Shown: positions 1 through 64,000 of the stretch, piece by piece
How the letters are laid out: every line of letters starts with the position of its first letter
Position numbering within the stretch: the stretch's first letter is position 1
Assembly (NCBI RefSeq): GCF_017357105.1
Contig: NZ_CP071596.1
Span: forward strand, 3,348,001-3,412,000
Source of the DNA: Natronosalvus caseinilyticus
GTDB lineage: Archaea; Halobacteriota; Halobacteria; Halobacteriales; Natrialbaceae
Direction: 5' to 3'
Length of the DNA stretch: 64,000 bases
Notes under the pieces: model-generated
What the model was told of the DNA's origin: nothing
The model's input: the letters and a program-made list of their open reading frames with translations, nothing else
Database searches by the model: none
Program-made: the position numbers and the translations under genes

Positions 1-876
1 GACGACGAAACTGGCGGGAATCCCCAGTAACGAGAGCACGACAATGATCGTCGCGCTGACCGTCGAGGCGACGAGCGCGGCAGGGAGCGGCAGTTCGACG
101 ATGTCACTCCCTAGCGTCTCGAGGGTCCGACGGGCGATCGTCAGTGCACCCAGGGCGACAGCGGCCGAGCCAAGACCGATCCCGATCGGCATCTCGATCA
201 CGCCGCCGCCGATCAACGGGGCGACGACGTTCGCGATGTTAGACGTGCCCGAACTGAACGCCATGAGACAGCCGACCCCGACGACGATCACACCGGCCAG
301 CAACTCGTCGCGCTGGCTCGAGGTGACGGTCACCGTCGGGATCGTTCCCGATCGGTCGATCGCGAACAGCGGCTCGTCTGCACTCGATGACGAGATCCAG
401 TCGGCGACTCGCTGGTAGTAGACGTAACCGACGACTACCGAGACGGCGAACCCAGCGATCGGGGCGACGACCCACCAGAACAGGATTTCACGCATCGTCG
501 CCCACTGCAGCTCGCCGCTGGCCACGCCGAGACCCGCGATCACCCCGACGGTCGTCATCGAGGTCGAGGCCGGAACGCCAGTCCGATTCCCGGCGAACAG
601 CGCGAGGCCGACGAGGCCGAGAATAACGATGCTCGACTCGAGCGTGAAGAGCGACGAATCGTGGAGTACCTGCTGTCCGAGCGTGTCGACGACGCGACGG
701 CCGATCGTTGCGGCACCGAGGCCGAAGAAGACGGCCATCAACCCCCCAGCGACGACTTTCGGGACGAGCGACGCCCCGACAGCGGGTCCGAACGCCGGCG
801 CCGTCGTCGAGCCTCCAATGTTGAATCCGACGAAGACGGCGATGAGAATAGCAAAAATCAGCAGTGGCTCGGGCAT
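1..876 (-). CDS. PiT-family inorganic phosphate permease (3' end outside window)
   Basis: The reading frame starts at ATG 876 and stays open to base 1, giving 292 residues without the C-terminus. It is almost wholly hydrophobic with many membrane segments. Two related motifs lie in the two halves: GFNIGGSTTAPAFG near residue 18 and FSSGTSNIANVVAPL near residue 207. They match the inverted repeats that PiT transporters use to bind phosphate (canonical GANDVANA). The likely role is ion-coupled uptake of phosphate (possibly sulfate) across the cell membrane. A minus-strand TATA-like stretch (TTATCAAC, about 896-903) sits the right distance upstream for a near-leaderless transcript. The gene is divergent from cysS. 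Confidence 0.85.
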   Translation of the reverse strand, partial: MPEPLLIFAILIAVFVGFNIGGSTTAPAFGPAVGASLVPKVVAGGLMAVFFGLGAATIGRRVVDTLGQQVLHDSSLFTLESSIVILGLVGLALFAGNRTGVPASTSMTTVGVIAGLGVASGELQWATMREILFWWVVAPIAGFAVSVVVGYVYYQRVADWISSSSADEPLFAIDRSGTIPTVTVTSSQRDELLAGVIVVGVGCLMAFSSGTSNIANVVAPLIGGGVIEMPIGIGLGSAAVALGALTIARRTLETLGSDIVELPLPAALVASTVSATIIVVLSLLGIPASFVV

Positions 877-1002
877 TGTCTCAACGTTTCGAAATCCGTT
901 GATAACGCTTCTTCCAAAATAGCTTGGTGAGGGAGAGCGTGAATCGCGAGCGGTCGGCCCGTCGAGCGGGCCCGTGTTGACGGTCGACATCCCATCCGAC
1001 GC

Positions 1003-1008
1003 TTTAAG
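1003..1008 (+). promoter_or_regulatory. TATA-like box of cysS
   Basis: TTTAAG lies 26-31 bases before ATG 1034, the spacing expected for a leaderless haloarchaeal transcript. It supports the internal ATG over the upstream in-frame start at 974. Confidence 0.5.
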
Positions 1009-1033
1009 GTCCGCCCGCGAGGACACTCGAGTA

Positions 1034-2539
1034 ATGACCCTGCACGTGACGAATACGTTGACGGGCGAGACGGAGCCGTTCGAGCCACAGGATCCCGATA
1101 ACGTCCTCCTCTACTACTGTGGCCTGACGGTTTCGGACCCGCCCCACCTCGGGCACGCCCGCTCGTGGGTGCACGTCGACGTGATGCACCGCTGGCTCGA
1201 GCACCTCGGCTACGGCGTCCGTCACGTCGAGAACTTCACCGACGTCAACGAGAAGATCGTCGCCCGCGTCGGCCAGGACGACCTCGGCGACGACGAAGCC
1301 GCAGTCGCCGAAACCTACGTCCAACGGACGATCGAAGACATGCGCTCGCTGAACCTCCTGCGCGCGGAGGTCTACCCCAGGGTATCGGAGCACATCCCCG
1401 AGATCATCGACCTCGTGGAGACGCTGGTCGAGTCGGGCTACGCCTACGAATCCAACGGCTCGGTCTACTTCGACGTGACGACGTTCGAGAACTACGGCGC
1501 GCTCTCGAACCAGGACATCGAGTCGATCGAAGCCCAGGGCGAACCCGACGAACAGGCCGAGAAGCGCCACCCGGCCGACTTCGCGCTCTGGAAGGCAGGT
1601 CCGGTCTCGGAGGAGGCGGTCCACGAACACAGCAAGGGCGCGACCTGGGAGGAGACGCCGACCGGCCAGACCTGGGACTCGCCGTGGGGCGAGGGCCGAC
1701 CGGGCTGGCACATCGAGTGTTCGGCGATGAGCATGACCCACCTCGGGGAGACCCTCGACGTTCACGTCGGCGGCCGGGACCTCGTCTTTCCCCACCACGA
1801 GAACGAAATCGCCCAGAGCGAGGCCGCGACGGGCCACCGGTTCGCCCGCTACTGGCTCCACTGCGAGCTGTTCCAGATGGGCGAGACGAAGATGTCCTCG
1901 AGTCTGGGTAACTTCGTCACCGTCGACGAGGCCGTCGAGACGTGGGGGGCCAACGTCCTTCGCACGTTCCTCACCGCGGGCGCGTACAACAGCCAGCAAC
2001 TCTACAGCGACGAGACCATCGCGGAGGCCGAAGAGCGCTGGGAACGCCTCGAGCGCGCCTACGACGCCGCCGTCGACGCCCTCGATTCCCCCGCCGCGAA
2101 GTCGAAACTCGCCGACGAGGAGCTTCGCGAGTCCGTGGACGCCGCACGGGAGGCGTTCACCGAGGCGATGAACGACGACTTCAACACGCGGGAAGCGCAG
2201 TCGGCACTGCTCGAGGTCGCGAGCGCGACGAATCGTCACCTCGAGGGCGCCGAAGGCGAGAGCGAATCGGGGTCGAAAGCGTACGACTACCAGGGTCTGA
2301 AACGAGCCGTCGAGACCCTCGAGGACCTCGGCGGCGTGCTCGGGTTGACCTTCGGCGGCGTCGACGCGAGCGGCGACGTCGAACTCGCAGGCGAAGTCGT
2401 CGAGCTGGTCCTCGAGATACGCGAACAGGAGCGAGACGCGGGTAACTACGAACGCGCCGACGAGTTGCGCGACGAACTCGAGGCCATCGGCGTCGAGGTG
2501 CAGGACACGGACGAGGGGCCGACGTATCGGCTTCCGTGA
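1034..2539 (+). CDS. cysS: Cysteinyl-tRNA synthetase
   Basis: Class I aminoacyl-tRNA synthetase that activates cysteine with ATP and charges tRNA-Cys in the cytoplasm. The 501 residues are a normal family length. The ATP-binding HIGH motif appears as HLGH at residues 38-41 and the KMSKS motif as KMSSS at 286-290. Zinc ligands expected for CysRS are visible: Cys29 (YYCGLTV), Cys229 (IECSAM) and the HHENE segment at 254-258. A helical C-terminal region follows. An in-frame start 60 bases upstream would add 20 residues, but the TATA-like box at 1003 and the family N-terminus ([10 protein letters not shown]) favour 1034. Confidence 0.97.
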
Positions 2540-2581
2540 CGGCGGCTATTCACGTCACACTCCCTGGTTCGACCGTCGTCA

Positions 2582-2644
2582 GTGCTCGCAATCGACTTGT
2601 GAATGCTCGTGATGAACTCGAGAGTGCTCGTAATGGACTCGAGA
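2582..2644. repeat. Three 21-bp imperfect tandem repeats in the cysS downstream gap
   Basis: Three consecutive 21-base units (2582-2602, 2603-2623, 2624-2644) share the pattern of GTGCTCG, then AATGGACTCGAGA, with several substitutions in the first copy. They lie in the 321-base space between the ends of cysS and the convergent zinc-ribbon gene (2540-2860). I see no convincing gene or terminator in the rest of that space. Confidence 0.7.
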
Positions 2645-2860
2645 TCAGCATTCCGAGCGCAGGCAGGAACGGTCGCAGCAGGTCTAATCCAGCGATAGGA
2701 GCGAGACAGCGTGACGCGTAGAAATTGGTCGAAACTACGTCGTTCGTTTTTCGTCGGCATCAACCGTCTTCGACGAACGCTCAGCACTTTCGATTGCGGC
2801 GGGTGGCTGTCGCGTACGTCGAGGCCACGTTACGGAGACAGGAAGGAGAGGGGGTGGAGA

Positions 2861-3307
2861 CTACCGGTCCGACTCGGAGAACGTCTCCTGTTTCCCTTCG
2901 ACGTCCGAGAGATACGTAATGTCCGAGAGATCGCTCGTACACCAGTGGCAGAACTCGAGGTCCGTATCGAGTTCCTTCCCACAGTACTGGCAGTGCGTGA
3001 GGCTCCCGTCGGGTGCGGGTGTCCGCTGGACGACCTGATTGTGCGCCACCGCGAGCAGATACGCGTCGACGACGCTGAGAACCGCGACGAACAGGAGCGG
3101 GGACAGTTCCGCCAGATCTGCACCCTCCCCGGCTGCGAGGGCCTCGATCGTGGCCGTCTCGACGAACGCGATGCTGACGCCGATCAGGAGGACGATCCAG
3201 CCCAGTGCTCGTCGCCAGCGCCGGAGGTAACAGTGACCGAAGCCGGTGACGAGTACCCCGAGCAACGCGGCGAGCCACGGGCGCTTCCTCGAGAACGGCC
3301 GATTCAT
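2861..3307 (-). CDS. Membrane protein with C-terminal zinc ribbon
   Basis: A 148-residue protein of unknown function. Residues about 10-75 form three hydrophobic segments, the last two separated by an acidic loop. The C-terminal part carries two Cys pairs, CQYCG and CHWC (about residues 105-125), that can form a zinc ribbon. A charged tail follows. This resembles small haloarchaeal membrane proteins in which a cytoplasmic zinc ribbon is tethered to the membrane, but I cannot name a partner. The gene converges on cysS and is followed upstream by a separate presenilin-like gene on the same strand, about 100 bases away. Confidence 0.75.
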   Translation of the reverse strand: MNRPFSRKRPWLAALLGVLVTGFGHCYLRRWRRALGWIVLLIGVSIAFVETATIEALAAGEGADLAELSPLLFVAVLSVVDAYLLAVAHNQVVQRTPAPDGSLTHCQYCGKELDTDLEFCHWCTSDLSDITYLSDVEGKQETFSESDR

Positions 3308-3407
3308 GTGTTAACTGACCAGTTGGGTAGCTATAAGCCTTCACGTTCACGTCCACGCCATCGAGACCGCCCCCAGGCACGAATCGACGTGGTCGAAAGT
3401 CGCCGAC

Positions 3408-4502
3408 TCACAGGCCGAGCGCCGTCGCGATTGGGACGCCAGCCCACAGCGCGCCGACGAGGTAACCGCCGATCGCTCCCGAGTTCAGTAACGGCAGTCC
3501 GGCGTGCGGTCGGCCCTTGAGGACCATGGCCATCAGGACCAGCAGCCCCGCGAGCGTGCCCAGCACGCCACCGAGCGCGGGCGCGTTGAGCGTGATCAGC
3601 GGGACGTCGAGCGCGCCGGCCTCGAGGAAGGAGGCGGCGCTGGCGATCAGGATGGTTGGGATGACGGCGTCACCGAGACCGATGAAGAGGGCGTCGCGGA
3701 CGCCTTCAGGTTCTGTGTCCGGTTCTGGCTCTGTTTGCTCTGGCTCTGTCCACTCTCGCTCTCGTTCGTTCTCGGCGGCCTCTTGATCGGTCGATTCGAC
3801 GGTTGAACCGTCGGAATCGTCCGCATCGGTTTCCGGGGAACCGCCGTTGGTCGTCGATCCCGCGTCTCGATTCTTGATTTCACCGGGCACCTCGCCAGCC
3901 TCGAGGAAGGAGTACGACAGCGAGGTCGGCACGACGAGGACGACGGGAATGTGCAGGTCCATCACGCCCTCGGCGAGGTCGAGCATGTGTTCCGTCCGGT
4001 AGACGCTAATCGCGTCGTAGACGGCGAGCACGACGAGCAAGACGAGAGCGGGCAGGAGGCCGAAGCTAATCCCGAAGAGTCCGGCTGCACCCGCGCCCAT
4101 GACGACGCCGGCGAGGTCGATGACGTACCACTCGGGATAGATCACGAGGGCGGCACCGACGCCCAGCGAGACGAAGAGGGGGAGGACACCGAACGAGGCA
4201 ACCGTGGCGACAGGCGGGAGGATTTCGGCGAAGACGAACCACGAGAGCATGACGCTCACGCCGACGATGAGTCCCCGGATGACCCACTGGAGGTCGTACT
4301 TGAACGCCGCAAGCATGAACGCCGTCATCACGAGAATCGCCCCGACGTAGATTAGGCTGTTCGTCGGGTCGGAGGGGTCCTCGACGGCCTGCATCTCGGC
4401 GGCGGTGAAGGGTTCGACTAGCGCGAGCGCGCCGAACTGGACGCCGATAAAGAGGAGGCAGGTGAACCCGACCGCGCTGCCCAACCGGATCCGCTCGTTC
4501 AT
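3408..4502 (-). CDS. Presenilin/SPP-like intramembrane aspartyl protease (A22 family)
   Basis: A 364-residue polytopic membrane protein with the three hallmarks of presenilin and signal-peptide peptidase: a YD motif with catalytic Asp163 (VYDAISVY), a GxGD motif with Asp278 (IGLGDAV, 275-278) and a PAL motif (308-310, NAPALGG). About nine hydrophobic segments are visible. Between the two aspartates lies a long acidic, Ser/Thr/Glu-rich loop (about 205-267), equivalent to the presenilin cytoplasmic loop. It probably cleaves membrane-spanning helices, perhaps signal-peptide remnants. The substrate is unknown and nothing in the neighbourhood identifies it. The ATG at 4502 gives the expected N-terminal hydrophobic segment directly. 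Confidence 0.9.
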   Translation of the reverse strand: MNERIRLGSAVGFTCLLFIGVQFGALALVEPFTAAEMQAVEDPSDPTNSLIYVGAILVMTAFMLAAFKYDLQWVIRGLIVGVSVMLSWFVFAEILPPVATVASFGVLPLFVSLGVGAALVIYPEWYVIDLAGVVMGAGAAGLFGISFGLLPALVLLVVLAVYDAISVYRTEHMLDLAEGVMDLHIPVVLVVPTSLSYSFLEAGEVPGEIKNRDAGSTTNGGSPETDADDSDGSTVESTDQEAAENEREREWTEPEQTEPEPDTEPEGVRDALFIGLGDAVIPTILIASAASFLEAGALDVPLITLNAPALGGVLGTLAGLLVLMAMVLKGRPHAGLPLLNSGAIGGYLVGALWAGVPIATALGL

Positions 4503-4559
4503 GGGTCGCGATTTGAGCGGCCGTCGTATTGGTGTTGCGTTCTCGAAACGATCGCACTA

Positions 4560-4736
4560 GTGTCTGGTGATAGAGTACGAATCCGGGCCGACGGCACCGA
4601 TTCCAACGTCACCAACGATTCCGGCGACTCGAACGAGGTCGACGCCAGTGACGGATCCACCCTCGAGTGGCTGTGCCGGCGGGTGGCCGAAAGCGACTTC
4701 ATGAGTGGAGCGCCGACCAACGCACGACGTCCCTGA
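4560..4736 (+). pseudogene. Possible decayed tail of a surface PQQ-type protein
   Basis: In the 414-base gap between the presenilin-like gene and the PQQ protein, one plus-strand frame reads an Asp/Ser/Asn/Thr-rich stretch followed by STLEWLCRRVAES and a stop at 4734-4736. This resembles the end of the intact downstream protein (LALEWLRRRVDED). Both share the 14-base string ccctcgagtggctg and a preceding low-complexity acidic linker. There is no start codon or upstream domain, so it looks like the remnant of a duplicated C-terminus. The other parts of the gap (4503-4559 and 4737-4916) show nothing clear. Confidence 0.35.
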
Positions 4737-4916
4737 ATCGGCCACCTCGCGTGTCACTTCGGCGAAACGAATCGGAGCCTGGTTTCGTGAACGGTTATTT
4801 TCGACCCAGGGACGTGGTCCGTTGCTCCCGGCGCAATCGTCTCACGAGTACCGTTTCGATGTCGAAATCGAGTTACCGAAACAGTAGATAACTGGGTAGC
4901 GTCAAAGGGCCCGCGT

Positions 4917-6476
4917 ATGTCAGACCACAGCCGACGAACGTTTCTCCGGCGTACCGGGCTAACGATCACCGCCGGAAGTGCCCTCGCCGCAGCGAGTGGG
5001 ACGACTGCCGTCGCATCGACGGCCGCCGACCCGGGAGACTGGCCTTCCCTCGGCGGGAGGTCCGGAAACAACGCGCGGGTCGCCTCGGGAATCGACGACC
5101 CCGGGTCCCTCGAGGTCGCCTGGTCGTGTGACTGTGGCGGCCATATCGCAGTCGTCGACGAGACGGTCTACCTCCGAGCGGACGACGGCTCCGTCCACGC
5201 CTACGACGCCGCGGACGGGTCACAGCTGTGGCAAACCGACGACCTCGGCGCCGATCGGACGCCGGCGGTTGCCGACGAAACTGTTTACGTCGGCGGCGAG
5301 GCACTCACTGCGGTCGACGCCAAGAACGGCGACGTTCGCTGGCGGCTCGATCTCGAGTATAGCGACGGGATTCGCTCACCGAACGTCGCCGACGGAGTCG
5401 TGTTCGTCGTCGGCGACGGCGTCCTCTACGCGCTCGAGGCCTCGAGTGGGAAAGAACAGTGGCAGTTCGATCCGGACGACGGGGAGCTACACGAATCGTC
5501 GGTCCCGATCGACGACGGTGCCGTTTTTGTCGCGGACGAGACGCGCCTGTACGCACGCGAGGCCAGCGACGGTTCCGAACGCTGGACGTTCGACCTCGAG
5601 GCCAACGACGACGATGGACAGTTCAGGGCGATCACGCCGGTCGTGGACTACGGCACCCTGGCTGCCGGCTATCGGGGCGAGTCGGACGCTGGGCTCTCCT
5701 ACCACGACGTCGAATCCGGGGGTCGAGTCGCTCGCGTGGCCGGTCGAGCGCACAATCACCCACCCGTGATCGGTTCGGAACTCGTCTATACCGTCGATGG
5801 GACGAACAACGATACCGCGACGGGCCACGATCTCGAGACGGGGGAGAAGGAGTGGGAACCGGAGCCGTCCGGCGAAGGGACCAGTCCGCTCATCATCGAC
5901 GAAGAGCACGTCTACGCCGGTCTCAAGAGTGATTCAGAATCGACAGACGAGGACGAGGAGTCCTGGATGCGCTTTTACGCGTTCGACGCCTGGGATGGCT
6001 CCGTCGATTGGGAGCGAGACACCAGGGCAGTACTGAGTCCCCTCGCACTCGTCGACGAAACGCTCTACGTCGGGAGCGTCGACGGCGACGCACTGGCCGC
6101 GTTGCGGCCGGGCGGTGAGGGCGAGGATGGGGACAACGACGACGAAGGGAGCGAGATTGACGACGATACCGACGACCAGGAGAACGGCTCCGACGGAAGT
6201 GACGATACTGACGACGGCGGCTCCGGGGACGAATCGAGCGACATCAGCGAGGGCAACGAGAGCGATAGTACCGACAACTCGAGCGGTGCCGATGAGACGA
6301 ACGAGACCAACGAGACCATCGGCTCCAACGACACCGAAAACGAATCCGAAACCGGGGACGGCGGATCGTCCGCTGACGAGACCCCTGGATTCACCGGCAT
6401 TGGGGCACTCGCTGGCGGCGGACTCGCCCTCGAGTGGCTGCGACGTCGCGTCGACGAGGACGAATCCGAGGAGTGA
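4917..6476 (+). CDS. Secreted PQQ-like beta-propeller protein with PGF-CTERM anchor
   Basis: A 519-residue exported protein. The N-terminus has a twin-arginine signal (SRRTFLRRTG, then Ala/Gly-rich hydrophobic core). Residues about 45-395 hold repeated PQQ-type blades of the form VYVGG/VYAGL with A-x-DG-x-W, for example LYALEASSGKEQWQF. A long Asp/Glu/Ser/Asn/Thr-rich linker (about 400-480) leads to TPGFTGIGALAGGGLALEWL and an Arg-containing tail. This is a PGF-CTERM sorting signal of the type processed by archaeosortase A, so the protein is expected to be lipid-anchored on the cell surface. The biochemical role of the propeller is unknown; such blades often bind ligands or scaffold enzymes. 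Confidence 0.85.
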   Translation: MSDHSRRTFLRRTGLTITAGSALAAASGTTAVASTAADPGDWPSLGGRSGNNARVASGIDDPGSLEVAWSCDCGGHIAVVDETVYLRADDGSVHAYDAADGSQLWQTDDLGADRTPAVADETVYVGGEALTAVDAKNGDVRWRLDLEYSDGIRSPNVADGVVFVVGDGVLYALEASSGKEQWQFDPDDGELHESSVPIDDGAVFVADETRLYAREASDGSERWTFDLEANDDDGQFRAITPVVDYGTLAAGYRGESDAGLSYHDVESGGRVARVAGRAHNHPPVIGSELVYTVDGTNNDTATGHDLETGEKEWEPEPSGEGTSPLIIDEEHVYAGLKSDSESTDEDEESWMRFYAFDAWDGSVDWERDTRAVLSPLALVDETLYVGSVDGDALAALRPGGEGEDGDNDDEGSEIDDDTDDQENGSDGSDDTDDGGSGDESSDISEGNESDSTDNSSGADETNETNETIGSNDTENESETGDGGSSADETPGFTGIGALAGGGLALEWLRRRVDEDESEE

Positions 6477-6477
6477 C

Positions 6478-6566
6478 GACTCGAGGTCGACCCGAGAATA
6501 ATGATTCGAGGTCGATCCGAGGAACAGTGGCTCGAGGCAGATCCGGGGAAGTGGCTCGAGACCGAC
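6478..6566. repeat. Degenerate 24-27 bp repeats after the PQQ gene
   Basis: Immediately after the stop codon four degraded units start with ga(c/t)tcgagg or gctcgag (6478, 6503, 6530, 6554), each followed by a variant of tcgacccgag. They occupy most of the gap before gar1 (6477-6617). No function is apparent. Confidence 0.5.
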
Positions 6567-6617
6567 GTCGACGGCCACTACGACAGGAATCCGCTACAAC
6601 GGACGAAACGTGCGACG

Positions 6618-6920
6618 TTATCGTGCGTACAGTGTCGACCCGACGAGACCGGGCAGGTGAACGCTCGACTGCGGCGTAACCGCGAGATACGGTCGATCGA
6701 CCGGACCGAACACGTCGACGACGCGACCGACGGTTTCGAGGGAGTCGTTCAGGACCATCGTACCGATGGCGTTTCGTCCGCTATCGTCCCCGCCGTCCCC
6801 TCCGTCCCCTCTGTCCCCGCCGTCCCTTCTGTCCCCGCCGTCCCCGTCGCCCACAGGCTCAGCCCGCAACACCGCGAGCCCCTGGGCCGTCCGAACGACC
6901 GTTCCAACCCGCCGCATCAC
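6618..6920 (-). CDS. gar1: H/ACA RNP component Gar1
   Basis: A 100-residue homologue of Gar1, which binds Cbf5 in H/ACA ribonucleoproteins that guide pseudouridylation of rRNA. The start ([18 protein letters not shown]) and the second half ([21 protein letters not shown], then a Leu-Tyr-Ala-Arg end) match the archaeal family's split beta-barrel. Between the two halves is a 25-residue Gly/Asp tract (about 24-48), encoded by repeated GGGGACGGCG-like units, which makes the protein longer than typical archaeal Gar1. Its ATG overlaps the srp19 stop codon (TGATG), so the two are probably translated from one transcript. Confidence 0.88.
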
Positions 6921-7198
6921 TCTCGCAGCGCGACGACGTACGCCGCGACTGCCTGGACGAGGTCGTTCTTCGTCGAGTCCTCGGTTCCGCGGACGACGAC
7001 CCGGCCACGAGGCTCCCAGTGTTCTCTCGAGTAGGCTTTGTCGCGCTCGACAGTCGCGTCGTAGCCGATCTGCTGGACCGCCTTCGCGATTTCCTCGACC
7101 GTCGGCTCCTCGACTGCCAGCTCGAGGGGTACGCGTCGCCCCTCGGCCCGCGAGCGGGTGGAATCCAGGTACGCGGGCCAGATGACGTTCTCGACCAT
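6917..7198 (-). CDS. srp19: Signal recognition particle 19 kDa protein
   Basis: A 93-residue archaeal SRP19, which binds SRP 7S RNA and helps load SRP54 for co-translational targeting to the membrane. The start [20 protein letters not shown] is characteristic of the family, and the later PRGRVVV segment and basic residues agree with RNA binding. An in-frame upstream start at 7237 would add 13 unrelated residues; the conserved N-terminus favours 7198. It overlaps gar1 by four bases. Confidence 0.93.
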
Positions 7199-7554
7199 GG
7201 GACCAACTCGGCGGGCGGGTGAGTAAACGCTTTTCAAAACGAGACGGGCGTGCAGATAGAGCGGAATCCGGTTCCGAGTCGGTATGGGACGTGGAATCGG
7301 GACTCGAGTGCCGTCTCGTCTCGAATAGCGACTCGTGAGGATCGGCCTTCGGTCACTTGCGACGCGGTCGACTGGAAATCTGCTCGTCGTGGCGAGAGAT
7401 CAGGCGTTCGGTGACCCTACCTGGCCTGTAGTCCCACTGTGCCGGGAAATATGGCGATCGTACAGAGAGAAGGTAGTATCGAATCACTAGTCTGGTTATT
7501 TTTCGGTTTTTTAACACGTCTCTAACAATATCTGGTGATGGTATCGGTGCGCAC
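7199..7554. other. Intergenic region between srp19 and the lipoprotein gene
   Basis: This 356-base divergent space holds no gene I can support. Its right part turns AT-rich. TTTTTTAA at 7507-7514 is a plausible TATA box for the lipoprotein gene, leaving a short leader of about 15-20 bases before ATG 7555. The middle (about 7260-7480) shows no clear signal. Confidence 0.5.
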
Positions 7555-8292
7555 ATGGGTAACACCATTAAACGACGAACGGTACTGGTGGCGACTGGGG
7601 TGGCCATGGGGTCGCTGAGTGGGTGTCTCGGATCGCTACAGGATAGCGGGCAGGAGGGGTGCGTGCCGCCGGGGCAGTACGACTGTCCCGATGGCGAGTT
7701 GCTAGCGGTCCACGAGTTCGACGACTGCTCCGTCGAGCAGACCGAGGGCGACTGTGCGATCACTGTGGAAGTGACCGAGTCGGAGGGAGATGAAGAGGGA
7801 GACGACTGCGACGCATACAGCTTCGAGTGGGCCGTCGACGACGACTGTGTCGTGTACGCCGTGCGCGTCTACGGTGGTAACGATTGCGAGGATTACGACT
7901 ACAGCGACGGCGCGACCGATGGGGTAATTGAAACGGATCTCGAAGCGGGACAGAGCGGACAGCAAGCCGGGATCTCAAATATTCGGTTCTGTGGTGAACT
8001 CGAGGAGGACGACGGTGGTGATGGCGACGACGGTGACGGTGACGACGGCAACGACGGAAATGGAGACAACGGTGATGGCGGCGATGATAGCGACGACGGA
8101 AGCGACGGCGATGGCGGCAACGGCGACGACGGCGATGATGGTGACGAGGGAAACGAGGACGAGGACGAGGACGGCGATAGCGACAACGACGACGATGACT
8201 GCGACGCCGACGATGAGAAGAACGAGAAGGAAAAACGAAAAGAAGAGGCAGAGGAGAAGACTAAAAAGGAGAAGCGAAAGGAAGAGGCATAA
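7555..8292 (+). CDS. Haloarchaeal lipoprotein with Asp/Gly tract and charged helical tail
   Basis: A 245-residue exported protein of unknown function. The N-terminus (KRRTVLVATG, then a hydrophobic core ending LSGC) fits a lipid-anchored signal peptide with the lipid-carrying Cys near residue 23. The folded part (about 30-145) is rich in Cys (at least ten), suggesting disulfides, and in Asp/Glu. Residues about 148-215 are an almost pure Asp/Gly/Asn tract. The last 30 residues change abruptly to Lys/Glu-rich sequence (KEKRKEEAEEKTKKEKRKEE), a likely charged single helix. The tract looks prone to repeat slippage. No neighbour suggests a role. Confidence 0.75.
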   Translation: MGNTIKRRTVLVATGVAMGSLSGCLGSLQDSGQEGCVPPGQYDCPDGELLAVHEFDDCSVEQTEGDCAITVEVTESEGDEEGDDCDAYSFEWAVDDDCVVYAVRVYGGNDCEDYDYSDGATDGVIETDLEAGQSGQQAGISNIRFCGELEEDDGGDGDDGDGDDGNDGNGDNGDGGDDSDDGSDGDGGNGDDGDDGDEGNEDEDEDGDSDNDDDDCDADDEKNEKEKRKEEAEEKTKKEKRKEEA

Positions 8293-8518
8293 GAGAATTC
8301 AGACGCATAACCCCACGTTCACCCCTGACGAAAGGTGACTCGAAGCCTAGCGCCTCTGAATCACACGCAGTTTTTCTGACCAATTCACCGATCACTCGAA
8401 GCGTACCCGACCACTATTTGTCCTCGAAAATCCTCGGATCGCCTCCGCCTCGGCGGATGGTCGGTATTTCCGCGCGGTTCGTCACCGCGGGTCAGTCGGC
8501 AAAGACAACAGAAGGGAA

Positions 8519-9685
8519 TTACAACCGACGCAGTCCAAGTAGACACACCAGGGCAGCCAGTGCCGCAGGTACGCCGAAGCCGGGGATGGAATCCTCGGAT
8601 TCGCCATCGTCCGCAGTTTCGTTCTCCTCGTCACGCTCATCGTCGTCGGTCTCCGCGTCGGAATCAGCTTCGCTTTCGTTCGATTGATCGTCGTCGGTCT
8701 GCTCGTCATCGGCGTCGATGCCACCCTCGAGTTCAGCCTCGATTTCCGCGTACGCCTCGGGGTGGACCGCCTCGACGATCGTCTCGATTGCGTAGACGAC
8801 GTCGGGTGCCGGCTGATTGATCGTGTTCGCGTCGACGGCGACCAGTTGGTCGTTCTCGTAGGCGGTCGTCTGCATCGCCCCCTCGGAGAGGGCCGGATCT
8901 TCCCCTTCCTCGTTGACGCCGTAGATGATCCAATCGGGGTCCTCCTCGACAACCACTTCGTCGCTGATCTCGGGCCAGCCCTCGAGTCCCACTTCTGCAG
9001 CGAGGTTATCGACGCCAGCAGTCGTCAGCACTTCGTCCTGGAACGTGTTGGCGCCGGCCGTGTATCCAAAGCCGAGCGACCAGAACGCGAGCGGTCGGTC
9101 CTCGCCCTCAAGTGCCGTCTCGATGACCTCGAGGCGTTCGTCCATCCAGTCGATCCGCTCTTCGGCGCCGCCGCACTCACCGGTGAGTTCGCCGGTCCGG
9201 GTCGTAATATCGCGGACGTCGTCGAGGGATGTCGCCGTCTTGAAGTGATAGACCGTGATGCCGGCATCTCGGAGCTGTTCGACGTCCTCCTCAAGCGTTA
9301 CGTCTGCCGCGAGGACGATGTCGGGCTCGAGGTCGATCACCGTTTCGACGTCGATGTGAAGTTCGTCGGGGATGCTGATGTCGGTCCGGTCGCCGGGGTC
9401 GTGACTGGCGGTGTACTCGTTGATCGGCATGCCGACGAGTCGGTCTTCGGCGCCGATACCATAGACGATTTTGGTGTCACTCGGTTGGAGCGCGACGATG
9501 CGCTCCGGCGGTTCTTCGAGCGTGACCTCCGTACCGGTCGCGTCCGTAACCGTCAGTGGATACTCACAGTCCGAGGTGGACTGAGCGGTCGGAACGCTAC
9601 CAGTACTACTACCGGCGACTGCCATCGGCGCGAAGCCGCCGATGACGACTAGCACAGCAATCAATACGGCCAGTGGTTTTCGCAT
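8519..9685 (-). CDS. btuF: Cobalamin-type ABC substrate-binding protein, PGF-CTERM anchored
   Basis: A 388-residue exported binding protein of the helical-backbone (BtuF/FhuD) class. It has an N-terminal Sec-type signal (MRKPLAVLIAVLVVIG), then ERIVALQPSDTKIVYGIG and related blocks typical of corrinoid or metal-chelate binding proteins. An acidic linker (about 325-362) precedes SIPGFGVPAALAALVCLLGL and an Arg-Arg-Leu end, a PGF-CTERM surface-anchoring signal. It is divergent from btuCD across a 61-base space, so the three genes very likely form one importer. Corrinoid is the best guess for substrate; an iron chelate is the alternative. Confidence 0.87.
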   Translation of the reverse strand: MRKPLAVLIAVLVVIGGFAPMAVAGSSTGSVPTAQSTSDCEYPLTVTDATGTEVTLEEPPERIVALQPSDTKIVYGIGAEDRLVGMPINEYTASHDPGDRTDISIPDELHIDVETVIDLEPDIVLAADVTLEEDVEQLRDAGITVYHFKTATSLDDVRDITTRTGELTGECGGAEERIDWMDERLEVIETALEGEDRPLAFWSLGFGYTAGANTFQDEVLTTAGVDNLAAEVGLEGWPEISDEVVVEEDPDWIIYGVNEEGEDPALSEGAMQTTAYENDQLVAVDANTINQPAPDVVYAIETIVEAVHPEAYAEIEAELEGGIDADDEQTDDDQSNESEADSDAETDDDERDEENETADDGESEDSIPGFGVPAALAALVCLLGLRRL

Positions 9686-9712
9686 CGATAGATCGTAGTG
9701 CCATACTCCAAC

Positions 9713-9726
9713 AAATATTTATCTAA
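9713..9726. promoter_or_regulatory. Shared AT-rich core promoter between btuF and btuC
   Basis: The sequence AAATATTTATCTAA is the only AT-rich stretch in the 61-base divergent space. It lies about 28 bases from btuF ATG 9685 on one strand and about 27 bases from btuC GTG 9747 on the other. One core could therefore serve both leaderless transcripts and couple their regulation. Confidence 0.5.
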
Positions 9727-9746
9727 AGCAAGCGAGATTGCGTACT

Positions 9747-10841
9747 GTGAGAGAACGGGATCGGATCCTCTCGTGGGCATCGGGGTTGACGCTGCTCCTG
9801 GGGGTGGTTGTCGTCACCAGTGCCGGCTTCGGCCCGGTCAAAATCGATCCAATTACGGTGGCGCATGCCATTCTTAACGCGGTCGTGATCCCGTCAGGGG
9901 TCGTATTCGGAAGCCTGACTGTGCCACTGTTCGAGTGGTCTATCCCCGTTCCGAGGCTCGAGTACACCGGTCTGTTCTCGTTCGAGATTCGCGACGCCCA
10001 CCAGACGATCGTCGCGAACGTTCGACTCCCGCGTATTGCGGTCGCAGCGACGGTCGGTTTCGCACTCGCTGCTGCGGGAACGGTCATGCAGGGGTTCTTC
10101 CGGAACCCACTCGCCGATCCGTCGATCATCGGCGTCTCCACCGGCGCAGCGGTCGGCGCCGTCGCGACCATCGCGTTTCCAGCGCTCGTCCCGATCGGAC
10201 TGCGGCCGGCGGCATTCGCGACAGCGATTGCGACGGCGCTTCTCGTCTACACAATCGCAACCAACGGCGGGAGGACTCCCGTCGCGACGCTGTTGCTCGC
10301 CGGCGTCGCTGTCCAGGCGTTTCTCGGTGCGATGATCTCGTACATGCTCGTCCATAGCGGCAACAGTCTCAGGGAGGCGGTCGTCTGGCTGATGGGGCAC
10401 CTCTCGAACAGTACCTGGAGCGACGTATCGCTCTCGTTACCGTTCGTTCTCGCCGGCGTGATCGTACTCGGCGCGTACACCAGAGAGATGAACGTGCTCT
10501 TACTCGGCGAAGAGGACGCCCACCACCTCGGCGTGGACGTCGAACGAACCAAAATACTCCTCCTCGCGGTTGCGAGCGTCGTCACGGCTGCGAGCGTCGC
10601 TGTTGCGGGCGTCATCGGCTTCGTCGGACTGGTCGTCCCGCACGTGATGCGTCTGGTCGTCGGACCCGACCACCGAATCCTGCTCCCGACAAGCGCGCTC
10701 GCCGGCGCCTCGTTTCTGGTCGCGACGGACACCCTCGCTCGAGCAGGGCCCGCAGAGGTTCCGGTCGGAATCGTCACGGCAGCCCTCGGCGCGCCGTTTT
10801 TCCTCTTTCTACTCGTTCGACGGGAGGTGCACTCGCTGTGA
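9747..10841 (+). CDS. btuC: Cobalamin-type ABC transporter permease
   Basis: A 364-residue FecCD/BtuC-family permease with about ten membrane segments. Family blocks are visible: LPRIAVAATVGFALAAAGTV near the N-terminal third, NPLADPSIIGVSTGAA, and the cytoplasmic coupling region GFVGLVVPHVMRLVVGPDH that contacts the ATPase. It moves the substrate delivered by BtuF across the membrane. A TTG three codons upstream (9738) is possible, but GTG 9747 lies 27 bases after the TATA-like core. Its stop overlaps the GTG start of btuD, implying translational coupling. Confidence 0.92.
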   Translation: MRERDRILSWASGLTLLLGVVVVTSAGFGPVKIDPITVAHAILNAVVIPSGVVFGSLTVPLFEWSIPVPRLEYTGLFSFEIRDAHQTIVANVRLPRIAVAATVGFALAAAGTVMQGFFRNPLADPSIIGVSTGAAVGAVATIAFPALVPIGLRPAAFATAIATALLVYTIATNGGRTPVATLLLAGVAVQAFLGAMISYMLVHSGNSLREAVVWLMGHLSNSTWSDVSLSLPFVLAGVIVLGAYTREMNVLLLGEEDAHHLGVDVERTKILLLAVASVVTAASVAVAGVIGFVGLVVPHVMRLVVGPDHRILLPTSALAGASFLVATDTLARAGPAEVPVGIVTAALGAPFFLFLLVRREVHSL

Positions 10842-12196
10842 CCGCCTCGTCCCCCCGACCGCTCGTCGAAATAGACAACCTCCAGGTCGCCTATGGAAAC
10901 CTCGAGGTCCTCGAGGGCGTCTCACTCGACGTCGATCGCGGCGAGTTCGTCGGGCTTGTGGGTCCGAACGGCGCGGGGAAGACCACGCTCTTGCGAGCGC
11001 TCAGCGGCGCGATCACGCCCGCGAGCGGCGACGTCCGGATCGATGGCGAGGACGTCGCGACGCTCGCTTCCCGCGAGACGAGCCGACTGGTGAGCGTCGT
11101 TCCCCAGAACACCTCGCTGTCGTTCGCCTTCGACGTCCGCACCGTGGTCGAGATGGGGCGCTACCCCCATCGATCGCGGTTTTCCCCGCCTTCCGAGGCC
11201 GACCGTCGGCAGGTCGACCGGGCGCTCGAGCGGACGCGAACGGCCCGCTTCGCCGATCGGCCAATCGACGCGGTTAGCGGCGGCGAACGCCAGCGGGTAC
11301 TCATCGCTCGCGCGCTCGCTCAGGACACGCCCCTGCTGTTGCTCGACGAACCGACGGCGAGCCTGGACGTGAACCACCAGGTCGAAACGCTCGAGCTGGC
11401 CCGCGAACTGGCCGCTGATGGTCGGGCGGTCGTCGCCGCGATTCACGACCTGGACCTGGCGGCCCGGTACTGCGATCGATTGCTCGTTCTCGCCGACGGG
11501 TCGATGCGGGCTGCCGGGCAGCCTGCCGAGGTGCTGACCGCCGAGGTACTCGCGTCCGCGTTCGACGCCAACGCGACCGTGACCCGCCACCCGGTGACGG
11601 GGGCGGCGAGCGTGACGGCGTTTCCGCGCTCAGAGCACGGTGATCGCGATACCGTGGACGACGAGGAGATCGAATCGACGACCCCGGCGAGGCTCGAGGG
11701 GCGGCGCGTTCACGTCGTGGGGACGGGAGAAACCGCCGCCGACGTGATAGAACGATTCGAACGCGCGGGCGCCGAGGTGACGGTCGGTCCCGCTCCAGTC
11801 GGGGGAATTGTCGACCAACGTGCGACCGAACGTAGCCTCGAGTGCGTGCGAACCGAACCGTTCGCGCCAGTTTCGGCCACTGCTCGGAAACGCGTGGACG
11901 AACTCGTCGGCGCGGCCGACGCGACAGTGCTCGTCGACTTCGACCTCGCGCCCGGAACGCAACTCCTGCTCGAGGCGCTCGAGGCCGCGCCGTCGCTGGT
12001 CGCCCTCGACACCCGGCCGCTGTCCGAGCGGAACTTCGTCGGCGAGGCGGGGACGGAGCGATACCGACGGGTCGAGGCGGGCGCACTCGAGGCGACCGAG
12101 GGGTCGGTGCTCGAGGTGACGGCGAGAACCATCGCCGAGCGAGATGCTGACGTTCGCGAAACCGCCTTCGACGACCCCTCGAGCGACGACGACTGA
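10838..12196 (+). CDS. btuD: Cobalamin-type ABC transporter ATPase with extra C-terminal domain
   Basis: ATPase subunit that powers BtuC. Residues about 8-240 contain Walker A (GPNGAGKT), the Q-loop (VVPQNTS), the signature (VSGGERQRV) and Walker B (LLLLDEPTASLD). After about residue 270 comes a second domain of some 170 residues (starting EGRRVHVVGTGETAADVIE) that is not part of a normal ABC ATPase. Its GTGETAADVIERFERAGAEV segment looks like a nucleotide- or cofactor-binding alpha/beta fold. At 452 residues the protein is far longer than bacterial BtuD (about 250). The extra domain may sense corrinoid or regulate transport; that is inference. GTG 10838 overlaps the btuC stop. Confidence 0.9.
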   Translation: MTASSPRPLVEIDNLQVAYGNLEVLEGVSLDVDRGEFVGLVGPNGAGKTTLLRALSGAITPASGDVRIDGEDVATLASRETSRLVSVVPQNTSLSFAFDVRTVVEMGRYPHRSRFSPPSEADRRQVDRALERTRTARFADRPIDAVSGGERQRVLIARALAQDTPLLLLDEPTASLDVNHQVETLELARELAADGRAVVAAIHDLDLAARYCDRLLVLADGSMRAAGQPAEVLTAEVLASAFDANATVTRHPVTGAASVTAFPRSEHGDRDTVDDEEIESTTPARLEGRRVHVVGTGETAADVIERFERAGAEVTVGPAPVGGIVDQRATERSLECVRTEPFAPVSATARKRVDELVGAADATVLVDFDLAPGTQLLLEALEAAPSLVALDTRPLSERNFVGEAGTERYRRVEAGALEATEGSVLEVTARTIAERDADVRETAFDDPSSDDD

Positions 12197-12268
12197 GTCG
12201 GCTTTCGTGACAGTGCTCCCGAGACGGACTGGACGGTTTTTTACCCCTCGGCCACCGAGTGCTCGCCA

Positions 12269-14140
12269 ATGACTGCGGATTACGACTACGAGGCGCTCGG
12301 TCTCGTCGCCGGACTCGAGATTCACCAGCAACTCGATACGGCGACGAAACTGTTCTGTGCGTGTCCGACCGACCTGCGCGAACCCGAGGAATCGGCCCGC
12401 CGGTTCACCCGCTACCTCCACCCGACCCGGAGCGAACTCGGCGAACTCGACGAGGCCGCCCTCGAGGAGAGTCGGGTCGAACGGGAGTTCACCTACCTCG
12501 CGTACGACAGCACCTGTCTCGTCGAGGAGGACGACGAACCGCCCCACCGCCTCGACGAGGAGGCCCTCGAGACGGCTCTCGAAGTCGCCCAGTTGATGGA
12601 CATGACGCCGGTCGACCAGGCGAACGTGATGCGAAAAATCGTCGTCGACGGCTCGAACACCTCGGGCTTCCAGCGCTCGACGCTCGTCGCCACCGGGGGG
12701 TCGATCGAGACGACCGCGGGCGACGTCGGCATCGAGGACATGATGCTCGAGGAAGAGAGCGCCCAGCGCGTCGAGGAGACCGACGACGGCGTGACGTACA
12801 GCCTCGACCGCCTCGGCATTCCACTGGTCGAGATCGGCACGGCACCGGACGTCCGTTCGCCAGAACAGGCCCAGGAAGCGGCCGAGCGCATCGGGATGTT
12901 GCTACGCTCGACCGGGAAGGTCAAGCGCGGCCTGGGAACGATCCGCCAGGACGTCAATGTCTCCATCGCCGACGGCGCTCGCGTCGAGATCAAGGGCGTC
13001 CAGAGCCTCGACGACATCGCTGACATCGTCCGTACCGAGGTCGGGCGCCAGGCCGAACTGGTTTCGATCCGCGACGAACTCGAGGCTCGCGAGGCCGCGG
13101 TCCACGATCCACAAGACGTGACGGCGGTCTTCGAGGACACCGACAGCGGCGTCGTCGCCGGGGCGCTAAACGACGGCGGGTCCGTCTTCGGGGTCCGCCT
13201 CGAAGGGTTCGACGGCCTCGTCGGCCGCGATATCGCCCCCGACCGCCGCCTCGGAACCGAGTTCTCCGACCACGCGAAACGCCACGGCGCGGGCGGCATC
13301 TTCCACACCGACGAACTGCCGGCCTACGGCGTGACCGACGACGAGGTTGCGGCGCTCCGCGACGCAGTGGATGCGTCGAACGAGGACGCCGTGGCCATCG
13401 TCGCCGCCGCGACGGAGGTCGCAGAATCCGCCATCGACGCCGTCGCCGACCGGGCGCGGACGGCCCTCGAGGGCGTTCCCGAAGAAACCCGCGGCGCGAA
13501 CCAGGACGGGTCGACGCGCTACCTCCGCCCGCTCCCGGGCGCGGCCCGGATGTACCCCGAGACGGACGTGCCGCCGGTCGAACCCGATCCGAGCGAGGTT
13601 CCCGAACCCGAACTCCTGACCGAGAAGGTCGAGCGCTACCAGGCCGAGTACGACCTCGACGCTGGCCTCGCCGAACAGGTCGCCTACGGCACCCACATGC
13701 CGCTATTCGAGCGCGTCGTCGCCGACGGCGTCGATTCGACCTTCGCCGCGACGACCCTCGAGTCGACGCTCACGGAACTACACCGAGACGACGTGCCGGT
13801 CGAGAACCTCTCCGACGATCACCTCGAGACCGTCTTCGCGATGGCCGAGGACGGCGACCTGGCGAGAGAGGGCGTGCCGGATCTCCTCGCGGCGCTCGCG
13901 GACGAACCCGACCGGGATCCGCAGGCCGTCGCCGAGGAGGCTGGCCTCGGGTCGGCCGCCGAGGACGACGTCCGCGAGGCCGTCCTCGAGGTCGTCGAGC
14001 GAAACGCCGATCAGGTCGAGAGTGAGGGCATGCAGGCGTTCTCGGGGCTCATGGGCGAGTGCATGGGCGCCCTGCGCGGGAAGGCCGACGGCGACCTCGT
14101 GAGCCAGGTGCTGCGCGAGGAGATTCAGAAGCGTTCCTGA
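12269..14140 (+). CDS. gatE: Glu-tRNA(Gln) amidotransferase subunit E
   Basis: A 623-residue GatE, the archaeal subunit that works with GatD to convert Glu-tRNA(Gln) to Gln-tRNA(Gln). The N-terminal GatB-like cradle begins LGLVAGLEIHQQLDTATKLF and includes the expected Cys pattern (LFCACP). A central insert resembling the AspRS extra domain follows (about 290-410), then the helical tail domain (about 470-623) ending with MQAFSGLMGECMGALRGKAD, the conserved GatB/YqeY-type end. ATG 12269 lies about 27 bases after TTTTTTA (12237-12243), consistent with leaderless transcription. The gene stands alone. Confidence 0.96.
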   Translation: MTADYDYEALGLVAGLEIHQQLDTATKLFCACPTDLREPEESARRFTRYLHPTRSELGELDEAALEESRVEREFTYLAYDSTCLVEEDDEPPHRLDEEALETALEVAQLMDMTPVDQANVMRKIVVDGSNTSGFQRSTLVATGGSIETTAGDVGIEDMMLEEESAQRVEETDDGVTYSLDRLGIPLVEIGTAPDVRSPEQAQEAAERIGMLLRSTGKVKRGLGTIRQDVNVSIADGARVEIKGVQSLDDIADIVRTEVGRQAELVSIRDELEAREAAVHDPQDVTAVFEDTDSGVVAGALNDGGSVFGVRLEGFDGLVGRDIAPDRRLGTEFSDHAKRHGAGGIFHTDELPAYGVTDDEVAALRDAVDASNEDAVAIVAAATEVAESAIDAVADRARTALEGVPEETRGANQDGSTRYLRPLPGAARMYPETDVPPVEPDPSEVPEPELLTEKVERYQAEYDLDAGLAEQVAYGTHMPLFERVVADGVDSTFAATTLESTLTELHRDDVPVENLSDDHLETVFAMAEDGDLAREGVPDLLAALADEPDRDPQAVAEEAGLGSAAEDDVREAVLEVVERNADQVESEGMQAFSGLMGECMGALRGKADGDLVSQVLREEIQKRS

Positions 14141-14189
14141 TCGCTCGAGACCTTTCGTACTCGAGGCGACCGTAGCGAGGCGAACCGGC

Positions 14190-14240
14190 AACTATTGATA
14201 CATATTTTGAAGTATTATGGTATAAAAATGATAGTGGCTC
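14190..14240. other. AT-rich island between two convergent genes
   Basis: In the 134-base gap between the ends of gatE and the lipoprotein gene, 14190-14235 is strikingly AT-rich for this genome. It contains TATAAAAA (14221-14228), a strong plus-strand TATA box, and a short ATAC/GTAT inverted repeat. It could terminate gatE, or promote a transcript antisense to the lipoprotein gene. Confidence 0.4.
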
Positions 14241-14274
14241 CGCTCACACCGTTCGAGAACCGCCCACCCGGCCG

Positions 14275-15387
14275 TCACTCCTCGATCGGATCGGTCCCGT
14301 AGACGGCGGTGACGAGTGCCGCCGACCCGCCCGTCTCGAGGTCGAACGAACGCGCCTCGCCGCCGAGTCCCGACTCGAGGCGGTCGACGTTGACGGCGGC
14401 TTCGGACTCGTACGTGACGATCACGCGAGCATCCGACTCGTCCTCCGCGAGCTGCAGTCCCTGGACGACGCCCGTCGCCCCCTCGAAGGGCGAGAAATCG
14501 AACGCGACGTCGTCCTCCTGGACCTGGTCGCCCGGTTCGAGGTCGGTGAGCGGTTCGCCGCCACCGGTCAGACAGGACGTGATTCCGGTGTTCGCCCCCG
14601 CGCGAAGCAGGGTCTCGACGGTCGCGTTGGATTCGTGGGCCGGCGACTGGGACCCGACGTTCGTCTCGACGATGGCAGAGACGACCGCGAGCGACCGGGC
14701 CTGATCCGAGCCGAACGCGTAGACGAACGCCTCCTCGGTGACGCCGACGACCTCGCTCGAGGCGTCGTCCGCGAAGACGACGAAGTCGTCGGCGCCGTCT
14801 TCCGCCTCGGCCTGCAGTTCGTAGCCCTCACCTTTGAGCCCCGAGCGGGCCGTCTCGAGATCGTACGCGCCGTAGAGGGCGTATGCGCCGTCGACGTAGA
14901 CGAGGGCGGCGTCGTCGGACTCGCCCTCCGCTTCGGCCTGTACCTGGGCGATGGGCGAGGATCCGAGCGCGAACAGTCCGTAGATGCCGAGCGACACCAC
15001 GGCGATCGGGTTCTGGAGGAGGGGGTCGTCCGGCACCGATCCCTCGCCCGGGTCGTCATCGAGAGTCCCGACGATGGTCGCGAGGTCGACGGCGGTGACG
15101 AAGTACTCTCGCGAGGTCGTTTCGCCGTCGACCAGCGCGTCAGCCGGCGGTAGCACCGACGCATAACTGGGAAGTTCGCCACCCTCGAGCCAGGCAGGCG
15201 TCGTCTCCTCGTCGGTTTCGTCCTCGTCGGCCCCGTTGGTGTCATCGTCGGCGTTCGATTCCTCGCTATCCTCGTCATCGTTCGTCTCGAGTGACTGATC
15301 GCCCTCGTCGGCGAGGTCGGAACAGCCGGCCAGAAGCGTGCTGGCGGCGCCAAGCATTGCGAGAACGTGGCGGCGGTGTGCGTCCAT
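14275..15387 (-). CDS. Haloarchaeal lipoprotein of unknown function
   Basis: A 370-residue exported protein. The start at 15387 (MDAHRRHVLAMLGAASTLLAGC) gives a compact lipoprotein signal with lipobox LLAGC; an in-frame start 72 bases upstream would bury it. After the Cys an acidic Asp/Glu/Asn/Thr linker (about 25-62) leads to a folded domain with hydrophobic strands. I do not recognise a catalytic motif. It contains a DFVVFAD segment and a final beta-rich part near SAALVTAVYGTDPIEE. It probably sits on the outer face of the membrane. It converges on gatE and is followed upstream by the trmJ unit. Confidence 0.7.
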   Translation of the reverse strand: MDAHRRHVLAMLGAASTLLAGCSDLADEGDQSLETNDDEDSEESNADDDTNGADEDETDEETTPAWLEGGELPSYASVLPPADALVDGETTSREYFVTAVDLATIVGTLDDDPGEGSVPDDPLLQNPIAVVSLGIYGLFALGSSPIAQVQAEAEGESDDAALVYVDGAYALYGAYDLETARSGLKGEGYELQAEAEDGADDFVVFADDASSEVVGVTEEAFVYAFGSDQARSLAVVSAIVETNVGSQSPAHESNATVETLLRAGANTGITSCLTGGGEPLTDLEPGDQVQEDDVAFDFSPFEGATGVVQGLQLAEDESDARVIVTYESEAAVNVDRLESGLGGEARSFDLETGGSAALVTAVYGTDPIEE

Positions 15388-15468
15388 TGCTCGTGGTCGT
15401 GAGCCGAGGACTATATCCCTGATGGCCACTTCCGGGAGTGTTGATACCTCTCCGTCCATTCTTGCACT

Positions 15469-16254
15469 TCAGTTCCCCTCGCGGTCCGGGCGCTCGGTCG
15501 CCCGGCGCAACACGCCGAGCAGGGTGTTGACCTCCTGAACCGTTGGATCGGCTCGACCGTGGAGTCGCCGGAGCATCCGCATCGTCTTCGCCCGCTTCTC
15601 CTCGGGGTGGTTGATCTCCGCCAGCAGGGCTTCCCACTGGTCGTACAGCCGCTCGAGCGACGGTTCGTCGGCCCGGACGCGCTCGAGGTCGGGAAGTTGA
15701 ACGTCGTCGGGTCCGAGCGCGAGCGTCCGGAGCTCGTAGAGCGTGATGGTCGCGGCCTGGCCGAGGTTGAGTACCGGGTACTCGGCGCTGGCGGGTATCG
15801 AGCAGACTTCGTCCATGCGGGCGAGTTCCGCGTTCGTCAGGCCGACGCCTTCGCGGCCGAAGACGATGACGGTGTCGGCGGCGACGCCCTCGAGGCGATC
15901 GGCCAGTTCCGCGGGCGTCGAGAACGGAAAGCGAACGTGGTGGTGATCGTCCTCGTTAGTGATCGCCGTGGTGCCGATAGTGTGGCGTTCCTCGACGAGG
16001 GCGTCGAACGACACCTCTCGCGCGTTTGGAAGGACGTCCTCGCGCGCGTGGCCGGCGAAGCCGTAGGCCTCCCCATCGGGGTCGAGTACGGGCGGGTCGA
16101 CGAGCAGCAGCTCCGAGAAGCCGAAGTTCTTCATCGCTCGAGCGATAGTGCCGACGTTACCGGGGGTCTGGGCGTCGACGACGGCGACGGCGGGCGGATT
16201 TCGACGACCCCTCTCACCGGTTTCAGGCGAAGGCGTTCGCGGGTCGTCGGTCAT
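15469..16254 (-). CDS. trmJ: tRNA 2'-O-methyltransferase TrmJ (SPOUT family)
   Basis: A 261-residue SpoU-type methyltransferase, expected to methylate the ribose of nucleotide 32 in the tRNA anticodon loop using SAM. The SPOUT knot motifs are present: TPGNVGTIARAMKNFGF near residue 30, VIVFGREGVGLTNAEL, and IPASAEYPVLNLGQAATITL. A helical C-terminal extension (after about 165) includes KRAKTMRMLRRLHGRA. Start 16254 is chosen because it overlaps the previous gene's stop (TGA within ATGA); the longer frame upstream is the shadow of that gene. The pair are likely co-translated. Confidence 0.92.
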   Translation of the reverse strand: MTDDPRTPSPETGERGRRNPPAVAVVDAQTPGNVGTIARAMKNFGFSELLLVDPPVLDPDGEAYGFAGHAREDVLPNAREVSFDALVEERHTIGTTAITNEDDHHHVRFPFSTPAELADRLEGVAADTVIVFGREGVGLTNAELARMDEVCSIPASAEYPVLNLGQAATITLYELRTLALGPDDVQLPDLERVRADEPSLERLYDQWEALLAEINHPEEKRAKTMRMLRRLHGRADPTVQEVNTLLGVLRRATERPDREGN

Positions 16255-16802
16255 TTCCGGCCCGGATACTCGGCGCCGAAGTCCACGTCCGCGTTGGCGA
16301 TGTCCTCGTCGCTCAGCCCGACCCGCTCGCTGATGTCGTCGCCCATCAGGTCGCCGTGCTCGTCGGGATCGGCCTTCGGCGGCTTCGGTAGATCCGACGG
16401 GTCCGTCTCGACGTACTCCATGCCCTCGTAGCCCTCGGGCGCGCGACCGCCCTCGAGGAACCACTCGTAGAACGCCTCCGCGAAGTCGTCGCTGCCGCGG
16501 TGGTCATCGCCACCCTCCTCGCGGAACCAGTAGACGAAGTCGGGTTCGTGTTCCTCACAGAGGATGACCTCCGAGAGGGGTTCGCCGTAGACGTACCGCG
16601 CGCGGTTGCACGCCTCGAGGTTGTCGTCGCCGTGGATCAACCAGCAGCCGTGACACGGCGCGTTGTAGATGACGTCGAGCCGAATCATCCGTTTGCGGGC
16701 GTCCTCGGGCATCTGCGCGAGCGGGAGAAAGTCGCCGTCTTCGTCGAGGATGTCCGCCTCGTCGAAGCGCCAGCCGCGCATCCCGATACTCACTTTTCCC
16801 AT
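16251..16802 (-). CDS. Conserved haloarchaeal protein upstream of trmJ
   Basis: A 183-residue soluble acidic protein. It contains several Cys residues that could bind metal: NAPCHGCWLIHGDDN, then EACNRARYVYGE and VILCEEHEPDF. The CxxC and the later Cys/His suggest a zinc finger. The second half is Asp/Glu-rich and ends GAEYPGRK. I do not recognise a catalytic family. Because its stop overlaps the trmJ start, it may serve tRNA modification or another RNA process; this rests on context only. Confidence 0.75.
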   Translation of the reverse strand: MGKVSIGMRGWRFDEADILDEDGDFLPLAQMPEDARKRMIRLDVIYNAPCHGCWLIHGDDNLEACNRARYVYGEPLSEVILCEEHEPDFVYWFREEGGDDHRGSDDFAEAFYEWFLEGGRAPEGYEGMEYVETDPSDLPKPPKADPDEHGDLMGDDISERVGLSDEDIANADVDFGAEYPGRK

Positions 16803-16862
16803 GGTCGGGGTTTCGGCCGCGAAGACAAAAAGAGACTGTTCGGTGGTCGAGTGGTCGAAGGC

Positions 16863-17420
16863 TCAGCCCAGCAGGTACCGCATCGGCGGGTACCGCTCGA
16901 CGAGCGCTTCGCCGCGAATCTCGAGCTGCTCGAGGTAGCGGTCGAGGCCGAGGATGCGGCCAGCGCCGAAGGCGGCGATCGTCAGGAAGACGACCGCGTA
17001 GATCAGCGTCGAGTCGAACAGCGCGAGGACGTCGCCTTCCCATCCGCCGAGGTAGAAGGCGGTCATCTGGAGCGCGCCGCCGAGGGCCGCCAGCCTGACG
17101 AACGCGCCCACGATGAGTGCGAGGCCGATCAGGACCTGAGTCACCGGGATGGCGACGTTGATGACGTCCATCAGCGCGGCGTTGGCCGCCATCGAGGCGT
17201 AGAGCCCGCTGACGGGGCTGGCCGCGTCGACGCCGTGGACGAGGTAACCGCTCGCGTCGAACGGCCACTCGCTGACCTTCCCGAGACCGGCGAACAGGAT
17301 CATGCCGCCGATGACGAACCGAAGGGCGACGACGAACCACGCCGACAGGGCGTGGGGGTGGCCTTCGAGAGTGATACCGCCGTAGCGGCTTTCGAGCCGG
17401 TTGAACGTGTTAGTTGACAT
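16863..17420 (-). CDS. DoxX-family membrane protein
   Basis: A 185-residue integral membrane protein with four to five hydrophobic segments. ALRFVIGGMILFAGLGKVSE is typical of DoxX-type proteins, and the middle block GLALIVGAFVRLAALGGAL fits the same family. Relatives have been tied to quinol oxidases and thiol/redox enzymes in the membrane, but the role is not established here. The start MSTNTFNRLESRYGG at 17420 is preferred over an in-frame ATG 42 bases upstream that would add a polar leader. No operon partner is visible. Confidence 0.75.
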   Translation of the reverse strand: MSTNTFNRLESRYGGITLEGHPHALSAWFVVALRFVIGGMILFAGLGKVSEWPFDASGYLVHGVDAASPVSGLYASMAANAALMDVINVAIPVTQVLIGLALIVGAFVRLAALGGALQMTAFYLGGWEGDVLALFDSTLIYAVVFLTIAAFGAGRILGLDRYLEQLEIRGEALVERYPPMRYLLG

Positions 17421-17646
17421 TGTCTTGTACCTCTTACAGGTAATCGTAGGCTTCCTATCCACCTAAGAAGGGGATGTGGTTCCCGATTGCTGGGAAACAG
17501 ATCTGCAAGTGGATGTTCGTTTCGCTCGAGGGGCGTTTTCGTGATCACCTCGACAGACCGCTTCGCGACGGACGCTCCCTGGGTCCGACGACTGAACTGC
17601 TCGCCGGAATCACGGTCCCTTTGTAGCCGCCCGCTCGAGTACCTCC

Positions 17647-18840
17647 ATGGACAGCGTCGACGCCGCGGGACTGGGCATCGGAGACGAGTACCCGCCACGG
17701 ATCATGGGCGTGCTGAACGTCAGCGAGGAGTCGCCGTACGATCCGAGCGTGTTCGACGATCCCGAAGAGGCGGCCCGGTACGTCGACGAAGAACTCGTCG
17801 GCGAGGGTGCGGACATCGTCGACGTCGGCCTCGAGTCGGCGAACAAGCGCTTCGACGTGCTCAGCGCAGCGGAGGAACTCGATCGCCTCCACGTCGCTCT
17901 CGAGACGATCGATCGCGTCTCCGGGGACGCCGTGTTCTCGATCGAGACGCGCTACGCCGCGGTCGCCGACGAGGCCCTCGCGAGCGGATTCGATATGGTC
18001 AACGACATCTGCGGGTTCGCCGACCCCGAGATGCCCGCGGTCTGCCGGGAGCACGACGCAGCCGTCGTGAAGATGGCGAGCCCGCCGGACCTCGAGCGAC
18101 CCGGCGCCGTCGAGGAGACCGACTGGAGCGCCCGGAAGTCGCCCGAGTGGGTCGAGTCGGCCGACTACGTCGACCAGATCTACGAGGCGCTGAAGCAGAA
18201 CGGGCTGACCGCAAAGACCATCGTCGACCCCGCTTTCGGCGGCTGGAGCGAGGCGAAGACGCTCGCACACGACCGGGAGACGTTTCGCCGGCTTCGCGAG
18301 TTTCGCGCCCTCGGCCGACCGATGCTGGTCTCGATCAACCGGAAGAACTTCCTCGGCGACCTCGTCGGGCGCGATACGGAGGGGCGACTCCCCGCGAGCC
18401 TCGCGGCGACCGCGCTGGCCGTCGAGCGCGGGGCCCACGTCGTCCGAACGCACGACGTGGCGGAGACGCGCGATGCCGCACGCATCGGGAAGGCGTTCAC
18501 CGACCGCGAGCAGGTACTGGAAGACGGTGTTCGCGTCACTCGGCTCGAGGTCGAGTCGACGCGCGACCTCAGAGCGCACCTTCGCGAGGGTGGGGTCGAT
18601 CCGTCGCTGGCCCACGAAATGTTTAATCAGGTTCTCGAAATCGACGGCCTCACGCCATCGAAACGCGAACGAGTCGGCGAATTGGCACACGATACGGGCG
18701 CAACCCCGGTCGAATTGTCTGACGGGCGTATGCTGTTGTGCGCGTCTGCCGATCAACTATCCGGGATTTTCGCGCGCCTCGAGGGCTCAGACGACGAAAC
18801 CGAAGGCGCCTGGAACGCCGTCAGACGGGTGCTCGAGTAA
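17647..18840 (+). CDS. Divergent dihydropteroate-synthase-like protein
   Basis: A 397-residue TIM-barrel protein related to FolP, which joins a pterin pyrophosphate to p-aminobenzoate. Aligned blocks are recognisable: RIMGVLNVSEESPYDP, VDVGLESANKRF, VFSIETRYAAVADEAL, DMVNDICGFADPE, VDPAFGGWSEAKT, PMLVSINRKNFLG and VVRTHDVAETRDA. Several signature residues differ from canonical FolP: the F-S/D-GG after the first Asn is gone, GGES-T-RP is replaced, and the D of SVDT is a Glu. Residues about 305-397 form a C-terminal extension. It may act on an archaeal pterin rather than be a true FolP. The adjacent mptE supports a pterin role. Confidence 0.75.
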   Translation: MDSVDAAGLGIGDEYPPRIMGVLNVSEESPYDPSVFDDPEEAARYVDEELVGEGADIVDVGLESANKRFDVLSAAEELDRLHVALETIDRVSGDAVFSIETRYAAVADEALASGFDMVNDICGFADPEMPAVCREHDAAVVKMASPPDLERPGAVEETDWSARKSPEWVESADYVDQIYEALKQNGLTAKTIVDPAFGGWSEAKTLAHDRETFRRLREFRALGRPMLVSINRKNFLGDLVGRDTEGRLPASLAATALAVERGAHVVRTHDVAETRDAARIGKAFTDREQVLEDGVRVTRLEVESTRDLRAHLREGGVDPSLAHEMFNQVLEIDGLTPSKRERVGELAHDTGATPVELSDGRMLLCASADQLSGIFARLEGSDDETEGAWNAVRRVLE

Positions 18841-18875
18841 GAGAAAGCTTATGGCGTCCGCTTCGAAAGAGGGAA

Positions 18876-18931
18876 GTGGAAGCCGGGTGGCCTCACGGGT
18901 AGGGGTACTTGCGAGGCAACGCTCGGCCCAC
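18876..18931 (+). ncRNA. Candidate structured RNA between the DHPS-like gene and mptE
   Basis: The 56-base segment folds by inspection into a three-part stem: GTGG (18876-18879) with CCAC (18928-18931), GCCGGG (18882-18887) with CTCGGC (18922-18927, one G-U), and GCCTC (18890-18894) with GAGGC (18913-18917). That is 15 base pairs broken by small internal loops, capped by an 18-base loop rich in G. A TATA-like CTTATGG lies near 18848-18854, about 26 bases before 18876, so it could be an independent transcript. It could equally be a 5' leader element of mptE or a 3' element of the upstream gene. It is not a tRNA. Confidence 0.5.
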
Positions 18932-18975
18932 AAACGGATTATTGCGGTCGGCTCTAACATGGGACAGTGACGTCT

Positions 18976-19674
18976 ATGGACTATCACGAGTGGGAACCGG
19001 TATACGACGCTATTCTCAGGGACTTCGGATTCGATCGGGCCGCCGACGAGCGCGCTCGCGACGTGCTCGCGGGGCTCACCTCACCCTTCGACCTCGAGCG
19101 ACTCGCGTTCGTCAGCGGAGCCCGGGCCGTCGTCGCCGGAGCGGGACCGTCTCTCGAGACCGACGTGGCCCTCGAGACGGCTCGAGCGGCCGAGGTCGTG
19201 ATCGCGGCCTCGACGGCGGTGGACGTACTCGAGGCCGCCGGCGTCGAGGTCGATTGCATGGTAACCGATCTCGACAAGAATCCGGAGACCGTCGAACGGC
19301 TCACCCACCACGAAACCCCGGTGGTCGTCCACGCGCACGGCGACAACGTTCCCGCCCTTCGAACCGTGGTCCCCGAGTGCGACCGGAAGTTCGTCCTGCC
19401 GACAACGCAGGCCGAACCGGCTGGACCCGTCCGCAACTTCGGCGGCTTCACCGACGGCGACCGGGCGGCGTTTCTCGCGGACCACCTCGAGGCTGGTCGG
19501 TTGGGATTCGTCGGCTGGGATTTCGACGACCCGTCCGTGGACGCGGTGAAATCGAAAAAGCTTGCGTGGGCCGAGCGGTTACTCTACTGGATCGAGCGTC
19601 GTCGCGACGAGACCTTTTCGGTGCTCGACGGCCGTCGTGACGGAATCGACGTACGGGCGCTGCCGCTCGAGTAA
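18976..19674 (+). CDS. mptE: 6-hydroxymethyl-7,8-dihydropterin pyrophosphokinase MptE
   Basis: A 232-residue protein of the COG1634/DUF115-like family that activates 6-hydroxymethyldihydropterin with ATP in archaeal pterin (folate or methanopterin) synthesis. Typical blocks are [19 protein letters not shown], a [15 protein letters not shown] segment, VVHAHGDN and a [11 protein letters not shown] region. ATG 18976 opens [20 protein letters not shown], the conserved start; a GTG three codons earlier (18967) is the alternative. A TTATT at 18939-18943 could be its own promoter. The upstream DHPS-like gene and the intergenic hairpin suggest a shared pterin locus. Confidence 0.92.
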
Positions 19675-19778
19675 CTCAGCTCGACGCTACTGCGTGTCGT
19701 CACACATCCCCGGTCCGTAACCACATCCGGTTACGGCCGATCGACGGTTATTTGCGACTGGAGCGTATCGTGGTATCC

Positions 19779-20747
19779 ATGCCGATACAACGCCGTCGGT
19801 TCCTGGCCGTCGCCGGATCCGCCGCGGCGGCCGGCGTCGCCGGCTGTTTCGCGAGCGGCGATTCGGAACACGACGGGGCCGAGATCGCCGGCGAAACCCT
19901 TACGCTGGCGACGACGACCAGCACCGACGACACGGGGCTTCTGGCTGCGCTGAACGAACCGTTCGAGGAGCGCTTCGGCGCAACTGTCCACACCGTCGCC
20001 AAGGGAACCGGGGCGGCCCTCGAGACGGCGCGAAACGGTGACGCCGACGTCGTCATGGTCCACGCACGCTCGCTCGAGGACGAGTTCCTCGAGGACGGCT
20101 ACGGAGTCAACCGACGTGACCTCATGTTCAACGACTTCGTCATCGTCGGCGGGAGCGACGATCCGGCGGGGATCGACGGTAGCGGCGACGTGAATGCCGC
20201 GCTCTCGGCCATCGCCGAGACCGAATCTACGTTCGTCTCTCGAGGCGATAACTCGGGAACCCACACGAAGGAGAAGCAACTGTGGGCGGACGCGGGCATC
20301 GAACCCGCCGAGAGCGGCGAGTGGTACGTCGAAACGGGGTCGGGGATGGGCGAGGCGCTGACCCGAACGAACGAGATGGGCGGGTACACCCTGGCCGACA
20401 GGGGGACCTACCTCTCGATGAAGTCCGAGATCGACCTCGAGATCCATGTCCAGGGGCCGGTCGAGGACGGGCCGGAGTCCCTGATGAACCCCTACGGAAT
20501 CGTCGCGGTGAACCCGGCCGTCCACGAGAACGTGGCCTACGACCTCACGATGGCCTACATCGGCTTCCTGACGAGCCTCGAGGGCCAGGAGATCATCGAG
20601 GGGTACACCGTCTCGGACGAGCAGTTGTTCTTCCCCGAGGCGTTCGCCGAGGAGCCAAACTTCGAGCAGTACGTGCCGACGGCCTGGCAGTCGTCGTCCG
20701 GCGACTCGTCCAGCGGTTCGTCTAACGGGTCGACCGACCAGGAGTGA
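19779..20747 (+). CDS. tupA: Tungstate ABC transporter substrate-binding lipoprotein
   Basis: A 322-residue exported binding protein of the TupA class. It has a twin-arginine-like lipoprotein signal ([20 protein letters not shown]), then [17 protein letters not shown], whose TTTS oxyanion-binding block is the TupA hallmark. [15 protein letters not shown] and [20 protein letters not shown] follow. A Ser/Gly-rich tail ends the protein. It captures tungstate outside the membrane and delivers it to TupB; haloarchaea need tungsten for aldehyde oxidoreductases. ATG 19779 is chosen because it opens the signal peptide and lies after a TTATTTGC-type box (19747-19754). Genes for the permease and ATPase follow directly. 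Confidence 0.92.
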
Positions 20748-21514
20748 TCACTATTCGGAACGGCTACAATGGTTCCACGGAGATGACGCAGACGATGAGC
20801 GAACTGCCACTCGAGGCCGTGTCGACCCCGGCCGTCGCGTTCCCCTTCGAGTGGCACTACGTGAGGAGCATCATCGAGGTCTCCCTGTACGTCAGCACCG
20901 CCGCCGTCCTCGTGAGCACGTTTCTCAGCCTGCCCATCGCGCTCGCGCTGGGATTCACGTCGTTTCGCGGAAAGGGCCTGCTCACCTCGATTATCACCAC
21001 CGGAATGGGCTTTCCGAGCGTCGTCGTCGGACTCGTCGTGCTCTTCGGGGTCTCGAACCAGGGGCCACTCGGCCCGCTCGAGCTCGCCTTCACGCCGGAG
21101 GCGATGATCCTCTCCCAGATCGTCCTCGCGATGCCGGTCATCACCGGCGTCAGCCTCGCGGCGGTCTCGAGCGTCGACGACGGCGTTCGCGACGCGGCGT
21201 TCGCCATGGGCGGCACCCGGCTCGACGTGGCCATCGTGACGATCAGGGAGGCCCGCTACGGCATCGCGACGGCCGTCCTCGCCGGATTTGGCCGGGCGAT
21301 CAGCGAGGTTGGCGGGGTGCTCATCGTCGGTGGGAACATCGTCGTCTCCGGGGAGTCGTACACGCGGACGCTCACGACGGCGATCCAGCTCGAGGCCCGT
21401 CAGGGCCGGTACGAGACGGCGATGATCCTCGGTGGCGTGCTGGTCGCGCTCGTCTTGCTCGTGAACGCGCTGGTACTTCGGCTGGGTGATAGCGGGGGTG
21501 GACGGTACCGATGA
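20744..21514 (+). CDS. tupB: Tungstate ABC transporter permease
   Basis: A 256-residue membrane protein with about six hydrophobic segments. The cytoplasmic EAA-type coupling loop is visible as [39 protein letters not shown] is the block common to TupB and other molybdate/tungstate/phosphate permeases. GTG 20744 overlaps the tupA stop; an ATG at 20783 (MTQTMSEL) would give a shorter, equally plausible start. The stop overlaps the tupC start (ATGA), so tupABC is one translationally coupled unit. Confidence 0.92.
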
Positions 21515-22392
21515 GGGCGGCAGATGGGGCGGGCTCGACGGGTGGAACGGGCGGGAAAGACGGAACGGACGAAACGGACGAGACAGACGGACCGAACGCG
21601 ACGAACGCGACGAACGCACCGAGGACACCCATCGAGGCTCGCAGCGTCTCCCACGGCTACGGCTGCGAACGCGTCCTCGAGGACGTCACCCTCTCGGTCG
21701 CCCCCGGCGAGGTCGTCGCGCTCATCGGCCCCTCGGGCGTCGGAAAGACGACGCTGTTGCGACTGCTCGCCCTCTTCGAGCGGCCCGACGACGGGACGAT
21801 TCGTCACGGCGGCGAGGACGTCTGGGCGAACAGTAACGGCGAGCGTCTCGACCACCGGCGACGCGTCGGCATGGTGTTCCAGGAGCCGAATCTGTTCGAC
21901 GCGAGCGTCCGGCAGAACGTCGCCTACGGATTGCGCGTTCGACAGGGGTGGCTCGAACGGGTCCGACGCGGGTTCGCCTCGATCTTCGGACGCACGTCGA
22001 CGTCCCCGGCCGTTGCGCATGCCCTCGAGGTCGTCGGCCTCTCCTCGTACGCCGACCGCGACGTCGACTCGCTCTCGGGTGGCGAGGCCCAGCGCGTCGC
22101 GTTCGCTCGAGCGCTCGCGTACGATCCGGACGTCCTCGTCCTCGACGAACCCACGTCGGAACTCGACCCCCGGAACACGGCGATCCTCGAGGACGCCGTC
22201 CGGACGGCCCGCGCGAACGGTATCGGAGTCGCGCTGGCGACCCACGACATGCACCAGGCCCGGCGCGTGGCCGACCGCGTCGGCCTCCTCCTGGACGACG
22301 GAATCGTCGAAATCGACGAGACCGAGACCATCTTCGAGGACCCGACCGATGACCGAACGCGACAGTTTATCCGGGGGGACCTGGTCTACTGA
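21511..22392 (+). CDS. tupC: Tungstate ABC transporter ATPase
   Basis: A 293-residue ABC ATPase that energises TupB. Walker A is GPSGVGKTT, the Q-loop [13 protein letters not shown], the signature [15 protein letters not shown] and Walker [13 protein letters not shown]. An N-terminal Gly/Thr/Asp/Asn low-complexity leader of about 38 residues precedes the ATPase core, which starts at [12 protein letters not shown]. The true start could lie further in, but ATG 21511 overlaps the tupB stop and fits coupling. The next gene encodes a ModE-like regulator that may sense the same oxyanion. Confidence 0.92.
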
Positions 22393-22401
22393 AACGAACC
22401 A

Positions 22402-23139
22402 ATGACGATCGAGCGCGGGTATCGAACGGAACTCACCGTCGGCGAGGTGACGGTCGACCGCCGCGACGTCGAGATGCTCGAAGCGATCGACGCCCACGGC
22501 TCGATGCACGCGGCGGCCGACGCCCTGGGGCGGTCCTACGCCCGACTCCAGCGTCGGATCGTCGAACTCGAGGACGAACTCGGCCCACTCACCGAGCGCC
22601 ACCGGGGCGGCGCCGACGGCGGGGGAACCACCATCACCGAGACCGCGCGGGACCTCCGCCGACGCTTCGAGCGCCACCAGACGGCCCTCGAGGGCGTCGC
22701 GAGCGTCACGGAGTCGGTGCTGTCGGGGACCGTCGTTGAGCGCGAGGGCGAACTCGCGACGGTCGAGACCGAAATCGGGCGAGTCGTCGCCGTCGCACCC
22801 GCCGATTCGAAGACGGTCCAGGTGAGCGTCCGGTCGGACGCGGTCGTCCTGTCCGATCCGGACGACCGATCGAAACCCGGACTGACGAGTTTTCGCAACC
22901 GGTTCGAGGGCACCGTCGAGCGCGTCGAGCAGGGAACCGCGGTCGCCCAGATTCGCGTCGACGTGGACGGAGAACAGGCGCGAACGGAGGCCGACGAAAC
23001 CAGGCTCGAGGCGCTCGTCACCCGCACGAGCGTCGACTCCCTCGGTCTCGAATCGGGTCGCCCCATCGTCGCGTCGTTCAAGGCGACCGCGGCACGGGCG
23101 ATTCCGCTCGAGAGTGTGGACGACTCGCTCGTGGACTGA
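22402..23139 (+). CDS. ModE-like molybdate/tungstate-responsive regulator
   Basis: A 245-residue protein starting nine bases after the tupC stop. The N-terminal ~95 residues form a ModE-type winged helix: VEMLEAIDAHGSMHAAADAL, then SYARLQRRIVELEDELG. The C-terminal part (about 110-240) has two halves resembling Mop/TOBE oxyanion-binding domains: SVLSGTVVEREGELATVETE and RFEGTVERVEQGTAVAQIRV. The layout matches ModE, which binds molybdate or tungstate and then DNA. It probably represses or tunes tupABC according to intracellular tungstate. Its operator was not identified. Confidence 0.87.
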   Translation: MTIERGYRTELTVGEVTVDRRDVEMLEAIDAHGSMHAAADALGRSYARLQRRIVELEDELGPLTERHRGGADGGGTTITETARDLRRRFERHQTALEGVASVTESVLSGTVVEREGELATVETEIGRVVAVAPADSKTVQVSVRSDAVVLSDPDDRSKPGLTSFRNRFEGTVERVEQGTAVAQIRVDVDGEQARTEADETRLEALVTRTSVDSLGLESGRPIVASFKATAARAIPLESVDDSLVD

Positions 23140-23145
23140 GAGAAC

Positions 23146-24072
23146 TTACTCAGCGAGCGCGTAGCCGCCACCGTCTTCGCACTCTACGGCACCGTCCCGC
23201 TCGAGTCGCTCCAGGTGTGCCGCGACCTCGCCGGCTCCGAACTTGGCGTGTATCCCCTCGAGGTCGCCGAACAGGTCACGGGCGAGGTCCCACGGCGTCG
23301 CCACCGTGCGTTCTTCGAGGGCCGTCTCGACGCGTCGCGTTCGCTCGTCGTGGTGGTCTCGAATCGCCTCGATCCGCTCGGGATCGACGGTTTCACCGTG
23401 ACCTGGACGGAGCGTCACCGCCCCCGATTCGACGCCTTCGCGGGCGAGGAGTCGATTCAGCGTCTCGAGGTAGGTACCGAGCGGGTCCGTGCCGCGAGTC
23501 TGCGTGTCGCTCCCGCCGACATTCGGGGTGTACGTGGGCAACACGGCGTCCCCGAGGACGAGCGCCTCGTCGGTGGCGAGCGAGACGTGCCCCGCCGTGT
23601 GGCCGGGCGTCTCGACCACCTCGAGGCCCGCGATGGTCTGCCCGTCGACCAGCGACTCGACGGGCGTCGCGTCGGGGAGCGGTGACGGCCGATCCCCTTC
23701 GACGACTGCGGTGACGACGTCCCCGGGGACGCCCCAGTCGGTCATTGCCGCGGCGTCTCGCTCGAGGCGCGCCTCGCGCTCGGCGGCGTACTCCATGAGC
23801 AGTGGCGCGTCGCGCTCGCCCATGGTGATCGTTGCGTTGCACGTCTCGGCGAGGCGCGGCGCCAGCCCGACGTGGTCGGCGTGCCAGTGGGTGCAGACGA
23901 CGTACTCGAGGTTCGAGAGCGTCTCGAGTTCGGCCTCGAGTCCCGTTCGGAGGTCCGACCACGCGGCCTCGGTCGGCGGTCCAGGGTCGACGAGGACCCG
24001 TTCGTCGACGAGGTAGGCGCTGTTGGTTCCCTCGGGCGTCCCGCCGCCGACTGGCAGTCGAACCACGGTCAT
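23146..24072 (-). CDS. MBL-fold metallo-hydrolase with winged-helix tail
   Basis: A 308-residue metallo-beta-lactamase-fold enzyme. The zinc motif HxHxDH is present as THWHADHVGLAP, followed by ETPGHTAGHVSLA, an aspartate in LVLGDAVLP and a late HGE (LRPGHGETVD), giving the full set of metal ligands. The last ~70 residues (LFGDLEGIHAKFGAGEVAAH and onward) form the winged-helix-like domain found in LACTB2-type hydrolases. The substrate is unknown; relatives cleave thioesters or RNA. ATG 24072 opens MTVVRLPVGGGTPEGTN; the 41-residue longer frame upstream is not family-like. It converges on the tungstate operon. Confidence 0.85.
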   Translation of the reverse strand: MTVVRLPVGGGTPEGTNSAYLVDERVLVDPGPPTEAAWSDLRTGLEAELETLSNLEYVVCTHWHADHVGLAPRLAETCNATITMGERDAPLLMEYAAEREARLERDAAAMTDWGVPGDVVTAVVEGDRPSPLPDATPVESLVDGQTIAGLEVVETPGHTAGHVSLATDEALVLGDAVLPTYTPNVGGSDTQTRGTDPLGTYLETLNRLLAREGVESGAVTLRPGHGETVDPERIEAIRDHHDERTRRVETALEERTVATPWDLARDLFGDLEGIHAKFGAGEVAAHLERLERDGAVECEDGGGYALAE

Positions 24073-24224
24073 AGTCGTCGTTTCGGCGCCCGGTACCTGA
24101 GTCGACCGGTTCCCGAATTCGACGGCGATTCCCGGATTCGAGGGGCGTGGCGTCCCGCTGTCGTGACGACTCAGTCCTCGAGTTGGCGGCAACAATTAAG
24201 CCTCTCAAACGGCCAGTGAGGAAC

Positions 24225-24665
24225 GTGGATCGACGCCTCATCGTTACGATGGCGTTCACCGGCTACCTCGTCGGCGGCGCCCTGTTCGCCATCGCCCAGT
24301 CGGCGGCCGGCGTGACGTACACGGAGAGCCAGGTCGAGTTCATCGTGCTCGTCGGCTACCTCGGCCCGCTCCTCGCGATGGGGTTCGTCTGGGTGAAGAA
24401 CTACGGCTACGGCGCGCCGCTGCTGGTGGGAACGACCGCCACGACCTGCTGGTTCGTCGTCTACTTCTTCTTCGTCCACGACAATCCCGCGAACGTCGGC
24501 GCCGTCACGGGCGACTCCGCCGGTGCGTACACCGCGTCGGTCGTCGCAGTCGTCGCCCTGTCGCTCGTGACCGCCCTGACCGGGACGTGGCTCTGGTACT
24601 GCGAGAGTGACGGGTTTCGGGAGGCAGTCGATGACGTGATTCGCCCGACGGACGCTCGAGAGTGA
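24225..24665 (+). CDS. Small haloarchaeal membrane protein
   Basis: About 146 residues with four hydrophobic segments: AFTGYLVGGALFAIAQSAAG, VGYLGPLLAMGFVW, TATTCWFVVYFFFVHD and SVVAVVALSLVTALTGTWLW. Polar ends lie on both sides. I do not recognise a function; it may belong to a haloarchaeal DUF family (DUF5822 is possible). GTG 24225 (MDRRLIVTMAF) is preferred because ATTAAG at 24193-24198 is a fitting TATA box; GTG 24216 is the alternative. It diverges from the MBL-hydrolase gene. Confidence 0.65.
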   Translation: MDRRLIVTMAFTGYLVGGALFAIAQSAAGVTYTESQVEFIVLVGYLGPLLAMGFVWVKNYGYGAPLLVGTTATTCWFVVYFFFVHDNPANVGAVTGDSAGAYTASVVAVVALSLVTALTGTWLWYCESDGFREAVDDVIRPTDARE

Positions 24666-24717
24666 GGAGTTAGCGTGAGAGTGAGGGTACGTGCGAGAGC
24701 AAGACCGTGATCGCGAC

Positions 24718-25104
24718 TCAACCCTGAAAACCCGTGAGCGACCAGGTATCGTCGTCGTCGGCTTGCCCCGAATCGAACTCGGGGGCACTTATCAGCACGA
24801 ACGCGCTCTCTTCGTCACCGTTTCTGATCTGCCGTTCTGCCTCCGGTGCGATCCAGACCGCGTCCCCCTCCTCGACGGGGACCGACTCGTCGTCGACGCG
24901 AACCTCAGCGGTGCCGCGAACCAGGACGTACACCTCCTCGTGATCGTCGCCGGTGTGATCGTGCGGTTTGCTGTTCCAGTTCGGCGGGCACCGGGAGAAC
25001 GTGACGCCGACTTGCCGACAGCCCAGCGGTTCGCTCAGGAGGTGCATCGCGTCCGAGACCTGCTCGACCTCCTCGTAGTTGACCTTCCGATAGCTCATGC
25101 TCAT
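24718..25104 (-). CDS. Cupin-domain protein
   Basis: A 128-residue single-domain cupin. The first metal motif is HDHTGDDHEEVYVLVRGTAEV (His, His, Glu) and the second half continues with EEGDAVWIAPEAERQIRNGD, the conserved turn before the last beta strand. Such proteins bind a metal and act as oxygenases, isomerases or sensors of small molecules; the substrate here is unknown. The start may be 25104 or 25098 (two Met codons). It stands apart from its neighbours with about 100 bases on its upstream side. Confidence 0.8.
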   Translation of the reverse strand: MSMSYRKVNYEEVEQVSDAMHLLSEPLGCRQVGVTFSRCPPNWNSKPHDHTGDDHEEVYVLVRGTAEVRVDDESVPVEEGDAVWIAPEAERQIRNGDEESAFVLISAPEFDSGQADDDDTWSLTGFQG

Positions 25105-25211
25105 GGGTAGAGTTTCGTGACGCGTTCTCTTAAACGCTCACTCGTGTTAGCTGGCGAAGGAGATCGGCGGATTCGTCCGTCGAAGTTCTTACCCGGAGCC
25201 TCGAGCACGAC

Positions 25212-26216
25212 TCACCGTTCGGGCGCGAGCGCGTCGATCGTCGCCTCGATCTCCTCGGTCGTAGCCCCCCGCGGGAAGCCGATGGCGAGTGAATCGACGC
25301 CGTCGATCGCCTCGAACTTCTCGAGTTCGGCGCGGGCTCGCTCGGGCGTCCCCGCCGCGCCGAGGTCGTCGAGCAGGTCGTCCGGGATCAGCGAACACGC
25401 CCGCTCGTGGTCGCCGCTCGACCAGGCGGCCGCGATGTCGTTCGCCTCCTCCTCGTACCCCTGCCGGGCGAGGGACTCCCGGTAGTACGTGCCCATCGCG
25501 CCGACGTAGAACGCCAGGTGCTGGCGGGCGAGGGTACGGGCTCGTTCGCCGTCCTCGAGCGCGCAAGCGGTCAGCGAGAGCGTCACGCGAACGTCGTCGC
25601 GCTCGCGGTCGCCGAGGCCGATGCCGCGCTCGAGGTCCTCGAGGCGTTCGCGCATCCCCTCGGGCGTGAAGACGATGGCGTGCCAGCCGTCGGCGAACCG
25701 GCCCGCGAGTTCGACCGACTTCGGCCCCATGCCGGCCACGTCTACGGGGATCGGCGTCTCGGGCGGGTCACAGCGTAACCGGAAGCCAGCCAGCGAGAAG
25801 ACGTCGCCGTCGTAGTACAGCGTCTCGCCGCTGGTTACGGCTCGGACGATTTCGAGGTACTCGCGCGTGCGCCGGAGGGGTCGGTCGAAGTCGACGCCGT
25901 GCCAGCCCTCGACGACGGCCGGGCCGCTCGGGCCGATACCGAGGCGGAGGCGTCCGTCGGAGACCTCCTGGAGGGTGGCGGCCGTCTGGCCCAGGAGTGC
26001 CGGGGAGCGCGAGTAGACGTTGGCGATGCTCGGACCGATGCCGATCTCGTCGGTCTCGGTCGCAATTCGCGTGAGGACGGTTACGACGTCGCGCCCCCAC
26101 GTTTCCGGGACCCACGCGCGTTCGTACCCCCTATCCTCGCCTCGTTTGGCGATGTCGACGAGTGACTGGACGGAGGGCTGTGCGGCGACGGGCAGGTGAA
26201 GCGTTTTTCGGGTCAT
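25212..26216 (-). CDS. LLM-class F420-dependent oxidoreductase
   Basis: A 334-residue luciferase-like monooxygenase family protein, expected to fold as a TIM barrel and use the deazaflavin F420 common in haloarchaea. Typical blocks are MTRKTLHLPVAAQPSVQSLV, RGYERAWVPETWGRDVVTVL, IGPSIANVYSRSPALLGQTA, LQEVSDGRLRLGIGPSGPAV and PVDVAGMGPKSVELAGRFAD. ATG 26216 gives the standard N-terminus. The substrate is unknown. The SDR gene follows upstream with a short spacer (15 bases), suggesting co-transcription and possibly a shared pathway of alcohol/ketone oxidation; this is inference from context. Confidence 0.88.
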   Translation of the reverse strand: MTRKTLHLPVAAQPSVQSLVDIAKRGEDRGYERAWVPETWGRDVVTVLTRIATETDEIGIGPSIANVYSRSPALLGQTAATLQEVSDGRLRLGIGPSGPAVVEGWHGVDFDRPLRRTREYLEIVRAVTSGETLYYDGDVFSLAGFRLRCDPPETPIPVDVAGMGPKSVELAGRFADGWHAIVFTPEGMRERLEDLERGIGLGDRERDDVRVTLSLTACALEDGERARTLARQHLAFYVGAMGTYYRESLARQGYEEEANDIAAAWSSGDHERACSLIPDDLLDDLGAAGTPERARAELEKFEAIDGVDSLAIGFPRGATTEEIEATIDALAPER

Positions 26217-26231
26217 AGTAGGTCTCAAATA

Positions 26232-27008
26232 TCAGACGTCGGGTTTCTCCATAATCGCTGGTTTGCCGGCGGCCTCGAGCGTCTGCCCGACGAGGTACGA
26301 CGAGGCGGGGCTGGCGAGGAACTGGACGACATCAGCGATCTCCTCGACGGTTCCCATCCGTCGATCGAGGTCGTCGCGGTCGACCTCGTCGGCACTGATT
26401 CCCATCTGGGCCTCGACGCCCTTCGTCGCGACGAAGCCGGGAGCGACGGCGTTGACGCGCACGCCCTCGGTCGCCCACTCGAAGCCCAGCGAGGACGTGA
26501 GCGCGTTGACGCCGGCTTTCGCCGCCGCGTAGTGGCTCATGTACGGTGCGCCCTGGATCCCGGCGACGCTCGAGAGGTTGACGACGATGCCGCCGCCGTC
26601 CTTGAGGTGGTCGGCGGCCGCGTGGGTACACAGGTAGGTTCCGGTGAGGTTGATGTCCAGGATCGTTCGCCAGCCGTTCTCGCTGATGCCGTCGAAGTTG
26701 GCCACGAAGCTGGCGCCCGCGTTGTTCACGAGGACGTCCAGTCCGCCGAACGCCTCGACGGTCGCCTCCACGAGGGCCGCGATGGCCTCGCTATCGGTCA
26801 CGTCGCACTCGACGGCGAGTGCGTTTCCAGGCCGGTCACTTTCCTCGATAGCCTCAGCCACGGGGTCGACGTTCTCCTGTTCACGAGAGCAGATTACGAC
26901 GTCGACGCCGTCGTCGGCGAAGCGCTCGGCGATGGTCCGGCCGATGCCGCTCGAGGCGCCGGTCACGATGGCGACGTCGCCGTCGATGTGGAACTGTTCG
27001 ACCGTCAT
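26232..27008 (-). CDS. Short-chain dehydrogenase/reductase
   Basis: A 258-residue classical SDR, a NAD(P)-dependent oxidoreductase. The cofactor motif TGASSGIG lies near residues 17-24, NNAGAS near 90, and the catalytic Ser-Tyr-Lys set near 140-165 (NLSSVAGIQG, then MSHYAAAKAGV). The end EVDRDDLDRRMGTVEEIADV and SYLVGQTLEAAG match the family C-terminus. The substrate is not indicated by sequence. It sits directly upstream of the F420-dependent oxidoreductase on the same strand, so the two may be one operon. Confidence 0.9.
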   Translation of the reverse strand: MTVEQFHIDGDVAIVTGASSGIGRTIAERFADDGVDVVICSREQENVDPVAEAIEESDRPGNALAVECDVTDSEAIAALVEATVEAFGGLDVLVNNAGASFVANFDGISENGWRTILDINLTGTYLCTHAAADHLKDGGGIVVNLSSVAGIQGAPYMSHYAAAKAGVNALTSSLGFEWATEGVRVNAVAPGFVATKGVEAQMGISADEVDRDDLDRRMGTVEEIADVVQFLASPASSYLVGQTLEAAGKPAIMEKPDV

Positions 27009-27208
27009 CGTCGGTCACTCCGTCTCGTGGTACCCATGCTCGTGGCCGAATACACAGTCAACTCTCTTAACGTTGTATGTCCCGTGATCGATCGACGGGG
27101 GACGATTCTCGAGTCCGTGCTAAAAACCAGGGAGTGGGCACTCGAGGGCGGTGGCGGTCGCGGAACGTCGAAACGGATGGTCACTCGGCCTTCTCGAACG
27201 TCCGGCGC

Positions 27209-28381
27209 CTAGAACAGCGCGTCGAGTTCCCCACCGGTGTCGAGCAGCGACTCGAGACCGCCGGTCTGTTCGGCTCGAATCGTCGAGGTCGTCTCTTTGG
27301 TCTCGACGGCGACCGACTGGAGTTGCTCGACGCGTGGTACGTCCGTGACCCCGGAGAGGAGGACGATAGCCCCCACCTCGTCGGCGCCCGGTCGTGGGTA
27401 ATCGCCGCCGCGGATCTCCATGCTCCCGGTCTCCTCCTCGAGCCAGGTTCGTCCGCGCTCGATTCCCTTCCGGCTGAGCTCGTCCGGCGGGCCGGCCGCC
27501 ACGACGAGCCCCTTGTCGGCGCTCGAGACCGAACAGGGGAGCGTCAGTCGGCCCAGCGTCGCCTTTCGGACGAGGCTCGTGATCCGATTTGTCGCCTCGT
27601 GTTCGGTGCCAAAGTGGGTGCTCGAGGACGTTCCGGATACGCGCTCGAGGATACCGGACGTGTTCGAATTGACCGACTGAGTTGCGTAGCCGATCGTGGC
27701 GACGCCGGTCTCGAGCGTGTTGATGATTTCGGAAGCGTCGACGACGCTCTCGGCGACGTGGTCACCCGACGAGACTTCGCCCGCGGCGAAGAGTCGGCCG
27801 ACTCGCTCGACGAGTTCCCGGTTGCTCCGTTCGAACCCGCTCCCCACCGACTCGCCGGTCTGGCGCCAGGCGTCGTTGTCAAAGACGAGCAGCGAATCGA
27901 CCTCGCGCGTGAAGGTCCGGAACGACCGGGCGGCGTTGAGCGTGTAGATGCCACCCTCGTCCGTCGCAGGGAGGATGCCGAGCCCGTACACCGGTTCGTT
28001 GTAGATCCGTTTGAGGTGCGTCGCAAGTACGGGGGCACCGCCCGATCCCGTCCCGCCGCCCAGACCGGCCACGATCAGGAAGGCGTCGAGGTCGTGGACG
28101 GGCACGCGATCGATTGCCGTCTGTATCTCGTCGACGTCCGCCGCGGCGACTTCGGCGCCCAGTTCGTTGTCTGCGCCCACGCCGTGGCCTTTTACGCGAG
28201 ACTGCCCGATCAGGACGCGATTCTCGGGAGTGACGTGCTCGAGTCCGCGCAGGTCGGCCGTCGCGGTGTTGACGGCGATCGCCGCCTCGACGACGTGGCC
28301 GCCGATCGTTTCGTCGAACGCACAGAAGGCGTCGACGACCTTTCCGCCTGCCTGACCGAAACCGATGAGTGCGAGTTTCAT
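27209..28381 (-). CDS. cetZ: CetZ-family tubulin-like protein
   Basis: A 390-residue member of the FtsZ/tubulin superfamily, of the haloarchaeal CetZ branch that controls cell shape and motility. It opens with MKLALIGFGQAGGKVVDAF, the first GTP-binding loop. The tubulin signature is GLGGGTGSGG near residue 107-116, followed by LGILPATDEGG and ERSNRELVERVGRLF. The N/C domains are typical in length, and no long disordered FtsZ-type tail is present. It is expected to polymerise with GTP at the inner membrane. The gene is single and has a 440-base upstream space. Confidence 0.93.
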   Translation of the reverse strand: MKLALIGFGQAGGKVVDAFCAFDETIGGHVVEAAIAVNTATADLRGLEHVTPENRVLIGQSRVKGHGVGADNELGAEVAAADVDEIQTAIDRVPVHDLDAFLIVAGLGGGTGSGGAPVLATHLKRIYNEPVYGLGILPATDEGGIYTLNAARSFRTFTREVDSLLVFDNDAWRQTGESVGSGFERSNRELVERVGRLFAAGEVSSGDHVAESVVDASEIINTLETGVATIGYATQSVNSNTSGILERVSGTSSSTHFGTEHEATNRITSLVRKATLGRLTLPCSVSSADKGLVVAAGPPDELSRKGIERGRTWLEEETGSMEIRGGDYPRPGADEVGAIVLLSGVTDVPRVEQLQSVAVETKETTSTIRAEQTGGLESLLDTGGELDALF

Positions 28382-28821
28382 GGCTCTGTTTCCGTCGGCT
28401 ACCGCCTGGTATTCCCGCCTTACAGCGCTCGCCCCGATTCACGCGGGCGATCGTCGCGGAATACCTGTCTGGGAGCCGTACTATCAGGGCTTCGTATACG
28501 TCCATTGTTATGCCGACCGTACTGCGAACGCCGGGATTCGAGCGAGCGGGTAATCGGTCGCTACGGGACGTTTGGGAGCGATTACTCGAGGCGTCACTCG
28601 AACCAGAACTCGATTCTCGACGCTCGAGTTATACACTCGATTTCCGTCTCGCGCGTATCGCGCGACTGCAGAGTGCCCACTGGTGATCGTCGTGTTCGAT
28701 GCGTCCTCTCCGACGTGATCGAAGGGGTGCCGCCTTCGTTCGAGGGCGGCAAACTACCAGAGACACGCAATGTCGACTGAGTAGAAAGTCATATACTGCG
28801 CCGTAAGTAACCAGAGAGGTG
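28382..28821. other. Intergenic region upstream of cetZ and the family-5 binding protein
   Basis: This 440-base divergent space shows no gene I can support; the short open frames lack haloarchaeal composition or a start context. Near its right end CATATAC (28789-28795) is a fitting TATA box for ATG 28822. The cetZ promoter is not obvious. The remainder is unassigned. Confidence 0.45.
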
Positions 28822-30726
28822 ATGGATAAACGGGTACGCCGGCGAGACCTCCTGGCCACACTCGGGGCCACTGCCAGCGCGTCCCTCGCCGGCTGTTCGG
28901 AGTACATCTGGTCTGGAACCAATGGCACCTCGCCCGACCCGGTCTCCCTCGAGATCAAGACCGTTCCGACCGACGACGACGTCATCGCCCCGAAGATCGC
29001 GAACCAGTTGACCGACAACCTCCGTGCGGTCGGGATCGACACCGATCACGTCCCGCTCGAGGAAGCCGAACTCTACCGGGAGGTACTGATCGAACGAAAC
29101 TACGACGTCTTCATCATTCGCCACCCCGGTTTCGACGAGGTCGACTCGCTCCGGTCGCTTCTCCACTCGGACTTCGTCGGCGAACAGGGCTGGCAGAACC
29201 CGTTTCGATTCTCCGATCCCACGACTGACGGCTACCTCGATTCACAGCGCGAAGCCAGGGGAGACGACCGACGCGAGATTTTCGATACCCTGTTTACCTA
29301 TCTCACCCAGGACGATACGGCTCCGTACACCGTCGTCGCCCACCACGACCACCTCGGCGCCGTCGACGCCGACCTCTCGCTGTATCAGATCCCGTTCACC
29401 CCACGGGAGTACCTCGAGGCCGTTACGAACCCACCCGACGACGAGATTGACCGCCCGCTTCGTGCCGGCCTGTTCGGCTATCAGCGCACATCACGCCTGA
29501 ACCCGCTCGTCGTCGACCTGACCGACGTCCAGACGATTCTGGACCTGGTGTACGATCCGCTCGTTCGAAAGTTCGACGAGGAGTACGTCCACTGGCTCGC
29601 CGAGCGTATCGAGTGGGACGAATCCGGCGGCAGACTCGAGGCGAGGGTGACGCTCCACGACGGTCTCCACTGGCACGATGGTGAGCCAATCGACGCCGAG
29701 GACGTCCGGTTCACGGTCGATTTCCTCTCCGACACCTCGCTCGGAGAAGCCGAAAGCCCCGTCACGGCTCCACAGCTACGAGGTCGGCAATCGCTGATCG
29801 ACGAGGTCACTGTGACTGGCGAACACACGGTCCGCGTTCACTTCGATGGCGTCTCTCGAGAAGTGGCTCGGTGGGCGCTGACGCTCCCCTTGCTGCCTGA
29901 GCACATCTGGTACGAGCGGTCGGAACTCGTCGGTGATCACCAGACCGAGGCCCTCAACTGGGACAACTCCGAACCCGTCGGCTCCGGCCTGTTCGCGTTC
30001 GTCGAATCCGAAGACGGCGAGTCGGTCACCCTCGAGGTGTTCGAGGATCACGTGCTGTACGAGTCCGAGTCCGAAACCGAAGGCGAGGGCGAAGGCGAAG
30101 GCGATGACGAACCGGCGACGGATGCCCCCGAGACGGAGCCAGAGCACGACGGAGCCGACAACGAGACGGACGACGGGCCCGAGGACGGTGACCGAGACGG
30201 AGACGGAGACGGGAACGGGGACGAGCAATCCGACGACGAAGACGCGTCCACAGAGACAGCTCCCAGATTCGACGGCCTCGAGTTTCGCGTCCTGCCGAAC
30301 GTTGGCGCCGCTCTCGACGCGCTGATCGACGGCGACCTCGACTTCATCGCCAATCAGGTCCCGGCGACCCAACTCGACGAGGTCGCAGACGAGGAATCCA
30401 TTCGGACGACGACCCAGGACACCGGGGCGTTCTACATGATCGGGTACAACCTGACCCACTCCTCGCTCGGCAACCCCCGGTTCAGGGGCGTGATATCGCA
30501 GTTGATCGACCGCGAAAATGCGGTCGAGACGATTTTTCACGGGTATGCGAGCGCGCCAGAGACCCAGAGCGCCTTCGTTGGCATCCCCGACGACCGGTGG
30601 GACACCGACCGCTACGCTTCGGGATACGGATTTCCAGGCCAGGAGGGAGAACTCGACGAAGAGCAGGCACGAGCGCTTTTCGAGGAGGCCGGGTACAGTT
30701 ACGTCAACGGCGAACTCGTCGAGTGA
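28822..30726 (+). CDS. Family-5 extracellular solute-binding lipoprotein
   Basis: A 634-residue exported protein of the SBP_bac_5 (peptide/nickel-type) class. The lipoprotein signal is RRRDLLATLGATASASLAGC. Family blocks include LHWHDGEPIDAEDVRFTVDF, ERSELVGDHQTEALNWDNSE and FRGVISQLIDRENAVETIFH. Residues about 415-485 are a Glu/Asp/Gly low-complexity insert (ESETEGEGEGEGDDE and more) in the middle of the binding fold, not usual for the family. A GTG one codon earlier is possible. No permease or ATPase gene is next to it, so the cognate transporter or role is unclear. Confidence 0.85.
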   Translation: MDKRVRRRDLLATLGATASASLAGCSEYIWSGTNGTSPDPVSLEIKTVPTDDDVIAPKIANQLTDNLRAVGIDTDHVPLEEAELYREVLIERNYDVFIIRHPGFDEVDSLRSLLHSDFVGEQGWQNPFRFSDPTTDGYLDSQREARGDDRREIFDTLFTYLTQDDTAPYTVVAHHDHLGAVDADLSLYQIPFTPREYLEAVTNPPDDEIDRPLRAGLFGYQRTSRLNPLVVDLTDVQTILDLVYDPLVRKFDEEYVHWLAERIEWDESGGRLEARVTLHDGLHWHDGEPIDAEDVRFTVDFLSDTSLGEAESPVTAPQLRGRQSLIDEVTVTGEHTVRVHFDGVSREVARWALTLPLLPEHIWYERSELVGDHQTEALNWDNSEPVGSGLFAFVESEDGESVTLEVFEDHVLYESESETEGEGEGEGDDEPATDAPETEPEHDGADNETDDGPEDGDRDGDGDGNGDEQSDDEDASTETAPRFDGLEFRVLPNVGAALDALIDGDLDFIANQVPATQLDEVADEESIRTTTQDTGAFYMIGYNLTHSSLGNPRFRGVISQLIDRENAVETIFHGYASAPETQSAFVGIPDDRWDTDRYASGYGFPGQEGELDEEQARALFEEAGYSYVNGELVE

Positions 30727-30840
30727 TCGGCCGCGCTGGCTTTTCGTACGAACCTGAGGCTGGGCCTTCGGTCAGTCACTGTGAACAGATTCGCCCGCGA
30801 GCAGATTGTTTTAACCCCGTCGAGAACGTACCAGGTGCGT

Positions 30841-31740
30841 ATGGCACTCGAAGGAGTCGTGGTGGATCTCGCGCTCGGCGTCGGCGTGATGCTCTGCTCT
30901 GCGACGCTGGTCCTAGTCGGGCCGGCACGATTCACCCGCGCACTCAGGGATGCCGGGTCGCGGTTTCGAAGCGCATCCCTCTCTCTCGGCGCTCTCCTCG
31001 GCGTGTTGGCCCTCAGATGGGGAGGTTCCCAGAGCGCCCCGTGGACCTCCCAGGACGTCATGTCGTGGTTACAGTTTCGCGTCGTCGGCCGAAACATCAC
31101 GCCGCTGATCGACCGATTCGAGCGGGAACTGTTCGCCGAGAACCCCGTCATCGTACTCCAGTCGCTCGAGAGCGACCTCCTGACGTCGTTTTTCGTCTTC
31201 AGCTACCTCTATGGCTACGCATTCTTGCTCCTGTTCCCGTTCGTCGCGTACTTCTCGCTGCGGCGAATGGACCGGTTCAATTCGCTGGTGCTCGCGTTTA
31301 CGGCGAACTACGCCATCGGCCTGCTCTGTTACGTATTGTTCATCGCTTACGGGCCGCGAAACCTCCTCGCCCTCGAGGTCGTCCCGCTCCTCTACGAGTC
31401 CTACCCGCAGGCCCGGTTCCTGACCAACGAGATCAACCAGAACACGAACGTCTTCCCCTCGCTTCACACGTCGCTGTCGGTGAGCGTCTTCTTCCTCGCG
31501 CTGGCGACCCGCGACGAGTATCCGCTCTGGGTGCCCATCTCGGGCATTCTGGCACTGAGCGTCGTTCTCTCGACGATGTACCTCGGCATCCACTGGTTCT
31601 CGGACGTCGCCGCCGGAATCGTTCTCGCCGCTGTAAGCGTCTACATCGGGCTCAACTTCGACCTCGAGAAGTACCGAGGGCCGCTCCTGACGGCCGTGTC
31701 TCGCCGGACCTGGGGGCGAGCAGATAGCGGTAGCGGGTAG
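30841..31740 (+). CDS. PAP2-family membrane phosphatase/transferase
   Basis: A 299-residue polytopic membrane protein with at least six hydrophobic segments. The PAP2 catalytic signature is visible in two parts: FPSLHTSLSVSVFFLAL near residue 200-216 and GIHWFSDVAAGIVLA (His and Asp) near 250, with the upstream YGPRN block. It probably dephosphorylates a lipid phosphate or transfers a head group (inositol-phosphorylceramide-synthase-like arrangement). ATG 30841 is supported by TTTTAACC at 30809-30816. The C-terminus runs into a 7-base tandem repeat that carries the stop codon. Confidence 0.83.
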   Translation: MALEGVVVDLALGVGVMLCSATLVLVGPARFTRALRDAGSRFRSASLSLGALLGVLALRWGGSQSAPWTSQDVMSWLQFRVVGRNITPLIDRFERELFAENPVIVLQSLESDLLTSFFVFSYLYGYAFLLLFPFVAYFSLRRMDRFNSLVLAFTANYAIGLLCYVLFIAYGPRNLLALEVVPLLYESYPQARFLTNEINQNTNVFPSLHTSLSVSVFFLALATRDEYPLWVPISGILALSVVLSTMYLGIHWFSDVAAGIVLAAVSVYIGLNFDLEKYRGPLLTAVSRRTWGRADSGSG

Positions 31741-31751
31741 CGGGTAGCGGG
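31725..31751. repeat. TAGCGGG tandem repeat across the PAP2 gene stop codon
   Basis: TAGCGG is followed by three copies of TAGCGGG (31731-31751). The stop codon TAG (31738-31740) lies inside. The unit of seven is not a multiple of three, so each gain or loss changes the C-terminal reading frame. Confidence 0.85.
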
Positions 31752-31797
31752 TAGCACGGCGCTAGATCAGCACAACCGGCGGTGACGGCGAAACTGG

Positions 31798-32766
31798 CTA
31801 CTCGGCCCAGTACGCTTCGCCCGGCTGGTCCGTGAAGACCGCCCGCTCGAGCAGTTCGATGGCCTTCTCGAGGCCCTCCGTCGAACTCGTGAGCGAGTCC
31901 TCGTGTTCGATGCTCAGCACGTCGTCGTAGCCGACCATCCGGAGCGTCGAGACGATGTCCTTCCAGTGGCCCTCGCCGTGGCCGTAGCCCACCGAGCGGA
32001 ACAGCCACGACCGGTTGGGCTCGTCGTCGTAGGCCGTCGTGTCCAGGACGCCCTTCACGCGCGATTCCTCCTCGTAGATGCGGGTGTCCTTGGCGTGGAC
32101 GTGGTGGATCGCGTCGCGGTTCCCGAGGTGGCGAATCGCGTCCGTGATCGAGATTCCCTGCCAGTAGAGGTGCGAGGGGTCGAAGTTCGCCCCGACGCGT
32201 TCGTTGGTCGCTTCGCGCAACTCAAGCAGGCCGCTAGGTTCGTAGACCAGCATGTTCGGGTGCATCTCGATCGCCAGGTCGACGCCGTGATCGTCCGCGT
32301 AGGCGGCCAGGTCGCCCCAGAACTCGCGGGCAACCTCCCACTGGTACTCGTGGGCGTCGGCGTGTTCGCTCGGCCACGGCGCCGTGATCCAGTTGGGGAC
32401 CTCGTCGTTCGGTCCACCCGCCGGGAGACCCGAGAAGCAGGTGACGGTGCCGACGTCGAGCTGGTCGGCCAACTCGATCGTCTCGCGGAGTTCCGTATCC
32501 GCCTCGCTCGCGCGTTCCTCGTCGGGGTGGAGCGGATTGTTGTGGGTCGCGAGCGCGCTGATTCGCATCTCGTGGTTCTCGAGCAGCGCGTGGAGGTCCG
32601 CCTGCGCGTCCTCGTCGTCGAGGTACTCGTCTCGAGGCAAGTGGGTGTCGCCCGGATAGCCGCCGACGCCGGGTTCGATCGCGCCGACGCCGCGCTCGGC
32701 GAGGTAGGCGACGGCGTCCTCGAGCGATTCACCGTACAGTGGTGGAGTGTGTACGCCGATGTCCAT
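31798..32766 (-). CDS. Sugar-phosphate isomerase/epimerase-like TIM-barrel protein
   Basis: A 322-residue AP-endonuclease-2/xylose-isomerase-like protein, the last gene of the sugar operon. It opens MDIGVHTPPLYGESLEDAVA. VDLAIEMHPNMLVYEPSGLL, VGANFDPSHLYWQGISITDA and HHVHAKDTRI carry the Glu, Asp and His residues expected to hold a divalent metal. It likely interconverts a keto-sugar or sugar acid produced by the neighbouring dehydrogenase. Family members include inosose isomerase and ThuB-like proteins, but the exact reaction cannot be read from sequence. Confidence 0.85.
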   Translation of the reverse strand: MDIGVHTPPLYGESLEDAVAYLAERGVGAIEPGVGGYPGDTHLPRDEYLDDEDAQADLHALLENHEMRISALATHNNPLHPDEERASEADTELRETIELADQLDVGTVTCFSGLPAGGPNDEVPNWITAPWPSEHADAHEYQWEVAREFWGDLAAYADDHGVDLAIEMHPNMLVYEPSGLLELREATNERVGANFDPSHLYWQGISITDAIRHLGNRDAIHHVHAKDTRIYEEESRVKGVLDTTAYDDEPNRSWLFRSVGYGHGEGHWKDIVSTLRMVGYDDVLSIEHEDSLTSSTEGLEKAIELLERAVFTDQPGEAYWAE

Positions 32767-32856
32767 ACGTCTCGATCGACGGCTGCCGGCGAAATAAAAG
32801 GGCGGGTACGCGCAGTCGTCCAGTCCTCTACGCTTCGACAGCGATACCTGAGGCGA

Positions 32857-33936
32857 TCAAGGGGACTCGAAATCCATCACGCACCTGCCCAGGTCGCTCG
32901 AGCGGTAGATCGCGTCGATCACCTGCTGCACCGCGAACGCCTGGTCGACGCTGTCTTCGAGCGACCGACCGCCGACGATGGCGTCGAAGAATGCGCGCTG
33001 TTCGTCGGCGTGGGTGTCGTTGTGCGCCGTCTCCACGGACGTATCCTCGAGGTGGTGTGGGCCGGCCGCACTCGCGGAGTAAAACGAGAGGTCCCCTTCG
33101 AGGAAGTCGAACCGCGCGGCGGCCTCGGTCCCGCGGACGAAGAACTCGTGGGTCGGCGGGCGGTTCGTCGCCCAGGCGACCTCGAGCGAGATGGTCCGTT
33201 CGTCCGCACATCGGATGAAGGCGCTGGCGGAGTCGTCCACGTCGAACTCCTCCGGTCCGGCGTCGTCGCCCCACATGTCGAGGTAAGCGTACTCCTCCTG
33301 GGTGCCGAACTCGGTTCGCGTCACGCCGTTGACTTCGACGACGTCGGGGTACTCGTGAAGGTAGAGCGCGAGGTCGATGGCGTGTACCCCGAGGTCGATT
33401 AACGAGCCGCCGCCCGCGACCGCCCGACGGGTGAACCAGGAGCCACGACCCGGAACGCCTCGCCGGCGGACGTAGTTCGCCTCGATGTGATTCACCCGCC
33501 CGAGGTCGCCACGTTCGATCCGGTCGCGAACGATTCGGACGGTGTTCAGAAAGCGGTTGTTGAACCCGACCATGCAGACGGCCTCGCTCGCCTTCGCGGC
33601 GTCGACGATTCGTCTGGCGCTTTCGAGGGAGTGCGCGAGCGGTTTCTCGACCAGCACGTGCACCTCTCGCTCGAGCGCGGCGACGGTGTACTCCTCGTGG
33701 AACTTGTTCGGCGTGGTGACGATCACGGCGTCGACCTCGTCGTAGAGGTCGGTGTGGTCGTCGTACGCGTCGACGTCGTAGCGGCGGGCGAAGCTCTCTC
33801 GAGCGTCCGCGGAGATGTCCATGCCGCCGACGAGGGGGACGCCGAGGTCGAGCAGGCGCTCGGCGTGGTACTGCCCGATGTTGCCGAGGCCGACGAGGCC
33901 GGTTCGAAGCGTCGTTCGGTCGTGTTGTGGCGTCAT
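32857..33936 (-). CDS. Gfo/Idh/MocA-family oxidoreductase
   Basis: A 359-residue NAD(P)-dependent dehydrogenase. The N-terminal Rossmann domain starts TGLVGLGNIGQYHAERLLDL. EKPLAHSLESARRIVDAAK carries the catalytic Lys of the EKP motif, and VDLGVHAIDLALYLHE carries the later Asp and His. The C-terminal alpha/beta domain is complete. It probably oxidises a sugar or cyclitol taken up by the adjacent ABC system. The next gene, an isomerase, lies about 90 bases further along the same strand. Confidence 0.9.
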   Translation of the reverse strand: MTPQHDRTTLRTGLVGLGNIGQYHAERLLDLGVPLVGGMDISADARESFARRYDVDAYDDHTDLYDEVDAVIVTTPNKFHEEYTVAALEREVHVLVEKPLAHSLESARRIVDAAKASEAVCMVGFNNRFLNTVRIVRDRIERGDLGRVNHIEANYVRRRGVPGRGSWFTRRAVAGGGSLIDLGVHAIDLALYLHEYPDVVEVNGVTRTEFGTQEEYAYLDMWGDDAGPEEFDVDDSASAFIRCADERTISLEVAWATNRPPTHEFFVRGTEAAARFDFLEGDLSFYSASAAGPHHLEDTSVETAHNDTHADEQRAFFDAIVGGRSLEDSVDQAFAVQQVIDAIYRSSDLGRCVMDFESP

Positions 33937-33975
33937 GTGCGGTGAGTGCGTCTCCCGGTCGAGTCCAGACTCGAC

Positions 33976-34188
33976 TCAGTACAGTTGTCGTTCCCGTTCG
34001 TCCCGTTCTTTCCGTTCGTCTCGCTCCGTCGCATCGTCTTCGAGGCGCCGTCGTCCCCGGCGATACCGGCGGATTCCGGGGACGATCTTGTATCGCACGT
34101 CGAGGACGAACGAGACGATCCCGTAGATCCAGAAGAAGAACAGGACGAGCAGGCCGCCGTAGTAAATCGCGATGACGAGGTCGCTCAT
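33976..34188 (-). CDS. Small membrane protein in the sugar ABC operon
   Basis: A 70-residue protein with one long hydrophobic segment (IAIYYGGLLVLFFFWIYGIV, about residues 6-25), a short second hydrophobic part, then an Arg-rich and Asp/Glu-rich charged tail (ERDERKERDERER). Its start overlaps the stop of the ATPase gene (ATGA), so it is translated with the transporter. I do not recognise the family. Its position suggests a helper or stabiliser of the ABC complex; this is inference from position only. Confidence 0.7.
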   Translation of the reverse strand: MSDLVIAIYYGGLLVLFFFWIYGIVSFVLDVRYKIVPGIRRYRRGRRRLEDDATERDERKERDERERQLY

Positions 34189-35393
34189 GAGTAGCTGTCG
34201 GACTCCGCCTCGGTCGGCGTCGTGTCGTCGCCCCGGGGCTGTTCGGCGAACGTCTCGATGCCGTGAGCGAGCGCCTCGCCGGTGGTCGAATCGAAGAGGT
34301 GGATGCTCGAGCGGTCCAGGACGACGCCCGTCTCCTGGTCTTCCTCGATCGGCGTGTCGGGGTCGAGACTCATGAGCAACTCGCCCGTCGAGGCCCCGGC
34401 GACGTCCTCGTCCATCGTTCGACTCGGGCCGTCCGCGAGGCGCAGGTAGACGAACACCTCGTTACCCATCGGTTCCAGGACGTCCGTGGTGACGGGGATC
34501 TCCTGCGTGGCGGTCGCGAATGACCCGGTTCGGTCGGCCAGGTGGACGTCCTCCGGTCTGACGCCGAGCGTCACGGGGTCGCCGACGGTGACGCCCTCGA
34601 TTGCTGCCGGATCGAACGCGACGTCGAACCACTCGCTTCGGAGGCCATCCTCGACGAGTTCGCCCTCGACGAAGTTCATCGACGGCGAGCCGATGAAGCC
34701 GGCGACGAACCGGTTCGCGGGTTCGTTGTAACAGACCAGTGGCGGGTCGATCTGCTGGAGTTCGCCGGCGTTGATGACGGCGATGCGATCTGACATCGTC
34801 ATCGCCTCGGCCTGGTCGTGGGTGACGTACACGATGGTCGTGTCGAGTTCCTTGTGCAGGCGCTGGAGTTCGGTCCGCATGTGGACTCTGAGCTTGGCGT
34901 CGAGATTCGCCAGCGGTTCGTCCATCAGGAAGACGTCCGGCTCGCGGACGATTGCTCGTGCGATAGCGACACGCTGACGCTGCCCCCCGGACATCTCGTC
35001 GGGCATCCGGTCGAGCATGCCCTCGAGCTGGACGATGTCGGCGGCCTGGTCGACCCGGCGATCGATCTCGTCCTTGTCGTACTTTCGGAGTCGGAGGCCG
35101 AAGGAGATGTTCTCGTAGACGTCCATGTGCGGGAACAGCGCGATGTTCTGGAAGACCATCGACACCCCGCGATCCTTCGGCGGCAAGGTCGTGACGTCGA
35201 CGTCGCCGATATATACCTTCCCCTCCGTGGGTTTGGTCAGCCCGGCGATGGTCTCCATCGTCGTCGACTTCCCACACCCCGAGGGGCCGACGAGGCAGAC
35301 GAACTCCCCGTCTTCGATCTCGAGGTTCATGTCGTCGACCGCGGTGACGTCTTCGTAGCGTTTCGTGACGTGTTCGAGTGTTACGCGTGCCAT
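34185..35393 (-). CDS. Sugar ABC transporter ATPase (MalK/UgpC type)
   Basis: A 402-residue ATPase with Walker A GPSGCGKST, Q-loop MVFQNIALFPHM, signature MSGGQRQRVAIARAI and Walker B VFLMDEPLANLD. The C-terminal TOBE-type regulatory domain (about 235-375) includes VGDPVTLGVRPEDVHLADRT. It energises the two permeases encoded upstream. The last ~40 residues are acidic and probably unstructured. Start 35393 lies three bases after the permease gene, and the stop overlaps the small membrane protein gene. Confidence 0.93.
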   Translation of the reverse strand: MARVTLEHVTKRYEDVTAVDDMNLEIEDGEFVCLVGPSGCGKSTTMETIAGLTKPTEGKVYIGDVDVTTLPPKDRGVSMVFQNIALFPHMDVYENISFGLRLRKYDKDEIDRRVDQAADIVQLEGMLDRMPDEMSGGQRQRVAIARAIVREPDVFLMDEPLANLDAKLRVHMRTELQRLHKELDTTIVYVTHDQAEAMTMSDRIAVINAGELQQIDPPLVCYNEPANRFVAGFIGSPSMNFVEGELVEDGLRSEWFDVAFDPAAIEGVTVGDPVTLGVRPEDVHLADRTGSFATATQEIPVTTDVLEPMGNEVFVYLRLADGPSRTMDEDVAGASTGELLMSLDPDTPIEEDQETGVVLDRSSIHLFDSTTGEALAHGIETFAEQPRGDDTTPTEAESDSYS

Positions 35394-35396
35394 AGT

Positions 35397-36455
35397 TTAC
35401 TCCTTGAGTGCGCCGGCGGTCAGTCCGCTGACGATGCGTTCCTGGGCGACGACGACGAGGATCACGACGGGCAGGACCCCGACGATGCTCGCCGCCGCCA
35501 TCAGGTTGAATTCCGTCGAGTACTGGGTCTGGTAGCTCAGGATGCCACCGACCAGCGGCGACCAGTTCTGGGGCTCGTTCCCGATAGCCATGATCGAACT
35601 GAAGAAGTACTCGTTGTAGACGGCGATAAAGGTGAGCACGGCCGCCGTCGCCACACCGGGTGCCGACAGAGGCATGATCACTCTGAACAGCGCCCCGAGT
35701 CGGGTCGTCCCCTCGACGCGCGCGGCATCCTCGAGGCCGTCGGGAATCTGGGCGTAGAACGTCGTGAGGATGAAGATCGACAGCGGCAAGAACAGCGCGC
35801 TGAACGGCAGGACCATCGACGCGGGGCTGTTGACCAGCCGCGGCGACTGGAACAGTTCGACGCCCAGGAACGGGATCACGACCGCGTTGCCGGTGAACGC
35901 CTCGAACAGCGGCACCAGGAACGCCGCCGGCGGGAAGTACGAAATCGCCAGGATACCGAGCATGAGCGCCCCGCGACCGGGGAACTCGAGGCGCCCGAAG
36001 ACGTACCCCGCGAGGCTCGCGATCATGATGACGATAACGGTCGTGATCGTCGCCAGCACGAAGCTGTTGAAGACGTAGAGGTGGAACGGGATCACCTCGA
36101 AGACCTCGACGAACGACTCCACGCGGAACGCCTGGGGCGTCGGGAATGGAATCTCGAGGCCCAGGAATGAGAGCGTCCAGTCGCCCGCGATGATGTCCGT
36201 GTTGGGCGTCAACGCGAGCACCAGCAGCCAGTAGAACGGGAACAGCGTCGTCGCCAGGAAAAAAATCGCGACGACGTAAAACAGCGCCCGGTAGAGGCGG
36301 TCTCGACTCCCCGAGTCGGTGAGCACCGACCGCGTCCATCGCTCGAGCGGGCCTCGCCCGTCGTCTTCGGTCTGTCCGCGGCGTGTTTCCGACGCGGCGT
36401 CGGGCGTTCCGGACTCGGCTCGAGGCGGCGTTCCAGTTCCCGATTCGGGACTCAT
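35397..36455 (-). CDS. Sugar ABC transporter permease (MalG type)
   Basis: A 352-residue permease with an N-terminal Gly/Glu/Arg-rich extension (about 45 residues) before six membrane segments. The EAA coupling loop reads DAARVEGTTRLGALFRVIMP near residue 250. Other MalG-type blocks are ALTPNTDIIAGDW and NEYFFSSIMAI. With its partner it forms the transmembrane channel of a CUT1-class importer. It abuts the partner gene with no gap (start 36455; partner ends at 36456). Confidence 0.92.
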   Translation of the reverse strand: MSPESGTGTPPRAESGTPDAASETRRGQTEDDGRGPLERWTRSVLTDSGSRDRLYRALFYVVAIFFLATTLFPFYWLLVLALTPNTDIIAGDWTLSFLGLEIPFPTPQAFRVESFVEVFEVIPFHLYVFNSFVLATITTVIVIMIASLAGYVFGRLEFPGRGALMLGILAISYFPPAAFLVPLFEAFTGNAVVIPFLGVELFQSPRLVNSPASMVLPFSALFLPLSIFILTTFYAQIPDGLEDAARVEGTTRLGALFRVIMPLSAPGVATAAVLTFIAVYNEYFFSSIMAIGNEPQNWSPLVGGILSYQTQYSTEFNLMAAASIVGVLPVVILVVVAQERIVSGLTAGALKE

Positions 36456-37451
36456 CTACAATCCCTCCCTGTACTGCTGGTAGACGACGATCAACACGAC
36501 TGCACCGATGATGCCCGCCGTGACGAACGCGATCGCCGAGGCGAGCCCACGCTGGCTCGTGAACGTCGCAACGACCATGCACGTAAGCGACGGGACGGCC
36601 GTACAGCCGGCCGTCGAGTCGATCAGGCCGTAGACGCGCATGGCGTCGATCGTCCGGAACAGGATGGCGATGCCCAGCGTCGGCAGGATGAGCGGGAACG
36701 TGATGAGCTTGAACTGCTGCCAGCGCGTGGCGCCCGACACCTTCGCGACGTCGTAGAGGCTCCGATCGATGCTCTGGAGGCCGGCGAGAATGAGCAGGGC
36801 CATGAACGCCGAGGTCTTCCAGATGTCCGCGACCGTGACGATGATCAGTCCGCTCGAGGGATCGTTCAGCGTGTTCTCCTGGGCGACGATGCCGAGCGCG
36901 GCGATCAGGTCGGCGGCGAACCCGGTGCTCGGGTGGAACATCAGGTAGAAGATCATCCCCTGAATGACGATGGGGATCGCCCACGGGATGATGATGGCCA
37001 CGCGAACCCAGCTCCGGCCCCGGAAGTCCTGGTCGAGGACGAGCGCCTGGCCGAATCCGATGATCGTCTCGAAGAAGACGCTCACGAACGTGAAGATGAG
37101 CGTCACCATCAGGGCGCTTCGGAACATCGCGCTGCTGGTGAGGTCAGTCGGCAGGAACGTCGACGATCCGGGGAGCCACCGATCCGCGTCGCCGGTGAAC
37201 AGACTCACGTAGTGATCGAGGCCGACGAACTCCCCCGATCCCGCGCCGATGAGGTCCGTGAACAGCGACATCTCGAGTGTTCGCAAGAGCGGGTACAGCG
37301 CGATGGCTCCGAGGAGGACGAAGACGGGCGTCAACAGGAGGTAGGCGAAGCCGGTCTCGCCGAGGTTCTCCATCCACCTGGTGATCGCGACGAACGGTCC
37401 CGACCGCTTCGATTCGCGCGTCGGGCCGCTCGATCCCTGTTCGGTGCTCAT
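36456..37451 (-). CDS. Sugar ABC transporter permease (MalF type)
   Basis: A 331-residue permease with at least six membrane segments (for example GFAYLLLTPVFVLLGAIALY). The EAA loop reads YDVAKVSGATRWQQFKLITF. IIPWAIPIVIQGMIFYLMFH is also typical of MalF-like subunits. It pairs with the MalG-type permease encoded immediately after it and with the solute-binding lipoprotein encoded eight bases before it. The start MSTEQGSSGPTRESKRSGP is a plain polar N-terminus without a signal. Confidence 0.92.
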   Translation of the reverse strand: MSTEQGSSGPTRESKRSGPFVAITRWMENLGETGFAYLLLTPVFVLLGAIALYPLLRTLEMSLFTDLIGAGSGEFVGLDHYVSLFTGDADRWLPGSSTFLPTDLTSSAMFRSALMVTLIFTFVSVFFETIIGFGQALVLDQDFRGRSWVRVAIIIPWAIPIVIQGMIFYLMFHPSTGFAADLIAALGIVAQENTLNDPSSGLIIVTVADIWKTSAFMALLILAGLQSIDRSLYDVAKVSGATRWQQFKLITFPLILPTLGIAILFRTIDAMRVYGLIDSTAGCTAVPSLTCMVVATFTSQRGLASAIAFVTAGIIGAVVLIVVYQQYREGL

Positions 37452-37459
37452 AGGTCACG

Positions 37460-38908
37460 TCACCCCGATTCGATGTCCTCGAGCGCTGATTGGAGGTCCG
37501 CGGCAGCGTCCTCGGGATCCTTCGAGCCAGAAACTGCGCTGTTGGCCTCCTCGGCGATCCGCGTCGACTCGGTGCCCCAGACCTCCGTGACGGGACGGGG
37601 CATCGTGTTCTCGCCGGCGAGGCGAAGCGTGTTCATGTACGCGCCCATCGGCTCGATGCTCTCGGCCTCCTCGGACTCGAAGAGTTCGGGCTTGGGCGGG
37701 AGCCAGCCCCAGATGTCGAGGATGCCCAGCAGCAAGTCGTCCTCCATCGACACCCGCAACACCTCGCGGGCCTGCTCGAGGTTGTTCGAGTTCGGGTTGA
37801 GCACGATGTGCCAGCCACCGAGGGCGGAGGTCGTCCCGCCGGTACCGGACTGGTTCGCCTCGTCCTCGGTGACGGCGTAGGGAATCGGCATCGTCCCGAC
37901 GTTGTCGACGCCGTGTTCCTCGGCAGCGGCGCGGATCGCGTACGGCCAGTTGCGGTGAAACGCCGCGTTGCCGTTCTCGAACTCGGGCAGGGACTCGTCT
38001 TCGGTCCAGGAGGTGATGTCGGAGGGGGCGACGCCGGAGGCGTAGCCCTCGAGCGCGTCGCCGTACTCCGGATCGACGAAGGTTCGCATCATCCGCAGCG
38101 AGTCCACGAACTCGGGCTCGTCGACGGTGACCGGCCGGTCGCCGACCGGACCGAACAGGTTGTCCGGCCCGCCGAAGTACGCGCCGCCCCAGGAACTCAA
38201 CACCTCGTTGAACGTACAGCAGGACGTTCCCTCGTAGACGTCCCACTGCGTCGAGAGGCCGAACTCGGCGCCGGAGGCGTCGACGACTTCCTCCGCGAGA
38301 TTCGACCACTCCTCCCAGGTTATGGGTTCGGTGGCCCAGGTCTCGAAGTCGCCGTCCTCGTAGCCGGCCTCGCGGGCGTAGTCCTTTCGGTAGATCATCA
38401 CCGGGAAGTCCGGAAAGAGCGGTACGCCGTAGAGGTCCTCGGATTCGGGGTCGCGAGCCGTCGCGGTGAACCCCTCGAAGTACTCGTCGTTGACGCGCTG
38501 GACGTCTTCCTCCTCGAGTTCCTCGTTCAGGTTCGCGATGAGTCCCTGCTGAATGAAGACGTTGACCCAGCCGTTGTCCATCAGCATCAGGTCGGGTTCG
38601 GCTTCCCCGGTGTCGAGGGCCGTCTGGTAGTTGTCCCGGCGTTCGTCGCTGTTGTCTGCCCCGGGGCGGAACTCGATCTCGATGTCCTCGCTCAGCCCAT
38701 TCTCGTGGTACAGGCTCTCGATATCGTCGCCGACCTCGTTCGCTGCGCTCGGGTCGAAGCCGAACGAGACCGTTCCCTCGGAGTCGTCACCACCGCCGCC
38801 GTAGATGCACCCGGCAAGTCCCACCGCACCGGAGGCACCCGCTGCGGCGACGAACGTCCGACGGGAGACCCGCGAGCGTGGCGCGTTTCGGGGCCGATTT
38901 CCAGACAT
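37460..38908 (-). CDS. Sugar ABC transporter substrate-binding lipoprotein
   Basis: A 482-residue CUT1-class binding protein, first gene of the seven-gene operon. A twin-arginine lipoprotein signal (RVSRRTFVAAAGASGAVGLA, then Gly-Cys) places it on the outer membrane face. LSTQWDVYEGTSCCTFNEVL and LGGWHIVLNPNSNNLEQARE are typical of family-1 sugar binders. Start 38908 was chosen because it places the RR motif near the N-terminus; the 71-residue longer frame is not signal-like. The sugar is unknown. The dehydrogenase and isomerase downstream suggest oxidation then isomerisation of the imported compound. Confidence 0.93.
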   Translation of the reverse strand: MSGNRPRNAPRSRVSRRTFVAAAGASGAVGLAGCIYGGGGDDSEGTVSFGFDPSAANEVGDDIESLYHENGLSEDIEIEFRPGADNSDERRDNYQTALDTGEAEPDLMLMDNGWVNVFIQQGLIANLNEELEEEDVQRVNDEYFEGFTATARDPESEDLYGVPLFPDFPVMIYRKDYAREAGYEDGDFETWATEPITWEEWSNLAEEVVDASGAEFGLSTQWDVYEGTSCCTFNEVLSSWGGAYFGGPDNLFGPVGDRPVTVDEPEFVDSLRMMRTFVDPEYGDALEGYASGVAPSDITSWTEDESLPEFENGNAAFHRNWPYAIRAAAEEHGVDNVGTMPIPYAVTEDEANQSGTGGTTSALGGWHIVLNPNSNNLEQAREVLRVSMEDDLLLGILDIWGWLPPKPELFESEEAESIEPMGAYMNTLRLAGENTMPRPVTEVWGTESTRIAEEANSAVSGSKDPEDAAADLQSALEDIESG

Positions 38909-39334
38909 AACGTGCACTCGTGTGCGGGGACCGGCCATTGTAATAGAGAGAATACACATCCCAGCCTCGTCGCTTCCGGCGTGTAATCTCGAGTTACTCA
39001 TCGAGGGATATAGCCGCCGACTCGAGGTCGGAATCAAACGATTCCAGCCCCCGGTTTCGCCACGAGTGTTCGTCTCGCGTCGTTCGTCGACGCCCGTCAC
39101 CGTTTCCGAGTTTTTGGGCAAGACACCGTTGGCCCGCGGCGAGGAAGCGTAACGAGGAGTTCTCTCGGGACTGTAAAGCCGTCGACGCCAATCGTCAACC
39201 CTCGATCCGCGACTCGAGCGGTAACGTCGACTACCGGGTCGAACCCGAATCCGTGTCCGGCTTTAACTCTGACTCTGAACCCAGACCGAGGTGGAATAAT
39301 AAGGTTTAACAATTCTATGGTATCAGATTATTAT
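38909..39334. other. Intergenic region between the sugar operon and the NikR-like gene
   Basis: This 426-base divergent space holds promoters but no gene I can support. On the minus strand CTATTAC (near 38940) sits about 30 bases before ATG 38908. A GTGCAC/GTGTGC imperfect palindrome (about 38911-38926) lies between them and could be an operator for the sugar operon. On the plus strand GGTTTAAC (about 39303-39310) is about 27 bases before ATG 39335. The middle part (38960-39290) shows nothing clear. Confidence 0.4.
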
Positions 39335-39757
39335 ATGGCCGTCGTAAGCGTCTCGATGCCGGATGCGTTGCTCGAGCGAATCGATCAGTTCGCCGACGAT
39401 CACGGGTACACGGGTCGGAGCGAAGTCGTCAGGGAAGCCTCCCGAAACCTCCTCGGCGAGTTCGAGGACACCCGACTCGAGGACCGCGAACTCATGGGCA
39501 TCGTCACCGTCATGTTCGACTACGAGACGACCAGCGTCGAGGAGCGGATGATGCGCCTCCGCCACGAACACGAGTCGCTCGTCGCCTCGAACTTCCACAG
39601 CCACGTCGGCGATCACTTCTGTATGGAACTGTTCGTCCTGGAGGGCTCGCTCGAGGACATCTCGACGTTCGTCGGCAAGATCCGGGCGACCAAAGACGTC
39701 CTCTCGGTCGATTACTCGGTCAATCCGGTCGACGGACTTGAGACGATTAGCGAGTGA
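39335..39757 (+). CDS. nikR: NikR-family nickel-responsive regulator
   Basis: A 140-residue ribbon-helix-helix repressor with an ACT-like metal domain. The N-terminus [20 protein letters not shown] and [14 protein letters not shown] form the RHH DNA-binding fold. All four nickel ligands of NikR are present in the correct spacing: His77, His88, His90 and Cys96 (H-x10-H-x-H-x5-C). It should sense nickel and repress nickel uptake genes. ATG 39335 begins the conserved fold and lies 27 bases from a TATA-like TTTAAC; an upstream in-frame start adds six residues. No nickel transporter is beside it, so its targets are elsewhere. Confidence 0.87.
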
Positions 39758-39767
39758 TCAATCCTCG

Positions 39768-39794
39768 GTAGCACGACGTGCTACTACACTTTTT
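39768..39794 (+). terminator. Hairpin and T-run after the NikR-like gene
   Basis: GTAGCACG (39768-39775) and CGTGCTAC (39777-39784) form a perfect 8-base inverted repeat around one A. A short T-run (TTTTT, 39790-39794) follows. This is the layout of an intrinsic terminator, ten bases after the nikR stop. It could also be an operator for the next gene. Confidence 0.55.
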
Positions 39795-39797
39795 GAA

Positions 39798-39832
39798 GTA
39801 GCTGTTGCCGCCTCTGTGCCTTCGACAGCTAC
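39798..39832. promoter_or_regulatory. Second hairpin before the AIR-synthase-like gene
   Basis: GTAGCTGT (39798-39805) and ACAGCTAC (39825-39832) form a perfect 8-base stem with a 19-base loop. It ends 27 bases before ATG 39860, where a core promoter would be expected. No clear TATA box is visible, so the hairpin may belong to a leader or act as a regulator site. Confidence 0.45.
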
Positions 39833-39859
39833 AAGCCGTCCATCGCCCACGTTCGTCGT

Positions 39860-40858
39860 ATGCCCGGCAAAGTCCACCCCGACGACCTCGTGGCGCACGT
39901 CTTCGGCCGAACCGGTGACGCCGATGAGTCGGTCTTGCAGGGTCCCGCGACGGGCGAGGACGCGGCGGCCATCGACTGGCCCGGCGGCCACCTCGTCGTG
40001 AGTTCCGACCCCATCTCACTCGCTGCCAGCGAAGTCGGCACCCTCGGCGTTCACGTCGTCTGCAACGACGTCGCCGCCAGCGGGGCCGACCCCCGCTGGC
40101 TCACGACCGTCATCCTGCTCCCCCCGTCGGCGGCCGACGACGGGGACGACACCCTCGAGACCGTCACCCACGACCTGGACGCCGCCGCTCGCTCGCTGGG
40201 GGCGACCATCGTCGGCGGCCACTCCGAGTACGTCGACGCCCTCGAGCGACCCCTGGTCTCGCTGACCGCGATGGGCGCCGCCGACCGCGTTCTCGAGACC
40301 GGTAGTGCCAAACCGGGCGACCACGTCCTTTTGACGAAAGCCGCCGCCATCGAGGGGACCGCCATCCTGGCGGCGGACTTCGGCGAACAACTCGACGTCG
40401 ACGAGACCGCGCGCTCGAGCGCCGAGGCGTTCCTGTCGGAGATTAGCGTCGTCCCCGACGCCCGAGTCCTCCGAGAGTACGCGACTGCGATGCACGACCC
40501 GACCGAGGGCGGCGTGACGGCCGGCCTGCTCGAACTCGCCCAGGCCTCGGGCGTTCGACTCGAGGTCGACCGCGACGCGATTCCGGTCCGGTCGGAGACG
40601 GCGACCCTCTGTGCGGCAGCCGGGGTCGACCCGCTCCGGATCTTCGGCTCTGGAGCACTGCTCGCGACGGTTCCCGACGACGACCTCCAGGCGTGTCTCG
40701 ACGCAGTTTCGACGGCCGACCTCGAGGCGACGGTCGTCGGTCGCGTCCGGGCACTCGAGGGCGACGCCGAACGACCGTCGCTCGTTCTGGACGGGGAATC
40801 GATCGCCGACCCGGTGATGGACGACCTCTATTCGCTCTGGGAGGAGAGCGACGCCTGA
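39860..40858 (+). CDS. AIR-synthase-like (PurM/HypE-fold) protein
   Basis: A 332-residue ATP-using protein of the PurM/HypE/ThiL fold. The N-terminal domain has ATGEDAAAIDW and HLVVSSDPISLAASEVG, and THDLDAAARSLGATIVGGHS is the common glycine-rich block. The second half has MHDPTEGGVTAGLLELA and FGSGALLATV. The order matches HypE, but the HypE C-terminal Pro-Arg-Ile-Cys is missing (the protein ends EESDA), so it is probably not a hydrogenase maturation enzyme. The reaction is unknown. It follows the NikR-like gene by about 100 bases across two hairpins. Confidence 0.85.
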   Translation: MPGKVHPDDLVAHVFGRTGDADESVLQGPATGEDAAAIDWPGGHLVVSSDPISLAASEVGTLGVHVVCNDVAASGADPRWLTTVILLPPSAADDGDDTLETVTHDLDAAARSLGATIVGGHSEYVDALERPLVSLTAMGAADRVLETGSAKPGDHVLLTKAAAIEGTAILAADFGEQLDVDETARSSAEAFLSEISVVPDARVLREYATAMHDPTEGGVTAGLLELAQASGVRLEVDRDAIPVRSETATLCAAAGVDPLRIFGSGALLATVPDDDLQACLDAVSTADLEATVVGRVRALEGDAERPSLVLDGESIADPVMDDLYSLWEESDA

Positions 40859-41018
40859 GGAGCGCGTCGAACTCGTACGCGCGAACATTCATCTATCCAC
40901 TCTCGAGCGCTGGCGTACCGTCGTGTAAACCCGACTCGAGTCCCAATACAGTATTTCCGGTTGACACCTGTCGACACGCTTTTCTCTCTCGATAGATGAG
41001 GTTGCGCTGATAGGCAGT

Positions 41019-41519
41019 ATGTTCCGTGACCGAGTGATACGCGTGCAGGACCGGGTACGGCACGCGCTCCGGACGGCGTGGGAAGAGGAACACACGCCCC
41101 ACGAGGTCGCGACGAGTTTTGCCATCGGCATCTTCGTCACGGCCCTGCCGACCGGTGGGCTCGGAATCGGCTCGTTTTTCCTGTTCGCGTACTGGTGGTC
41201 CTGGATCTCGAAGCCCGCGATCTTCTCCTCCGTGGCCGTCCTGAATCCCGCCATCAAACCCGCCGTCTACCTCGGAAGTTTCTACGTCGGTGCGACCCTC
41301 TTCGGCACCGATCCCCTCATCGCGACCAGGTGGACACACCTCGAGACCGCCCTGCTGTTGATCCAGCTCCTGCTCATCGGAAATCTCATCCTCGCAGTGG
41401 TGCTCGCCGGCGTCGCCTACGTCGCGGCGTACTATCTGGTCCGGAACTACGTCGAGCGCGCCGACCAGCAGACGGCCTCCCCGGCCAGCGACCTCCCCAC
41501 TCCGTTCTGGCGGAAGTAG
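41019..41519 (+). CDS. DUF2062 membrane protein
   Basis: A 166-residue protein of the DUF2062 family. The family start reads EEHTPHEVATSFAIGIFVTA, followed by TGGLGIGSFFLFAY and a PAIFSSVAVLNPAIKPAVYL segment. Three to four membrane segments are visible (FFLFAYWW, LETALLLIQLLLIGNLILAV, and others). The function of the family is not established. It is single and has no operon partner, with AT-rich DNA about 50 bases upstream. Confidence 0.85.
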   Translation: MFRDRVIRVQDRVRHALRTAWEEEHTPHEVATSFAIGIFVTALPTGGLGIGSFFLFAYWWSWISKPAIFSSVAVLNPAIKPAVYLGSFYVGATLFGTDPLIATRWTHLETALLLIQLLLIGNLILAVVLAGVAYVAAYYLVRNYVERADQQTASPASDLPTPFWRK

Positions 41520-41721
41520 CCGTTTTTGGTCCGTTCTGTACCTCGCTACCGCCGCCAACGGGGTAGTTGACGCGTTCGCCCCACTCACACATGCACACCC
41601 GCATTTCGAGACGATCTTTCACATCCGAAAACTCGAGATACAGCGCCAACTGACAGTCTTAGGCACCGAAATAGTGGGGATAGAATTAACTCCCCCCAGA
41701 CGGATTCACAATCAGTTGTGG

Positions 41722-41742
41722 ACCGTGCTGAACCAGCACGGT
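41722..41742 (+). promoter_or_regulatory. Perfect hairpin before the HEAT-PQQ gene
   Basis: ACCGTGCTG (41722-41730), a 3-base loop AAC, and CAGCACGGT (41734-41742) make a perfect 9-base stem that ends 19 bases before ATG 41762. It could be an RNA hairpin in the leader or an operator. No TATA box lies in the expected place between it and the start; TTAACT at about 41687 is the nearest candidate. Confidence 0.55.
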
Positions 41743-41761
41743 CTGCGTCCATCACGCATCT

Positions 41762-44700
41762 ATGCCACGAAACGACACTTCGAACCCGGACGACCCCATG
41801 CTCGGGGAGCCGGACGACGACCTCGAGGTCACCCTCGGGATCGACCAATTACAGCGCTTTCTCTCGGCCGACGACCCCGACGTTCGCACGTACGCGGCCA
41901 GCACGCTCGCCGGTGAGGCGGCCGACCGACCGCGCGAGGTCTGCTCGGCAGTTCCGGCACTGATCGACCGACTCGAGGACGAACCGTCGGTTCGCGCCAA
42001 CGCGACGGCGGCGCTCGCAGCAATTGCCACCGAGCACCCGGCAGAAGTCGCGGCTGGCGTTCCGGCGCTGACCGATCGACTCGAGGGATCGACCGCCGTC
42101 CGTGTCGACGCCGTCGACGCGCTCGCGGCGATCAGTGACGCAGAACCGGCGGCGTTGCTCGAGTCGGTCGAGGCGCTCGCGGCGGTCGTCTCCGCCGAGG
42201 AAGAGGACCAGGACGATCACGAAGACGAAGACGCGTTCGTCTGCCGGCGAGCGACCGCTGCACTGGCGGCCGTCGCCGACGCCGACCCCGGGGCGGTCAG
42301 ACCCGTGGCAGCCTCGATCGCCGCGGTCGCCCACCACGAGGACGAGATGGTTCGCGAACACGCCGTTCGAGCCCTGCGGGCCGTCGCCGAATCGGACCCG
42401 ACCGCGCTCGCCGCGACGACCGACGCCGCCACGCCCCTGCTCGAACGGCTCGACGACTACGGAGCGATCCGGGCCGACGCGATGGCCGCACTCCGCGCGC
42501 TCGCAGTCCAAGACGACCCCACACCGATCGCCGTCGAACCCGTCGCGGAACGACTCGACGACGAAAACCGAAGCGTCCGTGAGGACGCCGCGCACACGCT
42601 GCTGGCGGTCGCAGCCGAGACGCCGGCGCGAGCGTCGACCGCACTCGATCCGCTCACGGCGGCGCTCGCCGATGCCCCCTCGATTCGCGAACCGACCATC
42701 CACGCACTCCGGCACGTTGCCACCGCAGACCCCGCGCTGTCGGGTCTCGAGTCGTCCGTTCCGCCCGTCACCGATCGATTGACCGACGTTCAGACAGCCG
42801 TCCGTACTGACGCAGCGGCGACCTTGCGTGCCGTCGCCGACGAACGGCCAGCCACCGTGCAGTCGTCGGTCGGCGCGCTCGCTGCAGTCCTCGAGGACGA
42901 CGTGATCGAAACCCGTGAACACGCTGCCGCCGCAATCGAGGCCGTCGCCGAGGAGCACCCCGACGCCGTCGCGCCCGTCGTGGCGGACCTCGCGGCTCGC
43001 CTCGACGACGAGGATGAGGACGGGGACGGGGACGGGGACGGGGACGAAGATGAAGACGAAGACGAGGCGTCGGTTCGGGCGAACGTCGCTCGAGCCCTGG
43101 CCGCCGTCGCGGCGGTCGATCCCGACGCCGTTCGCGCCGTGGTTCCCTCCCTCACCGCGTGCCTGGACGAGCCGAACGAGTCGGTCAGACGGCCGACCGC
43201 CCACGCGCTCGGTGCCATCGCTCGCGACGGTGCCGTCGATCAGGGGGTCGTCGAACGGTCCCTCGCACAGCTCGAGACGGGACGAGGCGACGAAATCGAC
43301 ACGTGGCAACAGGGTCACGCCGCCCGGTCGCTCGCCGAGGTGGCCGAAGCGCAGGTCGCGGGCGTTCATCCAGCCGTTCGGTCCCTCTCGACCCGGCTCG
43401 CAGCCGACGACGTCGCCGTCCGGAGAGCGGCCTCTCGCGACCTCGCCGGCGTCGCCACGGAACGGCCACGAGACGTTCGTTCGGCCGTCGAACCGCTGGC
43501 GGCCAGCCTCGAGGACGACGACGCGAGCGTCCGCAACAACGCCGCGATCGCCCTCCGGAGACTGGGGGAGGCCTACCCCGAGGACGTTCGGTCGGCGTTG
43601 GGCGCACTATTCGGAGCGGTAGACGATCCCGACCGAACTGTCCGAACGAACGTCGTCGCCGCACTCACCACGATCGGTCCCGATGGCGATCGCGTTCGAT
43701 CGCCGGCCCGGGCACTGGCTGTCGCCGAAACGACCGCCGACGACGCCTCGATTCGAACCGGCGCACTCGAGGCCCTCGGCGTGTTGCTCCCGGAGACTGG
43801 CGACGAAACGATTGCCGTCGTCGACGCCGTTCTCGATCGACTCGCCGACGACTGTCGACCAGCCGAACGGAGTGCCGCGCTCGAAGCCCTCGAAACCATC
43901 CTCACGAGACCCATCGAGACCGATCCGACGCCGACCGAGGCCGTCCTCGACCAGTTCGACGACGGGTCGGGGGCGAGGACGACCGCCCTGGCCCGTTCGC
44001 TGGCCGACCTCGCTCGCGTCGATACGGCCATCGTGGAACCGCTCGCCTCGAGCCTGCTCGAGCGACTGGCGGACGCCGAGCGTCTCGAACGCCAGGCCCA
44101 CCTTCGAACCCTCTCGGCCGTCGCCGATGGATCGGATCGGGCCGTCGTGGCGCTCCTCCTCGATCGTCCAGGTGATCGACCGATGGAAGCAGTCGCGGCC
44201 GACCTCGCGACGCTCGCCGTGGTCGAGCCGGGAGCAGTGAGCCAGGATGCAGATGCCGTCGCCGACCTCCTCGAACACGAGACGCCGGCCGTTCGCGGCT
44301 ACGCGACGCTCTCACTCGCGACCGTCGCCGTCCTCGAGAACGACTCGACGCTCGAGACGGAGTTCGACGCCGTCGAGGATCGACTGGTCGACGCCGCGTC
44401 GCTCGTGGCCGGCGGGGAAACGCCGACGCATACCGACGCGATCAACAATCAGCTCTCGGGGCTCGGCCGCCGCGTCGACGGCGATCCCTGGGCGGCCGGA
44501 ACGGCAGTGCTCGCACTGTCGGTGCTCGCCGACTGCTCGGAGCGGTTGCGACCCACAGCGATCTCGAAAATCGCCGCCGGCCTCGCCGTCGATTCGCCCG
44601 TGGTTCGGGTTACGACAGCCCGAACCCTCGCAGCGGTCGCCGAAGACGACGACGGCGGGTTCGAGTCGAGCGCCTCGGCGCTCGTGGACGCGCTCGAGGA

Positions 44701-46132
44701 CGAAGACGACAGCGTTCGAGCGTTCGCAATTCGCGCGCTGTCCGCACTGGCACCTCGCGGCGACGTGAACCTCGCGGCGGCGAGAGACACCCTCGTCGCC
44801 CGGTTGGCCGATCCCGACAGCCGCGTCAGGGAACAGGCGTGTCACGGCCTCGGATTCGTGGGCGTCGAGCCGTCGATCCTCGAGCCGCTCGGAGCCGATC
44901 CAGTCCCGGCCGTCGCCGAGGCCGCCGTTCGAGCCCAGAACCGGGCGACGAGTGCGCACGAACCCATCGACGACCACGACGAGTGGGGCGACTGGAGCGC
45001 CGCTCGAGCCGACGCCGCACGGACCGGGGCCGTTCCCGACGGCAACCCGCTCTCGTCGGCGGTCGACGTCCAGTGGCGGTTCGATCCGGACGTGCGAACG
45101 ACCGCACCGACTGTCGTCGGCGACACCGTCTACGTCGGCACCGGCAGCGGTCGCGTACTGGCAATCTCGCTCGAGACCGGCGACGAGCGCTGGGGGTATC
45201 AAACCGACGGCATCGTGACCGGGCCGCCCGCTGTCGTCGCCGACGAGGTCTACGCCGCGAGCGCTGACGGGACGATGTACGCGCTCGAGCGGGAGACCGG
45301 CGAACGAAGCTGGCAGTACCGGCTGGACGCGACCTGCCGGGTCGCCCCGGCCGTCGCCGATGGAACCGTCTACGCGGCCGACGACGACGGATCGGTGTAC
45401 GCCCTCGAGGCCGAGTCGGGCCGCGTCGAGTGGACGTTCGCGACCGACGAGACCGTGGCCGTCGCGGAGGTCGCGGTCACCGGCGGTGGCGTCTTCGCCG
45501 GAACCACGGACGGCGTCGTTCGACGCATCGACGGCAAATCCGGCTCGCTCGAGTGGACGCGCGACCTCCGGGCAGCGGTCGACGTCGAGGACGACGGCGG
45601 CCGCGGCGGCGACGAGGACGCGAACGCCGAGGAAACTAGCTATCTCGCCGCCACGGACGACCTCGTCGTCGCCACGGACGGCGACAGCCTCTACGCCCTC
45701 GAGGCGGCCGACGGCGCGATTCGCTGGCGATTCGACACGGGCGGCGCCCTCGAGGCCCCGGCGGTTGCCCGCGGAACGGTCTACGTCGCCAGCGCCGATC
45801 TGAGCGTGTACGCGGTCGACCTGGCCTCGGGCGTCGAACGGTTCCGGTTCGACACCGGTGGAGCGACGCCGACCGCACCGGCCGTCGTCGATGGCACCTG
45901 CTGTGTCGGCACCGACGAGGGGGTCATCTACGCACTCGATGCGACCGACGGCGCGGCACGGTGGCGATACGACACCGAAACCGGGGCGGCCCTCGAGGGG
46001 CTGACGGTGGCGAGCGGGCTGCTGTGTACCGCCGGCCCCGGCGGTATCGCCGCCCTCGGCGACGACCAGTCCTCGTGGGCCGATCGCATCGGGTTCTCCG
46101 GGCTGTTCACCCGGTTCGGCGCGAACCAGTAG
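41762..46132 (+). CDS. Giant HEAT-repeat/PQQ-propeller fusion protein
   Basis: A 1456-residue protein. No signal peptide or membrane segment is visible, so it is likely cytoplasmic. Residues about 20-1065 form a long run of HEAT-type repeats, each about 37 residues with a pattern VRxxAxxALxAVAxxxP (for example VREHAVRALRAVAESDP). At least 20 repeats are visible. Several acidic inserts (a DEDGDGDGDGDEDEDE tract near 420) sit between repeats. Residues about 1090-1456 form a PQQ-type propeller of seven to eight blades, such as VYVGTGSGRVLAISLETGDE with RWGYQTDG. HEAT and propeller domains are both scaffolds. No enzyme motif is seen; a large assembly platform is the best guess. Confidence 0.85.
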   Translation: MPRNDTSNPDDPMLGEPDDDLEVTLGIDQLQRFLSADDPDVRTYAASTLAGEAADRPREVCSAVPALIDRLEDEPSVRANATAALAAIATEHPAEVAAGVPALTDRLEGSTAVRVDAVDALAAISDAEPAALLESVEALAAVVSAEEEDQDDHEDEDAFVCRRATAALAAVADADPGAVRPVAASIAAVAHHEDEMVREHAVRALRAVAESDPTALAATTDAATPLLERLDDYGAIRADAMAALRALAVQDDPTPIAVEPVAERLDDENRSVREDAAHTLLAVAAETPARASTALDPLTAALADAPSIREPTIHALRHVATADPALSGLESSVPPVTDRLTDVQTAVRTDAAATLRAVADERPATVQSSVGALAAVLEDDVIETREHAAAAIEAVAEEHPDAVAPVVADLAARLDDEDEDGDGDGDGDEDEDEDEASVRANVARALAAVAAVDPDAVRAVVPSLTACLDEPNESVRRPTAHALGAIARDGAVDQGVVERSLAQLETGRGDEIDTWQQGHAARSLAEVAEAQVAGVHPAVRSLSTRLAADDVAVRRAASRDLAGVATERPRDVRSAVEPLAASLEDDDASVRNNAAIALRRLGEAYPEDVRSALGALFGAVDDPDRTVRTNVVAALTTIGPDGDRVRSPARALAVAETTADDASIRTGALEALGVLLPETGDETIAVVDAVLDRLADDCRPAERSAALEALETILTRPIETDPTPTEAVLDQFDDGSGARTTALARSLADLARVDTAIVEPLASSLLERLADAERLERQAHLRTLSAVADGSDRAVVALLLDRPGDRPMEAVAADLATLAVVEPGAVSQDADAVADLLEHETPAVRGYATLSLATVAVLENDSTLETEFDAVEDRLVDAASLVAGGETPTHTDAINNQLSGLGRRVDGDPWAAGTAVLALSVLADCSERLRPTAISKIAAGLAVDSPVVRVTTARTLAAVAEDDDGGFESSASALVDALEDEDDSVRAFAIRALSALAPRGDVNLAAARDTLVARLADPDSRVREQACHGLGFVGVEPSILEPLGADPVPAVAEAAVRAQNRATSAHEPIDDHDEWGDWSAARADAARTGAVPDGNPLSSAVDVQWRFDPDVRTTAPTVVGDTVYVGTGSGRVLAISLETGDERWGYQTDGIVTGPPAVVADEVYAASADGTMYALERETGERSWQYRLDATCRVAPAVADGTVYAADDDGSVYALEAESGRVEWTFATDETVAVAEVAVTGGGVFAGTTDGVVRRIDGKSGSLEWTRDLRAAVDVEDDGGRGGDEDANAEETSYLAATDDLVVATDGDSLYALEAADGAIRWRFDTGGALEAPAVARGTVYVASADLSVYAVDLASGVERFRFDTGGATPTAPAVVDGTCCVGTDEGVIYALDATDGAARWRYDTETGAALEGLTVASGLLCTAGPGGIAALGDDQSSWADRIGFSGLFTRFGANQ

Positions 46133-46150
46133 CCGTTCTCGAGCCGTCTC

Positions 46151-46786
46151 TCAGGACCCGCCTCGAGTCCCTGACCGAGCGGCAGCCGTTCTCGCGAGGA
46201 TCAGTATCCAGGCGCCGAAGGCGACGGCGGCGACGAACTCCGGGACGGCGAACCAGCGCCCCGGGTCTGGCGCCGTAGAACGAACGAGGAGCCAGCCGAG
46301 CCAACCGAGCAGGTGGGTGACACCGAGCCAGATCGACGCGATCGCGACCCACCGATCGCCGGCCAGCACCTGTCCCGTCCCGGTGAGCAGCTGGGCGACC
46401 GGAGCGACGCCGAACACCGTCAGCGCGGCGAGACCGTGCAAGCTCGACTCGAGGTAGTACGCCGTGTGTCCGAGGAAGAAGATCCCGACGCCGACCATGC
46501 AGAGGACGGCGACACCGGTGAGCGCGATACCGATCCGCTCGAGCCGATTGCGAGCACGCGTCCAGAGCAGGGCGACGAACGGTGTACCGAAGAGGCCACC
46601 GAGGACGAGACCGCCGTTGAACAGCCAGAACGTTCGTGCAGTGACTCGGCCCATGTCCGAAAGTGCGCGCGTTCGCCAGGTGAACGTCTCGGGAGTCGCG
46701 ACGAACGTCGACAGGACGATTCCGGCCAGGGCGACGGTCGGGGCGGCGACGCCACAGCGGATCGCCAGCGAGCGATAGTCGGTCAT
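46151..46786 (-). CDS. DUF998 membrane protein
   Basis: A 211-residue integral membrane protein with six hydrophobic segments, resembling the DUF998 family. Blocks include RTRALSDMGRVTARTFWLFN, FNGGLVLGGLFGTPFVALLW and LLVRSTAPDPGRWFAVPEF. The function is unknown. Its start overlaps the stop of the surface-lipoprotein gene upstream (46783-46786), so the two are probably co-translated. Confidence 0.8.
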   Translation of the reverse strand: MTDYRSLAIRCGVAAPTVALAGIVLSTFVATPETFTWRTRALSDMGRVTARTFWLFNGGLVLGGLFGTPFVALLWTRARNRLERIGIALTGVAVLCMVGVGIFFLGHTAYYLESSLHGLAALTVFGVAPVAQLLTGTGQVLAGDRWVAIASIWLGVTHLLGWLGWLLVRSTAPDPGRWFAVPEFVAAVAFGAWILILARTAAARSGTRGGS

Positions 46787-48279
46787 GGCGCACCACCGAG
46801 AGGAACGGCGCCGCGAGCCGTCGATCGTGCGTCCGACAGCGTGTCGCCAGGCGAAGGGCGCGGCGGCCGTACTGCCGATTGGGCCGTTTCGATCACCTCG
46901 CTCGAGAACAGGCGTCGACTCGAGTCGAGCGACGAATCCGTCGAGCCCCCCTCGTCGAACGTAATTCGAACGTCGCCCGTCGCTGAAATCCTCTCGAGAC
47001 TCGCCGACTCGACGAACGCCTCGTCGCCGGCGAACAGAACGAGCGTCCGGTCGTCGGCGCGCTCGAGGCTGAAGGCGTACGTCTCGGTTCGCCAGCGCGT
47101 CGTCGTCGCTGTGCGATTCGCCGCGTCGACTCCGGATTCGGGTTCGAGGCTCGTCGCCCGGCGCTCGAGTGCCGTGGCCATCGCGTCCGTCGCGAGCGAG
47201 GCGTTCGATTCGTCCTCGAATCTGATCGCCCAGGCGTAGCTGTCGACCCGGTTATCGCCGCTGTCGCCGTCGCCGGCCACGGCCCCTTCGCTCGAGAACC
47301 GCCGCACGCGGTCGTATGACCAGCCCGCGGCGGCGTCTCTCGCCGCGTCCGGGACGAGTTCTGATGCGAGTACCTGCTCGAGGACAAACGACCCAACGAC
47401 GTCCGTTCCGGCGGGGTCGCGCTCCCAGCTAGCGGATTCGGTATCGACGTCAATATCGAACGGCTCGAGTTCGGCCTCGCCCGAGGCGATTGCCGGCTCG
47501 CCGCGGCGAACCTCCTGCATCGTCACCGGCGGCGTCTCGTAGACGCTCCAGTGGGTCGCCGGCGAATCGACCGCTGCCTCGACGTATCGACCGCCGTGGT
47601 GGTACGGCCCCCAGGCGACCCTGGTTCCCGGATTCGCGTTCGGGTACAGCGACTCGAGTAACTCGTCCTCGGGCGCCACGAGCAGGTCGTAGGTTTCGAC
47701 GTACGCACTCGAGACGTAGACGGCGCTTCCTTCGATCAGGCTCGTCACCGTCAGTCGGGCGTCGGTCGTGCCGCGGTGTTCGGCTGGAATCTCCGCCTGG
47801 ACTCGCTGCGGTGCGCCACGCTGGAACTGCGCGGTGTGGACCAGTTCGTGGACCAGCACCTGTTCGATTGCCGCCGCCGAGGCGTCCGCCTCGGGCAAGA
47901 GGTACACCGCCTGCATGGGACTCGAGACGCCACCGACCCGGAGTTCCTCGGCCCCGTCATCAGGATCGGGTGCCGGGATTCCCATCACGGCATAGAAACT
48001 CGAGGGGTCCTGGACGGTTCGCGGTAGCCGCGCGATGGGCTCGTTCACGTACACCGTCGGCGGCCGGAGGTCGACCGCGAGGAGCGCCTGCACACGCTCG
48101 AACGTCGTGTTCGCGTCGAGGGGCAGGTCCCCGTGGACCTCGAGCGATCGCTCGTCGGTCGCGCGGTCGTCCGGCGGCCCGTCGCCGCTCGTGTCGGCCA
48201 TCGGCGCCGCACAGCCGGCGAGCACCACCGACAACAACACGGCGGCCGTCGCCATCCGTCGACCGACCGACTGAGACAT
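46783..48279 (-). CDS. Hvo_1808-type surface lipoprotein with HExxH motif
   Basis: A 498-residue exported protein. The signal (MSQSVGRRMATAAVLLSVVL, then Ala-Gly-Cys) fits a lipoprotein. EQVLVHELVHTAQFQRGAPQ (near residue 140) carries an HELVH zinc-metallopeptidase-like motif, and TSLIEGSAVYVSSAYVETY holds a Glu that may be the third ligand. The family (Hvo_1808-like surface protein) is known in haloarchaea, but catalysis has not been shown to my knowledge. ATG 48279 is supported by a TATA box (TATTTATAG, about 48302-48310 on the minus strand); GTG 48288 is the alternative. It is coupled to the DUF998 gene. Confidence 0.8.
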   Translation of the reverse strand: MSQSVGRRMATAAVLLSVVLAGCAAPMADTSGDGPPDDRATDERSLEVHGDLPLDANTTFERVQALLAVDLRPPTVYVNEPIARLPRTVQDPSSFYAVMGIPAPDPDDGAEELRVGGVSSPMQAVYLLPEADASAAAIEQVLVHELVHTAQFQRGAPQRVQAEIPAEHRGTTDARLTVTSLIEGSAVYVSSAYVETYDLLVAPEDELLESLYPNANPGTRVAWGPYHHGGRYVEAAVDSPATHWSVYETPPVTMQEVRRGEPAIASGEAELEPFDIDVDTESASWERDPAGTDVVGSFVLEQVLASELVPDAARDAAAGWSYDRVRRFSSEGAVAGDGDSGDNRVDSYAWAIRFEDESNASLATDAMATALERRATSLEPESGVDAANRTATTTRWRTETYAFSLERADDRTLVLFAGDEAFVESASLERISATGDVRITFDEGGSTDSSLDSSRRLFSSEVIETAQSAVRPPRPSPGDTLSDARSTARGAVPLGGAP

Positions 48280-48357
48280 ACCTGTCACTGTCGATGGACG
48301 TCCTATAAATACTCCGACACCCCAACGGTTTTTCCGTCACCCGTACTCGATTCGACC

Positions 48358-48708
48358 ATGGCCGGCATCGTCTTCTTCGGCACCGAATCGCTCGAGTCGA
48401 TCGTCGACTTTTACGTCGAGGAGCTCGGCGCGGAACGGTGGCTCGAACAGCCCGACTGTACGATCCTCTCCTCCGACAACCTCCTTATCGGATTCTGTGC
48501 TCGCGAGAACGCCGACACGGACGGGACGATCACGTTCGTCTTCGACACCGCGAGCGAGGTCGACGCGATGTACGAACACCTCGCGGATCGGGCGCGCGGG
48601 GAACCGGTCGAGAACGATCGCTATCGAATCTACCAGTTCTTCGCCGAGGATCCGGAGGGACGGACGCTCGAGTTTCAGACGTTTCGTCACGAGACTGATT
48701 CGCTGTAA
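48358..48708 (+). CDS. VOC-family protein
   Basis: A 116-residue single-domain vicinal-oxygen-chelate (glyoxalase/bleomycin-resistance-like) protein. Typical signals are VFFGTESLESIVDFYVEELG at the start, ITFVFDTASEVDAMYEHLAD in the middle and FFAEDPEGRTLEFQTF near the end, where Glu is a usual metal ligand. The substrate is unknown. ATG 48358 is preferred because TTTTTCC-type AT bases (48328-48334) lie 27 bases before it; a longer frame upstream has no family residues. The gene is divergent from the surface-lipoprotein gene. Confidence 0.85.
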   Translation: MAGIVFFGTESLESIVDFYVEELGAERWLEQPDCTILSSDNLLIGFCARENADTDGTITFVFDTASEVDAMYEHLADRARGEPVENDRYRIYQFFAEDPEGRTLEFQTFRHETDSL

Positions 48709-48754
48709 GAGAAGTCAGGCAGTCGAATAGACGCTCAATCGGCCGAACAGACGA

Positions 48755-49939
48755 TCAATCAGCCGAACTCGAGGTCGCCTCGCTCTCGACGCTCGATTCG
48801 ACGGCGTCAACGCGCTGGTCGGCGGGGAACCACGCCAGGTCGTGATCGGCGGTCACCCTGACGGCGACGCGCTCGTCCAGGTCGATCCGGTCCGAGTGAT
48901 TGTGCATGCACTCGATGGTCCCGCCGTCGTCGAGTTCGACGCGGTAGAGAATCGTCGGCCCGAGGTAGCGCCGGTAGACGACCGTCCCGTCGGCTTCGGG
49001 GCCGCTCGCGGGGTAAGCCGTCACGTCGTCGGGGCGGAGGAGGAGGTCGATGTCGGTTCCGTCGTACTCGGCGACGAGACCGTCGACGTCCGCTCGCAGG
49101 ACGCGACCCAGGGCCGTCGAGACGTGGTCGCCGCGGACGGTCCCCGACAGAAAGCTCGCGTGCCCGAGAAAGCCTGCAACGAACCGCGATTTGGGGTGCT
49201 GGAAGACGCGTTCGGGTTCGTCGATCTGCTCGAGGTCGCCGTCGTTCATGACGGCGACGCGGTCGGACACCGAGAGCGCCTCCTCCTGGTCGTGGGTGAC
49301 CGACACGGCGGTCACGCCGGTTTCTTTGATGATGCGCCGAACCTCTTCGCGCATCTCGACGCGGAGGTCGACGTCGAGGTTCGAGAACGGTTCGTCAAGC
49401 AGTAACATCTCGGGTTCGGGGGCGAGCGAGCGAGCGAGCGCGACCCGCTGTTGCTGGCCGCCGGAGAGTTCCTGGGGATAGTCGTCGCCGTGCTCGCTCA
49501 GGTTCACGAGGGCGAGCAGTTCGTCGACGCGGGCCTCGCGTTCGTCCGCGGGCCAGTCGGTCAACCCGAACGCGACGTTCTCCCTGGCAGTCAGATGCGG
49601 AAAGAGCGCGAACTCCTGGAACACGACGCCGACGCCGCGTTCTTCCGGTGAGACGAACGAACCGTTCCCGGCCACGGACGTGCCGTCGAGGCGAATCTCG
49701 CCGCCGTTCGGTCGCTCGAGGCCCGCGATGAGCCGGAGCGTCGTCGTCTTGCCACAGCCGGACGGGCCGAGGAGGGTCAGGATTTCGCCGTCGTGGACCG
49801 TGAGCGAGAGGTCGTCGATAACCGCCTCGGTGCCGTAGCGCTTGGCGATGCTCTCGAGTTCGAGGACGACGTCGCTGGTGGGCGGTGCGTCCGCGGGCCG
49901 GTCGTCGGCCGTCGACGTGAGCAGGGATTCGTGAGCCAT
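48755..49939 (-). CDS. Iron-type ABC transporter ATPase (FbpC-like), no permease nearby
   Basis: A 394-residue ATPase: Walker A GPSGCGKTTT, Q-loop VVFQEFALFPHL, signature LSGGQQQRVALARSL, Walker B MLLLDEPFSNLD, and a C-terminal TOBE domain (after about 235) resembling FbpC/PotA-type transporters. ATG 49939 follows a TATA box and an iron-box-like operator, so it is probably iron-regulated. No permease or binding-protein gene lies within several kb on either side, so it may serve a distant FbpAB-type iron(III) system. A start two codons upstream (49945) is possible. Confidence 0.87.
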   Translation of the reverse strand: MAHESLLTSTADDRPADAPPTSDVVLELESIAKRYGTEAVIDDLSLTVHDGEILTLLGPSGCGKTTTLRLIAGLERPNGGEIRLDGTSVAGNGSFVSPEERGVGVVFQEFALFPHLTARENVAFGLTDWPADEREARVDELLALVNLSEHGDDYPQELSGGQQQRVALARSLAPEPEMLLLDEPFSNLDVDLRVEMREEVRRIIKETGVTAVSVTHDQEEALSVSDRVAVMNDGDLEQIDEPERVFQHPKSRFVAGFLGHASFLSGTVRGDHVSTALGRVLRADVDGLVAEYDGTDIDLLLRPDDVTAYPASGPEADGTVVYRRYLGPTILYRVELDDGGTIECMHNHSDRIDLDERVAVRVTADHDLAWFPADQRVDAVESSVESEATSSSAD

Positions 49940-49961
49940 TGGCAACCGCTGTCTTCGTTAG

Positions 49962-49977
49962 TTTAGGCTACCCTAAA
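49962..49977 (-). promoter_or_regulatory. Iron-box-like operator of the ABC ATPase gene
   Basis: TTTAGG-CTAC-CCTAAA is a perfect 6-base inverted repeat around four bases. It resembles the TTAGGTTAGCCTAA-type boxes bound by DtxR/IdeR/SirR-class iron repressors. It lies between a minus-strand TATA box (TATAAG, complement of 49981-49986) and the expected transcription start near 49960, where a repressor would block transcription. Confidence 0.65.
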
Positions 49978-50033
49978 ACACTTATAGCTGCCGGTCCGTT
50001 CCCGGCAGGTCGGAACTGAGTCCCCGCAAGCGG

Positions 50034-50510
50034 CTACAGTTCGACGCCGCTCGGGATCAGGCTCCGGTGACGGAGCAAGTCGCCGTCGTCGTCGTAAACG
50101 AGGAACGTGCGCTTTTCGTACTCGACGAACGGTTCGCCGTCGAGGGTGATCGTGACGTGGTAGCGCCCGCCGTCGTCGTCCGTCGTGTCTTCGTCGTACC
50201 CACGAGCGGCCCGGATGAACTGCAGGACGTCCTGGGCGGGGACGTTGAGTTCGAGGACGAACTCGCCGGTCACGCGGTTCGTGACGCTGACGACGCCGTC
50301 GGTATCTTCGGCATCGATCGGGCCCTGGAGTCGAAGCGCGGCGTCCGTCTCGCGGGCCTCGAGCGGCTCGCCATCTGGGCCGGTGAGACGGTCTCGGAGG
50401 AGTGTCGCTGGACCAGTGCAGTCGATCGTTACGGCGGGTTTCTTCGGGTCACTGTCGGTCTCGATCCAGTCGACGTTGCTGGCAGACAACGTGAAGTGCT
50501 CGCGCTTCAT
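50034..50510 (-). CDS. Conserved haloarchaeal protein (DUF5793-like)
   Basis: A 158-residue acidic soluble protein, beginning MKREHFTLSASNVDWIETDS. Regions TIDCTGPATLLRDRLTGPDG, RYHVTITLDGEPFVEYEKRT and HRSLIPSGVEL follow a beta-rich pattern. No enzyme motif is visible. I believe it corresponds to the haloarchaeal DUF5793 type but cannot confirm this. ATG 50510 is favoured over an in-frame start seven codons upstream. It lies divergently from the secretion ATPase gene. Confidence 0.65.
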   Translation of the reverse strand: MKREHFTLSASNVDWIETDSDPKKPAVTIDCTGPATLLRDRLTGPDGEPLEARETDAALRLQGPIDAEDTDGVVSVTNRVTGEFVLELNVPAQDVLQFIRAARGYDEDTTDDDGGRYHVTITLDGEPFVEYEKRTFLVYDDDGDLLRHRSLIPSGVEL

Positions 50511-50703
50511 TACGCACCGGCAACTTCGCACTCACGGGGTATGAACGTAACGCCCATTGTGCGTTTTCTGCACATCCGAACAAGACAGTCTAGTGAGGAA
50601 ACGGAGCCGACGTCCGCCGAATCCGCGCGTCTAGTACTCGGCAGATGGCCATCTGATTTAAGACGATACGGCCTCTCCGTAGAAGAGACTGCGAACAGAG
50701 ACG

Positions 50704-52659
50704 ATGGAACCACACAACGACACCGATGCAGGGGCCGAACTCGACACCACCGCGGACACTACCGGGAACACGAATGCCCCCGCGAGTGACCCATCGTCGG
50801 CAACCGACGCGAGCGAAGTGAACGGCGACGACGGTTCGACGCCCACGGGCCTCGAGGACGCCAGAACCGCCGGAACCGCCGAGGATGCTGGCAGCGGCGA
50901 GAACGCCGGAACCGACGAAATCTCCTCGGACGTCGACGACGACACGACGATCCCTCCCGATTCGGCACTCGAGTCCACGTTCGACCAGATTCGACGGACC
51001 TTGCGTCGAGTGGTCGAGGTACTACAGGGCTCGCACATCGACGTGACGGCCTACGATCCCGAGGCCCACGGCCCGCTCGTCACGTTCGACGACGTGGACG
51101 GCCTCGAGGAAGTCGGTCGCTACTGGGTGAACGCCCCCTTCTCGTTCGTCGTGATCCAGTACGACGAGGCCGCCAACCACCACCGCTACCGGACGGTCGA
51201 ACCCACGCTCACCAACGAGGAGCGACTCGTGCTCGAGACGCTGCTCGAGGACGTGCGCGATCCGCTGCTCTACCGACAGACCGACGAGGACGAAGACGTG
51301 GAGGAACTGCTTCGATCCACCGTCCGCGAGTACCTCGAGCGCTACGGCGCGGAGGTCGACATGGCGACGTTCTACCGACTCTTCTACTACATATTCAGGG
51401 ACTTTCGAGGCTACGGACGGCTCGACCCGATCATGCACGACCCGCACGTCGAGGACGTCTCCTGTGACGGGTACGACCTTCCCATTTTCGTCTACCACGA
51501 CCAGTACACGGACGTCCAGACGGACGTTAGCTTCGGCGAGGACGAACTCGATCGGTTCGTCGTCCGCCTCGCTCAGCACTCCGGACGCCACATCTCCATC
51601 GGCGACCCGATGGTCGAGACGACCCTCGAGGACGGCTCCCGAGCGGAACTCGCCCTCGGGACGGAGGTCACCCCGCGCGGATCGGCGTTCACCATCCGAA
51701 AGTACGCCGACGAACCGCTCACGCCGGTCGACCTCGTCCGGTACGGGACGTTCAGCGTCGAGCAGATGGCCTACCTCTGGCTGGCCATCGAGCACAACAA
51801 GAGCCTGCTCTTCGCCGGTGGGACCGCCTCGGGGAAGACGACGAGCATGAACGCCATCTCGATGTTCGTCCCGCCGCGCTCGAAAGTCCTCACCATCGAG
51901 GACACCCGCGAACTTCAGTTACACCACGACAACTGGCTCTCCTCGGTCACCCGCGAGCGCATCCACGAGGGGAAGAACGTCACCATGTACGACCTCCTGC
52001 GGTCGGCGCTTCGCCACCGCCCCGAGTACATCGTCGTGGGCGAGGTTCGCGGCGAGGAGGCCATCACGCTCTTCCAGGCGATGAACACCGGCCACACGAC
52101 CTACTCGACCATGCACGCCGACTCCGTGCAGACGGTCATCAATCGGCTCGAGAACGAGCCGATCAACGTCCCCCGGGCGATGGTCCAGAGCCTGGACATC
52201 CTCTCGGTGCAGACGCTCACCAGGCTCGGCGGCGAGCGCGTCCGGCGGAACAAGGTCCTCGCAGAGATCGAGGGCGTCGACCAGCGAACGGGTGAGCTGG
52301 ACTACTCGACGGCCTACTCGTGGGACGGCGAGACGGACACGTTCACCGCCGAAACCAGCCACGTCGTAGCCGAGATTCAACACGAGCGCGGCTGGACCCA
52401 GCAGGAGCTCCTGACAGAACGACGCAACCGGGAACGATTCCTCGAGTACGCGCTCGAACACGAGATTTCGGACTACCGACGATTCACGGCGCTCGTCAAC
52501 GAGTACTACGCCGATCAGGAACGCGTGCTCGAGCGGATCGAGGACGCGAGCGAGAGCGGCGGAGTTGACGGGACCGAGACCGGCGAAACCGAAAACGAAG
52601 AGAACGACACGGACCCAACACCGCCGAAGCGAGCGGGCGACTCGCTCGAGACGGAGTAA
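50704..52659 (+). CDS. Type II/IV secretion system ATPase (PilB/VirB11-like)
   Basis: A 651-residue ATPase that powers assembly of archaeal pili or a related surface structure. The first ~80 residues are Asp/Glu/Thr/Ala-rich. The catalytic core contains Walker A (FAGGTASGKTTS, near residue 372), an Asp box (VLTIEDTRELQLHHDNW), Walker B (YIVVGEVRGEEAITLFQAMN, near 440) and a His box (GHTTYSTMHADSV). The C-terminal ~50 residues are acidic. A TATA-like TTTAAG (about 50657-50662) lies about 45 bases upstream, leaving a short leader. The next gene encodes the membrane platform. No pilin gene is adjacent. Confidence 0.93.
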   Translation: MEPHNDTDAGAELDTTADTTGNTNAPASDPSSATDASEVNGDDGSTPTGLEDARTAGTAEDAGSGENAGTDEISSDVDDDTTIPPDSALESTFDQIRRTLRRVVEVLQGSHIDVTAYDPEAHGPLVTFDDVDGLEEVGRYWVNAPFSFVVIQYDEAANHHRYRTVEPTLTNEERLVLETLLEDVRDPLLYRQTDEDEDVEELLRSTVREYLERYGAEVDMATFYRLFYYIFRDFRGYGRLDPIMHDPHVEDVSCDGYDLPIFVYHDQYTDVQTDVSFGEDELDRFVVRLAQHSGRHISIGDPMVETTLEDGSRAELALGTEVTPRGSAFTIRKYADEPLTPVDLVRYGTFSVEQMAYLWLAIEHNKSLLFAGGTASGKTTSMNAISMFVPPRSKVLTIEDTRELQLHHDNWLSSVTRERIHEGKNVTMYDLLRSALRHRPEYIVVGEVRGEEAITLFQAMNTGHTTYSTMHADSVQTVINRLENEPINVPRAMVQSLDILSVQTLTRLGGERVRRNKVLAEIEGVDQRTGELDYSTAYSWDGETDTFTAETSHVVAEIQHERGWTQQELLTERRNRERFLEYALEHEISDYRRFTALVNEYYADQERVLERIEDASESGGVDGTETGETENEENDTDPTPPKRAGDSLETE

Positions 52660-52687
52660 CGCGGAGAGCGCGACTGCACCCACAATC

Positions 52688-54766
52688 ATGACTCGCGCAA
52701 ACTTCCTCCCGCTCGCGTTCGCGGTCGTCCTCTGTTCGCCGGTTCTGTTCGCGGCCGTCAACCGGGGAGTCGATACGCTCCTCGCCCGGATGGCGGATCG
52801 GCTCTTCGGCCCCTACGTCGAGGAGTTCAGGTCCGAACACCCCGGGAGACAGGACGCGCTTCGAGCGGCCCACATCCCGACCACCTACCGCGAGTACGGG
52901 GCGAAGTCCCTCCTCTACGCCGGCCTGCTCGCCGTCGTCGGCAGTATTCTCGGCATCTACGTCAGCTGGGGACTCCTGCTCGTCCTCTCGATCGAACCCG
53001 CGGTGATGCGCGAGCAGCTACCGGGTGCCCTCTCCTTTCTCGCGAACGTCGCCGGCATCCCGACGCTCTCGGCACTCGAGCTATTCGGGCTCTTGCTCGT
53101 CTCCTGTCTGACCCTCGGGGTGCTCGCCGGCGTCGGCACCTACTGGTTTCGGTGGTGGTACCCGGGCTACGTCGCCGACAACCGCGCACGACGAATCGAG
53201 TACACCCTGCCGTCGACTGTCGCGTTCATTTACGCCCTCTCACAGAGCGGAATGGAGTTCCCCACGGTCGTCCGTATCGTCGCCGCTCACGACGACACTT
53301 ACGGGGAGGCTGCGAGCGAGTTTCGCGTCGCCGTTCGGAACATGGACACCTTCGGGACGGACGTGATCACGGCGCTGCAAACGATGAGCCGGCGTTCCCC
53401 GAGCCCCCAGTTCCGCGAGTTCTCCGAAAACCTGATCAGCGTCCTCAAGAGCGGCCACAGCCTCTCGTCGTTCCTCGAGCGCCAGTATCACGACTATCAG
53501 GAGGAGTCAGAGTCTCAGCAAGAGCGCATGCTCGACTTGCTCGGCACGCTCGCGGAATCGTACGTCACCGTCCTCGTCGCCGGGCCGCTGTTTCTCATCA
53601 CGATTCTGTTCGTCATCGGCATCTCCGTCGGCGACACCCTCGGCCCCCTGCAGGTGTTGATCTACGTCATCCTGCCGTTTGGCAACCTGGCATTCATCGT
53701 CTACCTGAGCATGGTCACCGACTCGGTCAACCCCGGCCGAACGATCGACGAGGGCGACGTCGACGATCCGGGACCGTCCCAGCAGGCTCTCGCCCAAACC
53801 GACGGTGGGTTCCGAAACGACACCCCACCGAACGTCGAGCGAATCCACATCTACAGACGTCTTCGAGCGGTTCGAGACCGACTGGGATCCCCGCTCGAGA
53901 CGTTGCTCGACCGACCGGCACGCTCGCTCCTGGTAACGGGGCCGGTCGCGCTCGGGTTGATCGCCTGGCGACTCCCCGAGGCGACGACCGAGGCCGGAAT
54001 CGACGCGGCCGCCATCGACGACGTCCTGGTCGTCGCCGGCCTCCTCGTGGGGACTACGTTCGCCGTCCTGTATGCGATTCACCGGCGGCGGGTCGACGCC
54101 GTCGAAGCGGCCATCCCCGACTTCCTCGACCGCCTCGCGAGCGTCAACGAGGCCGGTGTGGCGCTCGTTTCGGCGATCGGTCGCCTCCGCGACTCGGACC
54201 TCGGCGCACTCGACGTCGAGCTCGAGCGCATCTGGGCGGACGTCCAGTGGGGGGCCGACCTCGAGACGGCGCTCGTCCGGTTCGGCGTCCGGGTTCGGAC
54301 GCGGGCGGCCTCCCGCGTCGTGACGCTCCTGACGGAGGCGATGAACGCCAGCGGGAACCTCGCCACCGTGTTGCGGATCGCCGCCCGGCAGGCCGCGGCC
54401 GACCGACGGCTCAAGCGCGCCCGACAGCAGGCGATGCTCGAGTACATGGTCGTCGTCTACATCTCGTTTCTCGTCTTCCTGTTCATCATCGCCGTCCTGG
54501 CGGGCTACATGCTGCCGACGCTCCAGGCGGCTGCCGTCGAGGGTGGTAGCGAGTCGCTCGAGTCGTCCCAGGTCGACGGGCTGTCGGGGCTCGACAACGT
54601 CGATGCTGCGACCTACACGCTCCTGTTCTACCACGCGACGCTCATTCAGGGGGCGCTCTCGGGGCTGATCGCCGGACAGTTGAGTACAGGAGACGTGAAA
54701 GCCGGGGTGAAACACGCCGTGGCGATGGTCGCGCTCTCGTTCGTGCTGTTCGCGGTCGTGATCTGA
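52688..54766 (+). CDS. Type II secretion F / TadC-type membrane platform
   Basis: A 692-residue membrane protein with two T2SSF-type units, as archaeal TadC/PilC-like proteins have. The first (about 180-310) includes LPSTVAFIYALSQSGMEFPT and EFSENLISVLKSGHSLSSFL, and the second (about 480-610) includes IPDFLDRLASVNEAGVALVS and EAMNASGNLATVLRIAARQA. About nine membrane segments are present, at the start, in the middle and at the end. It anchors the secretion ATPase and pulls pilin-type subunits from the membrane. It starts 28 bases after the ATPase gene; ATG 52688 (MTRANFLPLAFAVVL) is preferred over the longer upstream frame. Confidence 0.92.
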   Translation: MTRANFLPLAFAVVLCSPVLFAAVNRGVDTLLARMADRLFGPYVEEFRSEHPGRQDALRAAHIPTTYREYGAKSLLYAGLLAVVGSILGIYVSWGLLLVLSIEPAVMREQLPGALSFLANVAGIPTLSALELFGLLLVSCLTLGVLAGVGTYWFRWWYPGYVADNRARRIEYTLPSTVAFIYALSQSGMEFPTVVRIVAAHDDTYGEAASEFRVAVRNMDTFGTDVITALQTMSRRSPSPQFREFSENLISVLKSGHSLSSFLERQYHDYQEESESQQERMLDLLGTLAESYVTVLVAGPLFLITILFVIGISVGDTLGPLQVLIYVILPFGNLAFIVYLSMVTDSVNPGRTIDEGDVDDPGPSQQALAQTDGGFRNDTPPNVERIHIYRRLRAVRDRLGSPLETLLDRPARSLLVTGPVALGLIAWRLPEATTEAGIDAAAIDDVLVVAGLLVGTTFAVLYAIHRRRVDAVEAAIPDFLDRLASVNEAGVALVSAIGRLRDSDLGALDVELERIWADVQWGADLETALVRFGVRVRTRAASRVVTLLTEAMNASGNLATVLRIAARQAAADRRLKRARQQAMLEYMVVVYISFLVFLFIIAVLAGYMLPTLQAAAVEGGSESLESSQVDGLSGLDNVDAATYTLLFYHATLIQGALSGLIAGQLSTGDVKAGVKHAVAMVALSFVLFAVVI

Positions 54767-54841
54767 GGGTCGAAGTGCTGTTCGTGGTATCGATCGGAGG
54801 GCCGTCGTGATCCGAGGATTGTCGTCGACAGCGGACTCGAG

Positions 54842-55246
54842 TCACTCCTCGCCAGTCTGACCGTCGGCGTCCGTGTCGGAATCGTCGACGGTGATTCGCC
54901 GCGGCTCGGCGGGTTCGTCGTTCCCGCCCTTGCCGCCGCCGACCGGAATCTTCGTCTGCAACTCGCTGGCGAACGACTGGACCCGGTCGAGCAGCGTCTC
55001 GACTTCCTGCTCGAACTCCTCGACGGATCGTTCGACGTAGTGGACGCGCCGGGTCGGGATCCGCCGGATGATGTCGTGACCCTCCTCGTCCTCGTCGGTC
55101 TTGATGATCCAGTGGTCCTGGAAGTACGCGACGTGTTCGTTCGGGATCGTCTTCCTGACGGTTCCCTCGTCCGGTTCCTCGTAGACGATCGTGGCCTCGC
55201 CGAGATCGCGCTGGATCTCGAGGTCGTCGTCGACAACGTCGGTCAT
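54842..55246 (-). CDS. Conserved small haloarchaeal protein
   Basis: A 134-residue acidic soluble protein, starting MTDVVDDDLEIQRDLGEATI. It has a compact N-terminal beta-rich part (RKTIPNEHVAYFQDHWIIKT) and a helix (VEEFEQEVETLLDRVQSFAS), then a Gly/Asn/Asp/Glu-rich tail. I do not recognise a function. ATG 55246 was chosen because the longer upstream frame (84 more residues) runs into non-coding composition. It converges on the TadC-type gene. Confidence 0.65.
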   Translation of the reverse strand: MTDVVDDDLEIQRDLGEATIVYEEPDEGTVRKTIPNEHVAYFQDHWIIKTDEDEEGHDIIRRIPTRRVHYVERSVEEFEQEVETLLDRVQSFASELQTKIPVGGGKGGNDEPAEPRRITVDDSDTDADGQTGEE

Positions 55247-55436
55247 GGGCGAACGTGCGCCACGAGCGGGTGTAGGGATTGTGCTTGCAACGGAACAGAC
55301 AGCCACCCGCCGAAGTAGGCGATGGACTCCACGAATTCTGGCGGTGACGACGCTGCACATCGACCGACGCGTTCGAACGGGCCCGTCACCGGCAGGAACG
55401 AACGTTTTTGGTTCGACGCCACCGACCTCGAGCCAG

Positions 55437-56087
55437 ATGGACAGACGGAGCGAGGTACGGGAGACGTACGACCGGATCGCCACCCACTTCGCGTCCACGC
55501 GCGAGTACGCCTGGCCGGAGGTGGAGGCGTTCGTCGACGAGTACGTCGGCGGTGCAGACGACCTGAAACTCGGTCTCGACCTCGGCTGTGGTAACTGCCG
55601 ACACGCCGAGGTGCTCGCCGAGCGGGTTCAGCGCGTCGTCGGGCTCGACGTCAGCCGCGGGTTACTCGAGACCGGCCGAAACCGCGCCCTCGAGCGTGGC
55701 TTCTCGGTGGATCTCGTGCAGAGCGAGGCCGCGTCCCTCCCGCTCCGAGGCGACGCCGTCGACGCCGCCGTCTACGTCGCGACGATTCACCACCTGCCGA
55801 CCAGGGCTGCGCGGGTAGCGAGCCTCGACGAACTCGCTCGCGTGCTCGCCCCCGGGGGCGTCGCCCTCGTGAGCGCCTGGAGCACCGCCCACGACGCTTT
55901 CGACGAAAACGCGGGCTTCGACACGACCGTCGAGTGGACCCTCCCCGGTGGCGAGGCGGTCGACCGATTCTACCACATCTACGATCCCGACGAGTTCGAG
56001 GCCGATCTCGAGACGAGCGCGCTCGAAACCGTCTCTCTCGTGATCTCGAGCGGGAACTGCTACGCGGTGGTTCGATCGGACGGCTGA
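55437..56087 (+). CDS. Class I SAM-dependent methyltransferase (Trm9-like)
   Basis: A 216-residue methyltransferase. Motif I is LGLDLGCGNCRHAEVLAE, followed by VVGLDVSRGLLETGRNRA, DAVDAAVYVATIHHLPT and LARVLAPGGVALVSAW. The start RETYDRIATHFASTREYAWP resembles the TRM9/ALKBH8-type family, which methylates wobble-uridine side chains in tRNA. That assignment is likely but not certain; other small methyltransferases share the fold. ATG 55437 lies 27 bases after TTTTTGG (55405-55411). Confidence 0.83.
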   Translation: MDRRSEVRETYDRIATHFASTREYAWPEVEAFVDEYVGGADDLKLGLDLGCGNCRHAEVLAERVQRVVGLDVSRGLLETGRNRALERGFSVDLVQSEAASLPLRGDAVDAAVYVATIHHLPTRAARVASLDELARVLAPGGVALVSAWSTAHDAFDENAGFDTTVEWTLPGGEAVDRFYHIYDPDEFEADLETSALETVSLVISSGNCYAVVRSDG

Positions 56088-56162
56088 TCCGGGGCGGTTG
56101 TTCGAGCGACAGCCGAGAGCGAAACCGGTACCGTTTCTCCCTCCCACCGTCTCGAGACTCAT

Positions 56163-56459
56163 ATGGCCGATCTGAATCCGATCGCGAAGCGCATCCACAA
56201 CGTCTCGCCCAGGGCGGTTCGACTCACCCTCGAGGACGGCACCGAGGCCGTCTTCGAAATGGACTGGGTCGAGTTCTTCCAGCAGGAGTTCAAAGCCGAG
56301 GGGAGCCGCGAGGACGAACCCGACGTCGAGTATCGGTTCGTCTCGAGCGCGGACAACGAGTCGGTCCTCGTCGGTCGCCGGGCATCGAACGAGGAGGGAG
56401 ACGAAGCGGACTGGTCGATGGTCGGACGCGTACTCGAGGCCGAGGCGGCCGATGAGTAA
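56163..56459 (+). CDS. Conserved small haloarchaeal protein
   Basis: A 98-residue acidic protein (MADLNPIAKRIHNVSPRAVR, then LTLEDGTEAVFEMDWVEFF). It looks like a single beta-rich domain with a Trp/Phe-rich hydrophobic core (FEMDWVEFFQQEF) and an acidic C-terminus. The function is unknown. It lies about 75 bases after the methyltransferase gene on the same strand and may be co-transcribed with it. Confidence 0.65.
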   Translation: MADLNPIAKRIHNVSPRAVRLTLEDGTEAVFEMDWVEFFQQEFKAEGSREDEPDVEYRFVSSADNESVLVGRRASNEEGDEADWSMVGRVLEAEAADE

Positions 56460-56491
56460 CGTCCGTAACCGCCTGTCGATCTCCCCGATCG

Positions 56492-57364
56492 TCACTCCGG
56501 CGGCCCCTGCCACGCCGTCGCATCGTCAGCCGGGTCGTAGCCGATAACCTCGCGTGCGTGATCGAGGTCGAGCCAGCTTCGGTCGCTCGCGCTGCGGCCG
56601 TAGAAGACGTCGAACTCGCCACGTTCGTCGTCAGCCGCCGCTCGAGCAACCTCGGCCCCGCGCTCGAGACAGCGAGCGACCTCCCGGGCGAGATCTCGAC
56701 GCGACTGCCACATACACTTCTGGCGGGCGACCTGCTCCTCGTAGGCCTCGCTCTCGCGTTCGAACTCGCCCCGGTCGACGCCGCGCTCGGCGTCCCCGTA
56801 GGGGTGGTCGTACTCCGGATCGCGAACCGAACCGATCCGAATCGCGTAGCCGTTCACTCCGTGGGCGTCCGCCGCCAGCTGTCCCATCGCCTCGCCGAAG
56901 ACCTTGACGACGCCATAGCGAGAGTCGGGCCGCAGTGGGGCGGTGTGATCGATATCGAGGTCGAAATCCGAGCCGTAAATCTCGGGCGCGTTCTGCACCT
57001 CGTACATGCCGACCGCGTGGTTCGACGAGGCGTAGACGGCCGTCTCGAGACCTTCGTTGGCCGCCGCCTCGAGGACGTTGCCGATCGCCTGACAACTCGC
57101 GGCGAACCCCTCGCTCCAGGCGAGTGAACGCGAACCCGGACCGCCGAGGAAGTCGGGCATCCCCAGGTGGACGACGGCGTCCTGGCCGACCATCGCCTCC
57201 CGGACGGTCGCGTAGTCGGTGACGTCGCCCATCGTCGTCTCGTACTCCTGGTGTGGTTCGATGTCGATCCAGGTGGGCTCGAAATTCGCGTCGAGTTCGG
57301 ACTCGAGGTGGTCGCGAAGCGCGGTGCCGACTGTACCGTTCGCGCCGGTGACGAGGACGTTCAT
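56492..57364 (-). CDS. NAD-dependent epimerase/dehydrogenase (Azf-like)
   Basis: A 290-residue extended SDR. The NAD motif is VTGANGTVGTALRDHL; the catalytic YxxxK appears in SRYGVVKVFGEAM. The middle YASSNHAVGMYEVQNAPEIY and the later AYEEQVARQKCMWQSRRDL match the archaeal Azf/uronate-dehydrogenase group. Haloarchaeal Azf acts as a NAD-dependent glucose-6-phosphate dehydrogenase in the pentose phosphate pathway. Substrate assignment needs caution because related proteins use uronic acids. The gene is single, facing away from its upstream neighbour. Confidence 0.83.
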   Translation of the reverse strand: MNVLVTGANGTVGTALRDHLESELDANFEPTWIDIEPHQEYETTMGDVTDYATVREAMVGQDAVVHLGMPDFLGGPGSRSLAWSEGFAASCQAIGNVLEAAANEGLETAVYASSNHAVGMYEVQNAPEIYGSDFDLDIDHTAPLRPDSRYGVVKVFGEAMGQLAADAHGVNGYAIRIGSVRDPEYDHPYGDAERGVDRGEFERESEAYEEQVARQKCMWQSRRDLAREVARCLERGAEVARAAADDERGEFDVFYGRSASDRSWLDLDHAREVIGYDPADDATAWQGPPE

Positions 57365-57487
57365 ACGGGCTGTACAGGGGCCTCGTACAAAGCGTTCCGT
57401 GCGAGAGCCGCTATCTCGTCACTCGTAGTTACTCCGTTCGTCAATTGGGATTCGTGACTCGAGTGCAGTAACACGAGACAGTTCACC

Positions 57488-57540
57488 AGCTATAGTAGCT
57501 TCGTTGAAATCATCCGTAGACGAGAACATTTGCCTACGGA
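57488..57540. promoter_or_regulatory. Two hairpins in the AT-rich leader before the 57606 gene
   Basis: AGCTA-TAG-TAGCT (57488-57500) and TCCGTAG (57513-57519) with CTACGGA (57534-57540, 14-base loop) lie in a clearly AT-richer 240-base gap. CTATTTAAC (about 57559-57567) further on is a plausible TATA box for ATG 57606. They may be transcription signals or the remnant of an old element. Confidence 0.45.
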
Positions 57541-57605
57541 ATACAGGCACGGGGCATCTATTTAACAGAGCACCAACTGGGCGCGATTACTGATCGAATT
57601 ATAAC

Positions 57606-58673
57606 ATGTGTGACGGTGAGGATTTGTGTGTCGCGACCGAACGATCCGGCGTGAACCAGACCGATACCAGCGCACGATCGGAGTCGAAGTCAGAAGTCGA
57701 TACCGTGCGGGCCGCAGCGAGAAGCGGCCGTGAGTACCTCTCGAGGGCAGCACCGTCCCTCCGGCGCGGCGTCGAATCGGGTACAGTAACGGCAATCATC
57801 GGAGGGACGGGCCTCCTCAGCGGCATCCGAGCGCTCCTGGCCGGCGAGCGCGAGCGCGGGCTCGCCAGGCTCGTCCTGGGAGCCGGATTCGTGGCGGCCG
57901 CACTCGGCCAGCGGCGGTCCCAGAGCCGCGGCGAAGTGTCTGACGTCGAGCAAACTGACGTGGCAGACACGTCGCCCAATCTCGATGCGGTCACCGATGA
58001 AACCGGCGACGTCGGCGAGGGAGACCACACCACCGGCGAGACGGCCGTGGAGGTCGCTGACACGTCCCCGGACATCGAGAACGTGGAATCGGGGCTCGAG
58101 CCCGAATCTGACGCCGAGTCGGCATCGGTCAGCCAGCGCGATGTCGTCGACATCGGCGTCGAGAGCGAGGACCTATCGGAGGCAACCGAACGCGAGACGG
58201 GAGATGTCGGTGGCGAGGAAGGGACGAGCGACGTGACGACGACCGATGAGGGCACTGACGCCGGCGATGGCACCGAAACAGCGGATATCGATCGTCTGGG
58301 CGAGGCGGCCTTCGACAGGCAGAGTCGAGAGGTCCCGGCGCCACAGAGAGCGTTCAATCAGGGCTATCTGGCTCACTCGACAGAGACGTTCTGGGGAATC
58401 CGTGCGCGCGACGACGCAGTGTTGGTCTCCATCGATTACGACGCTCTCGATGGTCGTGACGAGATACAGTACGTTGCCAGTAGCGAAATCGGCCAGGACG
58501 TCCGCGAGCTACCGATCCCCGACGCCGTCCTCAACCACTGGGACGAGGTATTCGGCGGCGGTACCGCCGTCCTCGGTGGCGATGACATTCTCTTCGTTAC
58601 GACCGAGGATCTCACGACTGACGGCCTGCTACGCATCCTCCCTGCGAAGTGGGCCGACGACCTGTCGACGTAA
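57606..58673 (+). CDS. Haloarchaeal membrane-associated protein of unknown function
   Basis: A 355-residue protein with a small membrane region (about 58-105: VTAIIGGTGLLSGIRALLAG, RLVLGAGFVAAALG). A long Asp/Glu/Thr/Ser-rich, likely disordered segment follows (about 105-235), containing the near-repeats VADTSPNLDAV and VADTSPDIENV. The C-terminal domain (about 240-355) is folded, with FWGIRARDDAVLVSIDYDAL and LPAKWADDLST. I do not recognise the family; the membrane-linker-domain shape suggests a membrane-tethered sensor or binding protein. Confidence 0.65.
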   Translation: MCDGEDLCVATERSGVNQTDTSARSESKSEVDTVRAAARSGREYLSRAAPSLRRGVESGTVTAIIGGTGLLSGIRALLAGERERGLARLVLGAGFVAAALGQRRSQSRGEVSDVEQTDVADTSPNLDAVTDETGDVGEGDHTTGETAVEVADTSPDIENVESGLEPESDAESASVSQRDVVDIGVESEDLSEATERETGDVGGEEGTSDVTTTDEGTDAGDGTETADIDRLGEAAFDRQSREVPAPQRAFNQGYLAHSTETFWGIRARDDAVLVSIDYDALDGRDEIQYVASSEIGQDVRELPIPDAVLNHWDEVFGGGTAVLGGDDILFVTTEDLTTDGLLRILPAKWADDLST

Positions 58674-58893
58674 CGATTCGGTTCGACCCCGAGAACCGAT
58701 TCCGCGTGAGTGTATTCAGTTTGGCTGCTGAAACGTATCTCTGTCAGCGGGGTTCGACAAGACCGGTAAATCGAAAGCGAACTCGAAATCCGTGCACTAC
58801 TCGAGTTCCGGTTACTCGAGATTCGGGCTCTCAGATGTCGCTCGCGCTCGAGAGAGGACCACCAATTGTGAATTGAAAGTGTCGTCCGCCGAC
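58674..58893. other. Intergenic part upstream of the tRNA-derived palindrome
   Basis: The first 220 bases of the 523-base gap between the 57606 gene and the 59197 hydrolase gene hold no clear gene or signal. The rest of the gap holds the palindrome and tRNA-Gly. Confidence 0.45.
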
Positions 58894-58965
58894 TGCGCGG
58901 TCCGGGATTTGAACTCGATGGCGAGACCTCACTCCGTTCGGTCTCGCGTAGTTCAAATCCCGCAG
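58894..58965. repeat. tRNA-Gly-derived palindrome downstream of the tRNA gene
   Basis: Bases 58894-58914 repeat exactly 21 bases of the 3' end of the adjacent tRNA-Gly (59005-59025). The element then folds back: CGGGATTTGAACT (58903-58915) is a perfect inverted repeat of AGTTCAAATCCCG (58950-58962). Inside, GCGAGACC (58921-58928) pairs with GGTCTCGC (58940-58947). It therefore copies the T-arm half of the tRNA as a palindrome. It could be a small mobile or tRNA-targeted element, or an attachment-site relic. Confidence 0.65.
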
Positions 58966-59004
58966 TGCGATTGCCGTCGCTCGCGAATTTGCTCGCGACA
59001 GTAA

Positions 59005-59076
59005 TGCGCGGTCCGGGATTTGAACCCGGGTCATCAGCTTGGAAGGCTGAGGTCATAGCCGCTAGACCAACCACGC
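59005..59076 (-). tRNA. tRNA-Gly (anticodon TCC)
   Basis: Read on the minus strand the 72 bases form a standard cloverleaf. The acceptor stem is GCGTGGT with ACCGCGC. The anticodon arm TCAGC-CTTCCAA-GCTGA gives anticodon TCC (glycine GGA/GGG codons). The T-arm is CCGGG-TTCAAAT-CCCGG. The CCA end is not encoded. A TATA-like box (TTTAAG on the plus strand, 59103-59108) lies about 27-32 bases before the 5' end. Confidence 0.97.
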
Positions 59077-59102
59077 AGGCAGCCGATTGTTGGGTGCCCT
59101 GG

Positions 59103-59108
59103 TTTAAG
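59103..59108 (-). promoter_or_regulatory. TATA-like box of tRNA-Gly
   Basis: The minus strand reads CTTAAA here, 27-32 bases before the tRNA 5' end at 59076, the usual distance for an archaeal core promoter. Confidence 0.5.
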
Positions 59109-59196
59109 GGCGTTCCCTTTTCGGACGCTACTTATACACCGACGCCCGGGATACACAAACCCCATCGATAAGGGCACGCGCGTCGAAGAATACCCC

Positions 59197-60135
59197 ATGA
59201 AGCTTCGATCTGCCCTCGGAGTGGCCGCCGGAACCGTCGGCCTGACCGCACTCGGGAACCGCCTCCTGGCGTCCCGCGCCGGTCCCCTCGAGAACCCCGT
59301 TCCCGGCGTCGAGCGAACCTACCACTGGCGAGGGATGGACGTCTGCTACACGGTCGCCGGTGAGCCGGACGCCCCGGACATGGTGCTGGTTCACGGGATC
59401 CACGCCGCGGCGAGCGGGCAGGAGTTCGCCGACGTCGTCGACGAGCTCGCTGACACCTACCGCGTGACGGTCGTCGACCTCCCCGGGTTCGGGCGCTCCG
59501 ACCGCCCGCCGCTCGTGTACTCGCCCGAACTCTACGCGGAGTTCCTGGAGGAGTTCCTCCACGACCAGACCGAGACCCCGATCGTCGTCGCCTCCTCGCT
59601 CTCGGCGTCGTTCGCCGTCGACGCCGCGTCCGAGGTCGACCTCGAGCGCCTGATCCTGATCTGCCCGCTGGCCGATACCACCGAGCGCCGGCCGTGGATC
59701 CGGACCCTGTTCCGGACCCCGCTCGTCGGCACCGCGCTGTTCAACGTCCTCGTGAGCAAACCCTCGACCCGGTACTTCTACGAGCGCGACGGGTTCTACG
59801 ACGCCGACCGGATCGACCCCGAATCCCTCGAGTACGCCTGGCAGAGCGCCCACCAGCCTGGGGCGAAGTACGCGCCCGCCTCGTTCGTTGCCGGCACACT
59901 CGACCCTGATTCCGACTTCGACCTGGCGACCGAACTCGCGGCACTCGAGGTCCCGACCACGCTGGTCTGGGGGCGAGACGCCGAACTCGTTCCGCTCCGT
60001 GACGGCCGGGAACTCGCCGATGCCGCCGATCTCGACCTCGTCGTCATCGACTACGCGACCCAGATGCCCCACGCCGAACACCCGGAGAAGTTCCTCGAGT
60101 ACGTCTCGGCGGAGTTGCCGCGGACGGATTCCTGA
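59197..60135 (+). CDS. Alpha/beta-hydrolase-fold protein with altered nucleophile elbow
   Basis: A 312-residue hydrolase-like protein. The oxyanion region is MVLVHGIHAAASGQEF (about 62-77), followed by VVDLPGFGRSDRP. Where most relatives have GxSxG, this protein reads VVASSLSASFAVDAA, with Ser134 flanked by Ala132 and Ser136. The later Asp (WGRDAELVPL) and His (MPHAEHPEKFLEYV) are in place. It therefore probably still hydrolyses esters or similar bonds, but the elbow is unusual. An N-terminal hydrophobic stretch (GVAAGTVGLTALG) might be a membrane anchor. The gene stands alone. Confidence 0.8.
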   Translation: MKLRSALGVAAGTVGLTALGNRLLASRAGPLENPVPGVERTYHWRGMDVCYTVAGEPDAPDMVLVHGIHAAASGQEFADVVDELADTYRVTVVDLPGFGRSDRPPLVYSPELYAEFLEEFLHDQTETPIVVASSLSASFAVDAASEVDLERLILICPLADTTERRPWIRTLFRTPLVGTALFNVLVSKPSTRYFYERDGFYDADRIDPESLEYAWQSAHQPGAKYAPASFVAGTLDPDSDFDLATELAALEVPTTLVWGRDAELVPLRDGRELADAADLDLVVIDYATQMPHAEHPEKFLEYVSAELPRTDS

Positions 60136-60204
60136 TTCCGCGTTCGCTCGAGTCGATGGCACTCGAGGGGAATCCGGACGCGAATCAACCGGACCAGACC
60201 GAAG

Positions 60205-61251
60205 ATGCTCACCGATACTCCCGGACTCCACCACGTCACGACGATCACGGGCCCGCCCCAGCCGACGCTCGAGTTCTACCTCGAGACGCTCGGGCTGGCC
60301 CTGCGCTGTCGGACGGTCAACTTCGAGGACATCCTCGCCCACCACCTCTACTTCGGCAACCCCGCGGCCACGCCGGGAGCGATCCTGACGTGCTTTCCCT
60401 ACGGCGACGTCGATCCCGGCCGACTCGGCGCGCCTCAGCCGACGGCCGTCGCCTTCGCGATCCCGTCGGGTTCGGTCTCGTCCTGGCGGCGGCGACTCGA
60501 GAGCCGGGGTCACGAGGTCAAGGAGGAAACCCGGTTCGACGAACGCGTGCTCTCGATCACAGATCCCGACGGCACACCCATCGAACTCGTCGAGCGGTCG
60601 TCGCCGGTCACGGAGTCCTCGCCGATAGAGGCCTGGAAGGACGGCCCCGTCCCGCCGTCAATCGGCATCCGCGGACTCCACAGCGTAACCGTGACGCCGG
60701 TCAACCCCTACGCGACCGCGGCCACGCTCGAGACCCTGGGGCTCGAGCGAGTCGGCCAAGAAGGGGATCGAATTCGCTATCGCGCAGACGGCACTCACGC
60801 GAGAGTTATCGATATTCTCGACCGATCCACGCCGTACGGCCGCGAGGGCCCGGGGACGATCCACCACGTCGCCATCCGGGCCGCGAGCGTCGACGAACTC
60901 TACGAGTGGCACGACCTGTTCCGTGAGCGCGGGTACGACACTTCCCGGGTAAAAGACCGCCACTTCTATCACTCGCTGTACGTCCGCGAGCCCGGCGGCA
61001 TCCTGTTCGAACTCGCGACCGAGTCGCCCGGCTTCGATGTCGCCGACTCGAGCCCCAACGCGCTGTACCTGCCTCCCCGATTCGAGGCCGACCGTGAGCT
61101 GATCGAGAGCCAGTTACCGCCGGTGACGATTCCAGGTGGCGACGGGGGTGACGAGGGTGAATCGGGAGCCGACGAAACGAACGAATTGAGAGCCGACGAG
61201 ATCGACGAATCGAGAGCCGACGAAACCGACGATCAGGTCGATCGGCCGTGA
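60205..61251 (+). CDS. Two-domain VOC protein (MhqO/ring-cleaving dioxygenase type)
   Basis: A 348-residue protein with two VOC pairs. The first begins LHHVTTITGPPQPTLEFYLE, with metal-site candidates at HLYFGNP and PIELVE. The second begins LHSVTVTPVNPYATAATLET, with GTIHHVAIRAASVDELYEWH and PGGILFELATESPG. Bacterial MhqO/MhqA proteins with this layout cleave hydroquinone-type rings. The last ~30 residues are an acidic near-repeat (ADETNELRADEIDESRADET). Its stop overlaps the GTG start of the hydrolase, as in MhqO/MhqD-type pairs. Confidence 0.82.
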   Translation: MLTDTPGLHHVTTITGPPQPTLEFYLETLGLALRCRTVNFEDILAHHLYFGNPAATPGAILTCFPYGDVDPGRLGAPQPTAVAFAIPSGSVSSWRRRLESRGHEVKEETRFDERVLSITDPDGTPIELVERSSPVTESSPIEAWKDGPVPPSIGIRGLHSVTVTPVNPYATAATLETLGLERVGQEGDRIRYRADGTHARVIDILDRSTPYGREGPGTIHHVAIRAASVDELYEWHDLFRERGYDTSRVKDRHFYHSLYVREPGGILFELATESPGFDVADSSPNALYLPPRFEADRELIESQLPPVTIPGGDGGDEGESGADETNELRADEIDESRADETDDQVDRP

Positions 61252-61916
61252 CCGAGGATCGACCGCCCTCGCACGCGACGGAGCCGATACTCCAGGCCGG
61301 AGCGCCAGCGGGAGCCAGTCGGGCCGCCCTCGTCGTCGTCCACGGCCGGGGCGCGACCGCACAGGGGGCGATCAACCTCTTCGAGCCACTCTCGCGCCAC
61401 GGCCTCGCCGTCTTCGCCCCGCAGGCGTTCCGGAGCCGGTGGTATCCGTCGACGCCTGAAACGGAACTCGAACCCGACGACCCCTGGTTCGCAGCGAGTG
61501 TCGACCGCGTCGAGGCGTGTCTCGAGCGAGCGGCGAGTGTCGGCGTCGGCGCCGAGCGAACGGTGCTCGTCGGCTTCTCCCAGGGGGCTCGCGTCGTGGC
61601 CGAATTTCTGTGCCAGTCGCCTCGGCGCTACGGCGGTGCCGGCATCCTCGCTGGAACGGTTCCCGGCGTCTCGAGCGGAGCGGACGACCGTCCGGCGGTA
61701 GGCTCGCTCGAGGGAACCCCCGTTCTGCTCGCATCGGGCGAAGACGACCCGAACGTCTCCTCGTCGGGGCTACGATCGACCGCCGAATTTTTCGAGTCTA
61801 TCGACGGAGATGTCGATCTCGTGATCACGCCGGACACCGGCCACGCCGTCAGCGACGAGGCGTTTGCCTGGCTCGAGCGACGGGTCGAGGCAGTGCTCGA
61901 GTCGACGACTCGGTAG
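61248..61916 (+). CDS. Phospholipase/carboxylesterase-like hydrolase (MhqD type)
   Basis: A 222-residue alpha/beta hydrolase with an intact triad: GFSQGARVVAEF (nucleophile Ser), SGEDDPNVSSSG (Asp) and TPDTGHAVSDEAF (His). The opening VVHGRGATAQGAINLF is typical of the dienelactone/carboxylesterase branch that includes MhqD. The GTG start overlaps the dioxygenase stop, so both are translated from one message. They may act together on an aromatic compound or a quinone product; this is inference from context. Confidence 0.85.
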   Translation: MTEDRPPSHATEPILQAGAPAGASRAALVVVHGRGATAQGAINLFEPLSRHGLAVFAPQAFRSRWYPSTPETELEPDDPWFAASVDRVEACLERAASVGVGAERTVLVGFSQGARVVAEFLCQSPRRYGGAGILAGTVPGVSSGADDRPAVGSLEGTPVLLASGEDDPNVSSSGLRSTAEFFESIDGDVDLVITPDTGHAVSDEAFAWLERRVEAVLESTTR

Positions 61917-61932
61917 CGGGCCACTCGAACGC

Positions 61933-62244
61933 CTACATCCCCATGTCCGCTGCAGACTCCGGAACCGGGAGCTCGTGTGGCGCCACCCCCAGACGCTCGG
62001 CGACGTGGTCGAGGGCCATGTCGAACCCGTAGTAGCGCTCCAGCTCGTCGCCCGTCGCGGTCGGTCGAACCTTGAGCATCGCGTACCCCTCGCGGTTCTG
62101 GGCGACGGCCGCCGTGGTCCCGTCGCGGTCGAACTCGAGCACCCGTTCGTCGTCCGTCTCGCTGTAGGTCGCGGTGATGCCGTTCGCTTCGGCACGCGTT
62201 TCGGCGTCAGCGTCGCCATCGCCTTCCGCTCGCTCGTCGGTCAT
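61933..62244 (-). CDS. Conserved small haloarchaeal protein
   Basis: A 103-residue acidic protein. After a Glu/Asp/Ala-rich start (MTDERAEGDGDADAETRAEA) it reads ATYSETDDERVLEFDRDGTT, then AMLKVRPTATGDELERYYGF and RLGVAPHELPVPESAADMGM. No catalytic motif is visible and I cannot name the family with confidence. It converges on the MhqD-like gene and is divergent from the cupredoxin gene. Confidence 0.65.
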   Translation of the reverse strand: MTDERAEGDGDADAETRAEANGITATYSETDDERVLEFDRDGTTAAVAQNREGYAMLKVRPTATGDELERYYGFDMALDHVAERLGVAPHELPVPESAADMGM

Positions 62245-62404
62245 ACGACGCGATTTCGGGGGGTAGGTACGCGAAAGTATCGGTTCTGGTCTCCTGGACA
62301 GGCGATTGACTCGTCTCGACGGTAGTGTCGAACCACATGATAATCATTCCTTGACGAGAGTATGGATCCCGTACTTATTCGACCGGCTCTCGAGTGTCGA
62401 CCCG

Positions 62405-63076
62405 ATGACGCGCTCGAGACTCGTTTCGCGACGCCAATTCGTGGTCCTCCTCGGAGCGACTACGGGGTCGTCGCTCGTGGCCGGGTGTCTGGCAGAGGAG
62501 GAGCCTGAATCCGACGACGGTCCGGCGAACGAACGCGACGACACGACAACCGAAGCGAACGATTCCGACGAGTCCCCGACCGGTGAGAACGAAACGGACG
62601 GCGACGAATCCAATAGCGACGGCGAGACAACAGAGGACGACGGCCGATCCGACTCCGAATCCGACGCAGACAGAGATACCGAGGATGGCGACAGCGATGG
62701 AGCGGAGGAAACGGATGGTTCCGGCGAGACGGCCCCGACGGACGTCGACGAGTTCGTCTTCGAAGCCCGGACGTCTCACTTCACGGGGCTCGAACCGTCC
62801 GCCATCGCCGACGAACGAAATCCGACGCTCGTGCTCACTGAAGGGGAGCGGTACACGATCACCTGGCACAACGCGGACGGACACGTGCACAACGTCGAAA
62901 TCCGTGACGAAAACGAGGACGTCGTCCGGGACTACCGAACTGAACCAACGGATGCCGAGTCACAGTCGCTCACGTTCGAGGCGACCGCCGACGCGGCGGC
63001 GTACGTCTGCGACCTACACGACTCCTGGGGCCAGCGCGGGTCCATCGACGTCGTTTCCGACGGTGGCGGTGCGTAG
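62405..63076 (+). CDS. Cupredoxin-domain lipoprotein
   Basis: A 223-residue exported blue-copper-like protein. The lipoprotein signal is SRRQFVVLLGATTGSSLVAG followed by Cys. A long Glu/Asp/Ser/Thr/Gly linker (about 28-110) precedes the cupredoxin domain. Copper ligands are visible as His in HNVEIRDENED and Cys-x2-His in AAYVCDLHDSWGQRG. The position of the usual Met is filled by Gln before Arg-Gly, which suggests a stellacyanin-like axial ligand. It probably carries electrons on the outer membrane face. ATG 62405 opens the signal; the longer frame upstream is not signal-like. Confidence 0.83.
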   Translation: MTRSRLVSRRQFVVLLGATTGSSLVAGCLAEEEPESDDGPANERDDTTTEANDSDESPTGENETDGDESNSDGETTEDDGRSDSESDADRDTEDGDSDGAEETDGSGETAPTDVDEFVFEARTSHFTGLEPSAIADERNPTLVLTEGERYTITWHNADGHVHNVEIRDENEDVVRDYRTEPTDAESQSLTFEATADAAAYVCDLHDSWGQRGSIDVVSDGGGA

Positions 63077-63137
63077 TCGGTGCTCGAGGGTTGGTGAACG
63101 CGCACGCGAACATGTTGTCACGCGAGAAAACCCGGAC

Positions 63138-63191
63138 ACGAGAGTACGGTATACGAGAGTACGAACAGCGTACGAACAGCGTACGAACAGC
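63138..63191. repeat. Short tandem repeats before the DUF3267 gene
   Basis: ACGAGAGTACG occurs twice (63138-63148 and 63153-63163), then GTACGAACAGC occurs three times end to end (63159-63169, 63170-63180, 63181-63191). They lie in the 223-base gap between the cupredoxin and DUF3267 genes and are not part of a clear reading frame. The rest of that gap shows no other signal. Confidence 0.85.
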
Positions 63192-63299
63192 GAGCGCGAC
63201 CGCAAGCGTACTCGAGTCGATCACCGCCCGCCGAAACGCGACAGCCGTCCGAATCGATACCCCTAACTCGTTCGTCACGAACTGCCACCTGTCGCAGCC

Positions 63300-64000
63300 G
63301 TGACCGCTACCGACGATCGATCGTCCTATCAGCACCTCGCGAGCCTGCGGGCTCCGCGGTCGGCTGCTGGCCGCTGGGCGCTCTGCTCGGCGGTCGCATT
63401 CCTGTACAGCTGGTACGTCGCACTCGACCTCCACGGCGCCGCTCTCGGCCGTCCGTTCGACGGCGTCGTCGTCGATCCGTCGGCCCTGGCGAGCGGACTC
63501 GAGGTCGTCGCGCTCGTCGTCGGCGCGTTCTTCGTCGTGGCCGTTCCCCACGAACTCCTCCACGGCGTGGTCATGCGTCACTTCGGCGGCCGACCACGCT
63601 ACGGCGTTCGGACGGCCCGGTTCGGGATTCCCTACGCCTACGCCGAGACGCGAACCGACTACGGCCGCAATCAGATGGTCGCCATCCTGGTCGCTCCCGT
63701 CGTCGTCATCTCGGTCGTCGGATTCGCGCTCGCGGTCGCCCTGGGCGCTCGATGGCCGCTCGTCCTCCTCGCCGCCAACGTCGCGGGATCCGTCGGGGAC
63801 TGCTGGATGGCCAGCCGGCTGCTTGAGTACCCCGAGTGCGTTCGCGTCGGGCCGGTGCCTGCCGATGGGGGCGGAGACGAGGACGGCGACGGAAACGAAG
63901 ACAGAAACGAAGACGTAGACGGGGACGAGAACAGGGACGGAGCACTCGCAATCTACGGCCGTTCTACAGGCTCACAGTCGAGGCCACCCGCTCGAGTCGC
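63300..64000 (+). CDS. DUF3267-type membrane metalloprotease-like protein (3' end outside window)
   Basis: The frame opens at GTG 63300 and stays open to the end of the window (233 residues). Membrane segments and the zinc-metallopeptidase-like motif PHELLHGVVMRHF (near residue 80) match the DUF3267 family, whose members have HExxH in a membrane context. A second membrane part (VAILVAPVVVISVVGFALA) and MASRLLEYPECVRV follow. An acidic tract (GGGDEDGDGNEDRNEDVDGD) interrupts the later part. The substrate is unknown. Confidence 0.75.
   Translation, partial: MTATDDRSSYQHLASLRAPRSAAGRWALCSAVAFLYSWYVALDLHGAALGRPFDGVVVDPSALASGLEVVALVVGAFFVVAVPHELLHGVVMRHFGGRPRYGVRTARFGIPYAYAETRTDYGRNQMVAILVAPVVVISVVGFALAVALGARWPLVLLAANVAGSVGDCWMASRLLEYPECVRVGPVPADGGGDEDGDGNEDRNEDVDGDENRDGALAIYGRSTGSQSRPPARV

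Follow-up and report, generated by a model that had tools for sequence, protein, structure and literature searches.

The gap between a DHPS-like gene and mptE in Natronosalvus caseinilyticus encodes an RNA hairpin that is a real, deeply conserved element whose structure is under selection, and that likely constitutes a new RNA family. Judging from complementarity, matched variation and co-loss, the three lines of evidence on which this interpretation draws, the hairpin is probably part of a class-wide haloarchaeal set, found in the mptE leader and in stand-alone small RNA (sRNA) candidates, that pairs in trans with the 5′ end of the S-layer glycoprotein (csg) mRNA. The complementarity between its loop and csg suggests that a very abundant archaeal protein is under RNA control of a kind not described before. 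The features discussed below lie in a 64,000-nucleotide stretch of DNA (the window) and are numbered from its first base.

17647 to 18840, plus strand: DHPS-like gene upstream of the hairpin (PF00809, Pterin_bind, and TIGR01496), a usual but not constant neighbour
18838 to 18853, plus strand: BRE/TATA-like promoter TAAGAGAAAGCTTATG, nearly invariant in the family alignment; promoter function predicted
18876 to 18931, plus strand: three-part hairpin (fold z = -4.98 and class-wide compensatory changes)
18897 to 18908, plus strand: near-invariant loop GGGUAGGGGUAC, with which the S-layer mRNA 5′ end is proposed to pair
18930 to 18944, plus strand: A/U-rich tail ACAAACGGATTATTG after the hairpin, conserved in the family, not class-wide
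18976 to 19674, plus strand: mptE, 6-hydroxymethylpterin diphosphokinase-like (PF01973, MptE-like, E = 6e-20; synteny)

Structure and conservation of the hairpin

Three stacked stems of 4, 6 and 5 bp make up the hairpin, just as the initial annotation had described it: an outer stem (GTGG, 18876–18879, with CCAC, 18928–18931), a middle stem (GCCGGG, 18882–18887, with CTCGGC, 18922–18927) and an upper stem (GCCTC, 18890–18894, with GAGGC, 18913–18917). Fold prediction adds a further short apical pairing inside the region that had been taken for loop. The minimum free energy of the 56-nt segment is -33.2 kcal/mol, compared with -20.7 ± 2.5 for dinucleotide shuffles (z = -4.98; none of 200 as low). 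Two other early claims, a 135-base intergenic gap and a TATA box about 26 bases 5′ of the hairpin edge, also hold: the gap spans 135 nt (18841–18975), and a TATA-like GAAAGCTTATG that is nearly invariant in relatives is present at about 18843–18853. The first three bases of the promoter are the stop codon of the DHPS-like gene. Across the class, the promoter takes the form GAGAAARCTTATR and keeps a fixed distance from the hairpin loop, with 42–48 nt, mostly 44–45, between the end of the TATA motif and the loop in 154 distinct sequences. This TATA spacing predicts a transcript start at about 18875–18877, and the A/U-rich tail is a possible candidate for the 3′ end of a short RNA. A conserved intrinsic terminator after the hairpin was rejected, as the A/U-rich tail is found family-wide only and most genomes have no T-run. 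A 39-codon open reading frame across the gap (18851–18970) was likewise rejected as a small protein, since relatives lack its ATG and have indels that disrupt the frame.

At the DNA level, 36 of the 37 same-family genomes searched (window genome counted) retain the gap, and little similarity to it was seen beyond the family. The aligned family copies have in common the promoter TAAGAGAAAGCTTATG, the hairpin, the invariant loop GGGTAGGGGTAC and the A/U-rich tail. A covariance model built from this one family (R1) misregistered other families and matched 323 of the 391 class genomes, usually with one match per genome. The class-level model (R3) matched 351 of 391 Halobacteria genomes (about 90%), usually once each, and 341 of 377 good assemblies. 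In phylum samples of 295 and 325 genomes, the covariance-model matches listed fell only within the class Halobacteria, and in a pattern scan of GTDB genome contigs the named records among the matches listed were haloarchaeal. Four weak covariance-model matches (L111, L113, L287 and L288), which have neither the loop nor the promoter, were judged to be chance.

Compensatory changes support the helices, and they proved abundant in relatives, where the initial annotation had proposed looking for them. An alignment of 41 sequences shows double-sided changes at 15 of its 20 base pairs. Its covariation score of 0.314 compares with 0.153 ± 0.010 for shuffles (0 of 500 as high), and the score does not exceed 0.096 when the structures are slid by 1–3 columns. 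In an arm-swap test on 67 non-redundant sequences, in which arms were exchanged between molecules with equal alignment freedom, a molecule’s own arms paired at 10.82 of 12 positions, compared with 9.25 ± 0.11 for swapped arms. The invariance of the loop covers the columns GGGTAGGGGTA (41 diverse sequences).

Searching Rfam 15 at gathering thresholds with the window, a 241-nt core (E up to 5) and twelve related loci returned no match save one tRNA elsewhere in the window. A separate ARAGORN tRNA call (47134–47224, plus strand), which has a two-base anticodon and no Rfam support, lies in an ordinary GC-rich stretch and is probably false. A search of open-licence full texts turned up no account of the hairpin or of any sRNA directed to csg, and the loop sequence used as a query there returned nothing relevant; an earlier mention elsewhere is possible.

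Position upstream of mptE and recurrence of the loop

Every genuine locus whose synteny was examined has mptE as the next same-strand gene, at a distance from the loop of about 47 to 278 nt. Across lineages, the hairpin lies on the same strand as a single conserved gene, between that gene and a promoter. Several loci retain the hairpin and mptE with no DHPS-like match upstream. In some families, only ~16 nt separate the hairpin from the mptE start codon, which leaves no room for another promoter, and in several hairpin-less genomes almost nothing separates mptE from the upstream gene, or the two overlap. With mptE constant downstream, a conserved promoter of its own, no space for a second one in some families and next to no gap in several hairpin-less genomes, the element is best read as the putative 5′ leader of an independently promoted mptE. 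The initial annotation had suggested an independent small RNA or a regulatory leader for mptE. The leader position has stood up, the hairpin lying always just upstream of mptE behind a conserved promoter, whereas the implied link to pterin metabolism has not, given a loop that complements the S-layer mRNA 5′ end and recurs on hairpins away from mptE. As a separate observation, the C-terminal ~110 residues of the DHPS-like protein (17647–18840), past the pterin-binding domain, are unaligned in several relatives.

The weak second matches of R3 are unrelated stems with an identical loop, mostly behind a TATA-like promoter and with a T-run in several genomes, and their neighbours are convergent or unrelated genes. 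Across 46 genomes, GGGTAGGGGTAC itself matched 112 times and a reversed control 24 times. Sixty regions around such matches were read and sorted into stand-alone loop hairpins (for example, L339, L341, L343, L345, L348, L350, L351, L385, L353, L390, L391 and L363), matches within coding sequence that resemble chance, and a third group that lies on the opposite strand. The presence of the loop on hairpins away from mptE points to a trans-acting role.

The stand-alone hairpins differ in form. A second hairpin class, GGTGGACAGC-GGGTAGGGGTAC-TCGC..TCTGTCCACC, lies behind a csg-like promoter, CCACAAAGCATATTCC (L339, L341, L343, L345, L348, L350, L351, L385 and L380), with its loop near position 2000 of the sense strand in the regions read; one genome (G272) has two copies. 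As these hairpins occupy mostly different genomic sites, the class may represent an sRNA gene that is mobile or has been gained more than once. Intergenic same-loop hairpins were also seen behind a ACACAAGACTTTTA promoter (L291–L294, L297, L299, L300 and L363), several of them followed by GGACATTTTTCG and a convergent membrane-hydrolase-like gene. Short hairpins, ACCTCGGGTAGGGGTACACGAGGT, were observed at L353, L390 and L391. A T-run follows the L390 hairpin and lies near that of L353; the genome with both L390 and L391 (G156) has an mptE without the leader hairpin. The CGGGTAGGGGTACNCG loop pattern matched 28 viral contigs (L461–L488).

Complementarity to the 5′ end of S-layer mRNAs

The exact complement of the loop, GUACCCCUACCC, is found at the predicted 5′ end of S-layer glycoprotein mRNAs. 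At 19 sites, the complement GTACCCCTACCC lies 30–31 nt after the start of a TATA-like box and 83–137 nt before a surface-glycoprotein start codon, and the four of these S-layer genes that we scanned match the halo_sig_pep and S-layer glycoprotein profiles. The fixed TATA spacing places the complement at the mRNA 5′ end, give or take a few bases, and csg transcription is predicted to start at about this site (ACCCCUACCC). The site is mostly unpaired in the csg leader, at a mean of 0.73. Directly after it comes a large leader hairpin with an apparently conserved base, GGUGACAG...CUGUCGCC, in L365, L368, L375, L382 and others. One locus (L358, G170:C1:1468830-1476000) contains a tandem pair of S-layer glycoprotein genes, with GTACCCCTACCC at the predicted mRNA 5′ end of each.

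In the window genome, the csg leader carries TACCCCTACCC, complementary to 11 of the 12 loop bases. The duplex between loop and site has a predicted energy of -23.3 kcal/mol, and none of 1000 shuffled leaders was as good. In single-molecule folds, part of the loop is predicted to be self-paired (GUA/UAC), and the loop–site duplex did not appear when the window hairpin was co-folded with its own csg leader. A duplex of 11–12 bp within a hairpin loop is also sterically strained, and all three points are real difficulties for the proposed pairing.

We searched for the S-layer signal-peptide family in 27 chosen genomes and then read the leaders. Loop and site show matched changes in three genera, some of them partial. 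In genus g74, two genomes (G316 and G206) have GGGC in the loop and GCCC in csg, and a third (G151) has GGCAGGGGC and GCCCCTGCC, with mismatches remaining outside the core. In genus g58, a loop with GGGGC (G135) is met by GCCCC in both site-bearing csg copies, and in genus g55 the loop GGATAGGGG is accompanied by CCCCTATCC in csg (G071), again with mismatches outside the core. Overall, with each of 14 genera represented by one genome, the csg site is matched better by the genome’s own loop than by permuted loops (p = 0.001, relatedness within families ignored), and G-U wobble masks part of this signal. The complementarity to a target and the matched changes in both partners are those of a trans-acting antisense sRNA, in a comparison that does not model relatedness. 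Other variant loops are GGUAGGAGUAC, in G244 and G392, and GGGCAGGGGUGU, in G224; if the pairing is true, the csg sites of the first two genomes should be near GUACUCCUACC and that of the third should be CCCCUGCCC.

Hairpin and site are also lost together. Six hairpin-less genomes (G107, G115, G112, G095, G045 and G039) have no csg site, compared with 18 of 20 hairpin genomes that have one (Fisher p = 1.2e-4, relatedness ignored). The remaining two, G101 and G134, have the hairpin, yet no site was seen in the S-layer genes found there.

The simplest account is pairing in trans, since a nearly fixed loop on variable stems is complementary to a conserved 5′-terminal site of another mRNA, and we infer that this pairing takes place in the cell. 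The hairpin would be transcribed from its own promoter as the first ~60–70 nt of the mptE transcript, and a short RNA might be released or terminated from this leader. The job of the stem would be to display the fixed loop GGGUAGGGGUAC, which would base-pair in trans with GUACCCCUACCC, starting at about +1 of the csg mRNA and ahead of its large leader hairpin; the same-loop hairpins elsewhere would be stand-alone sRNAs with the same csg target. The pairing would cover the very first bases of the mRNA, well away from the start codon, so that csg mRNA stability, with the 5′ end either shielded from or exposed to decay, appears a likelier point of action than a direct block of the start codon. 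A more specific version, plausible but put forward tentatively, is that the mptE-leader hairpin and the stand-alone sRNAs, which have a 12-nt loop in common, bind S-layer mRNA 5′ ends as a removable cap that sets their lifetime, so that wall synthesis would be tied to folate-gene transcription.

Alternative explanations and known RNAs

The hairpin could instead be a purely cis-acting mptE leader, a riboswitch or protein-binding element that controls mptE through binding of a pterin/folate metabolite or a protein to its loop, with the csg match coincidental or secondary. This is favoured by the position of the hairpin, always directly upstream of mptE, by its loss where mptE abuts the upstream gene, and by its small fixed loop atop a covarying stem. 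However, a purely cis-acting leader leaves the exact complement fixed in S-layer leaders and the matched variation unexplained, the identical loop sits on hairpins with no adjacent mptE or visible folate gene, and Rfam, folate riboswitches included, gave no match; we consider this explanation unlikely. Pairing with csg, for its part, leaves the strict tie to mptE unexplained.

The evidence for pairing is symmetric, and the logic might therefore run in reverse, with the csg mRNA 5′ end as the regulator and the mptE leader and other hairpins as its targets or sponges. The strict retention of mptE downstream would suit this arrangement, as would the expression of csg, which exceeds that of every other protein-coding gene in Haloquadratum walsbyi (PMC5496347). 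We nevertheless regard it as very unlikely, in view of the stand-alone same-loop hairpins, which suggest that the hairpin is the effector, and of there being no known reason for coupling a folate gene to the S-layer. Alternatively, GGGTAGGGGTAC might be a DNA operator, that is, a double-stranded transcription-factor site common to the mptE, csg and sRNA promoters. Every site does lie close downstream of a TATA box, and one common regulator would account for both the shared sequence and the co-loss. A DNA site, however, needs no stem and no fixed orientation, whereas the motif occupies the loop of covarying RNA stems at mptE, is displayed in a hairpin loop at most sibling loci and is always in the opposite orientation in csg, making this the least probable of the explanations considered.

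The preferred reading, pairing in trans with csg, has a bacterial parallel. FasX of Streptococcus is a trans-encoded sRNA that pairs at the 5′ end of the ska mRNA and alters its stability. Like FasX, the hairpin is a short structured RNA complementary to the very 5′ end of one abundant mRNA encoded elsewhere; unlike FasX, it sits in the leader of a conserved gene, its loop recurs on unrelated hairpins, the pair is kept class-wide, and its effect on the target is a prediction. The folate/pterin-linked THF riboswitches in Rfam resemble it as structured leaders of a pterin gene, but the present hairpin has no Rfam match, and its loop recurs off folate genes and complements an S-layer mRNA. Archaeal H/ACA guide RNAs have a pseudouridylation pocket between two stems and a 3′ ACA box, and a hairpin of ~55 nt followed by ACA is likewise found in the window and its family. 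This assignment was rejected: there is no pseudouridylation pocket, given an internal loop of insufficient size, which in most other sequences is just a single mismatch, and given that the stem pairs covary; nor is the ACA class-wide.

To our knowledge, few archaeal sRNAs have a known target. The class-wide loop–target pair offers a ready, testable RNA–RNA interaction on the S-layer glycoprotein mRNA, which is among the most abundant in these cells and whose output, if the pairing is true, would be tied to a leader in folate biosynthesis. Structured leaders have been considered untypical of haloarchaea, with 72% of transcripts leaderless in Haloferax dRNA-seq data (PMC4983044), and a review of archaeal sRNAs mentions neither the S-layer nor csg (PMC5867862). 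The Methanosarcina mazei RNAs sRNA162 (PMC3510493) and sRNA41 (cited in PMC5867862) are described as having ribosome-binding-site or cis/trans targets in one genus. Like them, the hairpin is an archaeal RNA proposed to act in trans on an mRNA; unlike them, as described there, it is spread class-wide in haloarchaea, and its putative target site is 5′-terminal.
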